DNA of 50,518 nucleotides. Origin: a virus. The DNA lies in the IMG/VR virus record IMGVR_UViG_3300003690_000013, positions 1-50,518 of that record. The stretch is one strand, 5' to 3'. Of this stretch, positions 1 to 50,518 are shown in pieces. The translations under genes and the position numbers were made by a program. Every line of letters begins with the position of its first letter. Position 1 is the first letter of the stretch. The notes below the pieces were generated by a model. The model was not told the DNA's origin. It worked only from the letters and a program-made list of their open reading frames with translations, and made no database searches.

Positions 1-222
1 GAGCTTGAACAAAAGCTTACTGCCATGGCCGAAAGAGTTGCCGGATGGGGCGATAATGAAAGGCTAGAAGAACGATGACCTGATAAAAAAAGATCTCGGA
101 GAGATCTTGAAGAAAAAGAAGAGGCCAAAAACAACCCATGGGCCATTTGCACCGCCTCTGTCGGAAGAGAAGACAAAGAGAAATATGAACGGTGTGTTAA
201 AAAAATAAAACAAAAAATGTGA
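1..222 (+). pseudogene. 3' end of an unknown gene, interrupted by one in-frame TGA
   Basis: Frame 1 is open from the window edge and is broken by a single TGA at 76-78, then stays open to TGA 220-222. The part after the stop ends in NPWAICTASVG...EKYERCVKKIK, a C-terminal motif I recall from many phage proteins, so it looks coding. No ATG, GTG or TTG lies in frame between the TGA and that motif, so it cannot start independently. Either the gene is broken, the stop is read through, or the sequence has an error. The function of the upstream protein cannot be judged from this fragment. Confidence 0.4.
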
Positions 223-255
223 TTTACAAAAAGATAAAAATTTATATTAAAAGTC

Positions 256-284
256 TTGACAAATAAATGTTTAAGTATTATTAT
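256..284 (+). promoter_or_regulatory. sigma70-type promoter
   Basis: TTGACA (256-261), 17 nt spacer, TATTAT (279-284). Transcription should begin near 291, so the ATG at 287 cannot be the start of the following gene; the GTG at 344 is used. Confidence 0.75.
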
Positions 285-343
285 TTATGTATGCTGACGT
301 ATATCAATCGCTCATTCCCGAGCACAAAAAAAGGAGAAAATTA

Positions 344-586
344 GTGAAGATTAAGGCAGTTGAATGTCAGAGCTGCGGAGATGTAATATTTTCGCGCACT
401 GACGAAGATTTTAGAGAGTGTTCATGTGGCTCTGTTAACGCTAGCGGCGGTCAAACACATTTTAAAGCTGAAAGCGTTCCAAATGCAAAACACAAGGTTG
501 TAGAAATCAACTTAAATCTTTCTATGGAAGATTTATATGATGACTGGGATCAAATGACAGATAATTATGGCGTTATAAGTATTTAA
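344..586 (+). CDS. small zinc-ribbon-like protein (DUF7695-like)
   Basis: An 80-residue protein of unknown function. The GTG start is chosen because AAGGAG (331-336) sits 7 nt upstream and because an in-frame ATG at 287 lies upstream of the predicted transcription start. The N-terminal part holds CQSCGDVIFSR followed by CSCGS, four cysteines arranged like a small zinc ribbon; this resembles the DUF7695 family (from memory). The C-terminal half is acidic and not recognised. It is a single gene unit behind its own promoter. Confidence 0.7.
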   Translation: MKIKAVECQSCGDVIFSRTDEDFRECSCGSVNASGGQTHFKAESVPNAKHKVVEINLNLSMEDLYDDWDQMTDNYGVISI

Positions 587-594
587 TATTTTTC

Positions 595-623
595 TTGACA
601 AATAGATATTAATATATTAATAT
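595..623 (+). promoter_or_regulatory. sigma70-type promoter
   Basis: TTGACA (595-600), 17 nt spacer, TAATAT (618-623), just upstream of the deaminase gene. Confidence 0.7.
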
Positions 624-656
624 TGTTGTAGAGGTAAATAGAGAATTTAATTATCG

Positions 657-1052
657 ATGCAAACATTATCAAAGAAAAAGCAAAATCACATAAAACTTGC
701 TAAAAAAGTTGCTAGTCAAAGTGAGTCCCCACGATTTAAACATGGGGCAATTCTTGTGAAAGGTGCAACAATAATCAGCATTTCGTGCAATAAAAATAGG
801 TTTAATTCTTTCGGCGCAAAGTTTAGAAAAAAAGACTGGGGCAAAGCAACGCTTCATGCTGAACTAGGAGCGCTCTTAAACATTGAAAGAAAGAATACTG
901 AAGGCGCTATAATGTATTGCGTGCGCATCAATACACAAGGACATTTCCGCTTAGCTAAGCCATGTCACATGTGCGAAGCTGCAATGAAATATTGTGGAGT
1001 TAAAAAAGTAATTTATTCAACTAATACTGGATTTAAAATAATGAAATTGTAA
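657..1052 (+). CDS. cytidine/deoxycytidylate deaminase family protein
   Basis: A 131-residue zinc-dependent deaminase. The family hydrolyses the amino group of cytosine nucleosides or nucleotides; phage members commonly make dUMP for thymidylate synthesis. The two signatures are visible: HAE at 67-69 (zinc ligand and catalytic Glu) and PCHMC at 102-106 (two zinc cysteines). It lacks the long insert of typical dCMP deaminases, so dCMP versus cytidine or an RNA-editing substrate is undecided. It follows its own promoter and fits the dUTPase and ribonucleotide reductase further along. Confidence 0.8.
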   Translation: MQTLSKKKQNHIKLAKKVASQSESPRFKHGAILVKGATIISISCNKNRFNSFGAKFRKKDWGKATLHAELGALLNIERKNTEGAIMYCVRINTQGHFRLAKPCHMCEAAMKYCGVKKVIYSTNTGFKIMKL

Positions 1053-1085
1053 TAAACATGACCAAATTAAAAGGAAAAAAATAAT

Positions 1086-1181
1086 ATGAGTTTTAAAGCA
1101 CCACATAGGAAATTTCGAAGAAGGCGAAAAGTAGGATCTACAAGGCGCCGCAAACAAAAGCTAGCCAAAAAGAATAAGTAA
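1086..1181 (+). CDS. small highly basic peptide
   Basis: A 31-residue peptide, about half Arg or Lys (RRRRK and TRRRKQKLAKK clusters). It has a reasonable ribosome binding site (AAGGAA upstream of ATG 1086) and ends 1 nt before the exonuclease gene, suggesting translational coupling. The composition suggests nucleic-acid binding. No family recognised. Confidence 0.6.
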   Translation: MSFKAPHRKFRRRRKVGSTRRRKQKLAKKNK

Positions 1182-1182
1182 A

Positions 1183-2151
1183 ATGTCAAGAGTAATGATA
1201 ATTGATGCCCTCAATCAGTTTTTAAGGGCATATATAGTTAATCCAACATTAACACCGAATGGAGATCCAATTGGTGGCACAGCGGGATTTCTTAAAATAT
1301 TGCAAAAACTTTGCCGAGAAATCAAACCAGATAAAATTATTATATGCTGGGATGGTCAAGGAGGAAGTCAGCGTCGGAAAGCTGTTAATAAAAATTATAA
1401 AAGCGGCAGAAAACCTTTGCGCTTAAATAGAGATATAAAAAATTTAACAGAAGAACAAGAACTTCAAAATAAGATTTGGCAACAAATTAGATTAATTGAT
1501 TACTTAAATAATTTTCCAATAACTCAGCTAATGTTTGAATCTGTCGAAGCTGATGATGTAATTTCTTTTGTGGTTCAACATCCAGGCTTTTGGGGTTGGC
1601 AAAAAGTTATTGTCTCAAGCGACAAAGACTTTTTTCAGTTACTTGATGACGAAACAGTTGTATTGCGACCAACTCAAAATGAAGCTTTGAATAAACGTGC
1701 AATAATAGAAAAGTTTGGAATTCATCCGACTAATTTCGCATTAGCACGCGCAATAGTTGGAGACAAAAGCGACAATTTAGAAGGTGTACCAGGAATTGGT
1801 CTGCCAACTGTGGCAAAACGATTACCATTTTTATCTGAAGAAAAAACATATTCTATTAATGAAGTTAACGAATATTGTAAACTTATAGAGTCAAATTTAA
1901 AGACATATCAAAATATTTTAGACAATAAGAACATAGTTAAAGAAAATTATAAATTAATGCAATTATACAGCCCAAGTATATCAGTACAAACAAAAAAAGA
2001 AATTAAAAATATTATAAAAAATACTGAATTAACGTTTGATAAAACAAATACAGATGGCATGATGTTAGAAGATGGAATATCAAAAACGAGTTGGTTAGAC
2101 CTATTTATTGCATTTAAAAAAATCTGCATCAACAATAAAAAATTAAAATAA
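1183..2151 (+). CDS. 5'-3' exonuclease (FEN/RNase H-like)
   Basis: A 322-residue flap/5'-3' exonuclease of the T4 RNase H, T5 and Pol I N-domain family, expected to remove RNA primers and flaps during phage DNA replication. Metal-binding acidic residues are visible in order: D8, D57, E122-D124-D125 (VEADDV), D147 and D149 (SSDKDF), D194 and D197 (GDKSDN). The helix-3-turn-helix is at about 198-212 (EGVPGIGLPT). Length and order match phage members of the family. The C-terminal 100 residues are lysine-rich and less typical. Confidence 0.9.
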   Translation: MSRVMIIDALNQFLRAYIVNPTLTPNGDPIGGTAGFLKILQKLCREIKPDKIIICWDGQGGSQRRKAVNKNYKSGRKPLRLNRDIKNLTEEQELQNKIWQQIRLIDYLNNFPITQLMFESVEADDVISFVVQHPGFWGWQKVIVSSDKDFFQLLDDETVVLRPTQNEALNKRAIIEKFGIHPTNFALARAIVGDKSDNLEGVPGIGLPTVAKRLPFLSEEKTYSINEVNEYCKLIESNLKTYQNILDNKNIVKENYKLMQLYSPSISVQTKKEIKNIIKNTELTFDKTNTDGMMLEDGISKTSWLDLFIAFKKICINNKKLK

Positions 2152-2171
2152 ACTTTTGTAGTTAAAAGTCC

Positions 2172-2185
2172 CTATTTATTAATAG
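2172..2185 (+). promoter_or_regulatory. late-promoter-like element (CTATTTATTAATA)
   Basis: Matches the ACTAWTTA element seen before other virion and lysis genes, here lacking the first A. The next gene has its own ribosome binding site. Confidence 0.35.
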
Positions 2186-2197
2186 AAAGGAGAAGTC

Positions 2198-2461
2198 ATG
2201 AAACGTTTGAAATATTTTTTAATCGCATTATTTGCGGCGTTTCTGTTGACGGCGTACTGCCTCGATTCCAAGGCCGCACCGCCTAACGTAAAGTCAAAAT
2301 TTTATGACTTTAGTGAACAAATCATTGATGGAGAAATTAAAAGGCCGACCGGCATTTATACCGACGCCAGACAAAAAGTTAAATTTACTCGATTACTTAA
2401 ACTTAAAAAGTCATTTTTACCACGCTTATTTAAAACTTCAAAAAACAAAGTTTTTAAATAG
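2198..2461 (+). CDS. exported small protein, unknown
   Basis: An 87-residue protein with an N-terminal signal sequence: basic MKRLK, a hydrophobic stretch to about residue 20, then a likely cut near SKA-AP (an AYC sequence nearby is not a good lipobox). The mature part (YDFSEQIIDGEIKRPTG, then a basic tail) resembles a small protein I recall from other marine phages, without known role. AAAGGAG lies 5 nt before the ATG. An overlapping ORF from 2304 is a frame shadow. Confidence 0.65.
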   Translation: MKRLKYFLIALFAAFLLTAYCLDSKAAPPNVKSKFYDFSEQIIDGEIKRPTGIYTDARQKVKFTRLLKLKKSFLPRLFKTSKNKVFK

Positions 2462-2468
2462 AAACAAA

Positions 2469-2484
2469 ACTATTTATTGTAATG
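2469..2484 (+). promoter_or_regulatory. late-promoter-like element 13 nt before the start codon
   Basis: ACTATTTATTGTAATG: the element begins exactly 13 nt before ATG 2482, and no Shine-Dalgarno lies between, so the mRNA may be leaderless. Confidence 0.45.
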
Positions 2485-2757
2485 AAGCTTACTAAATCAC
2501 AATTAAAACAAATTATTAAAGAAGAGTTGAGAAAGAACAAACCAGAATTTCAAGAGGGTTGGAGCGATCTGCCGATAGAAGATCGTATTATTGCTGATAT
2601 TGCAAGAGTTTTAGAGCCTCTTTTTCCCAATTCCTCTAAAATAGATATTTATTATGCCGCGAAAGCCGCTATTGTTGCCGCTAAAGAATATACAAAGAAA
2701 GTAAATGAAGAAGCTGATTCTCACGTACATGAGAATTCTCACGTACATGAGAAATAA
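2482..2757 (+). CDS. leader-bearing small protein (KSQLKQIIKEE leader)
   Basis: A 91-residue protein beginning MKLTKSQLKQIIKEEL, the first of five consecutive genes with this N-terminal leader. The leader carries an IKE site like those cut by T4-type prohead proteases, so I infer capsid packaging or head assembly. The body (residues 20-75) is unrecognised and helical in composition; the tail is a tandem SHVHEN repeat encoded by duplicated near-palindromes. A late-type element precedes it. Function unknown. Confidence 0.65.
   Translation: MKLTKSQLKQIIKEELRKNKPEFQEGWSDLPIEDRIIADIARVLEPLFPNSSKIDIYYAAKAAIVAAKEYTKKVNEEADSHVHENSHVHEK
2719..2753 (+). repeat. tandem 14-bp near-palindrome CTCACGTACATGAG
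   Basis: Two identical copies (2720-2733 and 2738-2751), each an imperfect palindrome, separated by aatt. They encode the HVHE repeats at the end of the gene and might also be an operator. Confidence 0.6.
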
Positions 2758-2774
2758 AGGAGATTTTGAACAAT

Positions 2775-3164
2775 ATGAAACTAACAAAATCAAAACTTAA
2801 ACAGATTGTTAAAGAAGAGGTTGCTCAAGCAATAAAAGAAGGCGAGGTAGTTCAAGGCCCATGGGGAAAAACCGAAGAAGACCCTGGCGTTGTTGGAGGA
2901 GAAGAACTTCCGGCAGAATTTAAATATGAATATGTTTTAGATGAATTAGTTAATGCAGCTAGAGATGGTGTGATGCCACTAGCAATTGAAAAACTAAAAG
3001 ATGCAGGGGCTTTTAGCGAAGAAAGGGGAAGAGGCTTAACTTATAATGATATTGAATTAGAAATTGAAGAGCCCTTATTAGATGCGCTTAGGCCACTAGC
3101 TAAATTAATTCAAGCTAGATTAGATCATGCTCCCGGCCGAGAGACTGAAGAAGACGAGTGGTAA
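2775..3164 (+). CDS. leader-bearing protein (KSKLKQIVKEE leader)
   Basis: A 129-residue acidic protein starting MKLTKSKLKQIVKEE. ATG 2775 is chosen so the leader aligns with its neighbours; an in-frame TTG at 2766 lies closer to the GGAG at 2758-2761 and is an alternative. The body contains a helical region (about 55-105) and ends in a charged tail. Part of the leader-gene cluster at 2.5-4.1 kb. No family recognised. Confidence 0.65.
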   Translation: MKLTKSKLKQIVKEEVAQAIKEGEVVQGPWGKTEEDPGVVGGEELPAEFKYEYVLDELVNAARDGVMPLAIEKLKDAGAFSEERGRGLTYNDIELEIEEPLLDALRPLAKLIQARLDHAPGRETEEDEW

Positions 3165-3174
3165 AGCAATAATC

Positions 3175-3357
3175 ATGAAAATTACAAAACAACAACTTAA
3201 ACAAATAATCAAAGAAGAGCTTCATAAAAATTCATTACAAGAATTTGGAGATCCTCTTGAGCCTATTTATGACGCTTTAAGAGAAATAGGAAGAGGTTTA
3301 GATAGTTTACAAAAAAGAATAGAAGAGCTAGAGAGAAAACGATATGAAACTAACTAA
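3175..3357 (+). CDS. leader-bearing small protein (KQQLKQIIKEE leader)
   Basis: A 60-residue protein starting MKITKQQLKQIIKEEL, followed by a predicted amphipathic helix or coiled coil (residues 28-58). Its last codons overlap the next leader gene by 14 nt. In-frame sequence upstream to 3127 does not match the family start, so ATG 3175 is used. Third member of the cluster; role unknown. Confidence 0.6.
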   Translation: MKITKQQLKQIIKEELHKNSLQEFGDPLEPIYDALREIGRGLDSLQKRIEELERKRYETN

Positions 3358-3730
3358 ATCAAAACTTAGACAGATTATTAAAGAAGAAATTGAGAAAGCT
3401 TTATATGAAGCGTTAGAAACTCCATCAAAAATAGCTTCCGAACTTGGCATTGCGGCCCTACATGGTGTAGGGAGCGCTCCCGTACCTTCTAATCTCGCCA
3501 CGGAACCTACATATGCAGCTACCGGTCGTGGACTAAAGGAAGGGGAATATAATATTAGAGGCCAATATCTTGTATATAGATTGAATAATCAGCTCATGAC
3601 TATGAATTTAAGCGCTGCAAATGAAATGCGACATTGGAGGCTATTAGGGGATGCATTAAAACAGGCCGGTTGGCGCCGCAACGAAAATGCCGCGATCCCC
3701 GTACCGGCAGATTATGAAAAGGCTAGATAA
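3344..3730 (+). CDS. leader-bearing protein (KSKLRQIIKEE leader)
   Basis: A 128-residue protein starting MKLTKSKLRQIIKEEI. After the leader it has an Ala/Pro-rich linker (about 30-60) and a basic C-terminal half with no family I recognise. The ATG lies inside the end of the previous gene (14 nt overlap), implying coupled translation. Confidence 0.65.
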   Translation: MKLTKSKLRQIIKEEIEKALYEALETPSKIASELGIAALHGVGSAPVPSNLATEPTYAATGRGLKEGEYNIRGQYLVYRLNNQLMTMNLSAANEMRHWRLLGDALKQAGWRRNENAAIPVPADYEKAR

Positions 3731-4060
3731 GTGAAGCTCGCCAAATCAAAACTTAAGCAATTCATTAAAGAAGAAATAAAAGTAGCATTAAAAACAAGAA
3801 AAAGGCCATCTGCACCCATATTTGGATGGGGAGATATAGAAGAAGAATATTTCGAAGTTCATGATGAAAGTGGAGATTTAAAAGGTAGAGTAGAATATGA
3901 TATATCAATGAAGAGGTGGGTAGCTTTTGATACTGAAAAAGGCAAAGTGTGTTACCAGCCAGAAAAAGGCAAACCTTGGGGCATGTGGAAATCAAAAAAA
4001 GAAGCAATTCAGGCTATATTGCATGGCGAAAAGTGTGAAGAATTTTTTAAAAAATTCTAG
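3731..4060 (+). CDS. leader-bearing protein (KSKLKQFIKEE leader), GTG start
   Basis: A 109-residue protein starting (GTG) MKLAKSKLKQFIKEEI directly after the stop of the previous gene. The body has alternating beta-like segments with several Trp and Gly residues and two cysteines near the C-terminus. Fifth and last of the tandem leader genes. Function unknown. Confidence 0.65.
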   Translation: MKLAKSKLKQFIKEEIKVALKTRKRPSAPIFGWGDIEEEYFEVHDESGDLKGRVEYDISMKRWVAFDTEKGKVCYQPEKGKPWGMWKSKKEAIQAILHGEKCEEFFKKF

Positions 4061-4092
4061 CCTTAAAGAGGGTGAACAAAAGCTTGTGCAAG

Positions 4093-4108
4093 ACTAATTA
4101 TTAATATG
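4093..4108 (+). promoter_or_regulatory. late-promoter-like element
   Basis: ACTAATTATTAATATG, identical over 16 nt to the element at 24949. The ATG here opens only a five-codon frame, followed by a possible TTG-start membrane peptide. Confidence 0.4.
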
Positions 4109-4119
4109 GGCGAAGTAAG

Positions 4120-4221
4120 TTGAAAGATTATTTAAAATTTGCAGCGATGCTTATTCTTTTTGTATTTTTTTTAATTGTGGTTGGCTGGATAGCTACCATG
4201 CTTAGTGCCTCTTGCCTTTAG
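4120..4221 (+). CDS. possible membrane peptide (TTG start)
   Basis: A 33-residue frame dominated by one hydrophobic segment (about residues 8-26, LILFVFFLIVVGWIA). The start is TTG and the ribosome binding site is weak, so the call is tentative. It follows a late-type element, compatible with a small lysis or membrane peptide. Confidence 0.35.
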   Translation: MKDYLKFAAMLILFVFFLIVVGWIATMLSASCL

Positions 4222-4379
4222 ATTTTTTTACATTTAATTTTTAAAATTAAATAATAGGACCATAACCGCAGGAAGGCATGGGTTTACAGATGCCTTAAAC
4301 CTTTCTTATTGTTGCTTATTCATATGCAACGATTATTTAAAAACTAGCAAAAGCTTTTACTAAACATTCAAAATAGGCC
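4222..4379 (+). other. non-coding stretch between late-like peptide and cassette promoter
   Basis: No coding frame was found here. It contains a compact pseudoknot-capable sequence (4273-4302) and a small hairpin, GTTGC 4311-4315 with GCAAC 4326-4330. It ends at the promoter at 4380. Confidence 0.5.
4273..4302 (+). other. predicted H-type RNA pseudoknot
   Basis: Stem 1 pairs AAGGCAT (4273-4279) with ATGCCTT (4290-4296). The loop sequence GGGTTT (4280-4285) pairs with AAACCT (4297-4302) directly after stem 1, giving 7 and 6 bp with no gap between stems. This is read from the sequence; the function is unknown and it does not match a riboswitch consensus I know. Confidence 0.4.
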
Positions 4380-4407
4380 TTGACCCTCCGCAAAAATATG
4401 TTATAAT
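4380..4407 (+). promoter_or_regulatory. sigma70-type promoter driving a leaderless cassette gene
   Basis: TTGACC (4380-4385), 16 nt, TATAAT (4402-4407). The ATG of the next gene at 4415 lies where transcription should start, so the transcript is probably leaderless. Confidence 0.7.
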
Positions 4408-4414
4408 GTAGATA

Positions 4415-4606
4415 ATGAAAATCGGTGATTTAGTGACGATGGATTATTCAGATTGGCCCGATGGAGATGAATGGGGAGTTGGAGTTGTTATGGAGATTGA
4501 TAAAAGCAAATTCTATAATTCAATTGGAGTTGCGATTCATTGGTCTAAAATAGGTTTAAGCTGGGAAGAAACTGCAACGTTGGAAATAATCAGTGCAAGT
4601 CGGTGA
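4415..4606 (+). CDS. MKVGDLV-family small protein (array 1, unit 1)
   Basis: A 63-residue protein starting MKIGDLVTM and ending LEIISASR. The family has a glycine-aspartate start, short beta strands and a WxxVHW-like segment (AIHWSKIGLSW), suggesting an SH3/KOW-like small barrel (inference). Its final codons form the boundary repeat that contains the start of the next unit. At least 16 relatives occur in the window. Function unknown. Confidence 0.7.
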   Translation: MKIGDLVTMDYSDWPDGDEWGVGVVMEIDKSKFYNSIGVAIHWSKIGLSWEETATLEIISASR

Positions 4607-4612
4607 TTTAGT
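4583..4612 (+). repeat. cassette boundary repeat
   Basis: Copy of the repeat joining MKVGDLV units; variant GAAATAATCAGTG then CAAGTCGGTGATTTAGT. Confidence 0.7.
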
Positions 4613-4769
4613 AACAATGGGTTATTCAGACCGATCCGGTAGCGATGAGTGGGGAGTTGGAATTATTGTGGAGAGCGGTAAAGACATTTTCAATAAATCT
4701 TTAGTGTATTGGTCTAAGCTAGAAGCATCGAGTTGGGAAAGACGCGAGATGTTGGTGAGCATTAAGTGA
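4593..4769 (+). CDS. MKVGDLV-family small protein (array 1, unit 2), GTG start
   Basis: A 58-residue protein starting (GTG) MQVGDLVTMGYSD. It is clearly a paralogue of the preceding unit (shared DEWGVG and WSK segments), so it arose by local duplication. It overlaps the previous gene by 14 nt and the next by 4 nt. The C-terminal LVSIK lacks the usual SASR ending. Confidence 0.65.
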   Translation: MQVGDLVTMGYSDRSGSDEWGVGIIVESGKDIFNKSLVYWSKLEASSWERREMLVSIK

Positions 4770-4936
4770 AAGTCGGTGATTTAGTAACAATTAAACCTGC
4801 AAGAGGATCTTTTTGTATAATAACAAGTATAAATGTATTCGGCTTGCCTAGTTGTGTGGAAGTCTGGTATCCAGAGCCGAATATGATTCTCCCAATGGAA
4901 AAGAGATGGATTGAGGTCGTAAGTAAAAGTGACTAG
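4766..4936 (+). CDS. MKVGDLV-family small protein (array 1, unit 3), GTG start
   Basis: A 56-residue protein starting (GTG) MKVGDLVTIKPARG and ending IEVVSKSD. The middle is unlike units 1 and 2 although the first codons are nearly identical at DNA level, the typical pattern of this family. Its end overlaps the hydroxylase start by 8 nt. Confidence 0.65.
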   Translation: MKVGDLVTIKPARGSFCIITSINVFGLPSCVEVWYPEPNMILPMEKRWIEVVSKSD

Positions 4937-5387
4937 TTTAATAAGTCAAATTATTATAGGCTATTTGTATGCAACTTGGCTAGAGTGGGCAACACACAAG
5001 TATATCCTTCATGGGTTGGGAAAAAATAAGAACAGTTGGTTTAATTTTCACTGGCACTTACACCACAAAGCCTGCAGAAAAAACAAGAACTTTGATGAGA
5101 ACTATAATACTTTTCTTTCATCATCAGTTATAAGAGAAATAACAGGCCTTTGTTTTCTTTCGGTAATACACATGCCTATTTATTTTGTAATGCCTTATTT
5201 ATATTACACTTTGATCTTTTGCTCCATAAGGTATTTTTATGTACATCAAAAAAGCCATTTAAATGTTGAGTGGGGTAAGATATACTTTCCTTGGCACTAC
5301 GATCACCACATGGGAAAAAACCAAGATGCCAATTGGGGCGTCACCACAGCATTGTGGGATATTATTTTAGGAACGAGAGAGAAATGA
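4929..5387 (+). CDS. fatty acid hydroxylase superfamily membrane protein
   Basis: A 152-residue integral membrane protein of the di-iron fatty acid hydroxylase/sterol desaturase superfamily. Histidine clusters are in family order: H23 and H28 (ATHKYILHG), H41, H43, H45-H46 (HWHLHH), H106 and H110 (HQKSH), H123, H126-H127 (HYDHH). Two hydrophobic segments (about 3-18 and 70-100) alternate with them. Such enzymes oxidise lipid or carotenoid chains at membranes; the substrate here is unknown. GTG start, 8 nt overlap with unit 3. It is shorter than most bacterial members but has the core motifs. Confidence 0.8.
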   Translation: MTSLISQIIIGYLYATWLEWATHKYILHGLGKNKNSWFNFHWHLHHKACRKNKNFDENYNTFLSSSVIREITGLCFLSVIHMPIYFVMPYLYYTLIFCSIRYFYVHQKSHLNVEWGKIYFPWHYDHHMGKNQDANWGVTTALWDIILGTREK

Positions 5388-5785
5388 ATAAACTGTTAAT
5401 TATACTTTTATTATTTAGCATGAGCTGTGCCACGGCAAAAGTATATCCAAATTTAACACCAGAACATGTAAGAGATAACTGTGAACCTGTTAATTTTTGG
5501 CATGTACGTGTTCTAGGCGCAATAACTTTTGTTGAAGAATTTAAAAATTGCTCTGGTGTCAAAGCATTAACAATTATTGCTATCCTTAAAGACGATTTCA
5601 CTAAAGAAATTCAACATCAAACTTTAAAGCTAATCAAGCTTCATTATACACAATATCTAATAAACGAAGTTGACAATCAAAAGTTATGGCAAGTGAATAA
5701 AATTAAAGAACAATCTTACATTAGCTTCGCTAAGGAGAAATGGCTGTTTTTCTTTTATGAGATCGCCTCTAGCCAAAACGACTAA
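5384..5785 (+). CDS. putative exported or lipoprotein
   Basis: A 133-residue protein whose ATG overlaps the hydroxylase stop (ATGA). The N-terminus (MNKLLIILLLFSMSC) is a signal peptide with a possible lipobox cysteine at 15. The mature region has two further Cys (about 30 and 48) and no domain I recognise. Tight coupling to the hydroxylase suggests an envelope-related role, but this is inference. Confidence 0.6.
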   Translation: MNKLLIILLLFSMSCATAKVYPNLTPEHVRDNCEPVNFWHVRVLGAITFVEEFKNCSGVKALTIIAILKDDFTKEIQHQTLKLIKLHYTQYLINEVDNQKLWQVNKIKEQSYISFAKEKWLFFFYEIASSQND

Positions 5786-5788
5786 CAA

Positions 5789-5959
5789 ATGAAAATCGGT
5801 GATTTAGTACAGCTTGGCCCAAACTACAAGAATAGAAACCGTTGGGCAATTATAGCTAAAAGCGAAGACTGGAGTAGTCATTGCAGTATTATATTTACGG
5901 ATACAGGTGAAAAAGTTGAAGCAATCAAATCAGGACTAATTGTTTATAGCAACTCATAG
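5789..5959 (+). CDS. MKVGDLV-family small protein
   Basis: A 56-residue protein starting MKIGDLVQLGPNYK. It shares the family start at DNA level (aaaatcggtgatttagta) but ends VYSNS, so it is a unit without a downstream boundary repeat. It stands 3 nt after the lipoprotein-like gene. Confidence 0.6.
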   Translation: MKIGDLVQLGPNYKNRNRWAIIAKSEDWSSHCSIIFTDTGEKVEAIKSGLIVYSNS

Positions 5960-5966
5960 ATCAAAG

Positions 5967-6104
5967 ATGAAAAATATATATGAAGCATCTAAGACATCAT
6001 TAGTTGGATTAATATTAGTTCCAGTTGTTGGCGCAATGGTATTGGCAACAATACCATTCTTGCTTTGGGAACGCATAAAGAAGAATAAAATAGTTGACAA
6101 TTAG
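5967..6104 (+). CDS. small single-span membrane protein
   Basis: A 45-residue peptide with one strong hydrophobic segment (about 11-34, LVGLILVPVVGAMVLATIP) followed by a basic tail. Reading frame and spacing fit the operon. Its last codons contain the -35 box of the tRNA promoter. Function unknown. Confidence 0.5.
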   Translation: MKNIYEASKTSLVGLILVPVVGAMVLATIPFLLWERIKKNKIVDN

Positions 6105-6122
6105 AATTAGTTGTGATAATAT
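6094..6122 (+). promoter_or_regulatory. sigma70-type promoter for the interrupted tRNA
   Basis: TTGACA (6094-6099), 17 nt, TAATAT (6117-6122); also TGTGATAAT at 6112-6120, resembling the GAGATAAT class. Confidence 0.65.
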
Positions 6123-6145
6123 ATATTCAGTTCTTTAAAATTTAT

Positions 6146-6351
6146 AGCAGGGTAGCTCAGTTAGGAAGAGCACCATCCAGCAGGATATCTCGCCTATGCC
6201 AGTACACGAAAACACGGAACAGATCACTCCGGTGTGCGGGGTTAGCGCCTCTTTGGTTGACTATAGGTCGAAGTTGAAACGGAGCGATTGTTTTAAGCAG
6301 CGGATCTGCGCTACGAGATGGAGGTCGGCAGTTCAAATCTGTCCCCTGCTA
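6146..6351 (+). tRNA. tRNA-like gene interrupted in the anticodon loop (about 132 nt insert)
   Basis: Both halves of a cloverleaf are clear: acceptor AGCAGGG (6146-6152) with CCCTGCT (6344-6350); D stem GCTC/GAGC (6155-6158, 6168-6171); anticodon stem CCATC (6173-6177) with GATGG (6317-6321); variable loop AGGTC; T stem GGCAG/CTGTC around TTCAAAT. Between the anticodon stem halves lie 139 nt, about 132 more than a normal loop. The anticodon cannot be fixed, since no exon junction gives a normal U33. The insert is shorter than usual group I introns and I could not assign it to a class. A promoter precedes it. Confidence 0.6.
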
Positions 6352-6373
6352 CTATTAGAGAAGGTTAAAAAGG

Positions 6374-6715
6374 TTGAAAGCTAATTATAATAAGATGATT
6401 ATTACAGCAAAAGCAATTGCAAAAGTACAAGAAATGGCTAGTAAACAAAATTTAGCAAACTATAGCCTACGAATTATGGTAGTAGGCGGCGGCTGTTCTG
6501 GCTTCAGCTACGATATGGAATTTGATGATGCCAAACAGCCTAATGACCTTGTACTGGAGGAAGATGGACTCAAAATATTTGTTGATCCTATGAGCTTTCA
6601 GTACCTTGATGGTACAAATATCGATTATCTAGAGACTTTTCAGTTCACCGGTTTCCACTTTGAGAATCCTAACGCTACCAGCACCTGTGGTTGCGGCTCG
6701 TCTTTCGCTATATAA
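6374..6715 (+). CDS. A-type iron-sulfur cluster carrier (IscA/ErpA-like)
   Basis: A 113-residue protein of the HesB/IscA family, which carries and delivers Fe-S clusters. The three ligand cysteines are present: C41 (GGGCSGFSY) and C105, C107 (TCGCGSSF). TTG 6374 has AGAAGG 9 nt upstream; ATG 6395 is a possible shorter start giving MIITAKAI. Length is normal. Phage copies are known in several aquatic phages; a role in keeping host Fe-S enzymes active during infection is inference. Confidence 0.88.
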   Translation: MKANYNKMIITAKAIAKVQEMASKQNLANYSLRIMVVGGGCSGFSYDMEFDDAKQPNDLVLEEDGLKIFVDPMSFQYLDGTNIDYLETFQFTGFHFENPNATSTCGCGSSFAI

Positions 6716-6722
6716 TAAATCA

Positions 6723-6992
6723 ATGTTAAAGATACGACACCGAATGTTTCCTTGTTATTTTATTTGGAAAGATCCACAACAAAGTTTTGAGAGCTTAAAA
6801 TCACACATTCTTAAAGATATTAAAGAAAATAATTTTAATAGTTATGTCTTTGAAGAGTGTCATGATGAAAAAAAGCAGCTAGAAACAAAAAACAAACAGC
6901 TTCAAAAACATATTGAATTATTAACTCTAGAGTTGGACACTCTTAAGAAGAAGAAAAAAAAGAAAGACAAAAAGGTTGACAAGTGCATTTAG
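6723..6992 (+). CDS. small coiled-coil protein, unknown
   Basis: An 89-residue protein with a globular N-terminal part (CYFIWKDPQQ) and a coiled coil from about residue 45 to 80, ending in a run of lysines. The start is the ATG 8 nt after the Fe-S carrier stop; in-frame sequence back to 6660 is the tail of that gene in another frame. The tRNA promoter at 6976 lies in its last codons. Confidence 0.55.
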   Translation: MLKIRHRMFPCYFIWKDPQQSFESLKSHILKDIKENNFNSYVFEECHDEKKQLETKNKQLQKHIELLTLELDTLKKKKKKKDKKVDKCI

Positions 6993-7004
6993 ATAAGATA
7001 ATAT
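6976..7004 (+). promoter_or_regulatory. sigma70-type promoter for the tRNA pair
   Basis: TTGACA (6976-6981), 17 nt, TAATAT (6999-7004), 13 nt before the first tRNA. Confidence 0.7.
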
Positions 7005-7017
7005 ATTACCATGATAT

Positions 7018-7090
7018 ACTCTCGTAGCTCAGTTGGTAGAGCAAGCGGCTCATAACCGCCCGGTCGTAGGTTCGAGTCCTACCGGGAGTA
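7018..7090 (+). tRNA. tRNA with CAT anticodon (Met, or Ile if C34 is modified)
   Basis: Complete cloverleaf: acceptor ACTCTCG/CGGGAGT, D stem GCTC/GAGC, anticodon loop CTCATAA (anticodon CAT at 7051-7053), T arm GTAGG-TTCGAGT-CCTAC. The 1-72 pair is A-T, unlike bacterial initiator tRNA. CCA is not encoded. Confidence 0.9.
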
Positions 7091-7095
7091 CTTAT

Positions 7096-7166
7096 TGCGG
7101 GTTAGAGTAGTGGTTACTCACAGGTCTCATAATCCTGTCAGGTGGGTTCGATTCCCACACCCGCGA
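7096..7166 (+). tRNA. second tRNA with CAT anticodon (Met or Ile2)
   Basis: Cloverleaf with acceptor TGCGGGT/ACCCGCG (a T-G pair at 1-72), D stem GAGT/ACTC, anticodon loop CTCATAA (CAT at 7128-7130) with a T-T mismatch at 31-39, and T arm GTGGG-TTCGATT-CCCAC. It lies 5 nt after the other CAT tRNA, so the two probably decode different codons (Met and AUA-Ile). Confidence 0.85.
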
Positions 7167-7186
7167 CTTTAACAAAGGAGGAAAAA

Positions 7187-7330
7187 ATGTTTAGTAGTAT
7201 ATGGACTGCAGTTATCTTGGGTATAACTTCGCTTAGTTTTCTTGTTTATGGCTTGCTTAAACACGAAGATCGTCTTCAAGAAATGGAGCGAAAAATTACA
7301 GCAAATCAAGAAAAATTTACAAATAAGTAA
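7187..7330 (+). CDS. small membrane protein with short coiled coil
   Basis: A 47-residue protein: one transmembrane helix (about 5-22) then a charged helix (HEDRLQEMERKITANQEKF). AAAGGAGG precedes ATG 7187 with ideal spacing; in-frame sequence further upstream belongs to the tRNA. Architecture recalls tiny phage membrane or lysis accessory proteins, role unknown. Confidence 0.6.
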   Translation: MFSSIWTAVILGITSLSFLVYGLLKHEDRLQEMERKITANQEKFTNK

Positions 7331-7355
7331 AAATTAGATATGTGGGCGAAAATAC

Positions 7356-8732
7356 ATGCAACCAGATGAAAGAACTGATTTTTCACAATTTGGAAAATCT
7401 TTTCAGGAAAATATGTGTCAACTTATTCTTTATGATCGAGAATTTGCAGATCAAATGAATGAGATACTGAATATTAATTTTTTAGAATTTAAGTATCTCC
7501 AAGTATTTATAAGGCTAATATTTGCTTATAAAGAAAAGTATAAAGTTCACCCTTCTAGTGAAATAATGTTAACAATCTTGAGAACAGATATACTTGAAGA
7601 GAACGATTTGATACAAAAACAAGTTCGTGATTTTTTCGCCCGCATGCTTAAAACTGAAGTACAAGATGCAGAATACATCAAAGACACAGCCATAGACTTT
7701 TGTAAAAAACAAGTCTTAAAAGAAGCAATATTAAAATCAATTCCACTGCTCAAGCGCTCATCTTTTGAAGATGTACAAAAGTTAATTAATGAAGCAATGA
7801 AGTTAGGTACTAACAATGACTGTGGATATCATTACGTAAAAGATTTTGAAAAGAGATTTGAAATTAAAATTAGAGGGCCAATAACTACTGGGTGGGATAT
7901 GGTCGATAATCTGTGCGAAGGAGGGCTTGGAATTGGAGAGCTTGGCGTAGTTATTTCTCCGACAGGCACAGGAAAATCAATGGTCTTAGTACACTTAGGC
8001 GCGCAAGCAATAAAAGTAGGCAAAACAGTAGTACACTATACTCTAGAGTTGGCCGATGTTGTTGTTGCAACAAGATATGATAGTTGTATTACAGGTATAT
8101 ATCTAAAAGATTTATTTCATGAAAAAGATAAAATTTATGAAGAAATTAAAGATTTAGATGGACAACTTTTTATTAAAGAATATCCAACAAAATCTGCTTC
8201 TGTAACGACCATTGTTAATCATCTAGAGAAGTTACGACAGCGCGATATTTCAGTCGATATGGTTATTGTAGATTATGCAGATTTATTACGCCCAAATGGA
8301 AAATTAAGTGAGAAAAGACACCAGTTGGAATCTATTTATGAAGAGCTTAGAAAACTGGCGCAAGAACTAAAATGCCCAGTATGGACAGCTTCCCAAACAA
8401 ACAGATCAGGGTTAAACGCAGAAGTGATTACAATGGAGTCTATTTCAGAAGCTTACAATAAATGTTTTGTTGCTGATTTTATTTTTTCGTTATCAAGAAC
8501 GATTGAAGATAAAAATACGAACAGCGGTAGAATTTATATTGCTAAAAATAGAAATGGCCCTGATGGGTTAGTTTATCCAATTTTTATGGACACAAGCAGT
8601 GTATTAATTAAAGTCTTGCCTTCCACTCAAACTGTAAAAGAGGTAATAGATGATGCTACAAAGAGACAACGCATACGGATCAAAGAAATATACAAAGATA
8701 ATAGAAAAGACAAAAAAACAGAAAATGTATAG
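7356..8732 (+). CDS. dnaB: DnaB-type replicative helicase
   Basis: A 458-residue SF4 (RecA-fold) helicase expected to unwind the phage replication fork. Walker A is PTGTGKS at 202-208; Walker B ends in a VIVDYADLL segment around D306. The N-terminal 150 residues are helical, as in DnaB N-domains, and the linker leads into the RecA domain near residue 170 (TTGWDMVDNLCEGGLG). It overlaps the ribonucleotide reductase gene by 8 nt, tying replication and precursor supply in one operon. No primase domain is fused. Confidence 0.88.
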   Translation: MQPDERTDFSQFGKSFQENMCQLILYDREFADQMNEILNINFLEFKYLQVFIRLIFAYKEKYKVHPSSEIMLTILRTDILEENDLIQKQVRDFFARMLKTEVQDAEYIKDTAIDFCKKQVLKEAILKSIPLLKRSSFEDVQKLINEAMKLGTNNDCGYHYVKDFEKRFEIKIRGPITTGWDMVDNLCEGGLGIGELGVVISPTGTGKSMVLVHLGAQAIKVGKTVVHYTLELADVVVATRYDSCITGIYLKDLFHEKDKIYEEIKDLDGQLFIKEYPTKSASVTTIVNHLEKLRQRDISVDMVIVDYADLLRPNGKLSEKRHQLESIYEELRKLAQELKCPVWTASQTNRSGLNAEVITMESISEAYNKCFVADFIFSLSRTIEDKNTNSGRIYIAKNRNGPDGLVYPIFMDTSSVLIKVLPSTQTVKEVIDDATKRQRIRIKEIYKDNRKDKKTENV

Positions 8733-11148
8733 TTTAGAAGCAGTAAAAGAAAAAGCTTTAAAATATTTTAACGATGATGAATTAGCAACAAATGTTTGGA
8801 TCACTAAATATGCATTAAAAGACAAACAAGGAAATCTTTTAGAAAAAACACCAGACGACATGCACAAGCGCCTTGCTCGCGAATTCGCAAGAATTGAAAA
8901 GAAATTTGGAGGACCGGAGTTAACAGAAGATCAAATACTTGATTTATTAAAAGATTTTAATTATATTGTTCCTCAAGGCTCTCCAATGATGGGAATAGGC
9001 AATAACCAAGTTAATGTATCACTATCAAATTGTGTTGTTGTTGAGTCGCCGCAAGATAATATGTCTTCAATAATAGATGCAGGAAAAGACTTAGCCAACT
9101 TATTTAAAAGGCGGTGTGGCGTTGGTCTAGATATATCAAACTTAAGACCTGAAAATGCTCCCGTAAATAATTCTGCAGGAACTACAACTGGTGCTTGGTC
9201 TTTTGCCGATTTTTATTCATATGTTTGTAGAATGGTAGGGCAGAATGGCCGACGCGGAGCTTTGATGATCACTATGGATATTAGACATCCAGACATAGAA
9301 AAGTTTATAACTATGAAGCATGATCTTGCAAAAGTCACAGGAGCCAATGTTTCAGTCAAAATTACTGATGATTTTATGAACTCTGTAGAAAGAAATAACA
9401 GCTTTGCTTTAAGATATCCAATTGATTCAGATGGTACCAACTATGAGACTGTAAAAAAAGTTGAAGCACGAGATATATGGAATATGATTGTAGAATCCGC
9501 CACTAAAACAGCTGAACCAGGAATATTAATGTGGGATAATATTATAAATTATCTACCTGCAGAGTCTTATAAGGAAGAAGGATTCAAAACTGTTTGCACA
9601 AACCCGTGTTCAGAAATACCTTTATCTGCATATGATAGCTGTAGATTAATTTCCATTAATTTAAAGAACTTTGTAAAAGAAAAATTTACCAAAAATGCTT
9701 ATTTTGATTTTGAATATTTTAAAGTTGTCGTAAGAGCTGGCATGAGATTATCAGACGATCTTGTAGAACTTGAAATAGAAAAGCTTGAAAACATTATTGA
9801 AGTGGCAGATACGCCTGATGAAAAACGGCTTTGGAATAAACTTTTATCCGCTTGTAAAAAGGGCCGTAGAACCGGCCTAGGGACGCATGGCTTGGCTGAT
9901 GTTTTAGCTTGTTTAAATTTAGCTTATGATTCCAATAGAGCGCTAAAAATTATTGATAATATATATGATACATTAAAAAGTTGCGCTTACAAAGAAAGTT
10001 GCACTCTTGCACAAGAACGCGGCGCCTTTGAAGTATTTGACTGGGAAAAAGAAAAAGATAATCTTTTTATTAAAAGTCTGGCACCAGCACTACAAGAAAT
10101 GATAGCGAAACATGGAAGAAGAAATATTTCAATATTAACAAATGCCCCAACCGGCTCTGTTTCAATTATGTCTCAAACTAGTTCTGGCTTAGAACCTGTA
10201 TTTCGAAACTTTTATATCCGTCGCAGAAAATTAAGCCACAACGAACAAGATACAAAAGCAGACTTTGTTGACGATCTAGGTGATCGTTGGTTAGAATATA
10301 AAATATATCACCATAACGTTAACGAATGGATTAAAATGTTTAATAAAGAGCCTCCAGATTTTTTTGTTACAAGCGATCAAATTGACTGGCAAAAAAGAAT
10401 TGATATTCAATCTGCAATTCAAAAACATATAGACCACGCTATTAGCTCAACCATTAATTTACCAAAAGATACACCTCCAAACGTCATTGGAGATTTATAT
10501 TTAAAAGGTTGGAAAAAAGGTCTTAAAGGAATTACTGTATATGTCGATGGTTCGCGAAGTGGTGTTTTAATAACTGAAAGTGAAGCGAACAAGGAAACAT
10601 TTCCTCAAAATGGTGCACCGAAAAGACCTAATGAATTGTCGTGCGATATTCATCATACAACAATTAAAGGAGAAAAATGGACAATTCTCGTTGGGCTATA
10701 CGACGATAAGGCTTATGAAGTTCTCGGCGGCCTAGCCAATCTTATTGAAATACCTAAAAAATATACAGAGGGTAGATTAACCAAGTATCATTTTAAAACT
10801 AAAGATAATAAATACGATTTACACTTTGGAGAAAATGGAGATGAAATTATAGTTAAAGATGTTGTTAAAGTATTTGACAACCCCAACAATTCAGCTTTTA
10901 CCAGAATGATATCGCTAGGTTTACGCCATGGCGCAAAGCCAAGTTTTCTAGTAGAACAACTGCAGAAAGATAAAGATCACGATATGTTTAGTTTTGCAAG
11001 ATGTATTGCTAGAATTCTTAAGAACTATATTAAGAATGGAGAAAAAGTTAACTCAGACAGAAACTGCCCAGAGTGCGAGTCAGATGGTCTTGTTTATCAG
11101 GACGGTTGTGCCACTTGTGCTAATTGTGGCTATGCAAGGTGTGGTTGA
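8725..11148 (+). CDS. nrdJ: class II (B12-dependent) ribonucleotide reductase
   Basis: An 807-residue adenosylcobalamin-dependent ribonucleotide reductase. It contains C103 (SNCVVV), the catalytic trio N293, C295, E297 (NPCSEIPL), and NAPTGS at 473-478 in the substrate phosphate region. The C-terminus (781-807) has paired cysteines (CPEC, CATC, CANC), as in NrdJ redox/zinc tails. There is no R2 partner or radical-SAM activase nearby, consistent with class II. ATG 8725 is chosen as in homologues; in-frame sequence back to 8650 overlaps the helicase end. It depends on host cobalamin. Confidence 0.92.
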   Translation: MYSLEAVKEKALKYFNDDELATNVWITKYALKDKQGNLLEKTPDDMHKRLAREFARIEKKFGGPELTEDQILDLLKDFNYIVPQGSPMMGIGNNQVNVSLSNCVVVESPQDNMSSIIDAGKDLANLFKRRCGVGLDISNLRPENAPVNNSAGTTTGAWSFADFYSYVCRMVGQNGRRGALMITMDIRHPDIEKFITMKHDLAKVTGANVSVKITDDFMNSVERNNSFALRYPIDSDGTNYETVKKVEARDIWNMIVESATKTAEPGILMWDNIINYLPAESYKEEGFKTVCTNPCSEIPLSAYDSCRLISINLKNFVKEKFTKNAYFDFEYFKVVVRAGMRLSDDLVELEIEKLENIIEVADTPDEKRLWNKLLSACKKGRRTGLGTHGLADVLACLNLAYDSNRALKIIDNIYDTLKSCAYKESCTLAQERGAFEVFDWEKEKDNLFIKSLAPALQEMIAKHGRRNISILTNAPTGSVSIMSQTSSGLEPVFRNFYIRRRKLSHNEQDTKADFVDDLGDRWLEYKIYHHNVNEWIKMFNKEPPDFFVTSDQIDWQKRIDIQSAIQKHIDHAISSTINLPKDTPPNVIGDLYLKGWKKGLKGITVYVDGSRSGVLITESEANKETFPQNGAPKRPNELSCDIHHTTIKGEKWTILVGLYDDKAYEVLGGLANLIEIPKKYTEGRLTKYHFKTKDNKYDLHFGENGDEIIVKDVVKVFDNPNNSAFTRMISLGLRHGAKPSFLVEQLQKDKDHDMFSFARCIARILKNYIKNGEKVNSDRNCPECESDGLVYQDGCATCANCGYARCG

Positions 11149-11173
11149 AAATTTAAAAAGTATATGATATAAT
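11145..11173 (+). promoter_or_regulatory. sigma70-type promoter
   Basis: TTGAAA (11145-11150), 17 nt, TATAAT (11168-11173) with TG before the -10 box. Drives the GroES cluster. Confidence 0.65.
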
Positions 11174-11190
11174 ATAATAAGGAGAAAAAT

Positions 11191-11499
11191 ATGACCGCTG
11201 ATTTAAAATTAATTAATAAAGAAGAAGAAGAAACAAAAGAAGATAAAGAAGTAACAAAAGAACAATATGTTGTAAATTACCTTAAGTCTATGCTTGCTGT
11301 TGAGCAAGCAATGGAACCATACAAGGAACAAAAGAAAGAACTGCGAAAGGAATATGTAGAAAATGGTTGGCTTACGCGCCAAGATATTTGGAATGCTATA
11401 AAAGCTTTTCGTTTATATGAACAAGAAACTGACATGGACGACTTAAATGATATGTTCGATACGGTAGAGAAACAATTTGGGAGAAAAAATGAGATTTGA
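11191..11499 (+). CDS. conserved helical acidic protein, unknown
   Basis: A 102-residue protein with a very acidic N-terminus and a helical core (YLKSMLAVEQAMEPYKEQ, then WLTRQDIWNAIKAFRLY). The core is faintly like the GapR/DUF2312 helical hairpin, but I am not confident. Good ribosome binding site (AAGGAG). Overlaps the GroES gene by 11 nt. Confidence 0.6.
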   Translation: MTADLKLINKEEEETKEDKEVTKEQYVVNYLKSMLAVEQAMEPYKEQKKELRKEYVENGWLTRQDIWNAIKAFRLYEQETDMDDLNDMFDTVEKQFGRKNEI

Positions 11500-11776
11500 G
11501 CCCTTAAATAGATACCTCCTGCTCTCCTTAATAAAAGAAGAAAAGGAAGAAAAAAAGTCTACAATTTTGGTACCAGAAGATTATTCTGAAATTGTTAGGT
11601 CTAGATATGAAACATATGGAGTCGTGGCCATTGCTAAAGACTGTGAAAAGATACCCAGAGATTACGTTGGACAAAAAGTTGTAGTTGATAATACAATGGT
11701 CGAAGAAGTAAATATTAAAGGTCAAACTCACTATTTAATATTAGAAAACTATATTTATGGAACATTTTGGGGGTAA
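11489..11776 (+). CDS. groS: GroES-like co-chaperonin
   Basis: A 95-residue chaperonin-10 protein: PLNRYLLL at the start, a mobile-loop region (about 12-30), then YGVVAIAKDC and VGQKVVVDNT strands and a C-terminal YLILENYIYG. It would cap a GroEL ring; T4 gp31 is a precedent for capsid folding. A GroEL gene lies 15 kb downstream, so the phage brings both parts. GGGAG precedes ATG 11489. Confidence 0.75.
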   Translation: MRFEPLNRYLLLSLIKEEKEEKKSTILVPEDYSEIVRSRYETYGVVAIAKDCEKIPRDYVGQKVVVDNTMVEEVNIKGQTHYLILENYIYGTFWG

Positions 11777-11778
11777 AA

Positions 11779-12483
11779 ATGATGCCACGAATTACACAAG
11801 ACAAATTAATGGAGCTAATCCGCAAAGCAAATAACGATAAGGATATTTTTTTAGCTGAAACATCTTATAATAGGATTAGAAGCCATATTGAAGGTGGAAA
11901 TGCTTTTGCTATTATTACTTCTGATCGACATGAGCGAAGCAATAAAGAAAACAGAAAGATGTATAAGCAACTAAAGCAAAATTTTAAAGCAGCTAATTTT
12001 CCATTTACTGAAGTTAAAGGTGGCTTTAAGGAAACAACTAAAACCAAAGTCGATCCAGAGACAGGGCAAGAGTATGAAATTGCGCTTGAAGAACCAATAT
12101 ATGTAACAGAAAATAGTATTTTAATTACAACACATTATAGGCCGGATGCAAAAAAAGAAAATACAGCTGAAAATTTATTAGATTTTACTGCTGAAATGGC
12201 TAGAAAATACAACCAAGAAGCTTTTATTTTTGGGGAGCCAGCAATGACAACGTCTGGGCGACAGATTAAAAATATTAATGCTTACGATAAAGGTGGTAAT
12301 GTAATTGAACAAAGCTGGGCTGGACCCTGGAATTCAGTGGAGACTGTCACAGTAGATGAAGATTTTTGGTCAAGAGTAAAAGGTAAACATTTTCAATTAA
12401 AAGAGACAGAAAAAAAGAAAACATCTCAACCAAAGTCTTGGATTGAAGCAATGAAAAAAAGCCGCTCCGGAGAAACCTGGTAA
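11779..12483 (+). CDS. DUF3293-like protein
   Basis: A 234-residue protein. The stretch around residues 35-75 (AIITSDRHERSNKENRK ... FTEVKGGFKE) resembles DUF3293, small proteins of unknown biochemistry found in phages and bacteria. The C-terminal third is lysine-rich. ATG 11779 or 11782 follow a GGGGG ribosome binding site; they are three bases after the GroES stop. Role unknown. Confidence 0.6.
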   Translation: MMPRITQDKLMELIRKANNDKDIFLAETSYNRIRSHIEGGNAFAIITSDRHERSNKENRKMYKQLKQNFKAANFPFTEVKGGFKETTKTKVDPETGQEYEIALEEPIYVTENSILITTHYRPDAKKENTAENLLDFTAEMARKYNQEAFIFGEPAMTTSGRQIKNINAYDKGGNVIEQSWAGPWNSVETVTVDEDFWSRVKGKHFQLKETEKKKTSQPKSWIEAMKKSRSGETW

Positions 12484-12572
12484 AGCTTAAAAATGTATCT
12501 TGTCTAGATATCGCAAAAAAGCTTTTCCAGCAATAGTACAAAGTTATATGGATATTAATAAAAGGAAAAAAA

Positions 12573-13430
12573 ATGCATAATTATACACTAAGAAAAGGCA
12601 ACAAAGGCCAAGAGGTAAAAAGATTACAGTCAAATCTAAATATAAGCACAGATGGAGATTTTGGCCCAAAAACCGAAAAAGCGGTAAAAGAATACCAAAA
12701 AGACAATAGTCTGTCTATCGACGGCATTGTTGGATCACAGACATTGTGTAGTTTAGGAACTGAAGTCCTCCACGGCATAGACGTCAGCGCCTGGAACGGA
12801 AAAAATATTGACTGGAAAGAAGTAAGCAAAACAAATGTTAAATATTGCTGGATTAAAGTCACTGAAGGGCAAACACATGTCAATCGTGGCCACACTGATA
12901 AATTTAAAGGTGCAAGAGATAACGGATTAATTGTTGGAGGATACCACTTTGGTCGATCCGACCACAACAAATATGATGACCCACTTGTAGACGCAGTTAA
13001 AGAAGCACACCACTTTCTTAAAAACATTAAAAAGGTTGGTGTATGCTCTGGCGATCTCTTGCCGGTATTAGATGTTGAAGCTGGTATGAAAACAGACGAC
13101 CAGTATAATGCTGAATGGACTTTAAAATGGCTAGAAGAGGTGGAGAAAGAACTCGGCGTCAGATCGGTGGTATACAGTGCGGAATGGGCCTGGAGCCTAT
13201 ATTTGGCAAAGGCAAACAAAAACGATCTTAAAAAGCTGACACAGTATCCAATTTGGTGGGCCAATTATATCCGCAAGACACACAAAGTGGGACCAGGAAG
13301 CAAGCTTAAAGGCTGGAAAAATTGGGATATTTGGCAATATGGATCAAAAGGTGCAGTTTCGGGGATTCCAGGCAAGGTAGATGTCAATTGGATGGCTGGA
13401 GGCCAACTGTCAAACTTAAGAATGCCTTAG
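12573..13430 (+). CDS. endolysin: peptidoglycan-binding domain plus GH25 lysozyme
   Basis: A 285-residue cell-wall hydrolase. Residues 5-58 form a PG_binding_1 domain (GNKGQEVKRLQ, DGDFGPKTEKAVKEYQ, IDGIVG). Residues 66-280 are a glycoside hydrolase family 25 muramidase with the expected acidic residues D70 (GIDVSAWNG), D167 and E169 (PVLDVEAG), and a closing DIWQYG motif. It cleaves the MurNAc-GlcNAc bond at lysis. There is no signal peptide, so a holin is expected; the XhlA-like gene at 28.1 kb is a candidate. Confidence 0.93.
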   Translation: MHNYTLRKGNKGQEVKRLQSNLNISTDGDFGPKTEKAVKEYQKDNSLSIDGIVGSQTLCSLGTEVLHGIDVSAWNGKNIDWKEVSKTNVKYCWIKVTEGQTHVNRGHTDKFKGARDNGLIVGGYHFGRSDHNKYDDPLVDAVKEAHHFLKNIKKVGVCSGDLLPVLDVEAGMKTDDQYNAEWTLKWLEEVEKELGVRSVVYSAEWAWSLYLAKANKNDLKKLTQYPIWWANYIRKTHKVGPGSKLKGWKNWDIWQYGSKGAVSGIPGKVDVNWMAGGQLSNLRMP

Positions 13431-13437
13431 AGATATC

Positions 13438-14253
13438 ATGAGTGAGGATTTCCATTTTAACAAGGTTGTTATTGGCGGAAATCTTTCTTCTTTCTTGTAC
13501 TCATATACATATGGCCTGCCGCTGGTTATAAATGAACTAGCGCCACCTCATCGCTTTGAAGAGATAGATGAACGCTCTCAACTAGAGTTGTGGAAAAAAT
13601 TATATTTTCTTTTGTCCTTATCGGGCTTAAACTTGACAGGCGATAAGACACAGCAAGTAAGGATCAAAGAAAACAATCAGCTTTCTGTTACTTTGTCGGG
13701 AGCTAATTTATTAAAAATTAATTTTGATGAACTTGTTTTATTTAACAATGAAAATATAAATGGGCTACCACCACCAATCAAAGAAACTAAAAAGTTTCTT
13801 GTATTAGACTGGATGATTACCCGATCTTGCATGGAACACACATTTGAACATTTCCATACAGAGGATGAGTTTGTTAAGGATATATACTTTTATCCAACGG
13901 AACGACTATCAGGCTTACATCCTAACAAAAAAGATCTTGCCGCAATATCATATTTAACAAAAGAACAATTACAAGATTTTGAATATTCAGATACATATGC
14001 ACGCTTTAAAACAACAAAAATTATGAAAGAAAATGGAATTACTGGAAGAAAAAACGGCTTTTTAAACGACAAACAAGTTCACTATGCATTAAAGTTAGAA
14101 GTCCACCGCCGAGAAGTAAGAAAGATACAGATGGACTTATATAAAGATACAGATAGTATAAAATTTAATTACTCACCTGCAGTAAGTTTATTTTCTAAAG
14201 GGCTTACTGATACTTATCACAACAAATTAAATAATTATTTTAATATATTATAA
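13438..14253 (+). CDS. unknown phage protein
   Basis: A 271-residue protein, not recognised. It begins with a beta-alpha pattern (FNKVVIGGNLSSFLYSY) reminiscent of a dinucleotide-binding start, though only one of the glycine positions is present. The middle is rich in aromatic and charged residues. It lies between lysozyme and a nucleotidyltransferase-like gene, with stops and starts adjacent, so it is probably co-transcribed with the polymerase. Confidence 0.55.
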   Translation: MSEDFHFNKVVIGGNLSSFLYSYTYGLPLVINELAPPHRFEEIDERSQLELWKKLYFLLSLSGLNLTGDKTQQVRIKENNQLSVTLSGANLLKINFDELVLFNNENINGLPPPIKETKKFLVLDWMITRSCMEHTFEHFHTEDEFVKDIYFYPTERLSGLHPNKKDLAAISYLTKEQLQDFEYSDTYARFKTTKIMKENGITGRKNGFLNDKQVHYALKLEVHRREVRKIQMDLYKDTDSIKFNYSPAVSLFSKGLTDTYHNKLNNYFNIL

Positions 14254-15144
14254 ATGAAAAAAGGTATTCAAAATATAAATTCTTTTCATTTAGCTGGCAT
14301 CGTACCGATTGCGGGACAAGAGCTAGATTTTAATTTTCCTTGGCACGATTGCTTACAGCCAATTGGTAAAAATTATTTAGCAGTAGAGAGGGCAGTTTGG
14401 GAATGTGCTTGTGTTGGTTGTGAAACAATCTGGATTATTTGTCACGATAACATGCAGCCATTAATCAGATATAGATTAGGAGATTATGTACAAGATCCAC
14501 TATGGATTAATAAAAATAGATTATTAATGCCAGGAGAGGTAGAAAGACCAATACCTATTTATTATGTTCCAATTCACCCAAAAGATCGAGACAAAAGAGA
14601 TTGTTTAGGGTGGAGCATCCTTCATGGAGCACAAACTGCCTATTGGTTGAGTAAAACAATAAGCCAATGGGTAGCGCCAGATAAATATTATGCAGCATTT
14701 CCCCACGGAGTTTATGAGCCAGAACTATTAAAGCCCTTACGAAAGCAAATATCAAATAAAAAACCATTTTTTGTTTCCTATCAGGGTAGAACGATAAAAG
14801 ATAATGAATATTTAGGATTTACTTTTGACGCCGACGATTTTAAGATATGCCGCAAAATAGTCAGAAAAGAAGGTACTGGGATATATACTGGGTATAAGGA
14901 AGATAAATTGCCAATAGAAGAAAGATGGTCTGCAAGGTCTTTTGAGCTTGACAAAATATTTAAACCTGTTAATATGAAAGATGCAAACATGTTAGAACTT
15001 CCCTGGTATCACAACATTAGTAGTTGGGAAAATCTTTGTAATTTTCTTGGGTCTGTAGATCATAAAAAACTTGACAGACCTTCAACAAAGGTGTTAGGAT
15101 ATCATGAGTGGAACCCTATAGGAGTTGATAATGAAGAAGAATAA
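14254..15144 (+). CDS. putative nucleotidyltransferase-like (GT-A fold) protein
   Basis: A 296-residue protein starting directly after the previous stop. The first 90 residues (AGIVPIAGQELDFNFPWHD, then LAVERAVWECACVGCETIWI) look like the N-terminus of sugar-nucleotide or NTP transferases, where a GxGxR-type loop is replaced here by IAGQ. That assignment is inference and the catalytic Asp pair is not certain. It overlaps the DNA polymerase gene by 14 nt. Confidence 0.45.
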   Translation: MKKGIQNINSFHLAGIVPIAGQELDFNFPWHDCLQPIGKNYLAVERAVWECACVGCETIWIICHDNMQPLIRYRLGDYVQDPLWINKNRLLMPGEVERPIPIYYVPIHPKDRDKRDCLGWSILHGAQTAYWLSKTISQWVAPDKYYAAFPHGVYEPELLKPLRKQISNKKPFFVSYQGRTIKDNEYLGFTFDADDFKICRKIVRKEGTGIYTGYKEDKLPIEERWSARSFELDKIFKPVNMKDANMLELPWYHNISSWENLCNFLGSVDHKKLDRPSTKVLGYHEWNPIGVDNEEE

Positions 15145-18100
15145 TATTCCATTTGTTGGCTTACACGCACACAGTGGAATGGGCAGTCCTTTTGATGGAT
15201 TAGGATACCCTAAAGAACATATGGAATATGCTTTTAACAATGGAAGCACAGCGCTAGCACAAACCGACCATGGCAATATGAATGCCATGGCATATCAGGT
15301 ACAGCATGCAAAACAAATGGCAAAAGAAGGAAAAGATTTTAAGTCAATATTTGGAATTGAAGCATATTTTCTTCCAAGCATAGCAAAATGGAAAGAAGAA
15401 TATGAAAGGGTAAAAATAGATAAAAAGGCTAGCAAAACAATTGATAAATCACAATCAGGAACTACAATTGAAGACGAAAATACTTCTAAACAAATTGTAA
15501 AAAACATTTTAAATCGCCGCCGTCATCTTATCCTTTTAGCGCAAAATCAAACTGGATTAAATAACATTTTTGAAATGGTTTCTAAATCATTTTCACAAGA
15601 AAATTTTTATAGATTTCCAAGAATTGATTATGCACTACTTAAGAAGCACAACGAAGGAGTAATCGCAGCTAGCGCCTGCTTGGGCGGCGTATATGCTGGA
15701 AATTATTGGGAGAACAGAGAAAATGGCGAGGACGCCACTCTTGATGCTATGCGAAATACTACTTATAAAATGTTGGACATCTTTGGAGATAGATGGTACG
15801 GAGAACTCCAATGGAACAACATACCACACCAGCACAGATTAAATAAATATATTATTCAACTTCATTATGAGTTTGGCATACCGCTAATATCAACTGCCGA
15901 TAGTCACTATCCTACTCCAACAGGTTGGAAAGATCGTGAACTTTATAAACGCTTAGGATGGCTAGGAAAGAGCGCTTCTCCTGCTTGGCTTACTAATCAA
16001 CTGCCCGCAGGCCTTGAAGAAATTGGATATGAACTTTATCCAAAAAATGGCGATCAAATGTGGGAATCTTATAAAAAATATTCTGAAATATGTGGAGTAG
16101 AATATAATGATGATTTAGTTAGGCAATCAATAGAAGAAACCCATAACATAGCACATAATAAAATAGAAAGTTTTACTCCAGATAGCACTGTAAGGTTGCC
16201 AGACTTTGTTGTTCCAGATAATCAAACAGCTATTAGTACTTTGACTCAGATATGCTTAGATGGCCTAAGAGGTCTTAGCCTTCATCACGATAAAGAATAT
16301 ATCGACAGGATGCGAGAGGAGCTTGAGGTTATTAATGAGCGAGGCTTTAGTAAATATTTTCTAACAATGAGCGCAATTGCCAATGAAGCAAACGAGATAC
16401 AACTCGCAGGCCCAGGTCGAGGTTCCGCAGCTGGATCTTTGGTGGCATATGCACTAGGCATAACACAAATTAATCCAATCAAATACAACCTTTTGTTTTC
16501 ACGTTTCTTGAGAAGAGATACAAAAGAATATCCAGATATTGATTACGACGTTTCTGATCCAATGGAACTCAAAGAGCTACTAATAGAAAAGTGGGGTCGA
16601 AGTACTGTAGTTCCCATCTCAAACTTTAATACTTTGCAGTTACGTTCTTTAGTTAAAGACATTTCAAAGCTTTACGATATACCCTTCACGGAAGTTAATT
16701 CAGTAACCTCTAGAATGTTAAGAGAAGCGACACCGCTGGCAAGGAAAAAGCACGGAATTAAAACTGGTGTTTACGTTCCAACATTCGAAGAGGTAATGGA
16801 ATTTTCAGATTCTCTTAGGATTTTTTTACAAAAGTATCCACACATAGCAGACCACATTAACGTTTTATATGGTCAAGTTAGGTCCGTTTCTCGCCATGCT
16901 GGTGGCGTTGTTGTTGGAGAGGATCTTGATCGTTATATGCCACTGATTAATAGCGGCGGCGTCACACAAACTCCTTGGTCCGAAGGGCAAAACGTCAGAC
17001 ATCTTGAGTCTATGGGGTTTATTAAGTTTGACATCTTAGGACTTTCAACTTTAAAGATGATTGAAGGTGCAATTAGCCACATCTTGAAAAGACACCATGG
17101 CATTGAAAACCCAACTTTTGAAGAAATCCAGGCATACTATAACGAACATGTTCACCCAGACAAAATTGATCTTAACGATCAAAAGGTTTATAGAAACATA
17201 TTTCACAAAGGTAAGTGGGCAGGGATATTTCAGTTTACAGAAGCTGGAGCGCAGAAGTTTTGCGAGAAGGCAAAGCCAAAGAACATAATTAATATTGCTG
17301 CGATTACTTCCATTTACAGGCCAGGACCACTTGGTGCTGATGTTGACAAACTTTATGTTGAGGCAAAAGAAAATCCTACAAAAATAAAATATGAAAACGA
17401 CATTGTAAAAGAAGTGACTAAGGAAACTTATGGCTTTCTTATCTTTCAAGAGCAGATTGCACTTCTTGCCCACAGGCTAGGAAAAGACATTAGTCTTGAT
17501 GAGGCAAATAAACTTCGCAAACTTCTTACTAAGAAAGGCACAGGAGAAGTCGCAGAGCATAAAACTAAAATAAAACTTAAGTTTATTGCAGGCTGTACAG
17601 AAAAAGGAATGAGTGAAAAGGCCGCAAATTCTTTATGGAAAAAGTTTGAATATTTTTCAGGATATGGGTTTAATAAATCTCATGCTGTTTCTTATTCTAT
17701 TATCTCTTATCAATGCGCATGGCTTTTCAATTATTACCCTGTAGAGTGGATGGCAGCATTTCTTGATAAGGAGCCCGAGACAAGAAAGGAAAAGGCAATC
17801 AACCTTGCTAAAAAGTTTAAGTTTAAAGTTCGATCAGTTGACATAAATAAGTCTGGTATTGTTTGGGAGATTGGCAAAGACAACAAGACTTTAATTCAGC
17901 CACTGACCTCTCTTAAAGGCTTAGGAGAAAAAGCAGTTGAACAGGTGATAAGCAATCGCCCGTTTAATTCGATTGAAGACCTTCTTTTTAATGAGTTAGT
18001 TGTTTATTCTAAACTAAATAAAAAAGCACTTGATGTATTATGCCGTAGCGAAGGCTTAAATTGTTTAGTAGATAAAAGGTTTACTGGGCTCAAACATTTT

Positions 18101-18559
18101 TGGACAGCTGTCGTAATTGATCGGCCAAAAAACAAAAAGAAGTTAAATGAAAACATTGAACTTTATAAGCCAGAAGGTGAGTTTTCTGATGAAGAAAAGA
18201 TAGAAAATTTGGTATCATTAACTGGTATCTTTCCGATAGACTTAGTTATGGATAACGACATCCTTAGAAGGCTAGAGCATTATCAGGTTCCACCGCTGGG
18301 AGAGTGGGACAACGATCTTGGAGTCGCTTGGTTCATTCCAAGAGAAGTCATCGAAAAGAAAACTAAAAATGGAAAGATATATTGGATTGTTCGTACTATA
18401 GACAGCACTTCAGCATCTAATTCTATTAAGTGTTGGGGAGTTAGGCCAAAAAAGGACATAATTCATCTCAATCGCCCTTATATGAGCAAGCTTGATTATA
18501 GTGAGCAATGGGGTTTTAGTACAAGATCAATTAGGCACAACTTTAGAATGCTGGGGTAA
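15131..18559 (+). CDS. dnaE: DNA polymerase III alpha subunit
   Basis: A 1142-residue C-family replicative polymerase of the DnaE type. The N-terminus is a PHP domain (HAHSGMGSPFDGL at 12-24). GPGRGSAAGS sits at 427-436 and catalytic aspartates lie in PDIDYDVSD (D469, D471). A helix-hairpin-helix region follows near LKGLGEKAVEQV (about 930). GGAG 6 nt before ATG 15131 fixes the start. Unlike most tailed phages, which use family A or B enzymes, this phage brings a bacterial-type polymerase; no epsilon or clamp gene is in the window. Confidence 0.95.
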   Translation: MKKNNIPFVGLHAHSGMGSPFDGLGYPKEHMEYAFNNGSTALAQTDHGNMNAMAYQVQHAKQMAKEGKDFKSIFGIEAYFLPSIAKWKEEYERVKIDKKASKTIDKSQSGTTIEDENTSKQIVKNILNRRRHLILLAQNQTGLNNIFEMVSKSFSQENFYRFPRIDYALLKKHNEGVIAASACLGGVYAGNYWENRENGEDATLDAMRNTTYKMLDIFGDRWYGELQWNNIPHQHRLNKYIIQLHYEFGIPLISTADSHYPTPTGWKDRELYKRLGWLGKSASPAWLTNQLPAGLEEIGYELYPKNGDQMWESYKKYSEICGVEYNDDLVRQSIEETHNIAHNKIESFTPDSTVRLPDFVVPDNQTAISTLTQICLDGLRGLSLHHDKEYIDRMREELEVINERGFSKYFLTMSAIANEANEIQLAGPGRGSAAGSLVAYALGITQINPIKYNLLFSRFLRRDTKEYPDIDYDVSDPMELKELLIEKWGRSTVVPISNFNTLQLRSLVKDISKLYDIPFTEVNSVTSRMLREATPLARKKHGIKTGVYVPTFEEVMEFSDSLRIFLQKYPHIADHINVLYGQVRSVSRHAGGVVVGEDLDRYMPLINSGGVTQTPWSEGQNVRHLESMGFIKFDILGLSTLKMIEGAISHILKRHHGIENPTFEEIQAYYNEHVHPDKIDLNDQKVYRNIFHKGKWAGIFQFTEAGAQKFCEKAKPKNIINIAAITSIYRPGPLGADVDKLYVEAKENPTKIKYENDIVKEVTKETYGFLIFQEQIALLAHRLGKDISLDEANKLRKLLTKKGTGEVAEHKTKIKLKFIAGCTEKGMSEKAANSLWKKFEYFSGYGFNKSHAVSYSIISYQCAWLFNYYPVEWMAAFLDKEPETRKEKAINLAKKFKFKVRSVDINKSGIVWEIGKDNKTLIQPLTSLKGLGEKAVEQVISNRPFNSIEDLLFNELVVYSKLNKKALDVLCRSEGLNCLVDKRFTGLKHFWTAVVIDRPKNKKKLNENIELYKPEGEFSDEEKIENLVSLTGIFPIDLVMDNDILRRLEHYQVPPLGEWDNDLGVAWFIPREVIEKKTKNGKIYWIVRTIDSTSASNSIKCWGVRPKKDIIHLNRPYMSKLDYSEQWGFSTRSIRHNFRMLG

Positions 18560-18561
18560 GA

Positions 18562-18939
18562 ATGTTAATAACAACATTAATAATACTATTAACAACAAAT
18601 GCGGTATATAACGTTGACACAGAGTGGATAGAAGACTCCTTAAAAAAAGAGACTATTATAAGTGTTAAGCTGGTTTCAGCAAAAGGATGGAAGTGGAACG
18701 CAGAATATCCCTTTAAATACGACATACAATCAAAACAAAAACTAGAACTTTCTTGGAGTACGTTTGATCACCAAAATAAGACTGCTTTGTTCATCTTTAG
18801 TTTGAAAGAAGCACCAAAGGAATTACAAAATATTAATGTTGTTATATCTTTTAGCTTTTGTAACAAAGAAGCATGTCGCGTCTGGAGGAAGAAAGTTTTT
18901 CACGTAAGGAAGAAAGAGGATGGACCTAAAAGTTTTTAA
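18562..18939 (+). CDS. exported Ig-like small protein, unknown
   Basis: A 125-residue protein with a hydrophobic N-terminus (MLITTLIILLTTNAVYN), then beta-rich sequence (SVKLVSAKGWKWNAEYPFKY, VVISFSFCNKEACRVWRKKV). The final segment with CNKEAC recalls the DsbD N-terminal/Ig-like fold, but this is tentative. It overlaps the dUTPase gene by 20 nt. Confidence 0.55.
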   Translation: MLITTLIILLTTNAVYNVDTEWIEDSLKKETIISVKLVSAKGWKWNAEYPFKYDIQSKQKLELSWSTFDHQNKTALFIFSLKEAPKELQNINVVISFSFCNKEACRVWRKKVFHVRKKEDGPKSF

Positions 18940-19387
18940 AATTAGAAAGAATGCCAAATTGCCAACTCGCGTGTATCAAACCGACGCTGGTATGGACTTA
19001 TATTACTGCCCAGATGGAAAGCGAGCAAGAGCTTTAGAAGACGAAGGTTTTGCCATCAACACAAGAGAAAGCGTTTTAATACCAACAGGAATAAAGATTA
19101 ATATCCCTTATGGATTTATGCTCGAAGTTAAGAATAAATCCGGCATAGCATTTAAAAGACAACTTTTGGTTGGAGCCTGCGTTATAGATCCTGGTTATGC
19201 TGGTGAAGTATATGTTAATTTACACAACATCGGATTAAAAACGCAATATTTACAACCTGGAGATAAAATTGCGCAAGCAGTATTAGTTCCCATTATACAC
19301 TGCGGCATCGAAGAAGTACCAGAATATAAGCTTAGCACTAATACTGAACGCGGCGAAGGTGGCTTCGGATCAACGGGAGATCGATAG
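18920..19387 (+). CDS. dut: dUTPase (dUTP diphosphatase)
   Basis: A 155-residue trimeric-type dUTPase converting dUTP to dUMP and pyrophosphate. The five motifs are present: TDAGMDL, NKSGIA, GACVIDPGYAGEV (here GACVID replaces the usual GVID context), GDKIAQAVL, and RGEGGFGSTG at the C-terminus. It keeps uracil out of DNA and supplies dUMP. Its stop TAG shares a base with the GTG of the methylase gene. Confidence 0.93.
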   Translation: MDLKVFKIRKNAKLPTRVYQTDAGMDLYYCPDGKRARALEDEGFAINTRESVLIPTGIKINIPYGFMLEVKNKSGIAFKRQLLVGACVIDPGYAGEVYVNLHNIGLKTQYLQPGDKIAQAVLVPIIHCGIEEVPEYKLSTNTERGEGGFGSTGDR

Positions 19388-19857
19388 TGAATAATATTAC
19401 TTTAGAAACAATGTTTAGTTCAAAATCAGTAGAAATGTCGACACCATTATCTTTTTTTAACAAGCTGGATGAAATATTTAAATTTACACTTGATCCCTGC
19501 GCGACAAAAAATAATAATAAATGTGATATTTTTTTTACAATCAATGATAATGGCCTAAAACAAAGTTGGGAGGGGCATACGGTTTTTATGAACCCTCCAT
19601 ATGGCCGCGCTATTGGCGAATGGATAAAAAAAGCCTACGAGGAATCCACAAAGCCCAACACAACAGTGGTTTGTTTATTACCGGCACGGACTGACACAAA
19701 ATGGTGGCATGATTACTGTATGAGGGCTGATGAGGTACATTTTGTCAAAGGTCGTCTGAAATTTGGAGGATGCGAAAATGCTGCACCTTTTCCATCAGCA
19801 GTCGTCGTTTTTTCAAATAAATGTATACCTAAAATTAAATCAATAGAAAGAGAATAA
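19387..19857 (+). CDS. phage DNA N6-adenine methyltransferase (Dam-like)
   Basis: A 156-residue protein of the phage N-6-adenine-methyltransferase family (DNAM). Visible features: FTLDPCAT near residue 36, the catalytic NPPYGR motif near 63-68 and a C-terminal PFPSAVVVF strand. It methylates adenine in DNA using S-adenosylmethionine, plausibly to evade restriction. The GTG start overlaps the dUTPase stop by 1 nt. Confidence 0.85.
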   Translation: MNNITLETMFSSKSVEMSTPLSFFNKLDEIFKFTLDPCATKNNNKCDIFFTINDNGLKQSWEGHTVFMNPPYGRAIGEWIKKAYEESTKPNTTVVCLLPARTDTKWWHDYCMRADEVHFVKGRLKFGGCENAAPFPSAVVVFSNKCIPKIKSIERE

Positions 19858-19858
19858 A

Positions 19859-20149
19859 GTGTCACTTAAAAGAAAAATTAAAAGAAAAAATATTTCTAAA
19901 AGAAACAAAAAAACAAAAAAGTTAGCTGAAAAAGAATTAGCAGTAAAAGTTGCTTTATTCGGAAAACTACCAGATGAATGTTTAACATGTCAACAGTCAT
20001 TTGATAAAATGAATAAAGAGCAAGTTATGGCTTGGAATGTTGTTGTAAAACAAGAGATAGTTCGCCTTTATTGCCCGAATTGCTGGAACAAGGCAATTAC
20101 AATAATCGAGGACTTTAAAGAGCGCTTAAAGGAAAAAAATGAGCGATAA
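19859..20149 (+). CDS. small zinc-binding protein, unknown
   Basis: A 96-residue protein with a lysine-rich N-terminus and CLTCQQSF ... LYCPNCWNKA, a four-cysteine zinc site. Similar small proteins are common next to DNA-metabolism genes in marine phages (from memory). GTG start; overlaps the next gene by 11 nt. Probably nucleic-acid binding; this is inference. Confidence 0.6.
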   Translation: MSLKRKIKRKNISKRNKKTKKLAEKELAVKVALFGKLPDECLTCQQSFDKMNKEQVMAWNVVVKQEIVRLYCPNCWNKAITIIEDFKERLKEKNER

Positions 20150-20366
20150 CATAAACCACCCTAAACACTACAATATCAACTGGAAGGACGAGCAGGCTAT
20201 TGAAACTTATAACTATATAAACTCTTGGAGAATGGGATATGCCGAAGGAAATATAATAAAATATGTCGCTAGGCACAAATATAAAGGTAAAGCCCTTCAA
20301 GATTTAAGAAAAGCCCGTTGGTATCTTAACAAATTGATTGAGGAATTTGAAAATGAAAGTAGGTGA
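20139..20366 (+). CDS. DUF3310 (SaV-like) protein
   Basis: A 75-residue DUF3310 protein: NHPKHYN at the start, then EAIETYN-like segment, NIIKYVARHKYKG and DLRKARWYLNKLI. This family is widespread in phages, frequently near nucleotide metabolism; its biochemistry is not established. Overlaps both neighbours. Confidence 0.85.
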   Translation: MSDNINHPKHYNINWKDEQAIETYNYINSWRMGYAEGNIIKYVARHKYKGKALQDLRKARWYLNKLIEEFENESR

Positions 20367-20592
20367 TTTAGTCAAGTTGTATATTGATAAAGAATTTACA
20401 CAACTTGATATGTTCTCATCTTCTAGTGCTAACGAGCTGGGAATCATAATTGAATCTCACAACTATAATAAAAAAAGCTCAGGAAACGAATATAATTATT
20501 TTGTGGTACACTGGCTAGAGACAGACATGCGCTCTACACACAGTGCTTCGGGCTTAGCCCTCATTGCGAAGGAGAAAAATGAAAATTGGTGA
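20353..20592 (+). CDS. MKVGDLV-family small protein
   Basis: A 79-residue protein starting MKVGDLVKLYIDKE; one of the longer family members, with an FVVHWLE segment typical of the family core. ATG 20353 lies in the end of DUF3310 (14 nt overlap). It ends in the start region of another family member, so two units sit in tandem before IMPDH. Confidence 0.6.
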   Translation: MKVGDLVKLYIDKEFTQLDMFSSSSANELGIIIESHNYNKKSSGNEYNYFVVHWLETDMRSTHSASGLALIAKEKNENW

Positions 20593-20767
20593 TCTTATAA
20601 AACACAAAAGAACAAATTTAACGGCAATAATAATAAATATTTTTCACAGCAAGCGCACAAAAACACCACTTGCTACGGTAATAATGTCGGATGATCAGCA
20701 TCGACCATGCACAGCAAATTTAAGAATATTAGAAAAAAATTGGGAGATTTTAAATGAGGCTAATTGA
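20579..20767 (+). CDS. MKVGDLV-family small protein
   Basis: A 62-residue protein starting MKIGDLIKHKRTN with a GGAG ribosome binding site inside the previous gene. The end overlaps the IMPDH start by 14 nt. The same overlap length recurs throughout the family. Confidence 0.6.
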   Translation: MKIGDLIKHKRTNLTAIIINIFHSKRTKTPLATVIMSDDQHRPCTANLRILEKNWEILNEAN

Positions 20768-21785
20768 TAAAGCGCTAACATATGATGATGTATTACTAAT
20801 TCCGCAATATTCAGACATTAAAAGTCGAAAAGAGGTTTCTATTAGCAATTCTTTAAGTGGAGATATATTATTAAATCTTCCAATAATTTCAGCCCCAATG
20901 GATACAGTAACTGGTCATGAAATGGCAATTGCAATATCAACAATGGGCGGTCTGGGAATTATACACAGATATAATTCAATTGCAGTACAGGAAAAGGAAG
21001 TGGAGCGTGCATTCGATCAGGGTGTTACTTTTGTTGGCGCAGCTGTAGGCGTGACTGAAGACTTTGAAGCACGCTCTCGTGCCTTGTTTGATGTAGGTGC
21101 CAGAATTGTTTGTATTGATGTTGCTCACGGGCATCATATACTAGTAGAGCGGGCCATTAAAACTTTAAAGGACATATTTGGCGACAGAATGCACATTATG
21201 GCCGGAAACATTGCAACACCAGAAGGATATAAAGCTTTATCTGACTGGGGCGCGGACAGTGTTAGATGTAACGTTGGTGGTGGTTCTATATGCTCTACAA
21301 GAATACAAACTGGCCATGGTGTACCTGGCTTACAAACCATCATAGATTGTACAAAACATAAAAGAAGTAAAACAAAAATCATTGCTGATGGCGGAATCAA
21401 AAACTCTGGAGATATGGTAAAAGCTTTGGCAGCTGGTGCTGATTTTGTCATGATTGGCTCACTTTTAGCTGGCACAGATCAGTCTCCTGGAGAATTAATT
21501 TATGACAAGCTGGGAACAAGAAATAAAGTCTATAGAGGCATGGCCAGCAAAGAAGCACAATTTGACTGGAGGGGGAAATATTCTTCAAATGAGGGTATTT
21601 CTACTACAATTCCATATAAAGGAAACGTAAAAAATATATTAGAAGATATGAAAAATGGAATAAAATCCGGATTATCTTATTCAGGTTGTAGGAATATTAT
21701 GGAGCTACAAGAAAGTGCACTTTTTGTACGCCAAACATCATCTGGATTGGCAGAGAGCCATACACACATCTTAGGAATAAAATAA
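20754..21785 (+). CDS. guaB: IMP dehydrogenase (no CBS domains)
   Basis: A 343-residue protein of the IMPDH/GMP reductase family. Key features: LTYDDVLLIP at the start, SAPMDTVTG, the catalytic cysteine C180 in GGGSICSTR, ADGGI near 213, and a C-terminal SSGLAESHTH like the ESHxH end of IMPDH rather than GMP reductase. It lacks the regulatory CBS pair, so it should be insensitive to that control. It would make XMP from IMP with NAD+, pushing purines towards GTP/dGTP during infection. Confidence 0.88.
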   Translation: MRLIDKALTYDDVLLIPQYSDIKSRKEVSISNSLSGDILLNLPIISAPMDTVTGHEMAIAISTMGGLGIIHRYNSIAVQEKEVERAFDQGVTFVGAAVGVTEDFEARSRALFDVGARIVCIDVAHGHHILVERAIKTLKDIFGDRMHIMAGNIATPEGYKALSDWGADSVRCNVGGGSICSTRIQTGHGVPGLQTIIDCTKHKRSKTKIIADGGIKNSGDMVKALAAGADFVMIGSLLAGTDQSPGELIYDKLGTRNKVYRGMASKEAQFDWRGKYSSNEGISTTIPYKGNVKNILEDMKNGIKSGLSYSGCRNIMELQESALFVRQTSSGLAESHTHILGIK

Positions 21786-22111
21786 TGCCAAATTATGGCA
21801 ATACAAATAAAAAAATATGTTTTGACAGCAATGATAAGCTTCACGCTGATTTAAAAATTCGTCTTCACTATGATGAAATCAAAATAAAGGAATTTTTTAA
21901 TGAAGTTGTGCAAGCTTATGTAAAAAGAAATAAATATATTTTAGCTTTTGTTGAAGAATTAAAAGAGAAAAAAGCTATTTCAAAAAATAAGCGTAATAAA
22001 ACAAAACAGATGAGAAATAAAGAAAAACAAACAATTAAACAATTTGGTTTAAACAAAAATGAAGTTGAAAAAATATTTGACATACTAGAAAAGGAGCACC
22101 CAGAATTATGA
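21785..22111 (+). CDS. small helical basic protein, unknown
   Basis: A 108-residue protein starting on the last base of the IMPDH stop. The first half (DLKIRLHYDEIKIKEFFNEV) could be a ribbon-helix-helix-like fold; the second half is very lysine-rich. Overlaps the sigma-like gene by 4 nt. Possible DNA-binding protein, unproven. Confidence 0.5.
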   Translation: MPNYGNTNKKICFDSNDKLHADLKIRLHYDEIKIKEFFNEVVQAYVKRNKYILAFVEELKEKKAISKNKRNKTKQMRNKEKQTIKQFGLNKNEVEKIFDILEKEHPEL

Positions 22112-22344
22112 ATAAATGTGCAACGACTTGCATTCAGCAAAATAAATGTTGTAAAGAAAAAAAATGTAGGTTATGGATTAACTATAATGAAGATTTAAAC
22201 TGTACCTTAATAGCTACTAACAAAAAAGGCCATATGACGCTTGCAGAGGTTGCAAAAAGATTACACTTAAGTATTGTAAGAATAAAACAAATTCAAGATA
22301 AGGTACTACAAAAATTACAAAAAAATAGTTCTTTAAGGTACTAA
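22108..22344 (+). CDS. mini sigma-factor-like protein (region 4 HTH)
   Basis: A 78-residue protein. Residues 43-71 (MTLAEVAKRLHLS, VRIKQIQDKVLQKLQK) closely match the region 4 helix-turn-helix of sigma70 (TL.EVA..L.LS..R..QI...L.KL). The N-terminus has six cysteines (CATTC, CC, CRLW, NCTL) that may bind zinc. There is no region 2. It sits directly before the first virion-type genes and a late-type element, so a T4 gp55-like late transcription role is attractive, but this is inference. Confidence 0.65.
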   Translation: MNKCATTCIQQNKCCKEKKCRLWINYNEDLNCTLIATNKKGHMTLAEVAKRLHLSIVRIKQIQDKVLQKLQKNSSLRY

Positions 22345-22357
22345 ATACTATTTATAA
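22342..22357 (+). promoter_or_regulatory. T4-late-like promoter element
   Basis: TAAATACTATTTATAA matches the core of the T4 late promoter (TATAAATACTATT) over AAATACTATT. It is followed by the perfect palindrome AGTACATGTACT (22362-22373) and a GGAGAGG ribosome binding site. Confidence 0.5.
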
Positions 22358-22391
22358 AAGAAGTACATGTACTAATCAAAGGAGAGGGAAC

Positions 22392-23042
22392 ATGAAGGAC
22401 AATAAAGTATTAAACGAGGCAACAATTCGGCGCTTCATGAAGCTAGCAGGCACTCAAGCACTTACAGAAAATTTTGTAGAAGAAAACGAGGATCAAGAAG
22501 AGGTTCAAGAAGAAGCTCAAGAAGAGGTTCAAGAAGAAGGTTTCTACAAAGACGATGTAGAAACACCCGAGCCCGAGCTAGAAGATCTTCCCGGCGAGCC
22601 TGAAGGCGTAGATCTTGAAGAGCCCGAAGAGGAAATGCCTGCCGAGCTAGAAGATGCTGGACCAATGGCTAAAGTACGAGATATTGTGGCTGATGCTGTT
22701 ATGGATGCACTTTCGGGTGCTGTAGAAACTGGCGAATTGGACATTAGCGAAGAAGAGCCAGCTGAAGTTGCACCAGAAGAATTTCCTGGCGAAGAAGCAC
22801 CTCCTGAAGGTCTTGAGAGCCCTGAAGAGCCTCTTCAAGAAGAAGCCGAAGAAGCTGAAGAGTCACTTGAAGAAGCCGAAGAAGATGAAGAGTCACTTAA
22901 AGAGGCTGATATAGATTATATTAACGAAAGTGCAATTGTTAATGAAGTGCTAAAAAGAGTTACATCACGTCTAACTAAAGATTCCAAAAAAGAAAAACTA
23001 GTTGAAAAGCTAGCTAATAAAATTGCAAAACGATTGAAATAA
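22392..23042 (+). CDS. acidic prohead-core/scaffold-like protein
   Basis: A 216-residue protein dominated by Glu, with QEEVQEE-type repeats (35-50) and PEE repeats, and a basic C-terminal helix (REVL..LVEKLANKIAKRLK-like). The N-terminus (KVLNEATIRRFMKLAGTQ) resembles that of structural core proteins I recall from T4-like cyanophages and contains LNE and LTE sites of the prohead protease type. I infer a scaffold or internal head protein. A late-type element precedes it and ClpP lies four genes on. Confidence 0.6.
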   Translation: MKDNKVLNEATIRRFMKLAGTQALTENFVEENEDQEEVQEEAQEEVQEEGFYKDDVETPEPELEDLPGEPEGVDLEEPEEEMPAELEDAGPMAKVRDIVADAVMDALSGAVETGELDISEEEPAEVAPEEFPGEEAPPEGLESPEEPLQEEAEEAEESLEEAEEDEESLKEADIDYINESAIVNEVLKRVTSRLTKDSKKEKLVEKLANKIAKRLK

Positions 23043-23045
23043 GTA

Positions 23046-23417
23046 ATGACCGAATTTTTATGGTTTATTGGTGGAGCGCTCACTTATAAAGTTTTGTCTG
23101 CGCTCTTAAAGATTAGTTATGTAGCAATTGTTATCAAAGAAATACAAATTAATGCCATTAAATTTTTAGGAACAGCAGTTCAAGAAATATCCTTTATTCA
23201 TAATTTAAAATATAAAACAATGGCTGAAGCTAATATATCTGTAGAACAAATTAAAGCAGAGAAGTTGACAGATGAAGGAGAATACCTTGTTTGGAAAGAA
23301 GAAGTAGTTAAAAAGCTTCATTCTTCTATTCCGCCCACCATAGCGGCAAACTTATCTTTTAAGAATTGGCAAGATGTTATTAACATGTTAGATCATTTTT
23401 ATAAAAATGAGAAGTAG
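23046..23417 (+). CDS. membrane-anchored protein, unknown
   Basis: A 123-residue protein with a hydrophobic N-terminus (FLWFIGGALTYKVLSALLKISYVAIVI), then a soluble helical domain. Follows the scaffold-like gene by 3 nt and overlaps the next by 11 nt. Similar membrane starts are found in phage prohead or tail neighbourhoods, but no family was recognised. Confidence 0.55.
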   Translation: MTEFLWFIGGALTYKVLSALLKISYVAIVIKEIQINAIKFLGTAVQEISFIHNLKYKTMAEANISVEQIKAEKLTDEGEYLVWKEEVVKKLHSSIPPTIAANLSFKNWQDVINMLDHFYKNEK

Positions 23418-23682
23418 TTTACATATAAAGTGGTTAAAAGATGAAGGCGCAATTGTAGAAGAAGATAACGTTATTCATGCTTCACGAGCTTTTATGGCAA
23501 ACTCTGTTTTAAAGTGGTGTACAAAAAAAATTAAAGAAAAAAGCCTGAATAAAATACAAATTGAAGATTATTTAAAAACTGTGCGATTTTTTATTAAAAA
23601 AAGGATTGACCTTTGCTGGAAAAATGGTATAATTACTGCAAGCGTCTGTGAAAGGGCCACGACAGCCAACAAGGAAAAATAA
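23407..23682 (+). CDS. unknown small protein
   Basis: A 91-residue mainly helical protein with two separated cysteines. It is co-translated with its neighbours (11 nt overlap before, 2 nt gap after). No family recognised. Confidence 0.5.
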   Translation: MRSSLHIKWLKDEGAIVEEDNVIHASRAFMANSVLKWCTKKIKEKSLNKIQIEDYLKTVRFFIKKRIDLCWKNGIITASVCERATTANKEK

Positions 23683-23684
23683 TT

Positions 23685-24011
23685 ATGCAAGCATTCGCAT
23701 GGAAACTATCAACAGAACATAAGAAAAGTCTAGAATATATGTTACAGATTAATAATATTTCAGATAAAAGAACAAAGAAAGAAACACTAAAAGCACTACA
23801 GGGGTGGAAAAAATTTGGAGAAGGATACAACCCTAATAATAAAAATGAACTATTAATTTTCATTCGTAAGTTTGATACAATAAAAGAATGGATTAAATGG
23901 GCTAAAAAATTCCCTTTTAACCTACAGGAGCTTAATAAGAATAACAAACCAAAACCTATTAAACTTGGTTTACAGTCTCAGAAAAGAAAACGTAGAAAAA
24001 AGAAGAATTAA
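23685..24011 (+). CDS. basic protein, unknown
   Basis: A 108-residue protein with a Trp-rich helical core and a strongly basic tail (KRKRRKKKN). The tail suggests nucleic-acid binding. Its last base is the first base of the ClpP gene. Confidence 0.5.
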   Translation: MQAFAWKLSTEHKKSLEYMLQINNISDKRTKKETLKALQGWKKFGEGYNPNNKNELLIFIRKFDTIKEWIKWAKKFPFNLQELNKNNKPKPIKLGLQSQKRKRRKKKN

Positions 24012-24685
24012 TGGTCATAAAAACAAAAAAAGATAAAAAGACAAAAAAAAACAAAGAAATAGAAAAAAACGATGATCATGCTTCATTCCTTATTTTAAAC
24101 TCTTCTTTAGATGAATCACCTAAATTAAGAATAATTGGACTATTCGAAGAATTAGATGAAGAAAAGACGGGAGATATATGTACAGCGTTTCTTGCGCTAA
24201 AAGAGCTTGGTAAAGAAGAAATATATGAAGACCCAGAAGATCCAACATTAGGTACAAAAGAAATAATTTATCAACCAATTGATTTTCATATATCTACACC
24301 TGGCGGATTTGCATTAGGAATGTTTGCAGTTTATGATGTAATGCGACAAGTTCGCGAATGTTGCGAAATACGCACAGCAGCATATGGGCGTGTTATGTCG
24401 GCAGGCGTACTTCTTCTTGCTGCTGGCACCAAAGGTAAAAGAAAAATTGGCGAAAATTGTCGAGTAATGATTCACAGTGTTGCTGGTGGTCAATGGGGTC
24501 CAATTTATAACTTAGAAAATGAAATGGATGAGATTCGATGGATTCAAGAACAACATATTAATGCTCTTGTAAAAGAAACTGATTTAACAAAAAAACACTT
24601 AAAGAAAATGTTAGATAGAAAAGTGAACGTTTACTTAGATGCAAGACAAGCTATAGAGTTTGGCATTGCAGACGAAATAATTTAA
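24011..24685 (+). CDS. clpP: ClpP-like serine protease
   Basis: A 224-residue S14-family protease with the catalytic triad S130 (GRVMSAGV), H155 (RVMIHSV) and D210 (YLDARQAIEFG). STPGG precedes the active site. A lysine-rich N-terminal extension of about 20 residues is unusual for ClpP. No Clp ATPase is nearby. In several phages such enzymes serve as the prohead protease; the neighbouring scaffold-like gene favours this reading. It could instead join host ClpX. Confidence 0.85.
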   Translation: MVIKTKKDKKTKKNKEIEKNDDHASFLILNSSLDESPKLRIIGLFEELDEEKTGDICTAFLALKELGKEEIYEDPEDPTLGTKEIIYQPIDFHISTPGGFALGMFAVYDVMRQVRECCEIRTAAYGRVMSAGVLLLAAGTKGKRKIGENCRVMIHSVAGGQWGPIYNLENEMDEIRWIQEQHINALVKETDLTKKHLKKMLDRKVNVYLDARQAIEFGIADEII

Positions 24686-24690
24686 AGGAG

Positions 24691-24700
24691 ACTATTTAAA
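24691..24700 (+). promoter_or_regulatory. late-promoter-like element (ACTATTTAAA)
   Basis: Member of the ACTAWTTA set, just after the ClpP stop and a GGAG. Confidence 0.3.
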
Positions 24701-24728
24701 CTTAAATGCCGAAGAGAGCCTTCAAAAT

Positions 24729-24953
24729 ATGTTTTACACTTGGTACAAATTATGGCGGAATAGACGTTCAGCTAATAAATACGGCTGGAAAGTACATTGG
24801 TTTGGTGCATGGAACTTTGATAAAGAGTTAATAGAGAGAGTTAAGTCATTCCAAAAGATGGAAGGCTTACTAGATACAGGCATCTGTAATAAGAAGACAT
24901 ATCAACACGCCCTTTTGAAAATTCTAAAGGGTATTAGCAGAAGGAAGCACTAA
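24729..24953 (+). CDS. peptidoglycan-binding-like small protein
   Basis: A 74-residue protein. Residues 16-66 (YGWKVHWFGAWNFDKEL, VKSFQKMEGLLDTGICNKKT) follow the PG_binding_1 pattern: helix, FQ, short loop, D-G-x-x-x-x-x-T. The frame is open upstream without a start before ATG 24729; a better placed ATG at 24706 with a GGAG is in a different frame (42 codons). A frameshift or unusual start is possible. May target virion or lysis functions to the cell wall. Confidence 0.55.
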   Translation: MFYTWYKLWRNRRSANKYGWKVHWFGAWNFDKELIERVKSFQKMEGLLDTGICNKKTYQHALLKILKGISRRKH

Positions 24954-24964
24954 TTATTAATATG
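24949..24964 (+). promoter_or_regulatory. late-promoter-like element 13 nt before the start codon
   Basis: ACTAATTATTAATATG; ATG 24962 is exactly 13 nt from the first base. Confidence 0.5.
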
Positions 24965-26425
24965 AAAGATGTCAACAAATTAGTTGAAAATTATTTTAAT
25001 TCCCCAAATAAAAAGCTTAAGACCTTCTCTTTTTTAGAGTTGATTAGAGAGACCATTGAAGAGGTTAAACAGTCTCAAAAACGCTCTGAAGAGCTTATAG
25101 AGGCCGTCGACCCTGGTGAAGAGAAAAACATAAACATCGCATTCCCTAAAATTCGAATTACCGAAGATTTTGGCAAGATGGGCACTGAAGATCGTGCCAT
25201 GATAGAAAAGTTTACCAGAAACATTGGTGGGGAAACAGTAGAGCAAAAGTTAGCTGCATTAAATCAAATATTAACAACAAAAAAAGAAGGCGCAACCATA
25301 TCAGAAATACTTTCAACAATGGTTACGTGTGAGATACTTTCTGCAATTATTACAAACTTCACAGAATCAGCAGGTGGTTTTATTTTTGAAGGCTTTTTGG
25401 CAGGATTATTTGGAGGCGAATCGGTACAGATTACATCGGCTGGAGATATTGGGTCAGGTGCCACAGGAAAACCAATCACTGATGTGGTTTTAGCGGGTAA
25501 GCACTATTCTTTGAAATTGCTGGGACAAACAACTGATGTAAAAGGTTCTTTCAAGAATATGGTTGAACACTTTAAAGGTTATGACCATGTAATTTATTTA
25601 GACGCAAGGCGAATAGGAGGCAACGAAGGATTACAATTTGGCGAGTTTACAATCACTTTGGATTTCTTTTTAGATGTTTTTTATACGCCGTTTCTTAAGA
25701 CAGTTTGGCGAAAAGAAGCAGATAAATTTGAAAATGCGGCAGAGTTTCAACAAAAAATGTCAGAACTACTTGCAAGCGATGTTGGTTTGAAAAGCATTTC
25801 TTTTGGCCAAAAAGGGTTCTATGATAAAGCCCCAGGAGCCCAAAGTTTTGTCTTTTCTAAGAAGCTGAATGAGGTGGGCCTTAGTTCAGTTAATATGTCG
25901 GATTTAGCAAAAAAAATAATAGCAGCCGACTCAGAAGAGTTACAACAATACGCGGGCTTTTCTGTCCAATACGCTGAAAGCAAATTTGAAGGCACCAAGG
26001 CACAAACGCTGTTTGGCTCCTACGCAGTGGTCGAACAACTACAAAGAGCAATTGAGAGCGGTAACAAAGTGGAGATAATTAAATCTTTGGAACAGACTCC
26101 AGGTTACAAACAAGAGCAGCAATTTATTTTTACCAGAAAACAAGTTGAAGAGAAAATTCAAAACTTTAGAGAAGTTGGCACTCTAATGATTGGACCAGAA
26201 CATATGAAAAAAACTTTTGCACTGTACGCAGAACTATTAAAAGAAACTATTACTCCAGTGTATGAGCAATTGCAGTTCTTCACAAACAACATAAATGATT
26301 ATTTCTTAGGCGTTAGCGACGAAGCAGCTGAACAAGACAGAAAACGATATGCGCTAGCGGCAATTGACAACGCTCAAAAACTTGAGCATGCTACACATAG
26401 TGCTGTAGAAAAAATTGAAAAATAA
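24962..26425 (+). CDS. large putative nuclease-like virion protein
   Basis: A 487-residue protein. The N-terminus (MKDVNKLVENYF, then LELIRETIEEV) looks like another short helical leader. Residues 135-190 contain E143 (FEGFLAGLFGG), D174 (ITDVVLAG) and K185 (YSLKLLG), spaced like the E...D...xK core of PD-(D/E)xK nucleases; this is inference. The C-terminal 250 residues are helical. A late-type element precedes it and GroEL follows. A packaged nuclease or structural component would fit. Confidence 0.5.
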   Translation: MKDVNKLVENYFNSPNKKLKTFSFLELIRETIEEVKQSQKRSEELIEAVDPGEEKNINIAFPKIRITEDFGKMGTEDRAMIEKFTRNIGGETVEQKLAALNQILTTKKEGATISEILSTMVTCEILSAIITNFTESAGGFIFEGFLAGLFGGESVQITSAGDIGSGATGKPITDVVLAGKHYSLKLLGQTTDVKGSFKNMVEHFKGYDHVIYLDARRIGGNEGLQFGEFTITLDFFLDVFYTPFLKTVWRKEADKFENAAEFQQKMSELLASDVGLKSISFGQKGFYDKAPGAQSFVFSKKLNEVGLSSVNMSDLAKKIIAADSEELQQYAGFSVQYAESKFEGTKAQTLFGSYAVVEQLQRAIESGNKVEIIKSLEQTPGYKQEQQFIFTRKQVEEKIQNFREVGTLMIGPEHMKKTFALYAELLKETITPVYEQLQFFTNNINDYFLGVSDEAAEQDRKRYALAAIDNAQKLEHATHSAVEKIEK

Positions 26426-26426
26426 C

Positions 26427-26455
26427 TTGACATAATATAAATAATGTGTTATTCT
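26427..26455 (+). promoter_or_regulatory. sigma70-type promoter
   Basis: TTGACA (26427-26432), 17 nt, TATTCT (26450-26455). Drives groEL. Confidence 0.7.
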
Positions 26456-26486
26456 AATAAGAGTGGCTTTATAAAATGGAGGATAC

Positions 26487-28055
26487 ATGTCTTGTGAATA
26501 TGGCAACGGTCAAGCGTTGCATCAAAAGATTCTTAAAGGCGTAAATGTTTTAGCAGATAATGTAGCGTCGACTCTAGGCCCACGCGGCCGAAATGTTATT
26601 TTACAACAAAAAAACAAAAGCCCAATTATAACTAAAGATGGAGTTACGGTTGCATGCTTTGTCAAGCTTAAAGATCCTTTTGAAAATGTTGGAGCAGATA
26701 TCATTAGACAAGCAGCCTCTCAGACTAATTCAGAAGCTGGCGACGGCACAACAACTTCCACAGTTTTAGCTCGTGCAATATTAAATGAAGCACAAAAGTA
26801 CTTATTAGCTGGCATTCCACCAATAGAATTAAAAAGAGGAATTGATAAAGCAGTAAAAGTACTTGTGGATGAATTAGAGAGCATGGCCAAACCAATTACA
26901 TCTGAAGAAGACATTGCGCATATCGCTACCATATCCGCAAATGGTGACGAAGTTATTGGAAAGTTAATTGCAAATGCTGTCGATTTAGCAGGCAAAGATG
27001 GTTCAATTACCATTGAAGAGGCACGATCACTAGAAACCAGTTTAGATGTAGTTGAAGGTTTTCGATTTGATTCTGGGTACATAGCTAGCGCATTTATCAC
27101 AGATGAAAAGCGTGGCATTATAAAATATGAAGACCCCCTAATATTAGTAACTGATGCTAAGATAGAAACAGTTGAAGAAATGATGCCAACTCTTGAATTG
27201 GCTGCGCGAGAAAGTAGGCCCTTAGTTATTGTTGCTGAAAATATTGAAGGCCAGGCGCTAGCTGCATTAATTATGAATGCAGTACGTGGCACGCTTAGAG
27301 TTGCTGCAATTAAAGCACCTCGTTACGGTGAAGAACGAAGAAATATATTAAAAGATTTGGCACTTTCAATCGGTGCAACCCTTGTAACAAGAGAGAACAA
27401 CTTAAAACTTAAAGATATTAAATTAAATCATTTTGGCACAGCAAAAACTATAGAAAGTTTTAAACATTTTACAACAATTATTGGGGGAAAAGGAAACTTA
27501 AAAGAAGTTGACAAACAAATTGATTTATTAAAGTCAGAAATAGAACAAACAGATAGCCTTCATGAGTGTGAGAAAATACAAGAAAGGATTACGCGATTAG
27601 CTAGCGGCGTAGCGATTATTAGAGTTGGTGCAGCAACAGAAGTTGAAATGACAGAAAAAAAGCATCGCGTAGAAGACGCCTTAGAAGCAGTTAAAGCGGC
27701 TCAATTAGAAGGAATTGTTGCTGGCGGCGGCGTAACTTTAATTAGATTATCTCAAAAAGTTAAAGTTGAAACAGAAAACGAAAATCAAGAACTAGGAGTG
27801 AAGATTGTACTAGAAGCCATTAAAGAGCCTATAAAACAAATGGCAAAAAATGCAGGTAAATCATCTGATATTATTTTATCTTTAGTCGAAAATGAAATTG
27901 GCGACCATGGATATGATTTTAAAAACAATAATATAGTCAATATGTTTGAAGCAGGCGTAATCGATCCAGCAAAGGTAATACGCTGCGCATTACAGAATGC
28001 CGCGTCTGTTGCATCCACTTTAATTACAACAGACCATGCCATAATCGAAATTTAA
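26487..28055 (+). CDS. groL: GroEL chaperonin
   Basis: A 522-residue group I chaperonin. Nucleotide-pocket motifs are intact: TLGPRGRN (29-36), TKDGVTV (49-55), GDGTTT (85-90) and the later GVTLIRL and GIVAGGG region. It is about 20 residues shorter than bacterial GroEL and lacks the Gly-Gly-Met tail. GGAGG precedes the ATG. With GroES at 11.5 kb the phage could form its own chamber, for example for capsid protein. Confidence 0.93.
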   Translation: MSCEYGNGQALHQKILKGVNVLADNVASTLGPRGRNVILQQKNKSPIITKDGVTVACFVKLKDPFENVGADIIRQAASQTNSEAGDGTTTSTVLARAILNEAQKYLLAGIPPIELKRGIDKAVKVLVDELESMAKPITSEEDIAHIATISANGDEVIGKLIANAVDLAGKDGSITIEEARSLETSLDVVEGFRFDSGYIASAFITDEKRGIIKYEDPLILVTDAKIETVEEMMPTLELAARESRPLVIVAENIEGQALAALIMNAVRGTLRVAAIKAPRYGEERRNILKDLALSIGATLVTRENNLKLKDIKLNHFGTAKTIESFKHFTTIIGGKGNLKEVDKQIDLLKSEIEQTDSLHECEKIQERITRLASGVAIIRVGAATEVEMTEKKHRVEDALEAVKAAQLEGIVAGGGVTLIRLSQKVKVETENENQELGVKIVLEAIKEPIKQMAKNAGKSSDIILSLVENEIGDHGYDFKNNNIVNMFEAGVIDPAKVIRCALQNAASVASTLITTDHAIIEI

Positions 28056-28065
28056 ATACTATTTA
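28052..28065 (+). promoter_or_regulatory. T4-late-like promoter element
   Basis: TTAAATACTATTTA, sharing AAATACTATT with the element at 22342 and with the T4 late consensus; overlaps the groEL stop. Confidence 0.45.
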
Positions 28066-28089
28066 AAGTGATAAGGGAGAAACACCACA

Positions 28090-28359
28090 ATGACCGATGG
28101 CTCTGAAGTCGCGCTAGTTGAAATGGCTGGAAAATTTGATCAAATAATGGATAAGATAGAAACCGTTAAAGAAAAACAAGAAGAAATGGCCGAAGATATT
28201 GCTAAAATTAAACAAGCAGTTTATCACCCAGATGAAGGGCTATATTCGAGATTGCGCGAATTAGAATCATGGAAAGAAACTTCTTCTAGGTTAATTTGGC
28301 TCATCATAACCAGCGTTACAGGGCTTTTAGCTGCAGCACTTTATAAAGCTTTAATTTAA
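28090..28359 (+). CDS. XhlA-like coiled-coil membrane protein (holin-like)
   Basis: An 89-residue protein: a coiled coil (residues 12-62) followed by one C-terminal transmembrane helix (about 68-88), ending KALI. This is the architecture of the haemolysin XhlA family found beside holins and lysins. It may cooperate with the GH25 lysozyme at lysis. It has a GGGAG ribosome binding site and sits behind a late-type element. Confidence 0.65.
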   Translation: MTDGSEVALVEMAGKFDQIMDKIETVKEKQEEMAEDIAKIKQAVYHPDEGLYSRLRELESWKETSSRLIWLIITSVTGLLAAALYKALI

Positions 28360-28363
28360 TTTC

Positions 28364-28392
28364 TTGACAAAGACAAGATAAGATGATATAGT
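28364..28392 (+). promoter_or_regulatory. sigma70-type promoter
   Basis: TTGACA (28364-28369), 17 nt, TATAGT (28387-28392), opening the 28.4-30.3 kb operon. Confidence 0.7.
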
Positions 28393-28411
28393 TTAATAAG
28401 AAGAGGTGTAT

Positions 28412-28723
28412 ATGAGAGTAAATATTTCTTACTCAATAGATTTTGAAGATGTCCCCAGAACCATTAATAAGATTATCAGCGAAGCGAAGGTAGACAGTTT
28501 AAATCAGATTAATGAGCAATATGATGAATTGTTACGTTATTTATCAGAAGAAGACGAAAAACATTCAATTGAAAAAATTAACTTCATTAGGGAAGAAATT
28601 ATTAAGCTTGATTTAAGATTGCTAGATTGTGCAAATATACTTGTTGGCTATCAAAAAGCCTTACTCGACTCCAGCTTAGGAGTAGAGGTTAAAAACGAGG
28701 TAGAAGTAAATGCAAAAGGGTGA
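28412..28723 (+). CDS. small helical acidic protein, unknown
   Basis: A 103-residue protein beginning RVNISYSIDFEDVP, then long amphipathic helices (coiled-coil-like, 30-85). AGAGG precedes ATG 28412. Overlaps the next gene by 14 nt. Confidence 0.55.
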   Translation: MRVNISYSIDFEDVPRTINKIISEAKVDSLNQINEQYDELLRYLSEEDEKHSIEKINFIREEIIKLDLRLLDCANILVGYQKALLDSSLGVEVKNEVEVNAKG

Positions 28724-28949
28724 TTTAATATATATTCCGTCAGAAACAAGCATTTACCAACTTGACCCCGAGATTAGCGGCTCCCGTCGCATTAAACGTA
28801 CTTCAAAACTGCAAGAGCCTAAAAGTTTTTTACTATTAGAGATTATTCCTCGCGATTTTTTATTCGATTATCTTAAGATTTTAGTCAGCGGAGAAGAATG
28901 GTATGTTAAAAGAAAAGATGCAAAAAAAATTGAAAGCTGGGAGAGTTAA
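28710..28949 (+). CDS. divergent MKVGDLV-like small protein
   Basis: A 79-residue protein starting MQKGDLIYIPSE; the GDL start and beta-rich pattern (FLLLEIIPR, EEWYVKRKDAKKI) suggest a distant member of the MKVGDLV family. It begins 14 nt inside the preceding gene, the same overlap used by the arrays. Confidence 0.5.
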   Translation: MQKGDLIYIPSETSIYQLDPEISGSRRIKRTSKLQEPKSFLLLEIIPRDFLFDYLKILVSGEEWYVKRKDAKKIESWES

Positions 28950-28954
28950 GAAAA

Positions 28955-29248
28955 ATGATTAAGTTAATTGAAATATGTGAAGTTTTATACGCTTCAAACG
29001 ATACAAGACAAAAGTATACTTTGAGAGAAATTTATGTAAATCCAGAACATATAATTTCTTTACGCGAAGAGCCAATATATAGACAAAAACTTTTAGAAGG
29101 CAAACTGCCAGACGATCTAGACTCTAGGCAGCAATTTACTCGCATTGCATTAAATCGTGGTCATTCTGGCCTAGAAGTTGTTGTTGTTGGTACACCAGAT
29201 ATAGTTAGAGGTAAATTAAAAAAGGAAAAAGAGATTTTACATGGATAA
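28955..29248 (+). CDS. conserved small phage protein, unknown
   Basis: A 97-residue protein with a beta-rich core (YTLREIYVNPEHIISLRE) and a basic tail. I recall similar sequences in other phages without function. Overlaps the glutaredoxin gene by 8 nt. Confidence 0.55.
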   Translation: MIKLIEICEVLYASNDTRQKYTLREIYVNPEHIISLREEPIYRQKLLEGKLPDDLDSRQQFTRIALNRGHSGLEVVVVGTPDIVRGKLKKEKEILHG

Positions 29249-29546
29249 AGAATATCATTTTTTTCTATGGACTAAAAAAGAATGTCCATTTTGCATTAAA
29301 GCTATTGATGAACTTTTTGACGAAGACTGTAAGTACACAGAGTATGAAATGGGCGACAAGCCGGAAACACTTCAACAAGTAAAAGATCGGTTTAATTGGC
29401 AAACCGTTCCAATCATACTAGTTCAGTGTTCAAGTGGTGAAACTAAATTTGTTGGTGGTAGTAGTGACTTAGAAGATTTTTTAGATAAAATAGTTGAACG
29501 CGACAACAGAAGCAACCATGACTTTGATGAAAATAAATATGATTGA
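29241..29546 (+). CDS. glutaredoxin
   Basis: A 101-residue glutaredoxin with the redox motif C15-P-F-C18 and the cis-proline segment TVPII (about 53). It is a likely reductant for the phage ribonucleotide reductase or other thiol enzymes. The GG pair of the glutathione site appears as VGGSSDLEDF near 71-80. Confidence 0.88.
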   Translation: MDKEYHFFLWTKKECPFCIKAIDELFDEDCKYTEYEMGDKPETLQQVKDRFNWQTVPIILVQCSSGETKFVGGSSDLEDFLDKIVERDNRSNHDFDENKYD

Positions 29547-29955
29547 ATGCGCACTAGCACCAATAAAACAATGCAGTGGCTTATTTCCTATAAAAAAAGA
29601 AAAAGTTCTCTACGGAATATATCTTAGCTCTTTCTACCCAATTAAGGACTACGGAAGAGAACGTTGGATAGTTGCCGTGAATGTTGATGTGGATTACAAA
29701 AAACACCTAGAAGAAGGAATGAGCTTGGAGGAGCTAGCAGAGAATTGTGTGAGTTTTTTGAACACCCCTCCTAAAAGCAAATATGGCAAGCGCCGCAAAC
29801 GGAAATCTCTTTATGGAATATTTGAGCCAAAACCCTATAAAGTTAAAATTATAAATAAACAAAATAGAAGCTTTATGCAACTTTTATTAATCATTGATGA
29901 AGCAAAACGTAAGTGTTTTTGGGGCAAAGGTATAAGAGTTTTATCGAAAAGATGA
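29518..29955 (+). CDS. unknown basic protein
   Basis: A 145-residue protein overlapping the glutaredoxin end by 29 nt. Starts at ATG 29518, 29527 and 29539 are all possible; no clear ribosome binding site decides. The sequence is basic with a KYGKRRKRKS patch. No family recognised. Confidence 0.5.
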   Translation: MTLMKINMIECALAPIKQCSGLFPIKKEKVLYGIYLSSFYPIKDYGRERWIVAVNVDVDYKKHLEEGMSLEELAENCVSFLNTPPKSKYGKRRKRKSLYGIFEPKPYKVKIINKQNRSFMQLLLIIDEAKRKCFWGKGIRVLSKR

Positions 29956-30296
29956 ATGAATCCAAGCATTCATATACAATTTCTGAAGCTGATATGATGG
30001 AACGACTCACCAAAATAGGGATCGAAGTACAGATTATCAGAGAACTAATTAAAGACAACATAACAGAACCACTAATGGAAGAAGAAACTTTTGTGGATGT
30101 ATGTGAATATTATACCACTTTATATCGTTTAGAAGCACTTCTTTTTAATATAATTGATGAAAACTATTATGATAAAAAAGATAGTATATACCATATTTCT
30201 AATAAACAAAAAATGTATTCAACGGTCTTTTTACAATCTCTTTACGAAATAAAAAAAGCTTTACAAGAACAAAATATTTCACTTCACTTACACTAA
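29952..30296 (+). CDS. helical protein, unknown
   Basis: A 114-residue protein starting at an ATGA overlap with the previous gene. Predominantly helical and acidic at first, basic later. No family recognised. Confidence 0.5.
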   Translation: MNESKHSYTISEADMMERLTKIGIEVQIIRELIKDNITEPLMEEETFVDVCEYYTTLYRLEALLFNIIDENYYDKKDSIYHISNKQKMYSTVFLQSLYEIKKALQEQNISLHLH

Positions 30297-30346
30297 AATT
30301 TTAACAATTGTTACAAAATAGTGAAAACAAAGCACTTTTTTAAAGA

Positions 30347-30370
30347 AAAGATTTAAAAAAATCCTTTTTT
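30347..30370 (+). terminator. weak intrinsic terminator candidate
   Basis: AAAGATTT (30347-30354) can pair with AAATC-TTT (30359-30367, one bulged C), followed by a T run. The stem is AT-only apart from one pair, so this is tentative. The rest of 30297-30486 holds no gene. Confidence 0.3.
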
Positions 30371-30486
30371 ATATTATTGCCTCATATGTAATAATAGAGG
30401 GGTGTGTAAATTTTTTCACATCATTCATCTAAAAACTTATATAAAATCTTAAGTCATGCTGTAATTTTGCAGGAGGAAGCGTACTG

Positions 30487-31113
30487 GTGTCTTTACAGGC
30501 AAAAACCAAAGTAGTATTTTTATATACCCTTTTGCCTTGCATGCTAATATATTTTGCCATTCAATCTTTTGTAACTGTTAGTGGTTATAACCTATTAACT
30601 GATTTTGATAAATTCATCCCTTTTAATTCTCATTTTATTTGGATATATCACACATTCTTACCAGTTATTCTAGTAACTTTAATATTTATGCTGAAGAAAA
30701 AAGAATTGTTTTTTTCTGCAATTTTTTCTCTTTTGATAGCTACGATAATATTATCTATTTTTTATATATTTTTCCCCTCTTTTTACCCTCGCGATAATTT
30801 TGTTGATAACTCCACTTTTTCAGGCTTTCTTGTAGAAATTACTAGAAAAATTGATGGCGCACAAAATACTTTCCCTTCAAGTCATGTAACATTTTCTTGG
30901 TTGATGGTATTTTTTATAGGACTGTCTGCTTGTGCAAAGAAAAATAAATGGATTTATATTGGTTATTTTATTTGGGCATTGCTTATTTCAATATCAACGC
31001 TAACCATTAAGCAACATTATATTATTGATGTTTTTTCAGGTATTGGACTAGCGTTATTGTGTTATTATTTTTCGAAGGCAATTGTCTTTGACCGATTAGC
31101 TCACTCTAATTAG
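30487..31113 (+). CDS. PAP2-superfamily membrane phosphatase
   Basis: A 208-residue protein with about six transmembrane helices. Two phosphatase motifs are clear: S131-S132-H133 (FPSSHVTFSW) and H177...D181 (KQHYIIDVFSG); the N-terminal KxxxxxxRP motif is not obvious. The family dephosphorylates lipid phosphates such as phosphatidic acid or undecaprenyl pyrophosphate. GTG start with GGAGG. It is unusual cargo for a phage and could alter host membrane or wall lipids. Confidence 0.8.
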   Translation: MSLQAKTKVVFLYTLLPCMLIYFAIQSFVTVSGYNLLTDFDKFIPFNSHFIWIYHTFLPVILVTLIFMLKKKELFFSAIFSLLIATIILSIFYIFFPSFYPRDNFVDNSTFSGFLVEITRKIDGAQNTFPSSHVTFSWLMVFFIGLSACAKKNKWIYIGYFIWALLISISTLTIKQHYIIDVFSGIGLALLCYYFSKAIVFDRLAHSN

Positions 31114-31116
31114 AGT

Positions 31117-31743
31117 ATGGACATACCTTTTCCTGAAGAAGAACATCAGAAGAAAATTTATAAAATTATTGATATAGTTCTTGGAAAGGACAAGACTATT
31201 ATTTTTATCGGTGACTTTGTTTTAAGAGAAAACGATAAAAAAAAATGCTCTATAATATCTTGTAACTTAACTATAAATAAAAAAACAATACCAATAAAAG
31301 GCACAGGAATTGGAGTCATCGATGCTCTTTATAATGGCATACATAAAAAATTAAATAAAGAATTTTCTTCTTTAAATAGCGTTAAGTTTGATGATTTTTC
31401 TATGAGGGTAAAATTTAAAGAGAGTCGCAGGTGGAACAACACAGACGCTCCTGTTGAAATTAAATTAGCACTAAAAAATAATAATAATATTGGAGATAGA
31501 ATATATTTTCATGCAGAATCGCGATCCTTAGTGGTAGCAGCTATAGCAGTCATAAGAAAAGCAATTGAGTTTCTAATCAATTCTGAATTGACAGTTATTC
31601 AGTTAAAAAAAGACATTCAATCTGCGAAGGATCGCGGCCGTCATGATCTAATAGAGCGATATACATTAATGCTATCAGAATTAGTTTTTGTTGCCGATTA
31701 CGAAGAAACAATAAAAAAAATGAAAATAGTTATTGACAAATGA
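31117..31743 (+). CDS. LeuA-regulatory-domain-like protein
   Basis: A 208-residue protein. Residues 60-150 (GTGIGVIDALYNGI, then VKFKESRRWNNTDAPVEI, then SRSLVVAAIAVIRKAIEFLIN) resemble the C-terminal allosteric domain of 2-isopropylmalate synthase (GNGPVDA...D..A.V.....VD...A...A...A.N). No catalytic TIM barrel is attached. The assignment is by eye and moderate. It is followed by a basic helical tail and the stop overlaps the promoter region at 31733. Confidence 0.45.
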   Translation: MDIPFPEEEHQKKIYKIIDIVLGKDKTIIFIGDFVLRENDKKKCSIISCNLTINKKTIPIKGTGIGVIDALYNGIHKKLNKEFSSLNSVKFDDFSMRVKFKESRRWNNTDAPVEIKLALKNNNNIGDRIYFHAESRSLVVAAIAVIRKAIEFLINSELTVIQLKKDIQSAKDRGRHDLIERYTLMLSELVFVADYEETIKKMKIVIDK

Positions 31744-31761
31744 GATAATATTGTTTATGAT
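31733..31761 (+). promoter_or_regulatory. sigma70-type promoter
   Basis: TTGACA (31733-31738), 17 nt, TATGAT (31756-31761); the spacer contains TGAGATAAT (31741-31749), so a closer -10 may also be used. Confidence 0.6.
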
Positions 31762-31789
31762 GTACATGTAGCTTAATTAGGAAATTAAA

Positions 31790-32302
31790 ATGCAAGTAAA
31801 TGACATCCTTATGAAGAAATGGTGCTTCGGCATGGGTCGCGCCAAGGTCAAAGCTCGCGAAGAAGCAGTTATGAACGAAAGCGGAGAGCTTCAAACATAT
31901 TTTACTTATCCAAAATATCGTACCATCATTTTTAAAGTTGAAAAAGTCATAAAGAAAAACAAACAATGGCACGTTGAGGGCAAACAGTATTCTTCTTTGA
32001 ATGGAAAACCTAAAACAACCAAATTGGTTCTAGACGAGAAGCAAGTAGGTCACTATAAGCTTTTTAAGGTTTCCGGCCAAAAACGCCCGTTTCTTAAAAT
32101 TGAAAACCCTGGCGAACTGACAGAAAAAGGCCTGCCTCCGGTTGGAAGCTTGATCACTGTTAACAGAAAGCACGCCATTGTTACTGCTGTAGGTCGTAAT
32201 GAGTTGACGATTTTTGTCAACAACAAACTTCAAACAATCACCTGTAAACCGGGAACAATTAAGTGGCATTCAGATAAAATTTTGGCTAGCGTTATTAAAT
32301 AA
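31790..32302 (+). CDS. unknown phage protein
   Basis: A 170-residue basic protein starting MQVNDILMKKWCFG. The C-terminal half (LPPVGSLITVNRKHAIVTAVGRNELTIFV) looks like a small beta barrel. The N-terminus hints at distant kinship with the MKVGDLV proteins. No family recognised; downstream of its own promoter. Confidence 0.55.
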   Translation: MQVNDILMKKWCFGMGRAKVKAREEAVMNESGELQTYFTYPKYRTIIFKVEKVIKKNKQWHVEGKQYSSLNGKPKTTKLVLDEKQVGHYKLFKVSGQKRPFLKIENPGELTEKGLPPVGSLITVNRKHAIVTAVGRNELTIFVNNKLQTITCKPGTIKWHSDKILASVIK

Positions 32303-32304
32303 AC

Positions 32305-32502
32305 ATGAAGGTTGGCAATCTCATACAAACAAAGGATATAGTTGATATTGAATCTAGATCCGACACCATTGCCAGTGGCGACATTGGTTTTATAAAGTTT
32401 GTAAGAGATAGTAATAAAGATCTTCCACAATATGAAGTATATTTTCCTTGGATTCAAGAGTCTTTTTGGCTATTTCAAAATGAATTTGAGATTTTATCAT
32501 GA
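32305..32502 (+). CDS. MKVGDLV-family small protein
   Basis: A 65-residue protein starting MKVGNLIQTKDIVD and ending FEILS. Its stop overlaps the next family member by 4 nt, forming a two-unit array. Confidence 0.6.
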   Translation: MKVGNLIQTKDIVDIESRSDTIASGDIGFIKFVRDSNKDLPQYEVYFPWIQESFWLFQNEFEILS

Positions 32503-32657
32503 TGCAGATAGGTAATTTGGTCGAACACAAAGGAGCAAAAGGAAGGCTTGGAGTGATCATAGAAGTTCAAGGAAAACAATGGATTAAAGTAAAATGGCCG
32601 GAAAAAATAATATTATCTGAGCACATTGATGATTTGATAGTGAAAGAAAAGCGGTAA
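32499..32657 (+). CDS. MKVGDLV-family small protein
   Basis: A 52-residue protein starting MMQIGNLVEHKGAKGRLG; the middle (GVIIEVQGKQWIKVKW) is a clear KOW/SH3-like strand-turn-strand pattern. Last unit of this pair. Confidence 0.6.
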   Translation: MMQIGNLVEHKGAKGRLGVIIEVQGKQWIKVKWPEKIILSEHIDDLIVKEKR

Positions 32658-32673
32658 ATATATATTGGATTAA

Positions 32674-32695
32674 CCTTCAATGACTCTCTTGAAGG
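32674..32695 (+). other. strong hairpin in the leader before 32785
   Basis: CCTTCAA (32674-32680) pairs perfectly with TTGAAGG (32689-32695) around an 8 nt loop. No T run follows, so it is more likely an RNA leader structure than a terminator. Unknown function; the rest of 32658-32784 has no convincing gene. Confidence 0.4.
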
Positions 32696-32784
32696 AGGCT
32701 AAAGGCCAATCAAAAGGAGTCTGGGGAAAGCGCCGAGGACAGCTGCCCGCTATTCTTTCTTTTTTACAAACAAGGAGGTATAAA

Positions 32785-33003
32785 ATGAATGATGAAACAA
32801 AAGAAATATTGATTGATTTAATTGAATACTATAATAAAATAGGAACTAACGATGACCCTGGCATTAAAGTGTTTGAAAATATTGCACAACGCTCTTCAAA
32901 AGCACTAGAGAGACATGTCAGCAACACACGCAAAAATTCAGCAGATGTTAATCCATACGCAATAAATGTTGAAGCCCCAATAAAACACGAAGAGGAGTTG
33001 TAA
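32785..33003 (+). CDS. small helical protein, unknown
   Basis: A 72-residue protein with GGAGG (32774-32778) upstream of ATG 32785; in-frame sequence back to 32680 carries no ribosome binding site and includes the hairpin. Composition is helical; the C-terminus ends EEL immediately before the next start. Confidence 0.55.
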   Translation: MNDETKEILIDLIEYYNKIGTNDDPGIKVFENIAQRSSKALERHVSNTRKNSADVNPYAINVEAPIKHEEEL

Positions 33004-33210
33004 ATGGCTTTTAAAGTTGGCGACAAAGTAATTCTCAAAAAGACAGAGCGCAGATATTCAAATTGGTTTGGCAAAGTTGGCAAAGTAGTTGATTTTCAAA
33101 AACAAGGAGCAAGACAATATATTAGAGTTTCTTTTGGCTCAGAATCAGGCTATATTGATGTTGCAGATTTTCGGCTAAAAAAAGTTTTTAAAAAAGAAAA
33201 GAATTCTTGA
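33004..33210 (+). CDS. KOW/SH3-like small protein
   Basis: A 68-residue protein: VGDKVILKK, GKVGKVVDFQ, QYIRVSF, a typical small barrel of the KOW/SH3 type with a basic tail. It is related in style to the MKVGDLV family although the start is MAFKVGD. Confidence 0.6.
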   Translation: MAFKVGDKVILKKTERRYSNWFGKVGKVVDFQKQGARQYIRVSFGSESGYIDVADFRLKKVFKKEKNS

Positions 33211-33235
33211 CTTTTTGACCAGTCTGTGAGATAAT
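33207..33235 (+). promoter_or_regulatory. GATAAT-class promoter
   Basis: TTGACT (33207-33212), 17 nt ending TGTGA, GATAAT (33230-33235). Confidence 0.7.
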
Positions 33236-33261
33236 TATAATGAACGATGGATGGAGAAACC

Positions 33262-33909
33262 ATGGATCCCACAGTTCTTAAAAGATTATCAATAGCAATT
33301 GAAAAATCCAATCTTTTGTCCGCCTGGGAGCGCGGATTCGTTGAAAGCTTACGAGAACAATTTAATAAGCGCGGTCGCCTTTCGTCCCGCCAACTTGAGA
33401 TTTTTGAGCGTATCGAAATACAAAAATTATCGGCGGAATCGCAGGACGCTAAAAAGATATGGGATAAGAATTACGATGAAGAAAAACGTCGTATCGCACT
33501 TATTTGTGCAGAATATTACTGCAATGCTGGCTATTTTACTAATTTAGCTAATAGTGTCATTAGCGACCCCGGTTTCATTCCTGCTGAAAAAGCATGGAAA
33601 AAGATGTGCGAAAATAAGTACGCCAAGAAAGTCATTGCTGAGTACGATGCTGCACCTAAATATCCTATTAGTTCTCTTGTTTCGTTCCGCAGCACGGCAA
33701 ATTGGAACCACAAACAAGCTTCGAAGGGCATGCCTTGTGTCGTTCTTTCTTCTGGTGGTACCATTAAGAATGCCGCCAAAGGTTCAAAACCATACAAGGT
33801 TTTGCCTTTTGGCTCCGCAAAAGTTATTATTTGCGAAGAGCGACACTTGAAAAAGTGTAAAAATCCCAAAAAAGTTAAAAAAGTTGTTGACGAAAGCATC
33901 CCTTTTTGA
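33262..33909 (+). CDS. unknown phage protein
   Basis: A 215-residue protein. ATG 33262 follows TGGAGA at good spacing; an in-frame ATG at 33247 is an alternative. The first 70 residues (LLSAWERGFVESL, RLSSRQLEIFERIE) are helical; then two CAEYYC cysteines; the end is basic. It is the first gene of a unit behind a GATAAT promoter. The stop contains the -10 spacer of the next promoter. Confidence 0.6.
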   Translation: MDPTVLKRLSIAIEKSNLLSAWERGFVESLREQFNKRGRLSSRQLEIFERIEIQKLSAESQDAKKIWDKNYDEEKRRIALICAEYYCNAGYFTNLANSVISDPGFIPAEKAWKKMCENKYAKKVIAEYDAAPKYPISSLVSFRSTANWNHKQASKGMPCVVLSSGGTIKNAAKGSKPYKVLPFGSAKVIICEERHLKKCKNPKKVKKVVDESIPF

Positions 33910-33915
33910 TATAAT
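33887..33915 (+). promoter_or_regulatory. sigma70-type promoter driving a leaderless cassette gene
   Basis: TTGACG (33887-33892), 17 nt, TATAAT (33910-33915). ATG 33922 lies 6 nt after the -10 box, at the expected transcription start. Confidence 0.75.
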
Positions 33916-33921
33916 ACTAGT

Positions 33922-34107
33922 ATGAAACCTGGATATTTAGTAAAAGTGACACGAGCCTCCATTGGTATACCAATTGGAACGATTGGTCTAATTATTGAAA
34001 CCCACATGCCTTTCGGATACTGCGATGTGCAGCTATGCGGTTTGGAGCAAACGCGAACAGTTCGCCGTATGCCAAGAGATTTGGAGGTAATCAGTGCAAG
34101 TCGGTAA
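33922..34107 (+). CDS. MKVGDLV-family small protein (array 2, unit 1)
   Basis: A 61-residue protein starting MKPGYLVKVTRAS and ending LEVISASR. The middle (GTIGLIIETHMPFGYCDV) is a typical variable core. Apparently translated from a leaderless mRNA. The final codons contain the boundary repeat. Confidence 0.7.
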   Translation: MKPGYLVKVTRASIGIPIGTIGLIIETHMPFGYCDVQLCGLEQTRTVRRMPRDLEVISASR

Positions 34108-34113
34108 TTTAGT
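34084..34113 (+). repeat. cassette boundary repeat
   Basis: GAGGTAATCAGTG then CAAGTCGGTAATTTAGT; GGAGG at 34083-34087 serves the GTG at 34094. Confidence 0.75.
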
Positions 34114-34279
34114 AAAAGTTTATAGGCGCAATGGACTTACTATTAATATAATAACTAAAATAGAGAAACGCCGCAATGATTATGGCACTCACGACAAGTG
34201 GATAAATATTGGCACATGTGGTTCAGAGTTTTTCCACGAAAAGGATGTAGAGATAATAAATGCTACCGAAATCATCTAA
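34094..34279 (+). CDS. MKVGDLV-family small protein (array 2, unit 2), GTG start
   Basis: A 61-residue protein starting (GTG) MQVGNLVKVYRRNG, core NIITKIEKRR, ending INATEII. Its first codons overlap the previous unit by 14 nt; the ribosome binding site is encoded by the LEV codons of that unit. It overlaps the next unit by 20 nt. Confidence 0.65.
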   Translation: MQVGNLVKVYRRNGLTINIITKIEKRRNDYGTHDKWINIGTCGSEFFHEKDVEIINATEII

Positions 34280-34466
34280 AATTGGTGATCTTATCATGTG
34301 GGATAATAAACACACTGGAATCATCGAAGATGAACAGGGCATTGATATTTTAGTGCGCTGGGTGGTTCCGATTGAAAATTTACCAGGGTGTAGCTTACCC
34401 TGTACAGATTCTTGGCTCACTCGTGGGTCGGTTAAAGTGCTTTCAAAGGCAAAGGAAAAAATATAA
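34260..34466 (+). CDS. MKVGDLV-family small protein (array 2, unit 3)
   Basis: A 68-residue protein; the family start KIGDLIMWDNKHTG is preceded by MLPKSS, so the reading begins slightly upstream of the usual position. The core is GIIEDEQGIDILVRWVV. The C-terminus ends KVLSKAKEKI. Confidence 0.6.
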   Translation: MLPKSSKIGDLIMWDNKHTGIIEDEQGIDILVRWVVPIENLPGCSLPCTDSWLTRGSVKVLSKAKEKI

Positions 34467-34468
34467 AA

Positions 34469-34636
34469 ATGGCAAGAAAAATAGAACAGGAAATGATCAT
34501 AACAAGAGAAGAAGAATTAAAAATACTTGAAAAATTTATTGAAAAGAATGGAGTGACAAAGTTGCCACCAGACGAAAGAGGACCAGAAACAGTAATCAGT
34601 CCTTGGAAAAGAAACAAAAAGAAAAAAACTTCTTGA
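34469..34636 (+). CDS. conserved small phage protein, unknown
   Basis: A 55-residue protein starting ARKIEQEMIITREEEL with a conserved-looking GVTKLPPDERGPE and a basic tail. I recall near-identical small proteins in other marine phages; function unknown. Starts 2 nt after the previous stop. Confidence 0.6.
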   Translation: MARKIEQEMIITREEELKILEKFIEKNGVTKLPPDERGPETVISPWKRNKKKKTS

Positions 34637-34652
34637 AAATTAAAAATAATGC

Positions 34653-34681
34653 TTGACAAATGAAGCATTATAGTGTATTAT
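34653..34681 (+). promoter_or_regulatory. sigma70-type promoter
   Basis: TTGACA (34653-34658), 17 nt, TATTAT (34676-34681). An ATG at 34673 overlaps the -10 box and cannot be the gene start. Confidence 0.75.
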
Positions 34682-34705
34682 ATTAATATAAAAGGAGAAA
34701 TCAAA

Positions 34706-35044
34706 TTGAAAGAACTTCTACTAGTTACAATCATTTCTATTTTCTTACCAGGCTGTTGGGTTGTTGTTGGGCCAGTACCAACTCGCCACGAAACTGTTGT
34801 TATTGAAGACCAACATCAACATGTTATTGTTGAAGAGCCAGCGCCTGTTGTTTTTGTAGAAGAATATCCAGTTTGTGAGTACATTGAAGACCCTTACCCG
34901 TATGAAAATGTTGCATATTGCACTGACGATTCGTGTGTCTGGGAATTTTATTATGCTTCTGTTTGGTGCGAAGAGGAGTGGTACCACAGTTATGATTGTG
35001 GATGGGAATTAGGATATAATAGCTGTTATTACTATAACTATTAA
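34706..35044 (+). CDS. Tyr/Cys-rich lipoprotein
   Basis: A 112-residue predicted lipoprotein. TTG 34706 is used because AAAGGAG (34691-34697) lies 8 nt upstream and the in-frame ATG is inside the promoter. The signal peptide (KELLLVTIISIF) ends in a clear lipobox LPGC. The mature region is Val/Glu-rich, then has six cysteines among many Tyr and Trp, suggesting disulfides. Such phage lipoproteins may act at the cell surface, for example in superinfection exclusion; this is inference. Confidence 0.65.
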   Translation: MKELLLVTIISIFLPGCWVVVGPVPTRHETVVIEDQHQHVIVEEPAPVVFVEEYPVCEYIEDPYPYENVAYCTDDSCVWEFYYASVWCEEEWYHSYDCGWELGYNSCYYYNY

Positions 35045-35140
35045 TATCGCAACAAAAGCTTAAATCTTTGGGACAATAGAAGAAATCTCAAACGGCACTA
35101 TAATTTAAACTTAATTTCTTAAAAAAAGAAAAAATAATCC

Positions 35141-35169
35141 TTGACAAAACCCTCAATTTTTGAGATAAT
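35141..35169 (+). promoter_or_regulatory. GATAAT-class promoter
   Basis: TTGACA (35141-35146), 17 nt ending TTGA, GATAAT (35164-35169). Confidence 0.75.
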
Positions 35170-35203
35170 AGAAGAGAACTTAGAAAAGGGATCTAAATTT
35201 ACA

Positions 35204-35905
35204 GTGAGCTACAACAACACAGTACACTGCGGCCATTGTTACGGAAAAGGTCATAACAAAGCTGGATGCACCGAGCTTCGCGAAAGCATGCAAAAGCGCA
35301 TTGAAGCCGACCCAGATGATTGGTATGCCGCACAGTACTTCGAAAAGAAAAAGCGCTCTAAAAAGCGAACGTGTTCATATTGTAGCTATGCAGGCCACAA
35401 TCGCAAAACTTGCCTAGAATTAAAGCACGCCAAAGGTGCCACTGAAGAAAAAGCTATGGAGTGGCGTCACAAAGCCTTAACGTATTTTAAGCACTTAGGC
35501 TTGGGTGTTGGCACCATAGTCAAATATGACAAATGGAACGACGGGCAATTTAAATATGCGATGGTTAAGGAAATTCTTTGGAATCTCCTAGATCATCGAT
35601 ATTCTGTCGAACCGTATCATGATGCACGCTGCTTTAACCTTTCAGATCTAGGAAAAGACATGAGACGTGCGGATTATAGATCTTCATTTCCTAAAGATAA
35701 AGCAAGCGTCATAACTTCAGATGCTTACAACCCATATCATGCTTTTGAAGTCGTAAGCCCGCTCCGCCCTGAAACTATAGAATCACAAGTGCCAGACGGT
35801 TGGCTACTTGGCAAAAGTTGTATTAAAGCAATTTTTGACAAAGATACACAACCGTTCCACGTTAGTTCTTGGGTAAGCCTACAAGGTTTCTACGAAAATT
35901 CATAA
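35204..35905 (+). CDS. double CCHC zinc-knuckle protein
   Basis: A 233-residue protein. Two retroviral-type CCHC knuckles (C-x2-C-x4-H-x4-C) are visible: C9, C12, H17, C22 and C57, C60, H65, C70, separated by a lysine-rich linker. The remaining 150 residues are unrecognised and mixed alpha/beta. GTG 35204 is the first plausible start after the promoter, since the frame upstream runs through the -35 box; AAAAGGG lies 13 nt before it. Knuckles of this type bind single-stranded nucleic acid. Confidence 0.7.
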   Translation: MSYNNTVHCGHCYGKGHNKAGCTELRESMQKRIEADPDDWYAAQYFEKKKRSKKRTCSYCSYAGHNRKTCLELKHAKGATEEKAMEWRHKALTYFKHLGLGVGTIVKYDKWNDGQFKYAMVKEILWNLLDHRYSVEPYHDARCFNLSDLGKDMRRADYRSSFPKDKASVITSDAYNPYHAFEVVSPLRPETIESQVPDGWLLGKSCIKAIFDKDTQPFHVSSWVSLQGFYENS

Positions 35906-35922
35906 AAAACTTTAAAAAACAC

Positions 35923-35951
35923 TTGACAAATTACTCAGTACATGAGATAAT
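35923..35951 (+). promoter_or_regulatory. GATAAT-class promoter
   Basis: TTGACA (35923-35928), 17 nt ending ATGA, GATAAT (35946-35951), followed by the shared leader start ATAGAAACA. Confidence 0.75.
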
Positions 35952-35992
35952 TACTATAGAAACATTCGAAAAAGCCTGGAGATAAAACAAAC

Positions 35993-37054
35993 ATGGCAAT
36001 CGACTTTAAAACTTTTATCAACATTGTTCCTCACGTCACGGCAGTTCGCAAACCGGTCTTGCTTCGTGGTCGTCACGGTATTGGTAAATCAGAAGTTGTT
36101 TATCAAACTGCTGAAGAGCTTAGCTTGCCCGTAGTCGAGCGCCGCGCCAGTCAAATGACTGAAGGCGACTTGCTTGGTTTGCCTTCAACTGACGGCAACG
36201 TTACTTCTTGGAATCCGCCCGACTGGTTTAAGGCTGCTTGCGATGAGCCGGTTGTTTTGTTCTTGGATGAGATTGACCGTGCTACAACTGAGGTACGCCA
36301 AGGCATTTTTGAGCTAACTGATAGCCGCAAGCTGAACGGTCATCATTTGCACACCGATACTCTTGTTTTTGCCGCTGTTAATGGTGGCGAGCATGGCGAC
36401 CAATATCAAGTTGGCGAAATGGACCCGGCAGAACTTGATCGCTGGACCGTCTTTGACGTTGAGCCTACAATTGAAGATTGGCTGACTTGGGCCAAAGATA
36501 AGGTTGATTCCATTGTTTGGGATTTTATTAATCAAAATCACAACCACCTTGAGCATCAAGGCGAGTTTGAGCCTAACAAAGTTTACCCTTCGCGTCGTTC
36601 TTGGGAGCGCTTGAGTGAGTGTCTTTCGGCTGCCAGTCTGCTGAAAGAAGCTAGCCCTGTGCTATTTAATCTTTCAACTGGCTTCGTTGGTTTTGAAGCA
36701 GCAGTTGCTTTCAACGATTTCGTTGCCAATTATGATCGTCAAGTTACCATTGAGGACATTCTTGACGAAGGCAAGCTTGATGCTGTATCTGAGTGGGACA
36801 TCAACGACCACAGCGCACTCGTCGAAAAGATGGAAGCAAAAGATATCTTTAGCGATGACCTTGGCGAGACTCGCATGCAGAATCTTGCAAATTACTTTGT
36901 GGTTTTGCCCTCCGAGGTTGCAATGAAGCTTTGGACCGTAATGGGTAACGGCAAAATTGATAACACTGTTGCACTCCACCAGGCAACCACCGCTGACGGC
37001 ATTTCAATCAGCGCTCATATGGTTGAGCTTTTAACTGGCAACGCCACCGAATAA
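35993..37054 (+). CDS. MoxR-type AAA+ ATPase
   Basis: A 353-residue AAA+ ATPase. Walker A is GRHGIGKS (26-33); Walker B FLDEID ends at D92-E93; a sensor-1-like AAVNGG and an arginine-bearing ELDRWTVF segment follow. The N-terminal layout (pore loop MTEGDLLGLP near 56) is that of MoxR/CoxD-like ATPases, which remodel a partner with a VWA domain. That partner is the next gene. It has its own promoter and a strong terminator. Confidence 0.82.
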   Translation: MAIDFKTFINIVPHVTAVRKPVLLRGRHGIGKSEVVYQTAEELSLPVVERRASQMTEGDLLGLPSTDGNVTSWNPPDWFKAACDEPVVLFLDEIDRATTEVRQGIFELTDSRKLNGHHLHTDTLVFAAVNGGEHGDQYQVGEMDPAELDRWTVFDVEPTIEDWLTWAKDKVDSIVWDFINQNHNHLEHQGEFEPNKVYPSRRSWERLSECLSAASLLKEASPVLFNLSTGFVGFEAAVAFNDFVANYDRQVTIEDILDEGKLDAVSEWDINDHSALVEKMEAKDIFSDDLGETRMQNLANYFVVLPSEVAMKLWTVMGNGKIDNTVALHQATTADGISISAHMVELLTGNATE

Positions 37055-37082
37055 CCCCTGTTCTTCATTAATTTCTTTCAGT

Positions 37083-37126
37083 GAGCCCTGGTTAACAAAA
37101 AAAAGTTAACCAGGGTTCGTTTTTTT
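37083..37126 (+). terminator. strong intrinsic terminator
   Basis: 14-bp stem GAGCCCTGGTTAAC (37083-37096) with GTTAACCAGGGTTC (37105-37118), one G-T pair, A8 loop, then T7. Ends the AAA+ transcript and abuts the next promoter. Confidence 0.92.
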
Positions 37127-37127
37127 C

Positions 37128-37156
37128 TTGACAAAGTTTCAATATTGTGAGATAAT
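37128..37156 (+). promoter_or_regulatory. GATAAT-class promoter
   Basis: TTGACA (37128-37133), 17 nt ending TGTGA, GATAAT (37151-37156), immediately after the terminator. Confidence 0.78.
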
Positions 37157-37165
37157 TATAATACG

Positions 37166-38383
37166 ATGAACGAAACAAAAAACGACTTTAATCTCAACAT
37201 GCACACGGCGCGACTTCTTATGTCTGAGCCTTTCTTTGCTTCCCTGAGCCGTCGAGTCAACAAGGTTTCTACCACTTCTATTCCGACTGCTGGAGTGTAC
37301 GTCAATCCTAATACTGCACAGTTTGAAATGGTTTATAATCCTGAGTTTTTTGCAGGGCTCAATGACAAACAGCGCTCTGGTGTGCTCAAGCACGAATTTT
37401 ATCACCTCATTTTTGAACATGTTACGGGTCGTAAACCCAGCGACGTTGATGCTAGAACGTGGAACTTTGCCACAGATCTTGCTATCAATTCTCACATTGC
37501 CGATGAGCTGCCTGAGACTGCATTGGTTCCCGGCAAGAACAGTTTCAAAGACTATAAATCAGGGTTAAGCGCTGAAGCCTATCTCAAACTTTTAAAAGAG
37601 GATGAGCAATTCCAAAACAAGGAACAAGAGAAAAATGATAGTAATGAAAGTGAAAGTGGACAAGACTCAGATGATGGTAGTTCCGGTCAAGAGCAGTTTG
37701 ATTCACACGATGGCTGGGATCAGGTTGATTCTACAACAAGTGAGATTGCTAAAGAACGACTGAAAGACTATATTAAAAAAGCCGCCGAAGAAGCGCAAAC
37801 AGGTAATGGCTGGGGTACGGTTCCAGCAACCTGCCGCCGTGACATTATGGCTCGCTTGGCGACTTATGTTGATTGGCGCAAAGTACTTTGTTATTTTATT
37901 AAGACATCGCAACGAGCTGCCAAGCGCTCTACAGTTCGTAAGATCAACAAACGATTCCCTTACATCCACGCTGGTAGAAAAGTAAATCGTCAAGCTCGCA
38001 TCGCCATTAGCATCGACCAATCTGGTTCCGTTTCAGATGAAATGCTTGAGGGTTTTTTCAGTGAGTTAAGTAAGCTTTCTAATTTCGCTAGCTTTACAGT
38101 TATTCCGTTTGACACTCGCATTGACCCGGCTTTGATTTACGAATGGAAAAAGGGAGAGAATCATAAAACTCAGCGCGTAATGTGCGGCGGAACCTGCTTT
38201 AATGCGCCGACTGAATACGTCAACAAGAATGATTTTGACGGTCACATTATCCTGACAGACCTCATGGCGGCAAAGCCCAAGGCTTCAAAATGTCAACGCA
38301 TGTGGATGACCAGCCGTCAATATATGGAGCGACCGTATTTCAAAACAAATGAGCGCATCATTGCAATTGATATAAAAGGATAA
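37166..38383 (+). CDS. VWA/metallopeptidase-like partner of the AAA+ ATPase
   Basis: A 405-residue protein with the architecture of DUF2201-type proteins. The N-terminal putative metallopeptidase part carries H76-E77-F-Y-H80 (HExxH). A charged, Ser/Asp/Glu-rich linker spans about 150-195. The C-terminal VWA-like domain has a MIDAS-type D284-Q-S286-G-S288 (ISIDQSGSVS). In bacteria MoxR ATPases act on such VWA proteins. Start ATG 37166 lies only 10 nt after the -10 box, so the leader is very short. Confidence 0.8.
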   Translation: MNETKNDFNLNMHTARLLMSEPFFASLSRRVNKVSTTSIPTAGVYVNPNTAQFEMVYNPEFFAGLNDKQRSGVLKHEFYHLIFEHVTGRKPSDVDARTWNFATDLAINSHIADELPETALVPGKNSFKDYKSGLSAEAYLKLLKEDEQFQNKEQEKNDSNESESGQDSDDGSSGQEQFDSHDGWDQVDSTTSEIAKERLKDYIKKAAEEAQTGNGWGTVPATCRRDIMARLATYVDWRKVLCYFIKTSQRAAKRSTVRKINKRFPYIHAGRKVNRQARIAISIDQSGSVSDEMLEGFFSELSKLSNFASFTVIPFDTRIDPALIYEWKKGENHKTQRVMCGGTCFNAPTEYVNKNDFDGHIILTDLMAAKPKASKCQRMWMTSRQYMERPYFKTNERIIAIDIKG

Positions 38384-38384
38384 C

Positions 38385-38474
38385 ATGGAAGAGCTATCAC
38401 GCGATTATTTTATTTTATTTTTAGTTGCAATTAGTCTTGTACTGCCGATCATTTATTGGGCGGGCTTACTTTAA
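38385..38474 (+). CDS. tiny membrane peptide
   Basis: A 29-residue peptide (DYFILFLVAISLVLPIIYWA) that is almost entirely a transmembrane helix, starting 1 nt after the VWA gene stop. Function unknown. Confidence 0.5.
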   Translation: MEELSRDYFILFLVAISLVLPIIYWAGLL

Positions 38475-38487
38475 AGAGGTGAAATTG

Positions 38488-38517
38488 GAGGTAATCAGTG
38501 AAAGTCGGTGACTTAGT
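38488..38517 (+). repeat. orphan cassette boundary repeat
   Basis: Full repeat (GAGGTAATCAGTGAAAGTC..) with no upstream unit in frame; a 5' cassette edge left on its own, here acting as the ribosome binding site and start of the next gene. Confidence 0.75.
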
Positions 38518-38695
38518 TATTTATAAGCCTCATGGCAGTACTTATGAGGGCACAGGCTTGATACACGCGATAGAAGCCGTTTCTAGCGATGTTTATCGCT
38601 ATAAGGTGAGTTGGCCAGCAAAACCCGCAAACATCGGAAAAACGATGACTTGGGAAAGCCCACGAGATATAGAGGTAATCAGTGAAAGTCGGTGA
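38498..38695 (+). CDS. MKVGDLV-family small protein (array 3, unit 1), GTG start
   Basis: A 65-residue protein starting (GTG) MKVGDLVIYKPHGS, core YRYKVSWPAKP, ending IEVISESR. GGAGG 6 nt upstream comes from the orphan repeat. Confidence 0.68.
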   Translation: MKVGDLVIYKPHGSTYEGTGLIHAIEAVSSDVYRYKVSWPAKPANIGKTMTWESPRDIEVISESR

Positions 38696-38701
38696 TTTGA
38701 T
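38672..38701 (+). repeat. cassette boundary repeat
   Basis: GAGGTAATCAGTG then AAAGTCGGTGATTTGAT. Confidence 0.75.
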
Positions 38702-38879
38702 TAAATTTAATGACATATCTCCAAATAAAGAGGACGATATTGGAATTATAATTGATATTAAAGGCCGCGACGTTACACTTTGTTGGGCAAAATCAGGTAA
38801 AGCATGTTCAACAATTGATAGATTGCTTTACGAAAAACAACATTTTGAATTATTAGAAGAAGGAATTAAGAAATGCTAA
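38682..38879 (+). CDS. MKVGDLV-family small protein (array 3, unit 2), GTG start
   Basis: A 65-residue protein starting (GTG) MKVGDLIKFNDISP, core GIIIDIKGRDVTLCWAK. Ends without a boundary repeat (EEGIKKC) and overlaps the next gene by 7 nt. Confidence 0.65.
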   Translation: MKVGDLIKFNDISPNKEDDIGIIIDIKGRDVTLCWAKSGKACSTIDRLLYEKQHFELLEEGIKKC

Positions 38880-39214
38880 CGTGTATATTATTTGTTATTG
38901 GAAGCACGAACTTTGTTACACCCGGTTGCATGCAAGCAACTGGAATTGTGACCCCTAATGAAATTGTATATGTCAAACAAGTGCCTCGAAGATATAAAAG
39001 GTCAGTAATCCCATATTATCGAAGAGTTGTTAAGTTTGATGATGTAATGGAATTTCGAAATTATCGACATTGGATGCGATTTGACCACCATCGCAGCAGA
39101 GCTATGAAACATTCGAATAGACGAATGTATAAAGGCTTGTTCCGATGGATACAAAAGAGCAATCAAAAGCGATACAGATTTCACTCTAGATTACGTAGGC
39201 TTGGACTACGATAA
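38873..39214 (+). CDS. basic exported protein, unknown
   Basis: A 113-residue protein with a short hydrophobic N-terminus (MLTCILFVIGSTNFVTPGC) that could be a signal or lipoprotein sequence. The remainder is very rich in Arg, His and Tyr. No family recognised. Confidence 0.5.
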   Translation: MLTCILFVIGSTNFVTPGCMQATGIVTPNEIVYVKQVPRRYKRSVIPYYRRVVKFDDVMEFRNYRHWMRFDHHRSRAMKHSNRRMYKGLFRWIQKSNQKRYRFHSRLRRLGLR

Positions 39215-39231
39215 AATAATTAGAAAACTTC

Positions 39232-39260
39232 TTGACAATCCCGCCTCAATGTGAGATAAT
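39232..39260 (+). promoter_or_regulatory. GATAAT-class promoter
   Basis: TTGACA (39232-39237), 17 nt ending TGTGA, GATAAT (39255-39260), then the leader GCAATCGAGAAAGAA. Confidence 0.75.
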
Positions 39261-39292
39261 ACCTATAGACGCAATCGAGAAAGAACTTGAAC

Positions 39293-39742
39293 ATGACCAA
39301 CGAAATTCTCTGTTTCCCCGCTCCTTCAGCAGCAGTTGTTGCTAAAGCTCGCGGCTGTCACCGTATTGTTGCGGCGCGTATGTGGATAAAAGAGGCTCGC
39401 GTAGTTTTGCAAGATGGCCGCGAAGTTGTGCCAACAATGCGTACTGCTTTCGACCTTACTAAAACAATTGCTATGGGCATGCCCTCGATTGCTGTCACTG
39501 TCGTGGAAGGTTCTTATGACTTGGCCTCGACGATTGATGATCGAGAGGCAGCAGACAAGCTCAAGTCTGAGCGTTTTCAGTATTTCATGGCCGAGGATTG
39601 TCCTCCAGAGCAGGGCATTGGTGTTTGTGATGCTTGTGGGCTGATTGATGCTCCGGTGCGCAACCACTACGCTCCCGATGGCATGGGATATCCCACTTTA
39701 GTTTTTCAGCAGTGCGCCAATGGTTGCGCGGAGGCCAAATAG
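39293..39742 (+). CDS. unknown zinc-binding protein
   Basis: A 149-residue protein. The N-terminal part is Ala/Val-rich; the C-terminus has CDACGLID and a second pair in QQCANGC, likely a zinc site. Base composition is somewhat more GC-rich than its neighbours, like the MoxR pair. Function unknown. Confidence 0.58.
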   Translation: MTNEILCFPAPSAAVVAKARGCHRIVAARMWIKEARVVLQDGREVVPTMRTAFDLTKTIAMGMPSIAVTVVEGSYDLASTIDDREAADKLKSERFQYFMAEDCPPEQGIGVCDACGLIDAPVRNHYAPDGMGYPTLVFQQCANGCAEAK

Positions 39743-40017
39743 TGTCACAAAAACAACAACAAATTTATCTTGCACAGTGGGACCATAAACATGGTCAAGA
39801 CATTTCAGCGCACACCACACACGATGGCGCATTCAAGCAATGTGTTAAGTGGGCACGAGAAACGCTTGAAGAATGGACCTGTTTTTGTGAGGACGAACGA
39901 ACTGTACTACATTATGAAGAAATGAACGATAAAGAGTTGGTTGATGAATGGGGCGAGCTTACAGGATACAGCGAATTTTTCAAGGTTGACTCGCTTTTGT
40001 TAAACGAGGACAATTAA
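39742..40017 (+). CDS. unknown small protein
   Basis: A 91-residue protein; GTG 39742 overlaps the previous stop by 1 nt. Acidic, with WARETLEEWTCFCED in the middle. Its stop overlaps the first unit of the next array by 1 nt. Confidence 0.55.
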   Translation: MSQKQQQIYLAQWDHKHGQDISAHTTHDGAFKQCVKWARETLEEWTCFCEDERTVLHYEEMNDKELVDEWGELTGYSEFFKVDSLLLNEDN

Positions 40018-40190
40018 TGCAAGTCGGTGATTTAGTAAAACACAAAAATCTTGTTGCTTTGGGAATAATATTGAAAACCCCAAAGCAAACTAACAATGGT
40101 GATTGTTTAGTTCAATTCATACAAACGATAAACATTATCACATTGAATTGTTCGCCTCGTAAACTGGAGTTAATCAGTGCAAGTCGGTGA
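40017..40190 (+). CDS. MKVGDLV-family small protein (array 4, unit 1)
   Basis: A 57-residue protein starting MQVGDLVKHKNLVALG, ending LELISASR. First of four tandem units. Confidence 0.7.
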   Translation: MQVGDLVKHKNLVALGIILKTPKQTNNGDCLVQFIQTINIITLNCSPRKLELISASR

Positions 40191-40196
40191 TTTAGT
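40167..40196 (+). repeat. cassette boundary repeat
   Basis: GAGTTAATCAGTG then CAAGTCGGTGATTTAGT; one base from consensus. Confidence 0.8.
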
Positions 40197-40365
40197 TAAA
40201 TTTCACACTGCAAGTTGTCCAGGTTTTAGACTGATTACGATACTTGGTTTTATTCATGATAAAACCAATGCAACGGTACTATGGGTGCAAGGTTTTGAAA
40301 TTGGTGCCGCAGATCAAAGATTATACAATCCAGAATATTTAGAGGTAATCAGTGCAAGTCGGTGA
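40177..40365 (+). CDS. MKVGDLV-family small protein (array 4, unit 2), GTG start
   Basis: A 62-residue protein starting (GTG) MQVGDLVKFHTASCPG, core NATVLWVQG, ending LEVISASR. Overlaps both neighbours by 14 nt. Confidence 0.7.
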   Translation: MQVGDLVKFHTASCPGFRLITILGFIHDKTNATVLWVQGFEIGAADQRLYNPEYLEVISASR

Positions 40366-40371
40366 TTTAGT
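40342..40371 (+). repeat. cassette boundary repeat
   Basis: Consensus copy: GAGGTAATCAGTG then CAAGTCGGTGATTTAGT. Confidence 0.8.
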
Positions 40372-40504
40372 AAAGTTTAGAGACAATGACGCAACAGGCT
40401 TGATTATTGCCGTAAAAGGTAATGTATTTCGCGTTCAGTGGTTCGATGGCAGCATAAACGGTCGATTCGGTGACGAACTGGAGGTAATCAGTGCAAGTCG
40501 GTGA
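40352..40504 (+). CDS. MKVGDLV-family small protein (array 4, unit 3), GTG start
   Basis: A 50-residue protein, the shortest unit: (GTG) MQVGDLVKFRDNDATG, core LIIAVKGNVFRVQWFDG, ending LEVISASR. It shows the minimal fold: about five short strands between fixed ends. Confidence 0.7.
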   Translation: MQVGDLVKFRDNDATGLIIAVKGNVFRVQWFDGSINGRFGDELEVISASR

Positions 40505-40510
40505 TTTAGT
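40481..40510 (+). repeat. cassette boundary repeat
   Basis: Identical over 30 nt to the copy at 40342. Confidence 0.8.
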
Positions 40511-40667
40511 GACAAAGCAATTGCACCTTCATGAGAAACTTGTGGGGATTGTAGTTGCTATGGAAGCATGCGAAACTTACTTTAAAGTTTGTTGGTGCAA
40601 CTATGGAACGTTTTGGACGCCGGTTAAAGAGTTGGAGTTAATCGGTGAAGTCGATAAGAACAGATAA
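40491..40667 (+). CDS. MKVGDLV-family small protein (array 4, unit 4), GTG start
   Basis: A 58-residue protein starting (GTG) MQVGDLVTKQLHLHEK, core FKVCWCNYGTFW, ending LELIGEVDKNR. The 3' repeat is degenerate, so the reading frame runs on and no further unit follows. Confidence 0.68.
   Translation: MQVGDLVTKQLHLHEKLVGIVVAMEACETYFKVCWCNYGTFWTPVKELELIGEVDKNR
40635..40658 (+). repeat. degenerate terminal boundary repeat
   Basis: GAGTTAATCGGTGAAGTCG: recognisable but with a lost base and substitutions; marks the array end. Confidence 0.6.
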
Positions 40668-40697
40668 AACGCGATTCGAAAATTTTTTACTTTTTCC

Positions 40698-40726
40698 TTG
40701 ACAAACGGCCCAAAATTTGAGATAAT
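40698..40726 (+). promoter_or_regulatory. GATAAT-class promoter
   Basis: TTGACA (40698-40703), 17 nt ending TTGA, GATAAT (40721-40726), then GTAGAAACAATCGAGAAAGA leader. A 150 nt leader without a clear gene runs to 40883. Confidence 0.75.
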
Positions 40727-40883
40727 ACATGTAGAAACAATCGAGAAAGAAGCCGAGCCACTACAGTCGCCCCCCAGGGGTCCAGAGCGACGGCAACGAC
40801 GGATGGAAGTGGTTATGCTGGCTTCCCTTGGCTTCTTTCTTTGTTGCGTGGAAGAGAAACAATGGCAAAAGGAGCCAATTCTC

Positions 40884-41099
40884 GTGACCGTTAAAACTAT
40901 AAAAATTCGAGGCGAAGACATTCAAATAGGGCAGTATGTTGTTCTTAATGATAAGGCGTTTCGCGTTCTTCGCAATAGCCGCGCACGGCGCGGCGGCGAC
41001 GGAGCACTTAAGCTTAGGTGTCACTGGATTGGCGAGACATGGCGCGGTTACGAATGTCGTGACACGTTTCAAGTGGCGACAAAAGTCATAAAAAAGTAA
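40884..41099 (+). CDS. SH3-like small basic protein
   Basis: A 71-residue protein. GTG 40884 has AAAAGGAG upstream; the frame further upstream runs through the promoter and cannot be used. IQIGQYVVLNDKAFRVL then LKLRCHWIGETW resemble the MKVGDLV barrel with a 9-residue extension before IQIG. Confidence 0.6.
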   Translation: MTVKTIKIRGEDIQIGQYVVLNDKAFRVLRNSRARRGGDGALKLRCHWIGETWRGYECRDTFQVATKVIKK

Positions 41100-41107
41100 A
41101 AAAAAGC

Positions 41108-41136
41108 TTGACAGCCATTGATTTTTGTGAGATAAT
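41108..41136 (+). promoter_or_regulatory. GATAAT-class promoter
   Basis: TTGACA (41108-41113), 17 nt ending TGTGA, GATAAT (41131-41136), then TATAGAAACAATGACAGA. Confidence 0.78.
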
Positions 41137-41168
41137 GGTTATAGAAACAATGACAGAAGGAGCCAAAA

Positions 41169-41339
41169 ATGTTAGACGCAATCCGCGCAAAACTTGAAGA
41201 TCGCATTACTAGTGCTAGCACTCCAGAACTAAGAGAGCTAGCAGCGGCTTTACTTTATGGCTATAATATTGGCGAGCTTAAAGTGCTTACTGATGTAGCA
41301 ACGGGCAAACTGCTTTTTACTTTGAACAAGGTTAACTGA
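41169..41339 (+). CDS. small helical protein, unknown
   Basis: A 56-residue protein with AGAAGGAG upstream. Helical (AIRAKLEDRIT, LRELAAALLYGYN). Ends in TGATG overlap with the next gene. Confidence 0.55.
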   Translation: MLDAIRAKLEDRITSASTPELRELAAALLYGYNIGELKVLTDVATGKLLFTLNKVN

Positions 41340-41473
41340 TGAAGAAGAAAAGTTGGAAAGAGGAAATGGACAGTCTTTACAAAAGGACTATCAAAAACTG
41401 GAAGAAAACGGGCAACGTTAAAAAGAGCAATGCCGCTACCGGAAGCATTAGCTTGAGTGGTAAAAATGACTAA
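41339..41473 (+). CDS. small basic protein, unknown
   Basis: A 44-residue lysine-rich peptide (KKKSWKEEMDSLYKRTIKN) starting in a TGATG overlap. Overlaps the next gene by 8 nt. No family recognised. Confidence 0.5.
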   Translation: MKKKSWKEEMDSLYKRTIKNWKKTGNVKKSNAATGSISLSGKND

Positions 41474-41642
41474 GAAAGACTTTCAACTCATCGCAGACGT
41501 ACTTAACGCACACCACAAGCAACCCGGTCCTGTGCCTGCATTCACGGTGCAAGCAATTGCTGTTAGTCTAGCCAGCGAGCTAGCTAAAACCAATGAGCGC
41601 TTCAATAAAGAGCGTTTCATTAAGGCTTGCTTAAAAAGCTAA
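41466..41642 (+). CDS. conserved small phage protein, unknown
   Basis: A 58-residue protein starting MTKKDFQLIADVLNAH and ending FNKERFIKACLK, a pattern I recall as a common small phage protein without known function. ATG 41466 is used; GTG 41457 is possible. A terminator follows. Confidence 0.65.
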   Translation: MTKKDFQLIADVLNAHHKQPGPVPAFTVQAIAVSLASELAKTNERFNKERFIKACLKS

Positions 41643-41666
41643 AGAACACAACAAAAGCAATTGCTG

Positions 41667-41698
41667 CCCTCGTCATGAAACACAGGCGAGGGTTTTTT
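41667..41698 (+). terminator. intrinsic terminator
   Basis: CCCTCGTC (41667-41674) pairs with GGCGAGGG (41685-41692, one T-G pair), then T6. Confidence 0.85.
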
Positions 41699-41755
41699 GT
41701 GTTAGAAACGCGATTCGAAAAATATTTTTCCCCTGTAAAGGAGGGCAATACAATT

Positions 41756-41872
41756 ATGAAAGACGACGATAGTACCATAACTGGCATGGACGTAGATATC
41801 ACGTGGAGATTCAAGAAAATAAAAGATATCAAAAAAACAAAAGAAGTTGTTGACAAGCCGAAGAAGAAGTGA
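41756..41872 (+). CDS. small charged protein, unknown
   Basis: A 38-residue protein starting MKDDDSTITGMDVD, with AAAGGAGGG upstream. The in-frame region before it contains the terminator, so ATG 41756 is the earliest real start. Lysine-rich end. Confidence 0.5.
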   Translation: MKDDDSTITGMDVDITWRFKKIKDIKKTKEVVDKPKKK

Positions 41873-41877
41873 TATTG
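41849..41877 (+). promoter_or_regulatory. sigma70-type promoter
   Basis: TTGACA (41849-41854), 17 nt ending GTGA, TATTGT (41872-41877). Confidence 0.6.
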
Positions 41878-41911
41878 TTAATAGAGACTCAGGAAAGGGG
41901 CGTAAATAATT

Positions 41912-42223
41912 ATGCTGGTTAAAGGAATTAAATCAGAGGATATAGAAGTGGGGTCTATAATTCGGCTAATAGACGGTCCCCCCGAGTTCTGCGCTCGCGG
42001 CCGCAATGAAGCAATTGCCATTGTTGAAAGTTTTGACGCTCCCGAACCAGATCGTGGCCCGTGTGGAATTGTAATCAGGTGGCTTGGAGATCTTCTTGAC
42101 GAAGATTTTCGAGAGTGGTATATCTTTTTAAAAAATGAAGAATTTAGCCCTTGGCAGGAAGGAAAACAATGGGACTCCTGGGAAATAACTAATTTCACAG
42201 TGATTGAGGGAGGGCTAAATTAA
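41912..42223 (+). CDS. SH3-like small protein, unknown
   Basis: A 103-residue protein. IEVGSIIRLIDGPPEF at the start and GIVIRWLGDLLDEDF in the middle have the spacing of the MKVGDLV-type barrel, with longer loops. The C-terminus is Trp-rich. Last gene before the non-coding region. Confidence 0.55.
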   Translation: MLVKGIKSEDIEVGSIIRLIDGPPEFCARGRNEAIAIVESFDAPEPDRGPCGIVIRWLGDLLDEDFREWYIFLKNEEFSPWQEGKQWDSWEITNFTVIEGGLN

Positions 42224-42247
42224 ATAATGTTAAATAGTTAAAAATGG

Positions 42248-42276
42248 TTGACAGCTAGGTTATAATGATATATAAT
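42248..42276 (+). promoter_or_regulatory. perfect consensus sigma70 promoter
   Basis: TTGACA (42248-42253), 17 nt, TATAAT (42271-42276). No protein gene follows closely (only MDTAAKTLLDLIHI, 14 codons from 42307), so it may drive an RNA. Confidence 0.8.
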
Positions 42277-42384
42277 AGTTGTGAAGTCATAGGTGACTAA
42301 GCAAGAATGGACACAGCAGCGAAAACACTGTTAGATTTAATACATATATAACCTAGTTTGTCAAGTATATATATTTGACATCTA

Positions 42385-42393
42385 TGTGGATAA
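42385..42393 (-). promoter_or_regulatory. DnaA-box match
   Basis: TGTGGATAA, the reverse complement of TTATCCACA. Single copy next to an AT-rich tract. Confidence 0.4.
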
Positions 42394-42449
42394 AGTACAC
42401 ACAGCAAAGCGCAGTGTAGCATTTATTCACTTGACTTTTAAGCGAGAAT

Positions 42450-42641
42450 ATGAATACAATGGCACTACCAGTTACTCAATTTACCCACGAGCAGCTATTA
42501 ATAATTCTTCCCATGGGTACGGGCTACTGCGAGAACAACCTAGGTCAGCCATGCAATTATAGCATTACGCTAGCAATGATATTGCAGAGCATAGGAATCA
42601 TGCAAAACCCCTTTAAATCACCAAACATCCTCAAAAATTAA
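42450..42641 (+). CDS. doubtful small ORF in the non-coding region
   Basis: A 63-codon frame (MNTMALPVTQFTHEQ) with a weak ribosome binding site and a sequence that does not look like a typical phage protein. A TTGACT -35-like box lies just before it. Kept only because nothing excludes it. Confidence 0.25.
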   Translation: MNTMALPVTQFTHEQLLIILPMGTGYCENNLGQPCNYSITLAMILQSIGIMQNPFKSPNILKN

Positions 42642-42649
42642 ACCCTCAC

Positions 42650-42696
42650 AATATCAATGACTTAGTTTAACTTTCTCTAGGGGGAGATAGAATTAA
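42650..42696 (+). repeat. imperfect direct repeat, copy 1
   Basis: Shares AATATCA, ACTTAGTTTAACTT and a terminal TTAA with copy 2; its centre forms CTTTCTC/GAGATAG. Confidence 0.65.
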
Positions 42697-42764
42697 GGCG
42701 AGAGTACTTTAAAAAAAAGATAAAACAACACACTTAAACCCACCTACAATATAAGAGACATAAT

Positions 42765-42812
42765 AATATCAGCTACTTAGTTTAACTTCCTACTAGTAGA
42801 GGTAAGACTTAA
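42765..42812 (+). repeat. imperfect direct repeat, copy 2
   Basis: Copy of 42650-42696; the centre is a different inverted sequence around the palindrome CTACTAGTAG, so structure rather than sequence is conserved. Confidence 0.65.
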
Positions 42813-42901
42813 CCATAGTAACAACAAGCACCAGCTAATACAAATAAAATAAAACAAAAAACAGTTGACAAAGAAAGCTTGACGAATGCATGCAGGTGGT
42901 A

Positions 42902-42919
42902 CCCCCCTCCCCCCTACCC
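42902..42919 (+). other. C-rich tract (C6-T-C6-TA-C3)
   Basis: An 18 nt pyrimidine tract, conspicuous in AT-rich DNA; the minus strand reads G3-TA-G6-A-G6 and may form a quadruplex-like structure. Confidence 0.6.
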
Positions 42920-43013
42920 GGAATGTATGTCACAGTAAGGGCTATACGAGAATGGCGCCTAAGTACATCTTCTATATCGCTAAGAAAAATTTAGAGATTT
43001 AAGCCTTCCTATA

Positions 43014-43028
43014 ACTAATTATTATAAG
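43014..43028 (+). promoter_or_regulatory. late-promoter-like element
   Basis: ACTAATTATTATAAG, 31 nt before the next ATG, which has its own GGAG; so the element acts before, not at, the start codon. Confidence 0.45.
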
Positions 43029-43044
43029 CCTAGGAGCCCAGTAT

Positions 43045-43278
43045 ATGAAGCTAACCAAATCCAAACTTAAGCAGATCATCAGAGAAGAATTAAAAATTAA
43101 TTTAAATGAAGATGAGCCAAACATACCAGATCTCGTTCAACAGGTAAACAGTTTAACCAATGCATTAGCCGAACTAAAACCAACCTTAAAACCAGCCGTG
43201 AAGGAATTCATGGACAAACTCAACAAAGAAACAAAAGACGAAGTTGTAGCTAGCTTGTTAGAGCCAACAAAAAAATAA
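43045..43278 (+). CDS. leader-bearing protein (KSKLKQIIREE leader)
   Basis: A 77-residue protein starting MKLTKSKLKQIIREEL, followed by KINLNEDE, so it holds IRE and LNE sites. The body is an amphipathic helix (about 30-65). It is the only member of this leader family outside the 2.5-4.1 kb cluster. Function unknown. Confidence 0.65.
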   Translation: MKLTKSKLKQIIREELKINLNEDEPNIPDLVQQVNSLTNALAELKPTLKPAVKEFMDKLNKETKDEVVASLLEPTKK

Positions 43279-43292
43279 GATTTTACTGCAGT

Positions 43293-43308
43293 ACTAGTTA
43301 CTAACATG
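43293..43308 (+). promoter_or_regulatory. late-promoter-like element 13 nt before the start codon
   Basis: ACTAGTTACTAACATG, a variant with G at position 5; ATG 43306 is at the fixed 13 nt distance. Confidence 0.4.
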
Positions 43309-43494
43309 AACAATATAACACACCTAGATGAATATAAAATCAAAAAAAAATTAAAAAAAGTAGAAAGTGCTATGCTAGCAGCCAGATCGTTAATTGCTAA
43401 CGGAATAGAAGTACCAAGCAATATTATAAACAGGTTACAAAAATTAACTGAAAAGCTGGAAAGACAATTAGAAACGCTTTATGAGAATGACTAA
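43306..43494 (+). CDS. small helical protein, unknown
   Basis: A 62-residue protein, almost entirely amphipathic helix (EYKIKKKLKKVESAM, RLQKLTEKLERQLETL). Likely coiled coil. Overlaps the next gene by 14 nt. Confidence 0.55.
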   Translation: MNNITHLDEYKIKKKLKKVESAMLAARSLIANGIEVPSNIINRLQKLTEKLERQLETLYEND

Positions 43495-43720
43495 AAAAAA
43501 TACAACAAAAAAATCTGAGAAATTTAAAAAGGGCGACTTGATATTATTAATAAATAATGAAGACAAGGATGTAACCGGCGTTGTCTTGGATGTTAAAGAG
43601 TGGCCATCGGAAGATGCATCGATGTGTGATGTATACGTACACTGGTCAAATGGAAAAACATATTGGTGTATCAGCGATGTTGTTAAGCGAATTGGACGCA
43701 TGATTAAAAAAACTAATTAA
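43481..43720 (+). CDS. MKVGDLV-like small protein with N-terminal extension
   Basis: A 79-residue protein: basic MRMTKKNTTKKSEK, then KKGDLILLINNEDKDV and a GVVLDVKEW...VYVHWSNGKTYW core matching the family. Placed alone in the late-type block. Confidence 0.6.
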   Translation: MRMTKKNTTKKSEKFKKGDLILLINNEDKDVTGVVLDVKEWPSEDASMCDVYVHWSNGKTYWCISDVVKRIGRMIKKTN

Positions 43721-43777
43721 TATTACTGAAATACTAGCTAGTTATAGTATACAATCACATTAATAAGGATGAGCTTT

Positions 43778-44290
43778 ATGAGGCTTAATTTATATACTTT
43801 TTTGTTTATTGCTCTCGCTTTTGTTTCCACAGCCGATGCAAAGGTTCAGTGGGGTGCTAAAACAATGGGCGAGCTACACGCTCACACCATTAGAGGCTTT
43901 CTTTATGATATCTCTCATAACGTTAATACCCCGGCTCATGTAATATTATGGAGACCAAATCTTGCGAAAGCCTTAGTTTGGTTAAATCGTACATATGCCG
44001 AAAAGAAGGCATACCAACTGGAAAAATTAAAAAAGAAAGAAGAGGCTGTTGTAATTGCTAGCGCTATTGAAGCGATTGCTAATGTAGTTAGAGGAAATCA
44101 TCCACAATTTAAAACTAATGAAGAAATTAACTTTATTTTAGAGCGCTGGACAGATCTGGGAAAACGTGTAATTGTTAGCTATTCCAAAAGAAAAGTAAAA
44201 AATCCCAAAATTGACAAACCTAAATTTAATATTATTTGGACTTTTAAAATAAAAACTAAAAAAATCAAATATTTGTTGGAAAGATGGTAA
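43778..44290 (+). CDS. secreted protein, unknown
   Basis: A 170-residue protein with a textbook signal peptide (MRLNLYTFLFIALAFVS, cut after ADA). ATG 43778 has AAGG 9 nt upstream; ATG 43769 is inside the ribosome binding site. The mature part is helical and basic with a C-terminal KIKTKKIKYLLERW. A phage protein exported to the periplasm; role unknown. Confidence 0.62.
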   Translation: MRLNLYTFLFIALAFVSTADAKVQWGAKTMGELHAHTIRGFLYDISHNVNTPAHVILWRPNLAKALVWLNRTYAEKKAYQLEKLKKKEEAVVIASAIEAIANVVRGNHPQFKTNEEINFILERWTDLGKRVIVSYSKRKVKNPKIDKPKFNIIWTFKIKTKKIKYLLERW

Positions 44291-44357
44291 TTTTTAATTA
44301 AATTATTTTAATAAATTTGTTAGAATATATATAGTTTGCCAAATAAGGAGTATTAAC

Positions 44358-44552
44358 ATGTCACCACAACGAGCCAACGAACTTCAAAACCAAGTTGTTT
44401 CTCTTGAAGAAAAAGTAACGGCTTTACAATATAGTAGTAATCAACTTAAGGATGAATATGTTGTTTTACAATCTAATTATGATATCTTAGTTGATGATTT
44501 AAATAAGCGATTTGAGGATTTGAACAGTCGCCTTAATACGTTTCAAAGATAA
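44358..44552 (+). CDS. small coiled-coil protein
   Basis: A 64-residue protein consisting of heptad repeats from residue 5 to 60 (LQNQVVSLEEKVTALQ, DDLNKRFEDLNSRL). AAGGAG precedes the ATG. Oligomeric structural or bridging role is likely. Confidence 0.6.
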   Translation: MSPQRANELQNQVVSLEEKVTALQYSSNQLKDEYVVLQSNYDILVDDLNKRFEDLNSRLNTFQR

Positions 44553-44634
44553 AAAGAACAAAAACAAGACATCTTTATTAAATTTAATTAAAAAAGTATT
44601 GTTACTTAAATAAAATAAGAAAAAAAAATTTGGA

Positions 44635-44651
44635 TTTGCGGACGCCGCAAA
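44635..44651 (+). other. 7-bp hairpin just before a ribosome binding site
   Basis: TTTGCGG (44635-44641) pairs with CCGCAAA (44645-44651) around ACG, directly upstream of AAAAAGGA of the next gene. May regulate translation. Confidence 0.45.
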
Positions 44652-44667
44652 ATAAAAAGGATTTATA

Positions 44668-44925
44668 ATGAATGAACAACAAACGAACCAATTAAACCAA
44701 CAAATTGCCGCTCAACTCAAAAACGCCGAAGAGGCACAATGCGATGAGTGCAGCTGTACTAGATTTAAACCGGTTTTTATTATCAAAAGGCTTTCTGCTT
44801 TGCTGTCTCCCACTGGAGATGAAATGAATATCCCCATACAGTTATTTCAATGTGCAGAATGCAACTACATCAATAAAGAATGGCTTCCGAACGAAGAAAG
44901 CGAAGAAGAACAAACAAAGGCTTAA
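44668..44925 (+). CDS. small zinc-binding protein, unknown
   Basis: An 85-residue protein with CDECSC near residue 25 and CAEC near 62, consistent with a four-cysteine zinc ribbon. Gln-rich N-terminus and Glu-rich tail. Precedes the giant leader gene. Confidence 0.6.
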   Translation: MNEQQTNQLNQQIAAQLKNAEEAQCDECSCTRFKPVFIIKRLSALLSPTGDEMNIPIQLFQCAECNYINKEWLPNEESEEEQTKA

Positions 44926-44938
44926 AGCTTTGCACCAA

Positions 44939-44954
44939 ACTAATTAATAGTGTG
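44939..44954 (+). promoter_or_regulatory. late-promoter-like element 13 nt before the start codon
   Basis: ACTAATTAATAGTGTG; GTG 44952 lies 13 nt from the first base. Confidence 0.5.
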
Positions 44955-47567
44955 AAATTATTATTCGAAAACTGGCGCGAATTTAAAACATTAACACTTG
45001 AAAAACAAATTCTTCAAGAAGTATCAGAAGAATACGCAGAAAGAATACAAGATTGGTTTGCCGCTAGCGGCGGTCAAATGGCACTACCTTTTAGTGACAT
45101 GTTTAATGGCGAAATGAGAGAAGTAATTTCTTTAGGCCCAATTGTATCCCCGCGCTCGACCATTGGTAAAATGATAGATTTCTTCAAAAGGAATGGTTAT
45201 GAAGTCGACTTTGCCAATGGTCTTATTACAAAAGAAGTTGCAACTCAGAAAGGCACACAAACAAGAAAACAAAAAATTGGCAAAGCTCTGCAGCAAGTCT
45301 TAAGGCTCAAGAAAACCGCATACAACGCTGGAGACAACTTGGATGCAGTTCACAAAAAAATTCAAGATGCATCCGCTGAATACGTTCCAAGAGCAGAAAT
45401 CGAACTCTCCCCAGAAGTTAAAAAAGCCACAGAAGACTGGAAAAAAGCAAACTCAAATCTTGCCAAAACATTTCCACGTGAAGTACTACAATCAGACTTA
45501 GAAGAATTTATAGACTTTTGGAATAAGAAATCAACATTTTATCGTGAAAACCCAGAAAAAGCTCAAACAGAATATTCAATTATAATTTCTCGGCACCCCA
45601 TTGATGTATTAAGAATGTCAGACTTTGCTATGATTCATTCATGCCACTCTGAAGGTAGTGACTATTTTTACTGTGCGTTATCTGAAGCAAGAGGCCATGG
45701 CCCAGTTGCTTATGTTGTTGAAACAAACGATCTGCAAGAAATTAACCTAGCTGATGATGAAATATTTGAAGACGACGACAGAGGCATTGAAGGGATAGAA
45801 CCAATAGCTAGACTTCGTTTAAGAAGGTTTAATAATGAGAATAAAGATTTTGATTTAGCAATTCCAGAAGCAAAAGTATATGGCGTTAGCATACCAGACT
45901 TTCAGAAAAAATTAAAAGCTTGGGCGCTAGACAAACAAAAAGACAAGTTTCAATATGCCATTAAAAACAATCAAATAGATGAAGACTTTATGAATGAGTT
46001 TCTTCGGATGGGCGGGTCTTATCAAAGCGACGTAGATCGATCTATGTCTTATCAAATGTTTAATGATTTCTTTTCAGATTATAATCCTAGCTTTCGTGGT
46101 AATGTTAAGTGGGTTGGAGATGAACATGAAGAAGAGGAAGATCCTTATCTCCATAATCAACAGCTAGCAGAAGAATTTGAAGAAGCAGGTGCAAACGTTG
46201 AAGACTGGGTCAGTAATAATCTTGAACATAGTTATTTTTCTTATGAAGTTATGCACGAAGATGAAGAAGAGGAACCACAGCTCTTTTTCAACGGAGGAAT
46301 GTCTTTTGATTTTGAACTAGACGGCCCAGAAGCTGATAATTTTCCTGATTGGAGAGGGCAAACAGAACTAGCTAATAAAATAAATAGTGAGCTTGACACA
46401 TACAATGGCGCATCAGATTACGATGTCAGTGAGTACCAAAACACACTAACTTATAGAATAGAGTGGGAAACCGGCTGGGACTATGATATGACCCCTGATG
46501 GTGCAGATAATTTTTCTGAAAGCATGAAGCAAGATGATGAGGATTACGAGAAACACAGAGCAGCAATAAAAAGTGTATTAGTTGAAGAAGGATATGTTAT
46601 TCCAACTCAAGTCGATATTCTTCGTAAAAGATTTGAAGAAGGCGAAATTGAATTTGAACATTTTGACATTGAAAAGAGCGATGAAGGTGGTTGGGAAATT
46701 GTTACAACAGAATTGGGCTTAGTTGGGCCAATTAAAAACGATCCATGGGACGTATTTAAAGCAGTATACGGCAAAGGTAAATGGTCTCCGATAGGTAAAC
46801 GTAATTTTAGCTCTAGTGCCTTTTCTAGACAAGTAATCGATTCAATGTCTAGCGAGATGATTCGAGCCATTAAAGATTCAGCAAAACAGCTTGAATTAGC
46901 TTTTGGCGACGAACAACTAGAGCTTCCAATAAATGTTAAAACAACTCCACAAAAAGTTGAAGACTATATTTTGGACGGGTTTGTATTGATCCTGCGCAAA
47001 ATAGAAGCACTCGATGCCTGGACTAAAGTAAAAGAATATGGAAAAGGAACTCCAAGAAAAGTAGGAATAGAAAAATTAATATTTGCCCTTGACGACGACA
47101 TGGATCCGGCCACAATAAATTCAGCAGTTAATTTAATTAAACACATTGACAAGAACATAGGAGAGTTTAAAGACAGAGTGACAGACACTCTTCAAATGAA
47201 TGATGCTGAATATGAAAAAGTGACAGTAAAAGGAAAAAAAGAACTAGAGTATCTTACTAAGATTGCTAATGAAATAGTTAATTATAAAGCAAATATTAAT
47301 TATTATCTCCAAAGCTCACGTGGCGGAAAATTAGAGCACCGTATGGCTACAATTTTTTTAAATCGTTTAGGAAGTACCGAAATAAAGCAAGCAATTCTTG
47401 ATCAAGAAATGGATCCAAGCGATGAACAATGGAAAGATTTTATAAAACTTATTAATACTATTAAGAAAATACATAAAAAGCTTGACAAAACAAAAAAAAT
47501 AAGCGAAAATATAAGAAGGACTGCAATTAAAATAAGAACAAAAAAGAGTGGAAAAGTCACGCGATAA
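44952..47567 (+). CDS. giant leader-bearing protein, GTG start
   Basis: An 871-residue protein starting (GTG) MKLLFENWREFK, a member of the LLENW leader family, with LQE near residue 22. The upstream in-frame region to 44880 belongs to the previous gene in another frame. Around residue 230 lies ISRHPIDVLRMSDFAMIHSC then HSEGSDYFYC, a cysteine/histidine motif resembling the C...DYF motif of the protein at the window end. Residues 370-560 are extremely acidic. Probably a virion or injected protein; activity unknown. Confidence 0.6.
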   Translation: MKLLFENWREFKTLTLEKQILQEVSEEYAERIQDWFAASGGQMALPFSDMFNGEMREVISLGPIVSPRSTIGKMIDFFKRNGYEVDFANGLITKEVATQKGTQTRKQKIGKALQQVLRLKKTAYNAGDNLDAVHKKIQDASAEYVPRAEIELSPEVKKATEDWKKANSNLAKTFPREVLQSDLEEFIDFWNKKSTFYRENPEKAQTEYSIIISRHPIDVLRMSDFAMIHSCHSEGSDYFYCALSEARGHGPVAYVVETNDLQEINLADDEIFEDDDRGIEGIEPIARLRLRRFNNENKDFDLAIPEAKVYGVSIPDFQKKLKAWALDKQKDKFQYAIKNNQIDEDFMNEFLRMGGSYQSDVDRSMSYQMFNDFFSDYNPSFRGNVKWVGDEHEEEEDPYLHNQQLAEEFEEAGANVEDWVSNNLEHSYFSYEVMHEDEEEEPQLFFNGGMSFDFELDGPEADNFPDWRGQTELANKINSELDTYNGASDYDVSEYQNTLTYRIEWETGWDYDMTPDGADNFSESMKQDDEDYEKHRAAIKSVLVEEGYVIPTQVDILRKRFEEGEIEFEHFDIEKSDEGGWEIVTTELGLVGPIKNDPWDVFKAVYGKGKWSPIGKRNFSSSAFSRQVIDSMSSEMIRAIKDSAKQLELAFGDEQLELPINVKTTPQKVEDYILDGFVLILRKIEALDAWTKVKEYGKGTPRKVGIEKLIFALDDDMDPATINSAVNLIKHIDKNIGEFKDRVTDTLQMNDAEYEKVTVKGKKELEYLTKIANEIVNYKANINYYLQSSRGGKLEHRMATIFLNRLGSTEIKQAILDQEMDPSDEQWKDFIKLINTIKKIHKKLDKTKKISENIRRTAIKIRTKKSGKVTR

Positions 47568-47592
47568 TAATAATTAACTCTTCTTCTACATA

Positions 47593-47608
47593 ACTAATTA
47601 ATATTATG
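47593..47608 (+). promoter_or_regulatory. late-promoter-like element 13 nt before the start codon
   Basis: ACTAATTAATATTATG; ATG 47606 lies 13 nt from the first base. Confidence 0.5.
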
Positions 47609-47830
47609 AAATCATTATTTAAAATATTTAATAACCATCCAAATAAAAATGGATTCACTTACTTTCAACACAACAAGTTTGCTATCTTAACAAGTCTTCA
47701 TTTGGGAACTAGTGCCATATTCTTTGCCATACACGCTGTGTTTCCGTTTATTCCAATGCCTGCCTTGTTTAATTGTAAAGCAATTATAGCCACATTAGAT
47801 GAGTGCGCTAAATGGGAGAAAAGTGATTAA
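47606..47830 (+). CDS. DUF6356-like membrane protein
   Basis: A 74-residue protein: NHPNKNGFTYFQHNKFA, then a hydrophobic segment (SAIFFAIHAVFPFIPM) and CKAIIATLDE. The HP...TY..H and IHAxFPF pattern resembles DUF6356, small membrane proteins of unknown function in alphaproteobacteria and others. The stop overlaps the next gene by 1 nt. Confidence 0.6.
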   Translation: MKSLFKIFNNHPNKNGFTYFQHNKFAILTSLHLGTSAIFFAIHAVFPFIPMPALFNCKAIIATLDECAKWEKSD

Positions 47831-48309
47831 TGAAGTCGCTACTCGAAAATTGGCAACAGTATTTAAAAAAGAATAAAAAAGTCGTCACATTTGATTTCGA
47901 TGATACGTTAGCCCTTTCACATTGGGACGAAGAACTTGACAATTGGGCTCATGATGGTCCGCACGACATGATGGTCCAAAAGATACAAGAATACATTAGC
48001 AACCCAAATACTAAAGTATACATTGTAACATCTAGATATCAAGAATACGAAAAAGCGGCACTAAAGAATTCAAGACAAAAGGCTGTACAAGAATTTTTAG
48101 ATTTACACAACATAAACGTAGACGGAGTATACTTTACAAATGGCCAATCAAAAATTGAAACATTGCTTAAGTTAAACTCCTCAATACATTATGACGACGA
48201 TCCAGAAGACATAAGAGACGCAAGAGCAAATGGGATTGAAACAGCTGTATCAGATCCATATGGTGATTATGAGAAACTTAAAACTAATATGAAAAATGAA
48301 ACAAAGTGA
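47830..48309 (+). CDS. leader-bearing HAD-family phosphatase
   Basis: A 159-residue protein. Leader MKSLLENWQQYLKKN, then a HAD domain with D22-F-D24-D25-T26 (motif I), TSR (motif II, about 74) and YDDDPED (motif IV, about 121). It would hydrolyse a phosphate, for example a 3'-phosphate on nucleic acid as in polynucleotide kinase phosphatase domains, but the substrate is unknown. The leader suggests packaging into the head. Confidence 0.78.
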   Translation: MKSLLENWQQYLKKNKKVVTFDFDDTLALSHWDEELDNWAHDGPHDMMVQKIQEYISNPNTKVYIVTSRYQEYEKAALKNSRQKAVQEFLDLHNINVDGVYFTNGQSKIETLLKLNSSIHYDDDPEDIRDARANGIETAVSDPYGDYEKLKTNMKNETK

Positions 48310-48662
48310 AAAATCTAAAACCATGGTGTATAGAAAATAGTAAAATTCCCGTTTGGTGTTCTTATTTAACGCCCATCGACATATGGGCTTTGAGTTTTAT
48401 TTGCTTTGTTTGGTGCAGGGGCACTTTAACAGTCACGATGAAACGTCATGAAATCATCCACTTTCAACAACAATTAGAATTATTATTTATTTTTCAATGG
48501 ATATTATATGGATTATTCTGGCTAAGAGGGTACATAAAATATCGTTCCGGCAAAATAGCATACATTAAGAATCCCTTTGAACAGGAAGCATACAGAAATC
48601 AACATAAATCAAATTATTTATCAACCAGAAAAAGATACTCTTGGTGGAAATATAAGATATAA
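48306..48662 (+). CDS. HExxH membrane protein (possible metallopeptidase)
   Basis: A 118-residue protein with HEIIH near residue 48 (RHEIIHFQQQLEL), adjacent to a transmembrane stretch (LLFIFQWILYGLFWL), and a conserved-looking NPFEQEAYRNQ near 93. HExxH plus a downstream Glu suggests a zinc site. GTG start overlaps the HAD stop by 4 nt. Confidence 0.55.
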   Translation: MKNLKPWCIENSKIPVWCSYLTPIDIWALSFICFVWCRGTLTVTMKRHEIIHFQQQLELLFIFQWILYGLFWLRGYIKYRSGKIAYIKNPFEQEAYRNQHKSNYLSTRKRYSWWKYKI

Positions 48663-48665
48663 AAA

Positions 48666-48680
48666 ACTATTTATGGTATG
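48666..48680 (+). promoter_or_regulatory. late-promoter-like element 12 nt before the start codon
   Basis: ACTATTTATGGTATG; ATG 48678 is 12 nt from the first base. Confidence 0.4.
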
Positions 48681-48884
48681 GATTTTAAAATTAATGTTAA
48701 AACTTTAATATTAATTGTTGGTATAGCCTGCACTTTGGGCGGTTTTTATTATACAACCAACTTCAGACTTAATATTTTAGAAAGCGAGGATAAGGCCTTG
48801 CAAGTTCAAATAAAGGACACGAGAAGACTTTTAACGAGATTAGAAAATAAACTAAATCGTCTTAAAAAAAAGGTGGATAAGTAA
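48678..48884 (+). CDS. membrane-anchored coiled-coil protein
   Basis: A 68-residue protein: one N-terminal transmembrane helix (about 8-26), then a coiled coil (30-66). The layout fits an i-spanin or membrane-tethered structural peptide. Overlaps the nucleotidyltransferase gene by 1 nt. Confidence 0.55.
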   Translation: MDFKINVKTLILIVGIACTLGGFYYTTNFRLNILESEDKALQVQIKDTRRLLTRLENKLNRLKKKVDK

Positions 48885-49663
48885 TGAGCGACTTGGTAAA
48901 AAACTGGAAGAAGTATTTAAATGAATTAATTGATCCCAATGAAGTAGATGTATCTAGCTTTGAGGCAAAAAATTATTTAAATCCTAATTTATGGGAAAAT
49001 GAAAACTTACTTAAACCTGAAATAGCTGATCGACTTTATGCAATTGCACAAGATTTTTTTAAATCTTTAAAGCTTGATTGGGTTGACATTAAAGATATTA
49101 CTCTGACTGGATCTTTGGCAAACTATACATGGTCAAAACATTCTGACGTTGATCTTCATATTATTTTAAATTTTAGAGAAATAGATGAAAACTTAGATTT
49201 AGTTAGAGAATATTTAAGAGATGCAGGGAGCTTATGGAACAAACAACACAATATAACAATTAAAAGCTGGCCAGCAGAAATATATGTACAAGATTATAAC
49301 GAACCACATCACTCAACTGGAGTCTATTCTATCATAAATGATATATGGATTCAGAAACCAATGAAATCATTTCAAAAAATTGACTACGCGAACATACAAA
49401 AAAAAGCTGCAATGCTGATGCAAGACATTGATGAAGTTTTTAACATGTATGCAAATAAAGAATATAAAAACACACTAGATGCAGCAGAAAAATTAAGAGA
49501 TAAAATAAGAAGATTTAGGCAAGCAGGATTGGAAACTGGTGGAGCATATTCTGTTGAAAATTTAACATTTAAAGTATTAAGGCGAAACGAATATTTAAAA
49601 AAGCTTTCTAGTTTAAGAATATTATCATATGACCATATGATGTCACTTAATGGAAATCACTAA
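48884..49663 (+). CDS. leader-bearing nucleotidyltransferase
   Basis: A 259-residue protein. Leader SDLVKNWKKYLNEL contains LNE. Residues 72-95 have the polymerase-beta-like nucleotidyltransferase signature G76-S77 ... D88, D90 (TGSLANYTW, SDVDLHI). It could add a nucleotide to RNA, protein or a small molecule. The C-terminal half is helical, as in tRNA- or antitoxin-type NTases. Probably delivered with the virion (inference). Confidence 0.72.
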   Translation: MSDLVKNWKKYLNELIDPNEVDVSSFEAKNYLNPNLWENENLLKPEIADRLYAIAQDFFKSLKLDWVDIKDITLTGSLANYTWSKHSDVDLHIILNFREIDENLDLVREYLRDAGSLWNKQHNITIKSWPAEIYVQDYNEPHHSTGVYSIINDIWIQKPMKSFQKIDYANIQKKAAMLMQDIDEVFNMYANKEYKNTLDAAEKLRDKIRRFRQAGLETGGAYSVENLTFKVLRRNEYLKKLSSLRILSYDHMMSLNGNH

Positions 49664-49678
49664 TAAGGAGCAATAATT

Positions 49679-49885
49679 ATGTGTTTAATCTGTGAAGACT
49701 TTGCAAGAAGCAAATTAACAATAAAAGAGGCCCAAAGAAATTTATATGAGATGAAGGAGCAAATTGACGAAAAACATTTTAAAGAAGTTTTTAGTAAACT
49801 ACAAGAAGCACAAATTGAAGAGTTTTGGGAAACCACATACAAAGAAGATATGGAATATTGGGAAAAAGTAGGATTTGGAGATTAA
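49679..49885 (+). CDS. conserved small phage protein, unknown
   Basis: A 68-residue acidic helical protein with a CLIC start (MCLICEDFARSKLT). I recall similar short proteins in marine phages without function. AAGGAG precedes the ATG. Confidence 0.6.
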   Translation: MCLICEDFARSKLTIKEAQRNLYEMKEQIDEKHFKEVFSKLQEAQIEEFWETTYKEDMEYWEKVGFGD

Positions 49886-49890
49886 TCTTA

Positions 49891-50518
49891 GTGAAACTCC
49901 TACTTGAAAATTGGCGACAGTATCTAAATGAAGTTTCTTTTTCAGATGCAAAAGATATCCTCGATTCTAAACGCACTATAAAGATCATTAAAGCGTATCG
50001 CTATGATAAAGAACAAGAACATCCTGATTATCCTGATGCTGGTATGACGACTCAACATCGTAACTTCAAAAACTATCTTCTCGATCATATCCCCGATGAT
50101 TTAACTGATAACCAAAAGGGTACTTCTGTTCTCTGGTTACTAAAACTATCAAGAGAAGACCCAAAAGTTGCTGCTGAATTTATTAATGGTCGTATTACGA
50201 TTGGTCCTCGACGCAGCCTTGAAACATTTTTTCATCATCAGCGATTTATGCCTAGACAAGATCTAATGCAAATCAAAACTATGGAAGATCTTGTTGCTAT
50301 GACTTATGCAGTAAAAGAGGAAATTCAAAAAGCACAAGAGAAAAAGAACTATCTTGATGCAGAAGGAGGTACGGAAATTTTCAGAGATGATAATAAGTGG
50401 ACTATCGCAGCACTTCACAACAAAGGTGCTGCTTGCGAACTCGGCAAAAACACCGATTGGTGTACTGCTGCTCCCGGTTTAGATTATTTTGAAGATTATT
50501 ATAAAGAAGATGATCCTT
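49891..50518 (+). CDS. leader-bearing protein, truncated by the window end
   Basis: GTG 49891 starts MKLLLENWRQYLNEV, the clearest example of the LLENW leader with an LNE site. The 209 visible residues include GACELGKNTDWCTAAPGLDY near the end, a WCTA...DYF motif similar to the C...DYF region of the 871-residue protein at 44952. The gene has no stop before 50518. Function unknown; the motif resembles part of PcfJ-like sequences from memory. Confidence 0.6.
   Translation, partial: MKLLLENWRQYLNEVSFSDAKDILDSKRTIKIIKAYRYDKEQEHPDYPDAGMTTQHRNFKNYLLDHIPDDLTDNQKGTSVLWLLKLSREDPKVAAEFINGRITIGPRRSLETFFHHQRFMPRQDLMQIKTMEDLVAMTYAVKEEIQKAQEKKNYLDAEGGTEIFRDDNKWTIAALHNKGAACELGKNTDWCTAAPGLDYFEDYYKEDDP

What the first reader, a model, noticed from the sequence alone, without database searches (positions are those of the whole stretch)
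2482..4060. Five tandem genes share an N-terminal leader with prohead-protease-like sites
Genes at 2482, 2775, 3175, 3344, 3731 and again at 43045 begin K-L-T-K-S-x-L-K-Q-I-I-K-E-E and then diverge completely. The leader contains IKE/IRE. T4 packages internal proteins by an N-terminal capsid-targeting sequence that gp21 cuts after [LI]xE. A similar leader reused on unrelated bodies implies a general capsid-targeting tag.
Basis: partly seen in the sequence, partly recalled or inferred. Interest (0 to 1): 0.75.

Follow-up and report, generated by a model that had tools for sequence, protein, structure and literature searches.

The report
Shared phage capsid-targeting leader peptides
A family of large marine phages puts the same few short start-peptides on hundreds of otherwise unrelated proteins, and the sequence pattern says these peptides are most likely tags that load the proteins into the phage head and are then cut off, so that the cargo can be injected into the next host.

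Summary
In detail: six window genes share an N-terminal leader (M-K-[LI]-T-K-x-x-L-K-Q-I-I-K-E-E) on unrelated bodies, with synonymous codon variation. The window also carries a second leader (M-K-x-L-[LF]-E-N-W-R-x-Y-L-x-E). Both are widespread in viral contigs; leader 1 is nearly absent from 84,980 prokaryote genomes. They sit at protein starts on 294 and 107 unrelated body clusters. Bodies are found with leader 1, leader 2, another leader or none.

The best-supported reading is a T4-style capsid-targeting sequence removed by the gp21/S77 prohead protease. Downstream of leader 1 lies a position-locked [LIMV]-x-E (residues 20-22). It is Glu-specific (75% vs 12%; Asp not enriched), followed by Gly/Ala, and replicated in held-out proteins. 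Major capsid proteins of the same phages carry a conserved L-x-E|[A/S] at the T4 cleavage region. Leader-2 cargo includes families typical of injected proteins (ADP-ribosyltransferase, Pol-beta nucleotidyltransferase, GNAT, SAM lyase).

Corrections: the likely cut in leader 1 is after residue ~22, not only after IKE; the protease's presence is not specific, since random large contigs have it too; the window fragment lacks protease and head genes. There is no virion proteomics. A new, large-scale variant of a known kind.

The parts
2482..2757 (+). leader-1 gene: MKLTKSQLKQIIKEE + 76-aa body; no [LIMV]xE at 20-23 (nearest is FQE|G at 23-25)
2775..3164 (+). leader-1 gene; candidate cut AIKE|G (residues 20-22). 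AlphaFold2: helix 5-21, disordered linker 23-45, helical body; relative L097:1109 84% identical
3175..3357 (+). leader-1 gene MKITKQQLKQIIKEELHKNSLQE|F, candidate cut at 21-23
3344..3730 (+). leader-1 gene MKLTKSKLRQIIKEEIEKALYE|A, candidate cut at 20-22
3731..4060 (+). leader-1 gene with GTG start, VKLAKSKLKQFIKEEIKVALKT; no second [LIMV]xE site
43045..43278 (+). leader-1 gene MKLTKSKLKQIIREELKINLNE|D, candidate cut at 20-22
44952..47567 (+). leader-2 gene, likely GTG start: VKLLFENWREFKTLTLEKQILQE|V; ~870-aa body of unknown family
47830..48309 (+). leader-2 gene MKSLLENWQQYLKKN + HAD/5'-nucleotidase-like body; its LxE is lost (LKK), while the homologue L199:5206 has MKLLFENWRKYLNE
48884..49663 (+). 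leader-2 gene MSDLVKNWKKYLNE|L + Pol-beta-type nucleotidyltransferase body; AlphaFold2 model has residues 1-15 as a detached low-confidence helix
49891..50518 (+). leader-2 gene (GTG) VKLLLENWRQYLNE|VSFSD..., runs off the window end; homologue L097:5830

Best explanation
The shared leaders are capsid-targeting sequences of T4-superfamily marine phages. Each is a short amphipathic N-terminal helix that docks the tagged protein into the prohead core. The gp21-type (S77) prohead protease then cuts C-terminal to a [LIMV]-x-E motif: residues ~20-22 in leader 1 (possibly also after IKE at 12-14), residues 12-14 in leader 2. The released body stays inside the head with the DNA and is injected into the next host. 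Because only the tag is recognised, new genes become cargo by acquiring a leader, and leaders are interchangeable. Shown: the leaders, their N-terminal position and phage restriction, modularity and swapping, E-specificity of the motif, the matching site in the capsid protein, presence of the protease in related phages. Inferred: binding to the core, cleavage, packaging, injection, and roles in host take-over or anti-defence.
For: 2) The leader-2 motif, searched without a start codon, begins exactly 3 residues after an ATG in 145/158 hits. 3) 383 leader-1 proteins fall into 294 unrelated body clusters, 183 leader-2 proteins into 107. 4) Detected by the first 9 residues only, in loci fetched by the other leader, leader 1 keeps E14 in 98% and I/V/L12 in ~100%; conservation fades after residue 16. 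5) A second [LIMV]xE is locked at residues 21/22: a site ending at 19-26 in 187/294 bodies vs 41 in control window 39-46; E at 22 in 75% if residue 20 is L/I/M/V vs 12% otherwise (p=3.6e-29), Asp not enriched; G and A enriched at P1'. Replicated in 79 held-out bodies: 50 vs 7, p=8e-6. In T4, Asp at P1 of the IPIII tag blocks processing (PMC9026906). 6) Capsid proteins of the same phages have conserved ENQA..LL[RK]E|[AS] in the region where T4 gp23 has LTE|A. 7) Leader swaps on one body: leader 2 vs leader 1 in register (L097:7074 vs L107:1068); leader 2 vs none with the junction at the E (L240:2090 ...LDE|GGNVF vs phage immuto MGGNVF); leader 1 vs a third leader (L078:1675 vs L291:623). 8) Cargo classes match known injected proteins: ART, Pol-beta NTase, GNAT, SAM lyase (PMC5512222). 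9) Predicted structures: detached leader helix.
Against: No virion proteomics. S77 presence is uninformative: 7/8 random contigs >=130 kb also have it vs 15/16 and 8/8 with the leaders. The window record has no protease or head genes. 36% of leader-1 bodies have no [LIMV]xE at 19-26, including 3731 and (strictly) 2482; the window gene 47830 lost its LxE. Many leader arrays lie far from the head genes. The T4-type late promoter TATAAATA is not enriched upstream. Some cargo (guanylate kinase, tRNA nucleotidyltransferase) looks like ordinary metabolism. P1' in the IKE|E reading is Glu, unlike the capsid site.
Confidence: 0.75

Rival explanations
1. The leaders are docking helices for another phage-made compartment or machine (replication centre, membrane, RNA polymerase), and the [LIMV]xE feature is incidental or a site for another protease.
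For: Several cargo families are nucleotide or RNA enzymes that could act during infection rather than in the virion; many arrays lie far from head genes; no T4-type late promoter enrichment.
Against: The E-specific, Asp-excluding [LIMV]xE with G/A after it matches the site in the phages' own capsid protein and the T4 tag rules (PMC9026906); leader genes flank the protease gene in several head clusters.
Confidence: 0.12
2. The tagged proteins are structural core (scaffold) proteins of the prohead; the leader binds the core but is not a removable tag for injected cargo.
For: Some leader genes sit directly beside the protease, portal and scaffold genes; the window protein at 2775 is predicted as a helical body behind a disordered linker.
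Against: Leader-2 bodies include many globular enzymes (NUDIX, ART, GNAT, HD, kinases); bodies vary completely between phages and exist without leaders, which is not expected of a conserved scaffold.
Confidence: 0.08
3. The leader is a shared gene start spread by recombination or kept for efficient translation initiation, with no function in the protein.
For: Leaders are lysine/AAA-rich and occur in tandem arrays, so the start could serve as a crossover point.
Against: Codons vary synonymously while amino acids are kept; 98% E at residue 14 and hydrophobic spacing across hundreds of bodies; three unrelated peptide leaders serve overlapping sets of bodies.
Confidence: 0.04

Closest known systems
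Capsid-targeting sequence (CTS) of T4 internal proteins IPI/IPII/IPIII (and propeptides of Alt, gp24)
   Same: Short N-terminal peptide starting MK, ending in [LI]xE (T4 IPII/IPIII: MKTYQEFIAE|A), shared by proteins with divergent bodies, in phages with a gp21-type protease; Glu required at P1 (PMC9026906). T-even internal proteins are described as diverse defence proteins sharing only the CTS (PMC3012670).
   Different: Different peptide sequences and length (14-22 residues); at least three interchangeable leader types; up to ~16 tagged genes per genome (G028) and hundreds of body families; cargo includes many enzymes. Packaging not shown.
Propeptides of giant-phage head and ejection proteins (phiKZ, SPN3US)
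   Same: N-terminal propeptides removed by a gp21-related protease C-terminal to Glu in a short motif (PMC5694885)
   Different: Those are mostly about 80-275 residues long and protein-specific; here the leader is short and shared across unrelated proteins.
Polyvalent / virion-packaged effector proteins (ART-PolyVal, T4 Alt, P1 DarB, MuF fusions)
   Same: Same cargo domain classes (ART, Pol-beta NTase, GNAT) predicted to be injected with DNA (PMC5512222)
   Different: Polyvalent proteins join many domains in one chain; here single domains each carry a small common tag.

Membership tests
T4-type capsid-targeting sequence | short N-terminal peptide common to proteins with unrelated mature parts | tested here: met
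T4-type capsid-targeting sequence | ends at a gp21-type [LI]xE site, Glu-specific (Asp not accepted) | tested here: met
   site at residues 19-26 in 64% of leader-1 bodies; E14 in 98% when detected by residues 1-9 only; leader 2 about 70-89% at 12-14. A sequence test only.
T4-type capsid-targeting sequence | genome encodes an S77 prohead protease and T4-type head genes | tested here: met
   met in 23/31 leader-1 and 13/32 leader-2 contigs, nearly all of the long ones, but equally common in random long contigs; absent from the window fragment itself
T4-type capsid-targeting sequence | sequence homology to the T4 CTS (MKTYQEFIAEA) | tested here: inconclusive
   only the MK start and the [FYI]-[LI]-x-E end are shared; too short to decide
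T4-type capsid-targeting sequence | tagged protein is found in the head | not testable with these tools
   no virion proteome for a leader-bearing phage found in the held library
T4-type capsid-targeting sequence | leader removed by the prohead protease | not testable with these tools
   needs semi-tryptic peptides or an in vitro cut

The most novel reading that the evidence does not exclude
Marine T4-superfamily phages use a general cargo-loading code: a few interchangeable N-terminal head-targeting peptides, each ending in a protease-cut [LIMV]xE, by which any gene can be recruited as virion cargo. This would give each virion a rotating payload of many injected, mostly uncharacterised proteins (anti-defence, host take-over), readable directly from metagenomes.
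Probability: 0.55. Interest if true: 0.88.

Novelty: new variant of a known kind. Interest (0 to 1): 0.78.

Why it matters
If right, a 14-22-residue tag identifies, from sequence alone, which of the many unknown genes of abundant marine phages make proteins that enter the host with the DNA. That gives a catalogue of candidate early-acting anti-defence and take-over proteins, makes the T4 internal-protein idea testable on a large scale, and offers new head-loading peptides for other phages. No paper in the held library was found that describes the leader strings.

Tried and rejected
S77 co-occurrence as evidence: rejected after the control (7/8 random long contigs have S77). T4-type late promoter TATAAATA upstream of leader genes: not enriched. 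tblastn of the bare leaders against named phages: no match, probably too short or masked; leaders were found in a named phage (Flavobacterium phage immuto) only after translating its genome. Pfam/PHROGs on leader-1 bodies: almost all unknown. Searches for immuto virion proteomics and for other literature on the leaders: nothing usable. IKE|E at 12-14 as the sole cut site: demoted, because the site at ~22 has the better P1' profile. A simple amphipathic-helix or acidity explanation of the second site: rejected because Asp is not enriched and Glu is coupled to the hydrophobic residue two positions before at several offsets.

Full report
Observation. One of them starts with GTG (3731), and two sit in longer mechanical ORFs whose internal ATG is the better start (2775, 3175). 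Within the window the leader codons differ synonymously more often than non-synonymously (74 vs 54 codon pairs), so the amino-acid sequence is what is kept. A second shared leader, M-K-x-L-[LF]-E-N-W-R-x-Y-L-x-E, is present in four further window genes: 44952 with GTG, 47830, 48884, and 49891 with GTG running off the end.

How widespread. A codon-shuffled and slightly stricter version hit nothing. In 84,980 prokaryote genomes (257 Gb) it occurs on five contigs of four MAGs, two of which also contain the T4-type protease S77, so these are probably misbinned phages. In 23 S77-bearing contigs the relaxed pattern gives 123 hits against none for the reversed pattern, often in arrays, and all but one on the same strand as the protease gene. 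Leader 2, searched without any start codon, lies exactly three residues after an ATG in 145 of 158 hits.

Bodies. The 383 leader-1 proteins form 294 unrelated body clusters, and the 183 leader-2 proteins form 107. Leader-1 bodies are nearly all of unknown family. Leader-2 bodies include NUDIX, S-adenosylmethionine lyase, protein kinase, Pol-beta and poly(A)-polymerase type nucleotidyltransferases, ART-PolyVal, GNAT, HD, zeta-toxin-like, transglutaminase, guanylate kinase and others. The window example at 48884 is a Pol-beta nucleotidyltransferase. Its predicted fold has the leader as a detached low-confidence helix, residues 1-15, and its best but weak fold matches are adenylyltransferases. 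The window example at 2775 is predicted as a leader helix 5-21, a disordered linker 23-45 and a helical body, at low overall confidence.

Modularity. The same body occurs with different N-termini. L097:7074 (leader 2) and L107:1068 (leader 1) align in register from residue 1 at 55%. The body KVLGYIKP.. has leader 2 in L267, a leader-1-like start in L430 and none in L176. L240:2090 reads ...FLDE|GGNVF where the immuto protein starts MGGNVF. L078:1675 (leader 1) matches L291:623, which carries a third leader (MARRKNTKKIDPRYFLNE). That third leader is found on 20 genes in 16 loci and also ends in [LM]xE.

The cut site. Detected by their first nine residues only, in loci fetched with leader 2, leader-1 proteins have Glu at 14 in 98% and I/V/L at 12 in practically all; conservation then fades. 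A second [LIMV]xE is locked at residues 21/22: 17% and 33%, against 1.8% per position in the body. A site ending at 19-26 is present in 187 of 294 independent bodies, against 41 in a control window. If residue 20 is hydrophobic, residue 22 is Glu in 75%, otherwise in 12% (Fisher 3.6e-29). Asp is not enriched. The residue after is enriched in Gly and Ala. The site and its Glu coupling repeat in 79 held-out bodies (50 vs 7; p = 8e-6). This is what a Glu-specific protease of the gp21 kind would impose; in T4 an Asp at that position blocks processing of the IPIII tag (PMC9026906). The major capsid proteins of these phages carry a conserved ENQA..LL[RK]E|[AS] in the region where T4 gp23 is cut at LTE|A.

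Genome setting. The window is a fragment whose genes have relatives throughout G024, a 186-kb contig with portal, S77 protease, gp22-like and gp23-like genes and eight genes of each leader. In several contigs leader genes lie directly beside the protease. However, presence of S77 is not specific: 7 of 8 random long contigs have it, against 15 of 16 leader-1 contigs and 8 of 8 leader-2 contigs of at least 130 kb. The window itself lacks it. These points say only that the needed protease is available.

A cultured relative. Flavobacterium phage immuto (terminase 47% identical) has three leader-1-like starts (MKKSELVKLIKEEL, MKKSQLREIIRKEL, MKKSQLRQIIKEAL) and a further shared start (FDLKKFLVEN) on four genes, two of them directly upstream of the terminase gene. 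This gives an organism in which the claim can be tested. No virion proteome was found.

Verdict. The leaders work most likely like T4 capsid-targeting sequences. Membership in the strict sense (packaged and cut) is untested.

Noticed in passing
window 4415-5959, 20353-20767, 32305-32657, 33922-34279, 38498-38879, 40017-40667: Sixteen small genes (50-79 aa) share a start M-[KQ]-[VIP]-G-[DNY]-L-[VI] and several end ...VISASR; several overlap head to tail, the end of one coding the start of the next. Looks like a dispersed and tandem family of small SH3/KOW-like proteins.
   Followed up: partly
window 22392-23042; L171:17149, L299:9633, L028:7891, L259:2798, L216:1168: Very acidic Glu-rich protein with a conserved start LNE[AG]TIRRFMKLA..xALTEN, one per locus in related phages. 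May be a core or scaffold protein.
   Followed up: partly
L146:12543, L148:10493, L150:10586 and others: Gene near the prohead protease with start M-K-K-[SN]-[ED]-L-K-x-[VL]-[IL]-K-P-[LI]-V-K-E-C-I-x-E, resembling leader 1, one per locus in 17 loci; followed by a small basic gene (annotated S21-like in Microcystis phage Mel-JY01). Possible gp67/gp68-like core protein and relative of the leader.
   Followed up: partly
G028:C1:28-10280 (L174, L107): Array of 15 leader-1 genes in 10 kb at one contig end; one (1319-2263) resembles an HD/RelA-SpoT-type hydrolase by eye.
   Followed up: no
NHDW01000006.1 (305,838 b), PBIO01000025.1 (101,404 b): Contigs binned in bacterial MAGs (Methylococcaceae TMED69, Halobacteriovorax SP2999) carry about seven leader-1 genes each and are probably misbinned large phages.
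   Followed up: partly
L302 (NC_055915.1 100,001-150,000): Cultured Flavobacterium phage immuto has its own shared start FDLKKFLVENKLTxNSKLL on four genes, two immediately upstream of the terminase gene.
   Followed up: partly
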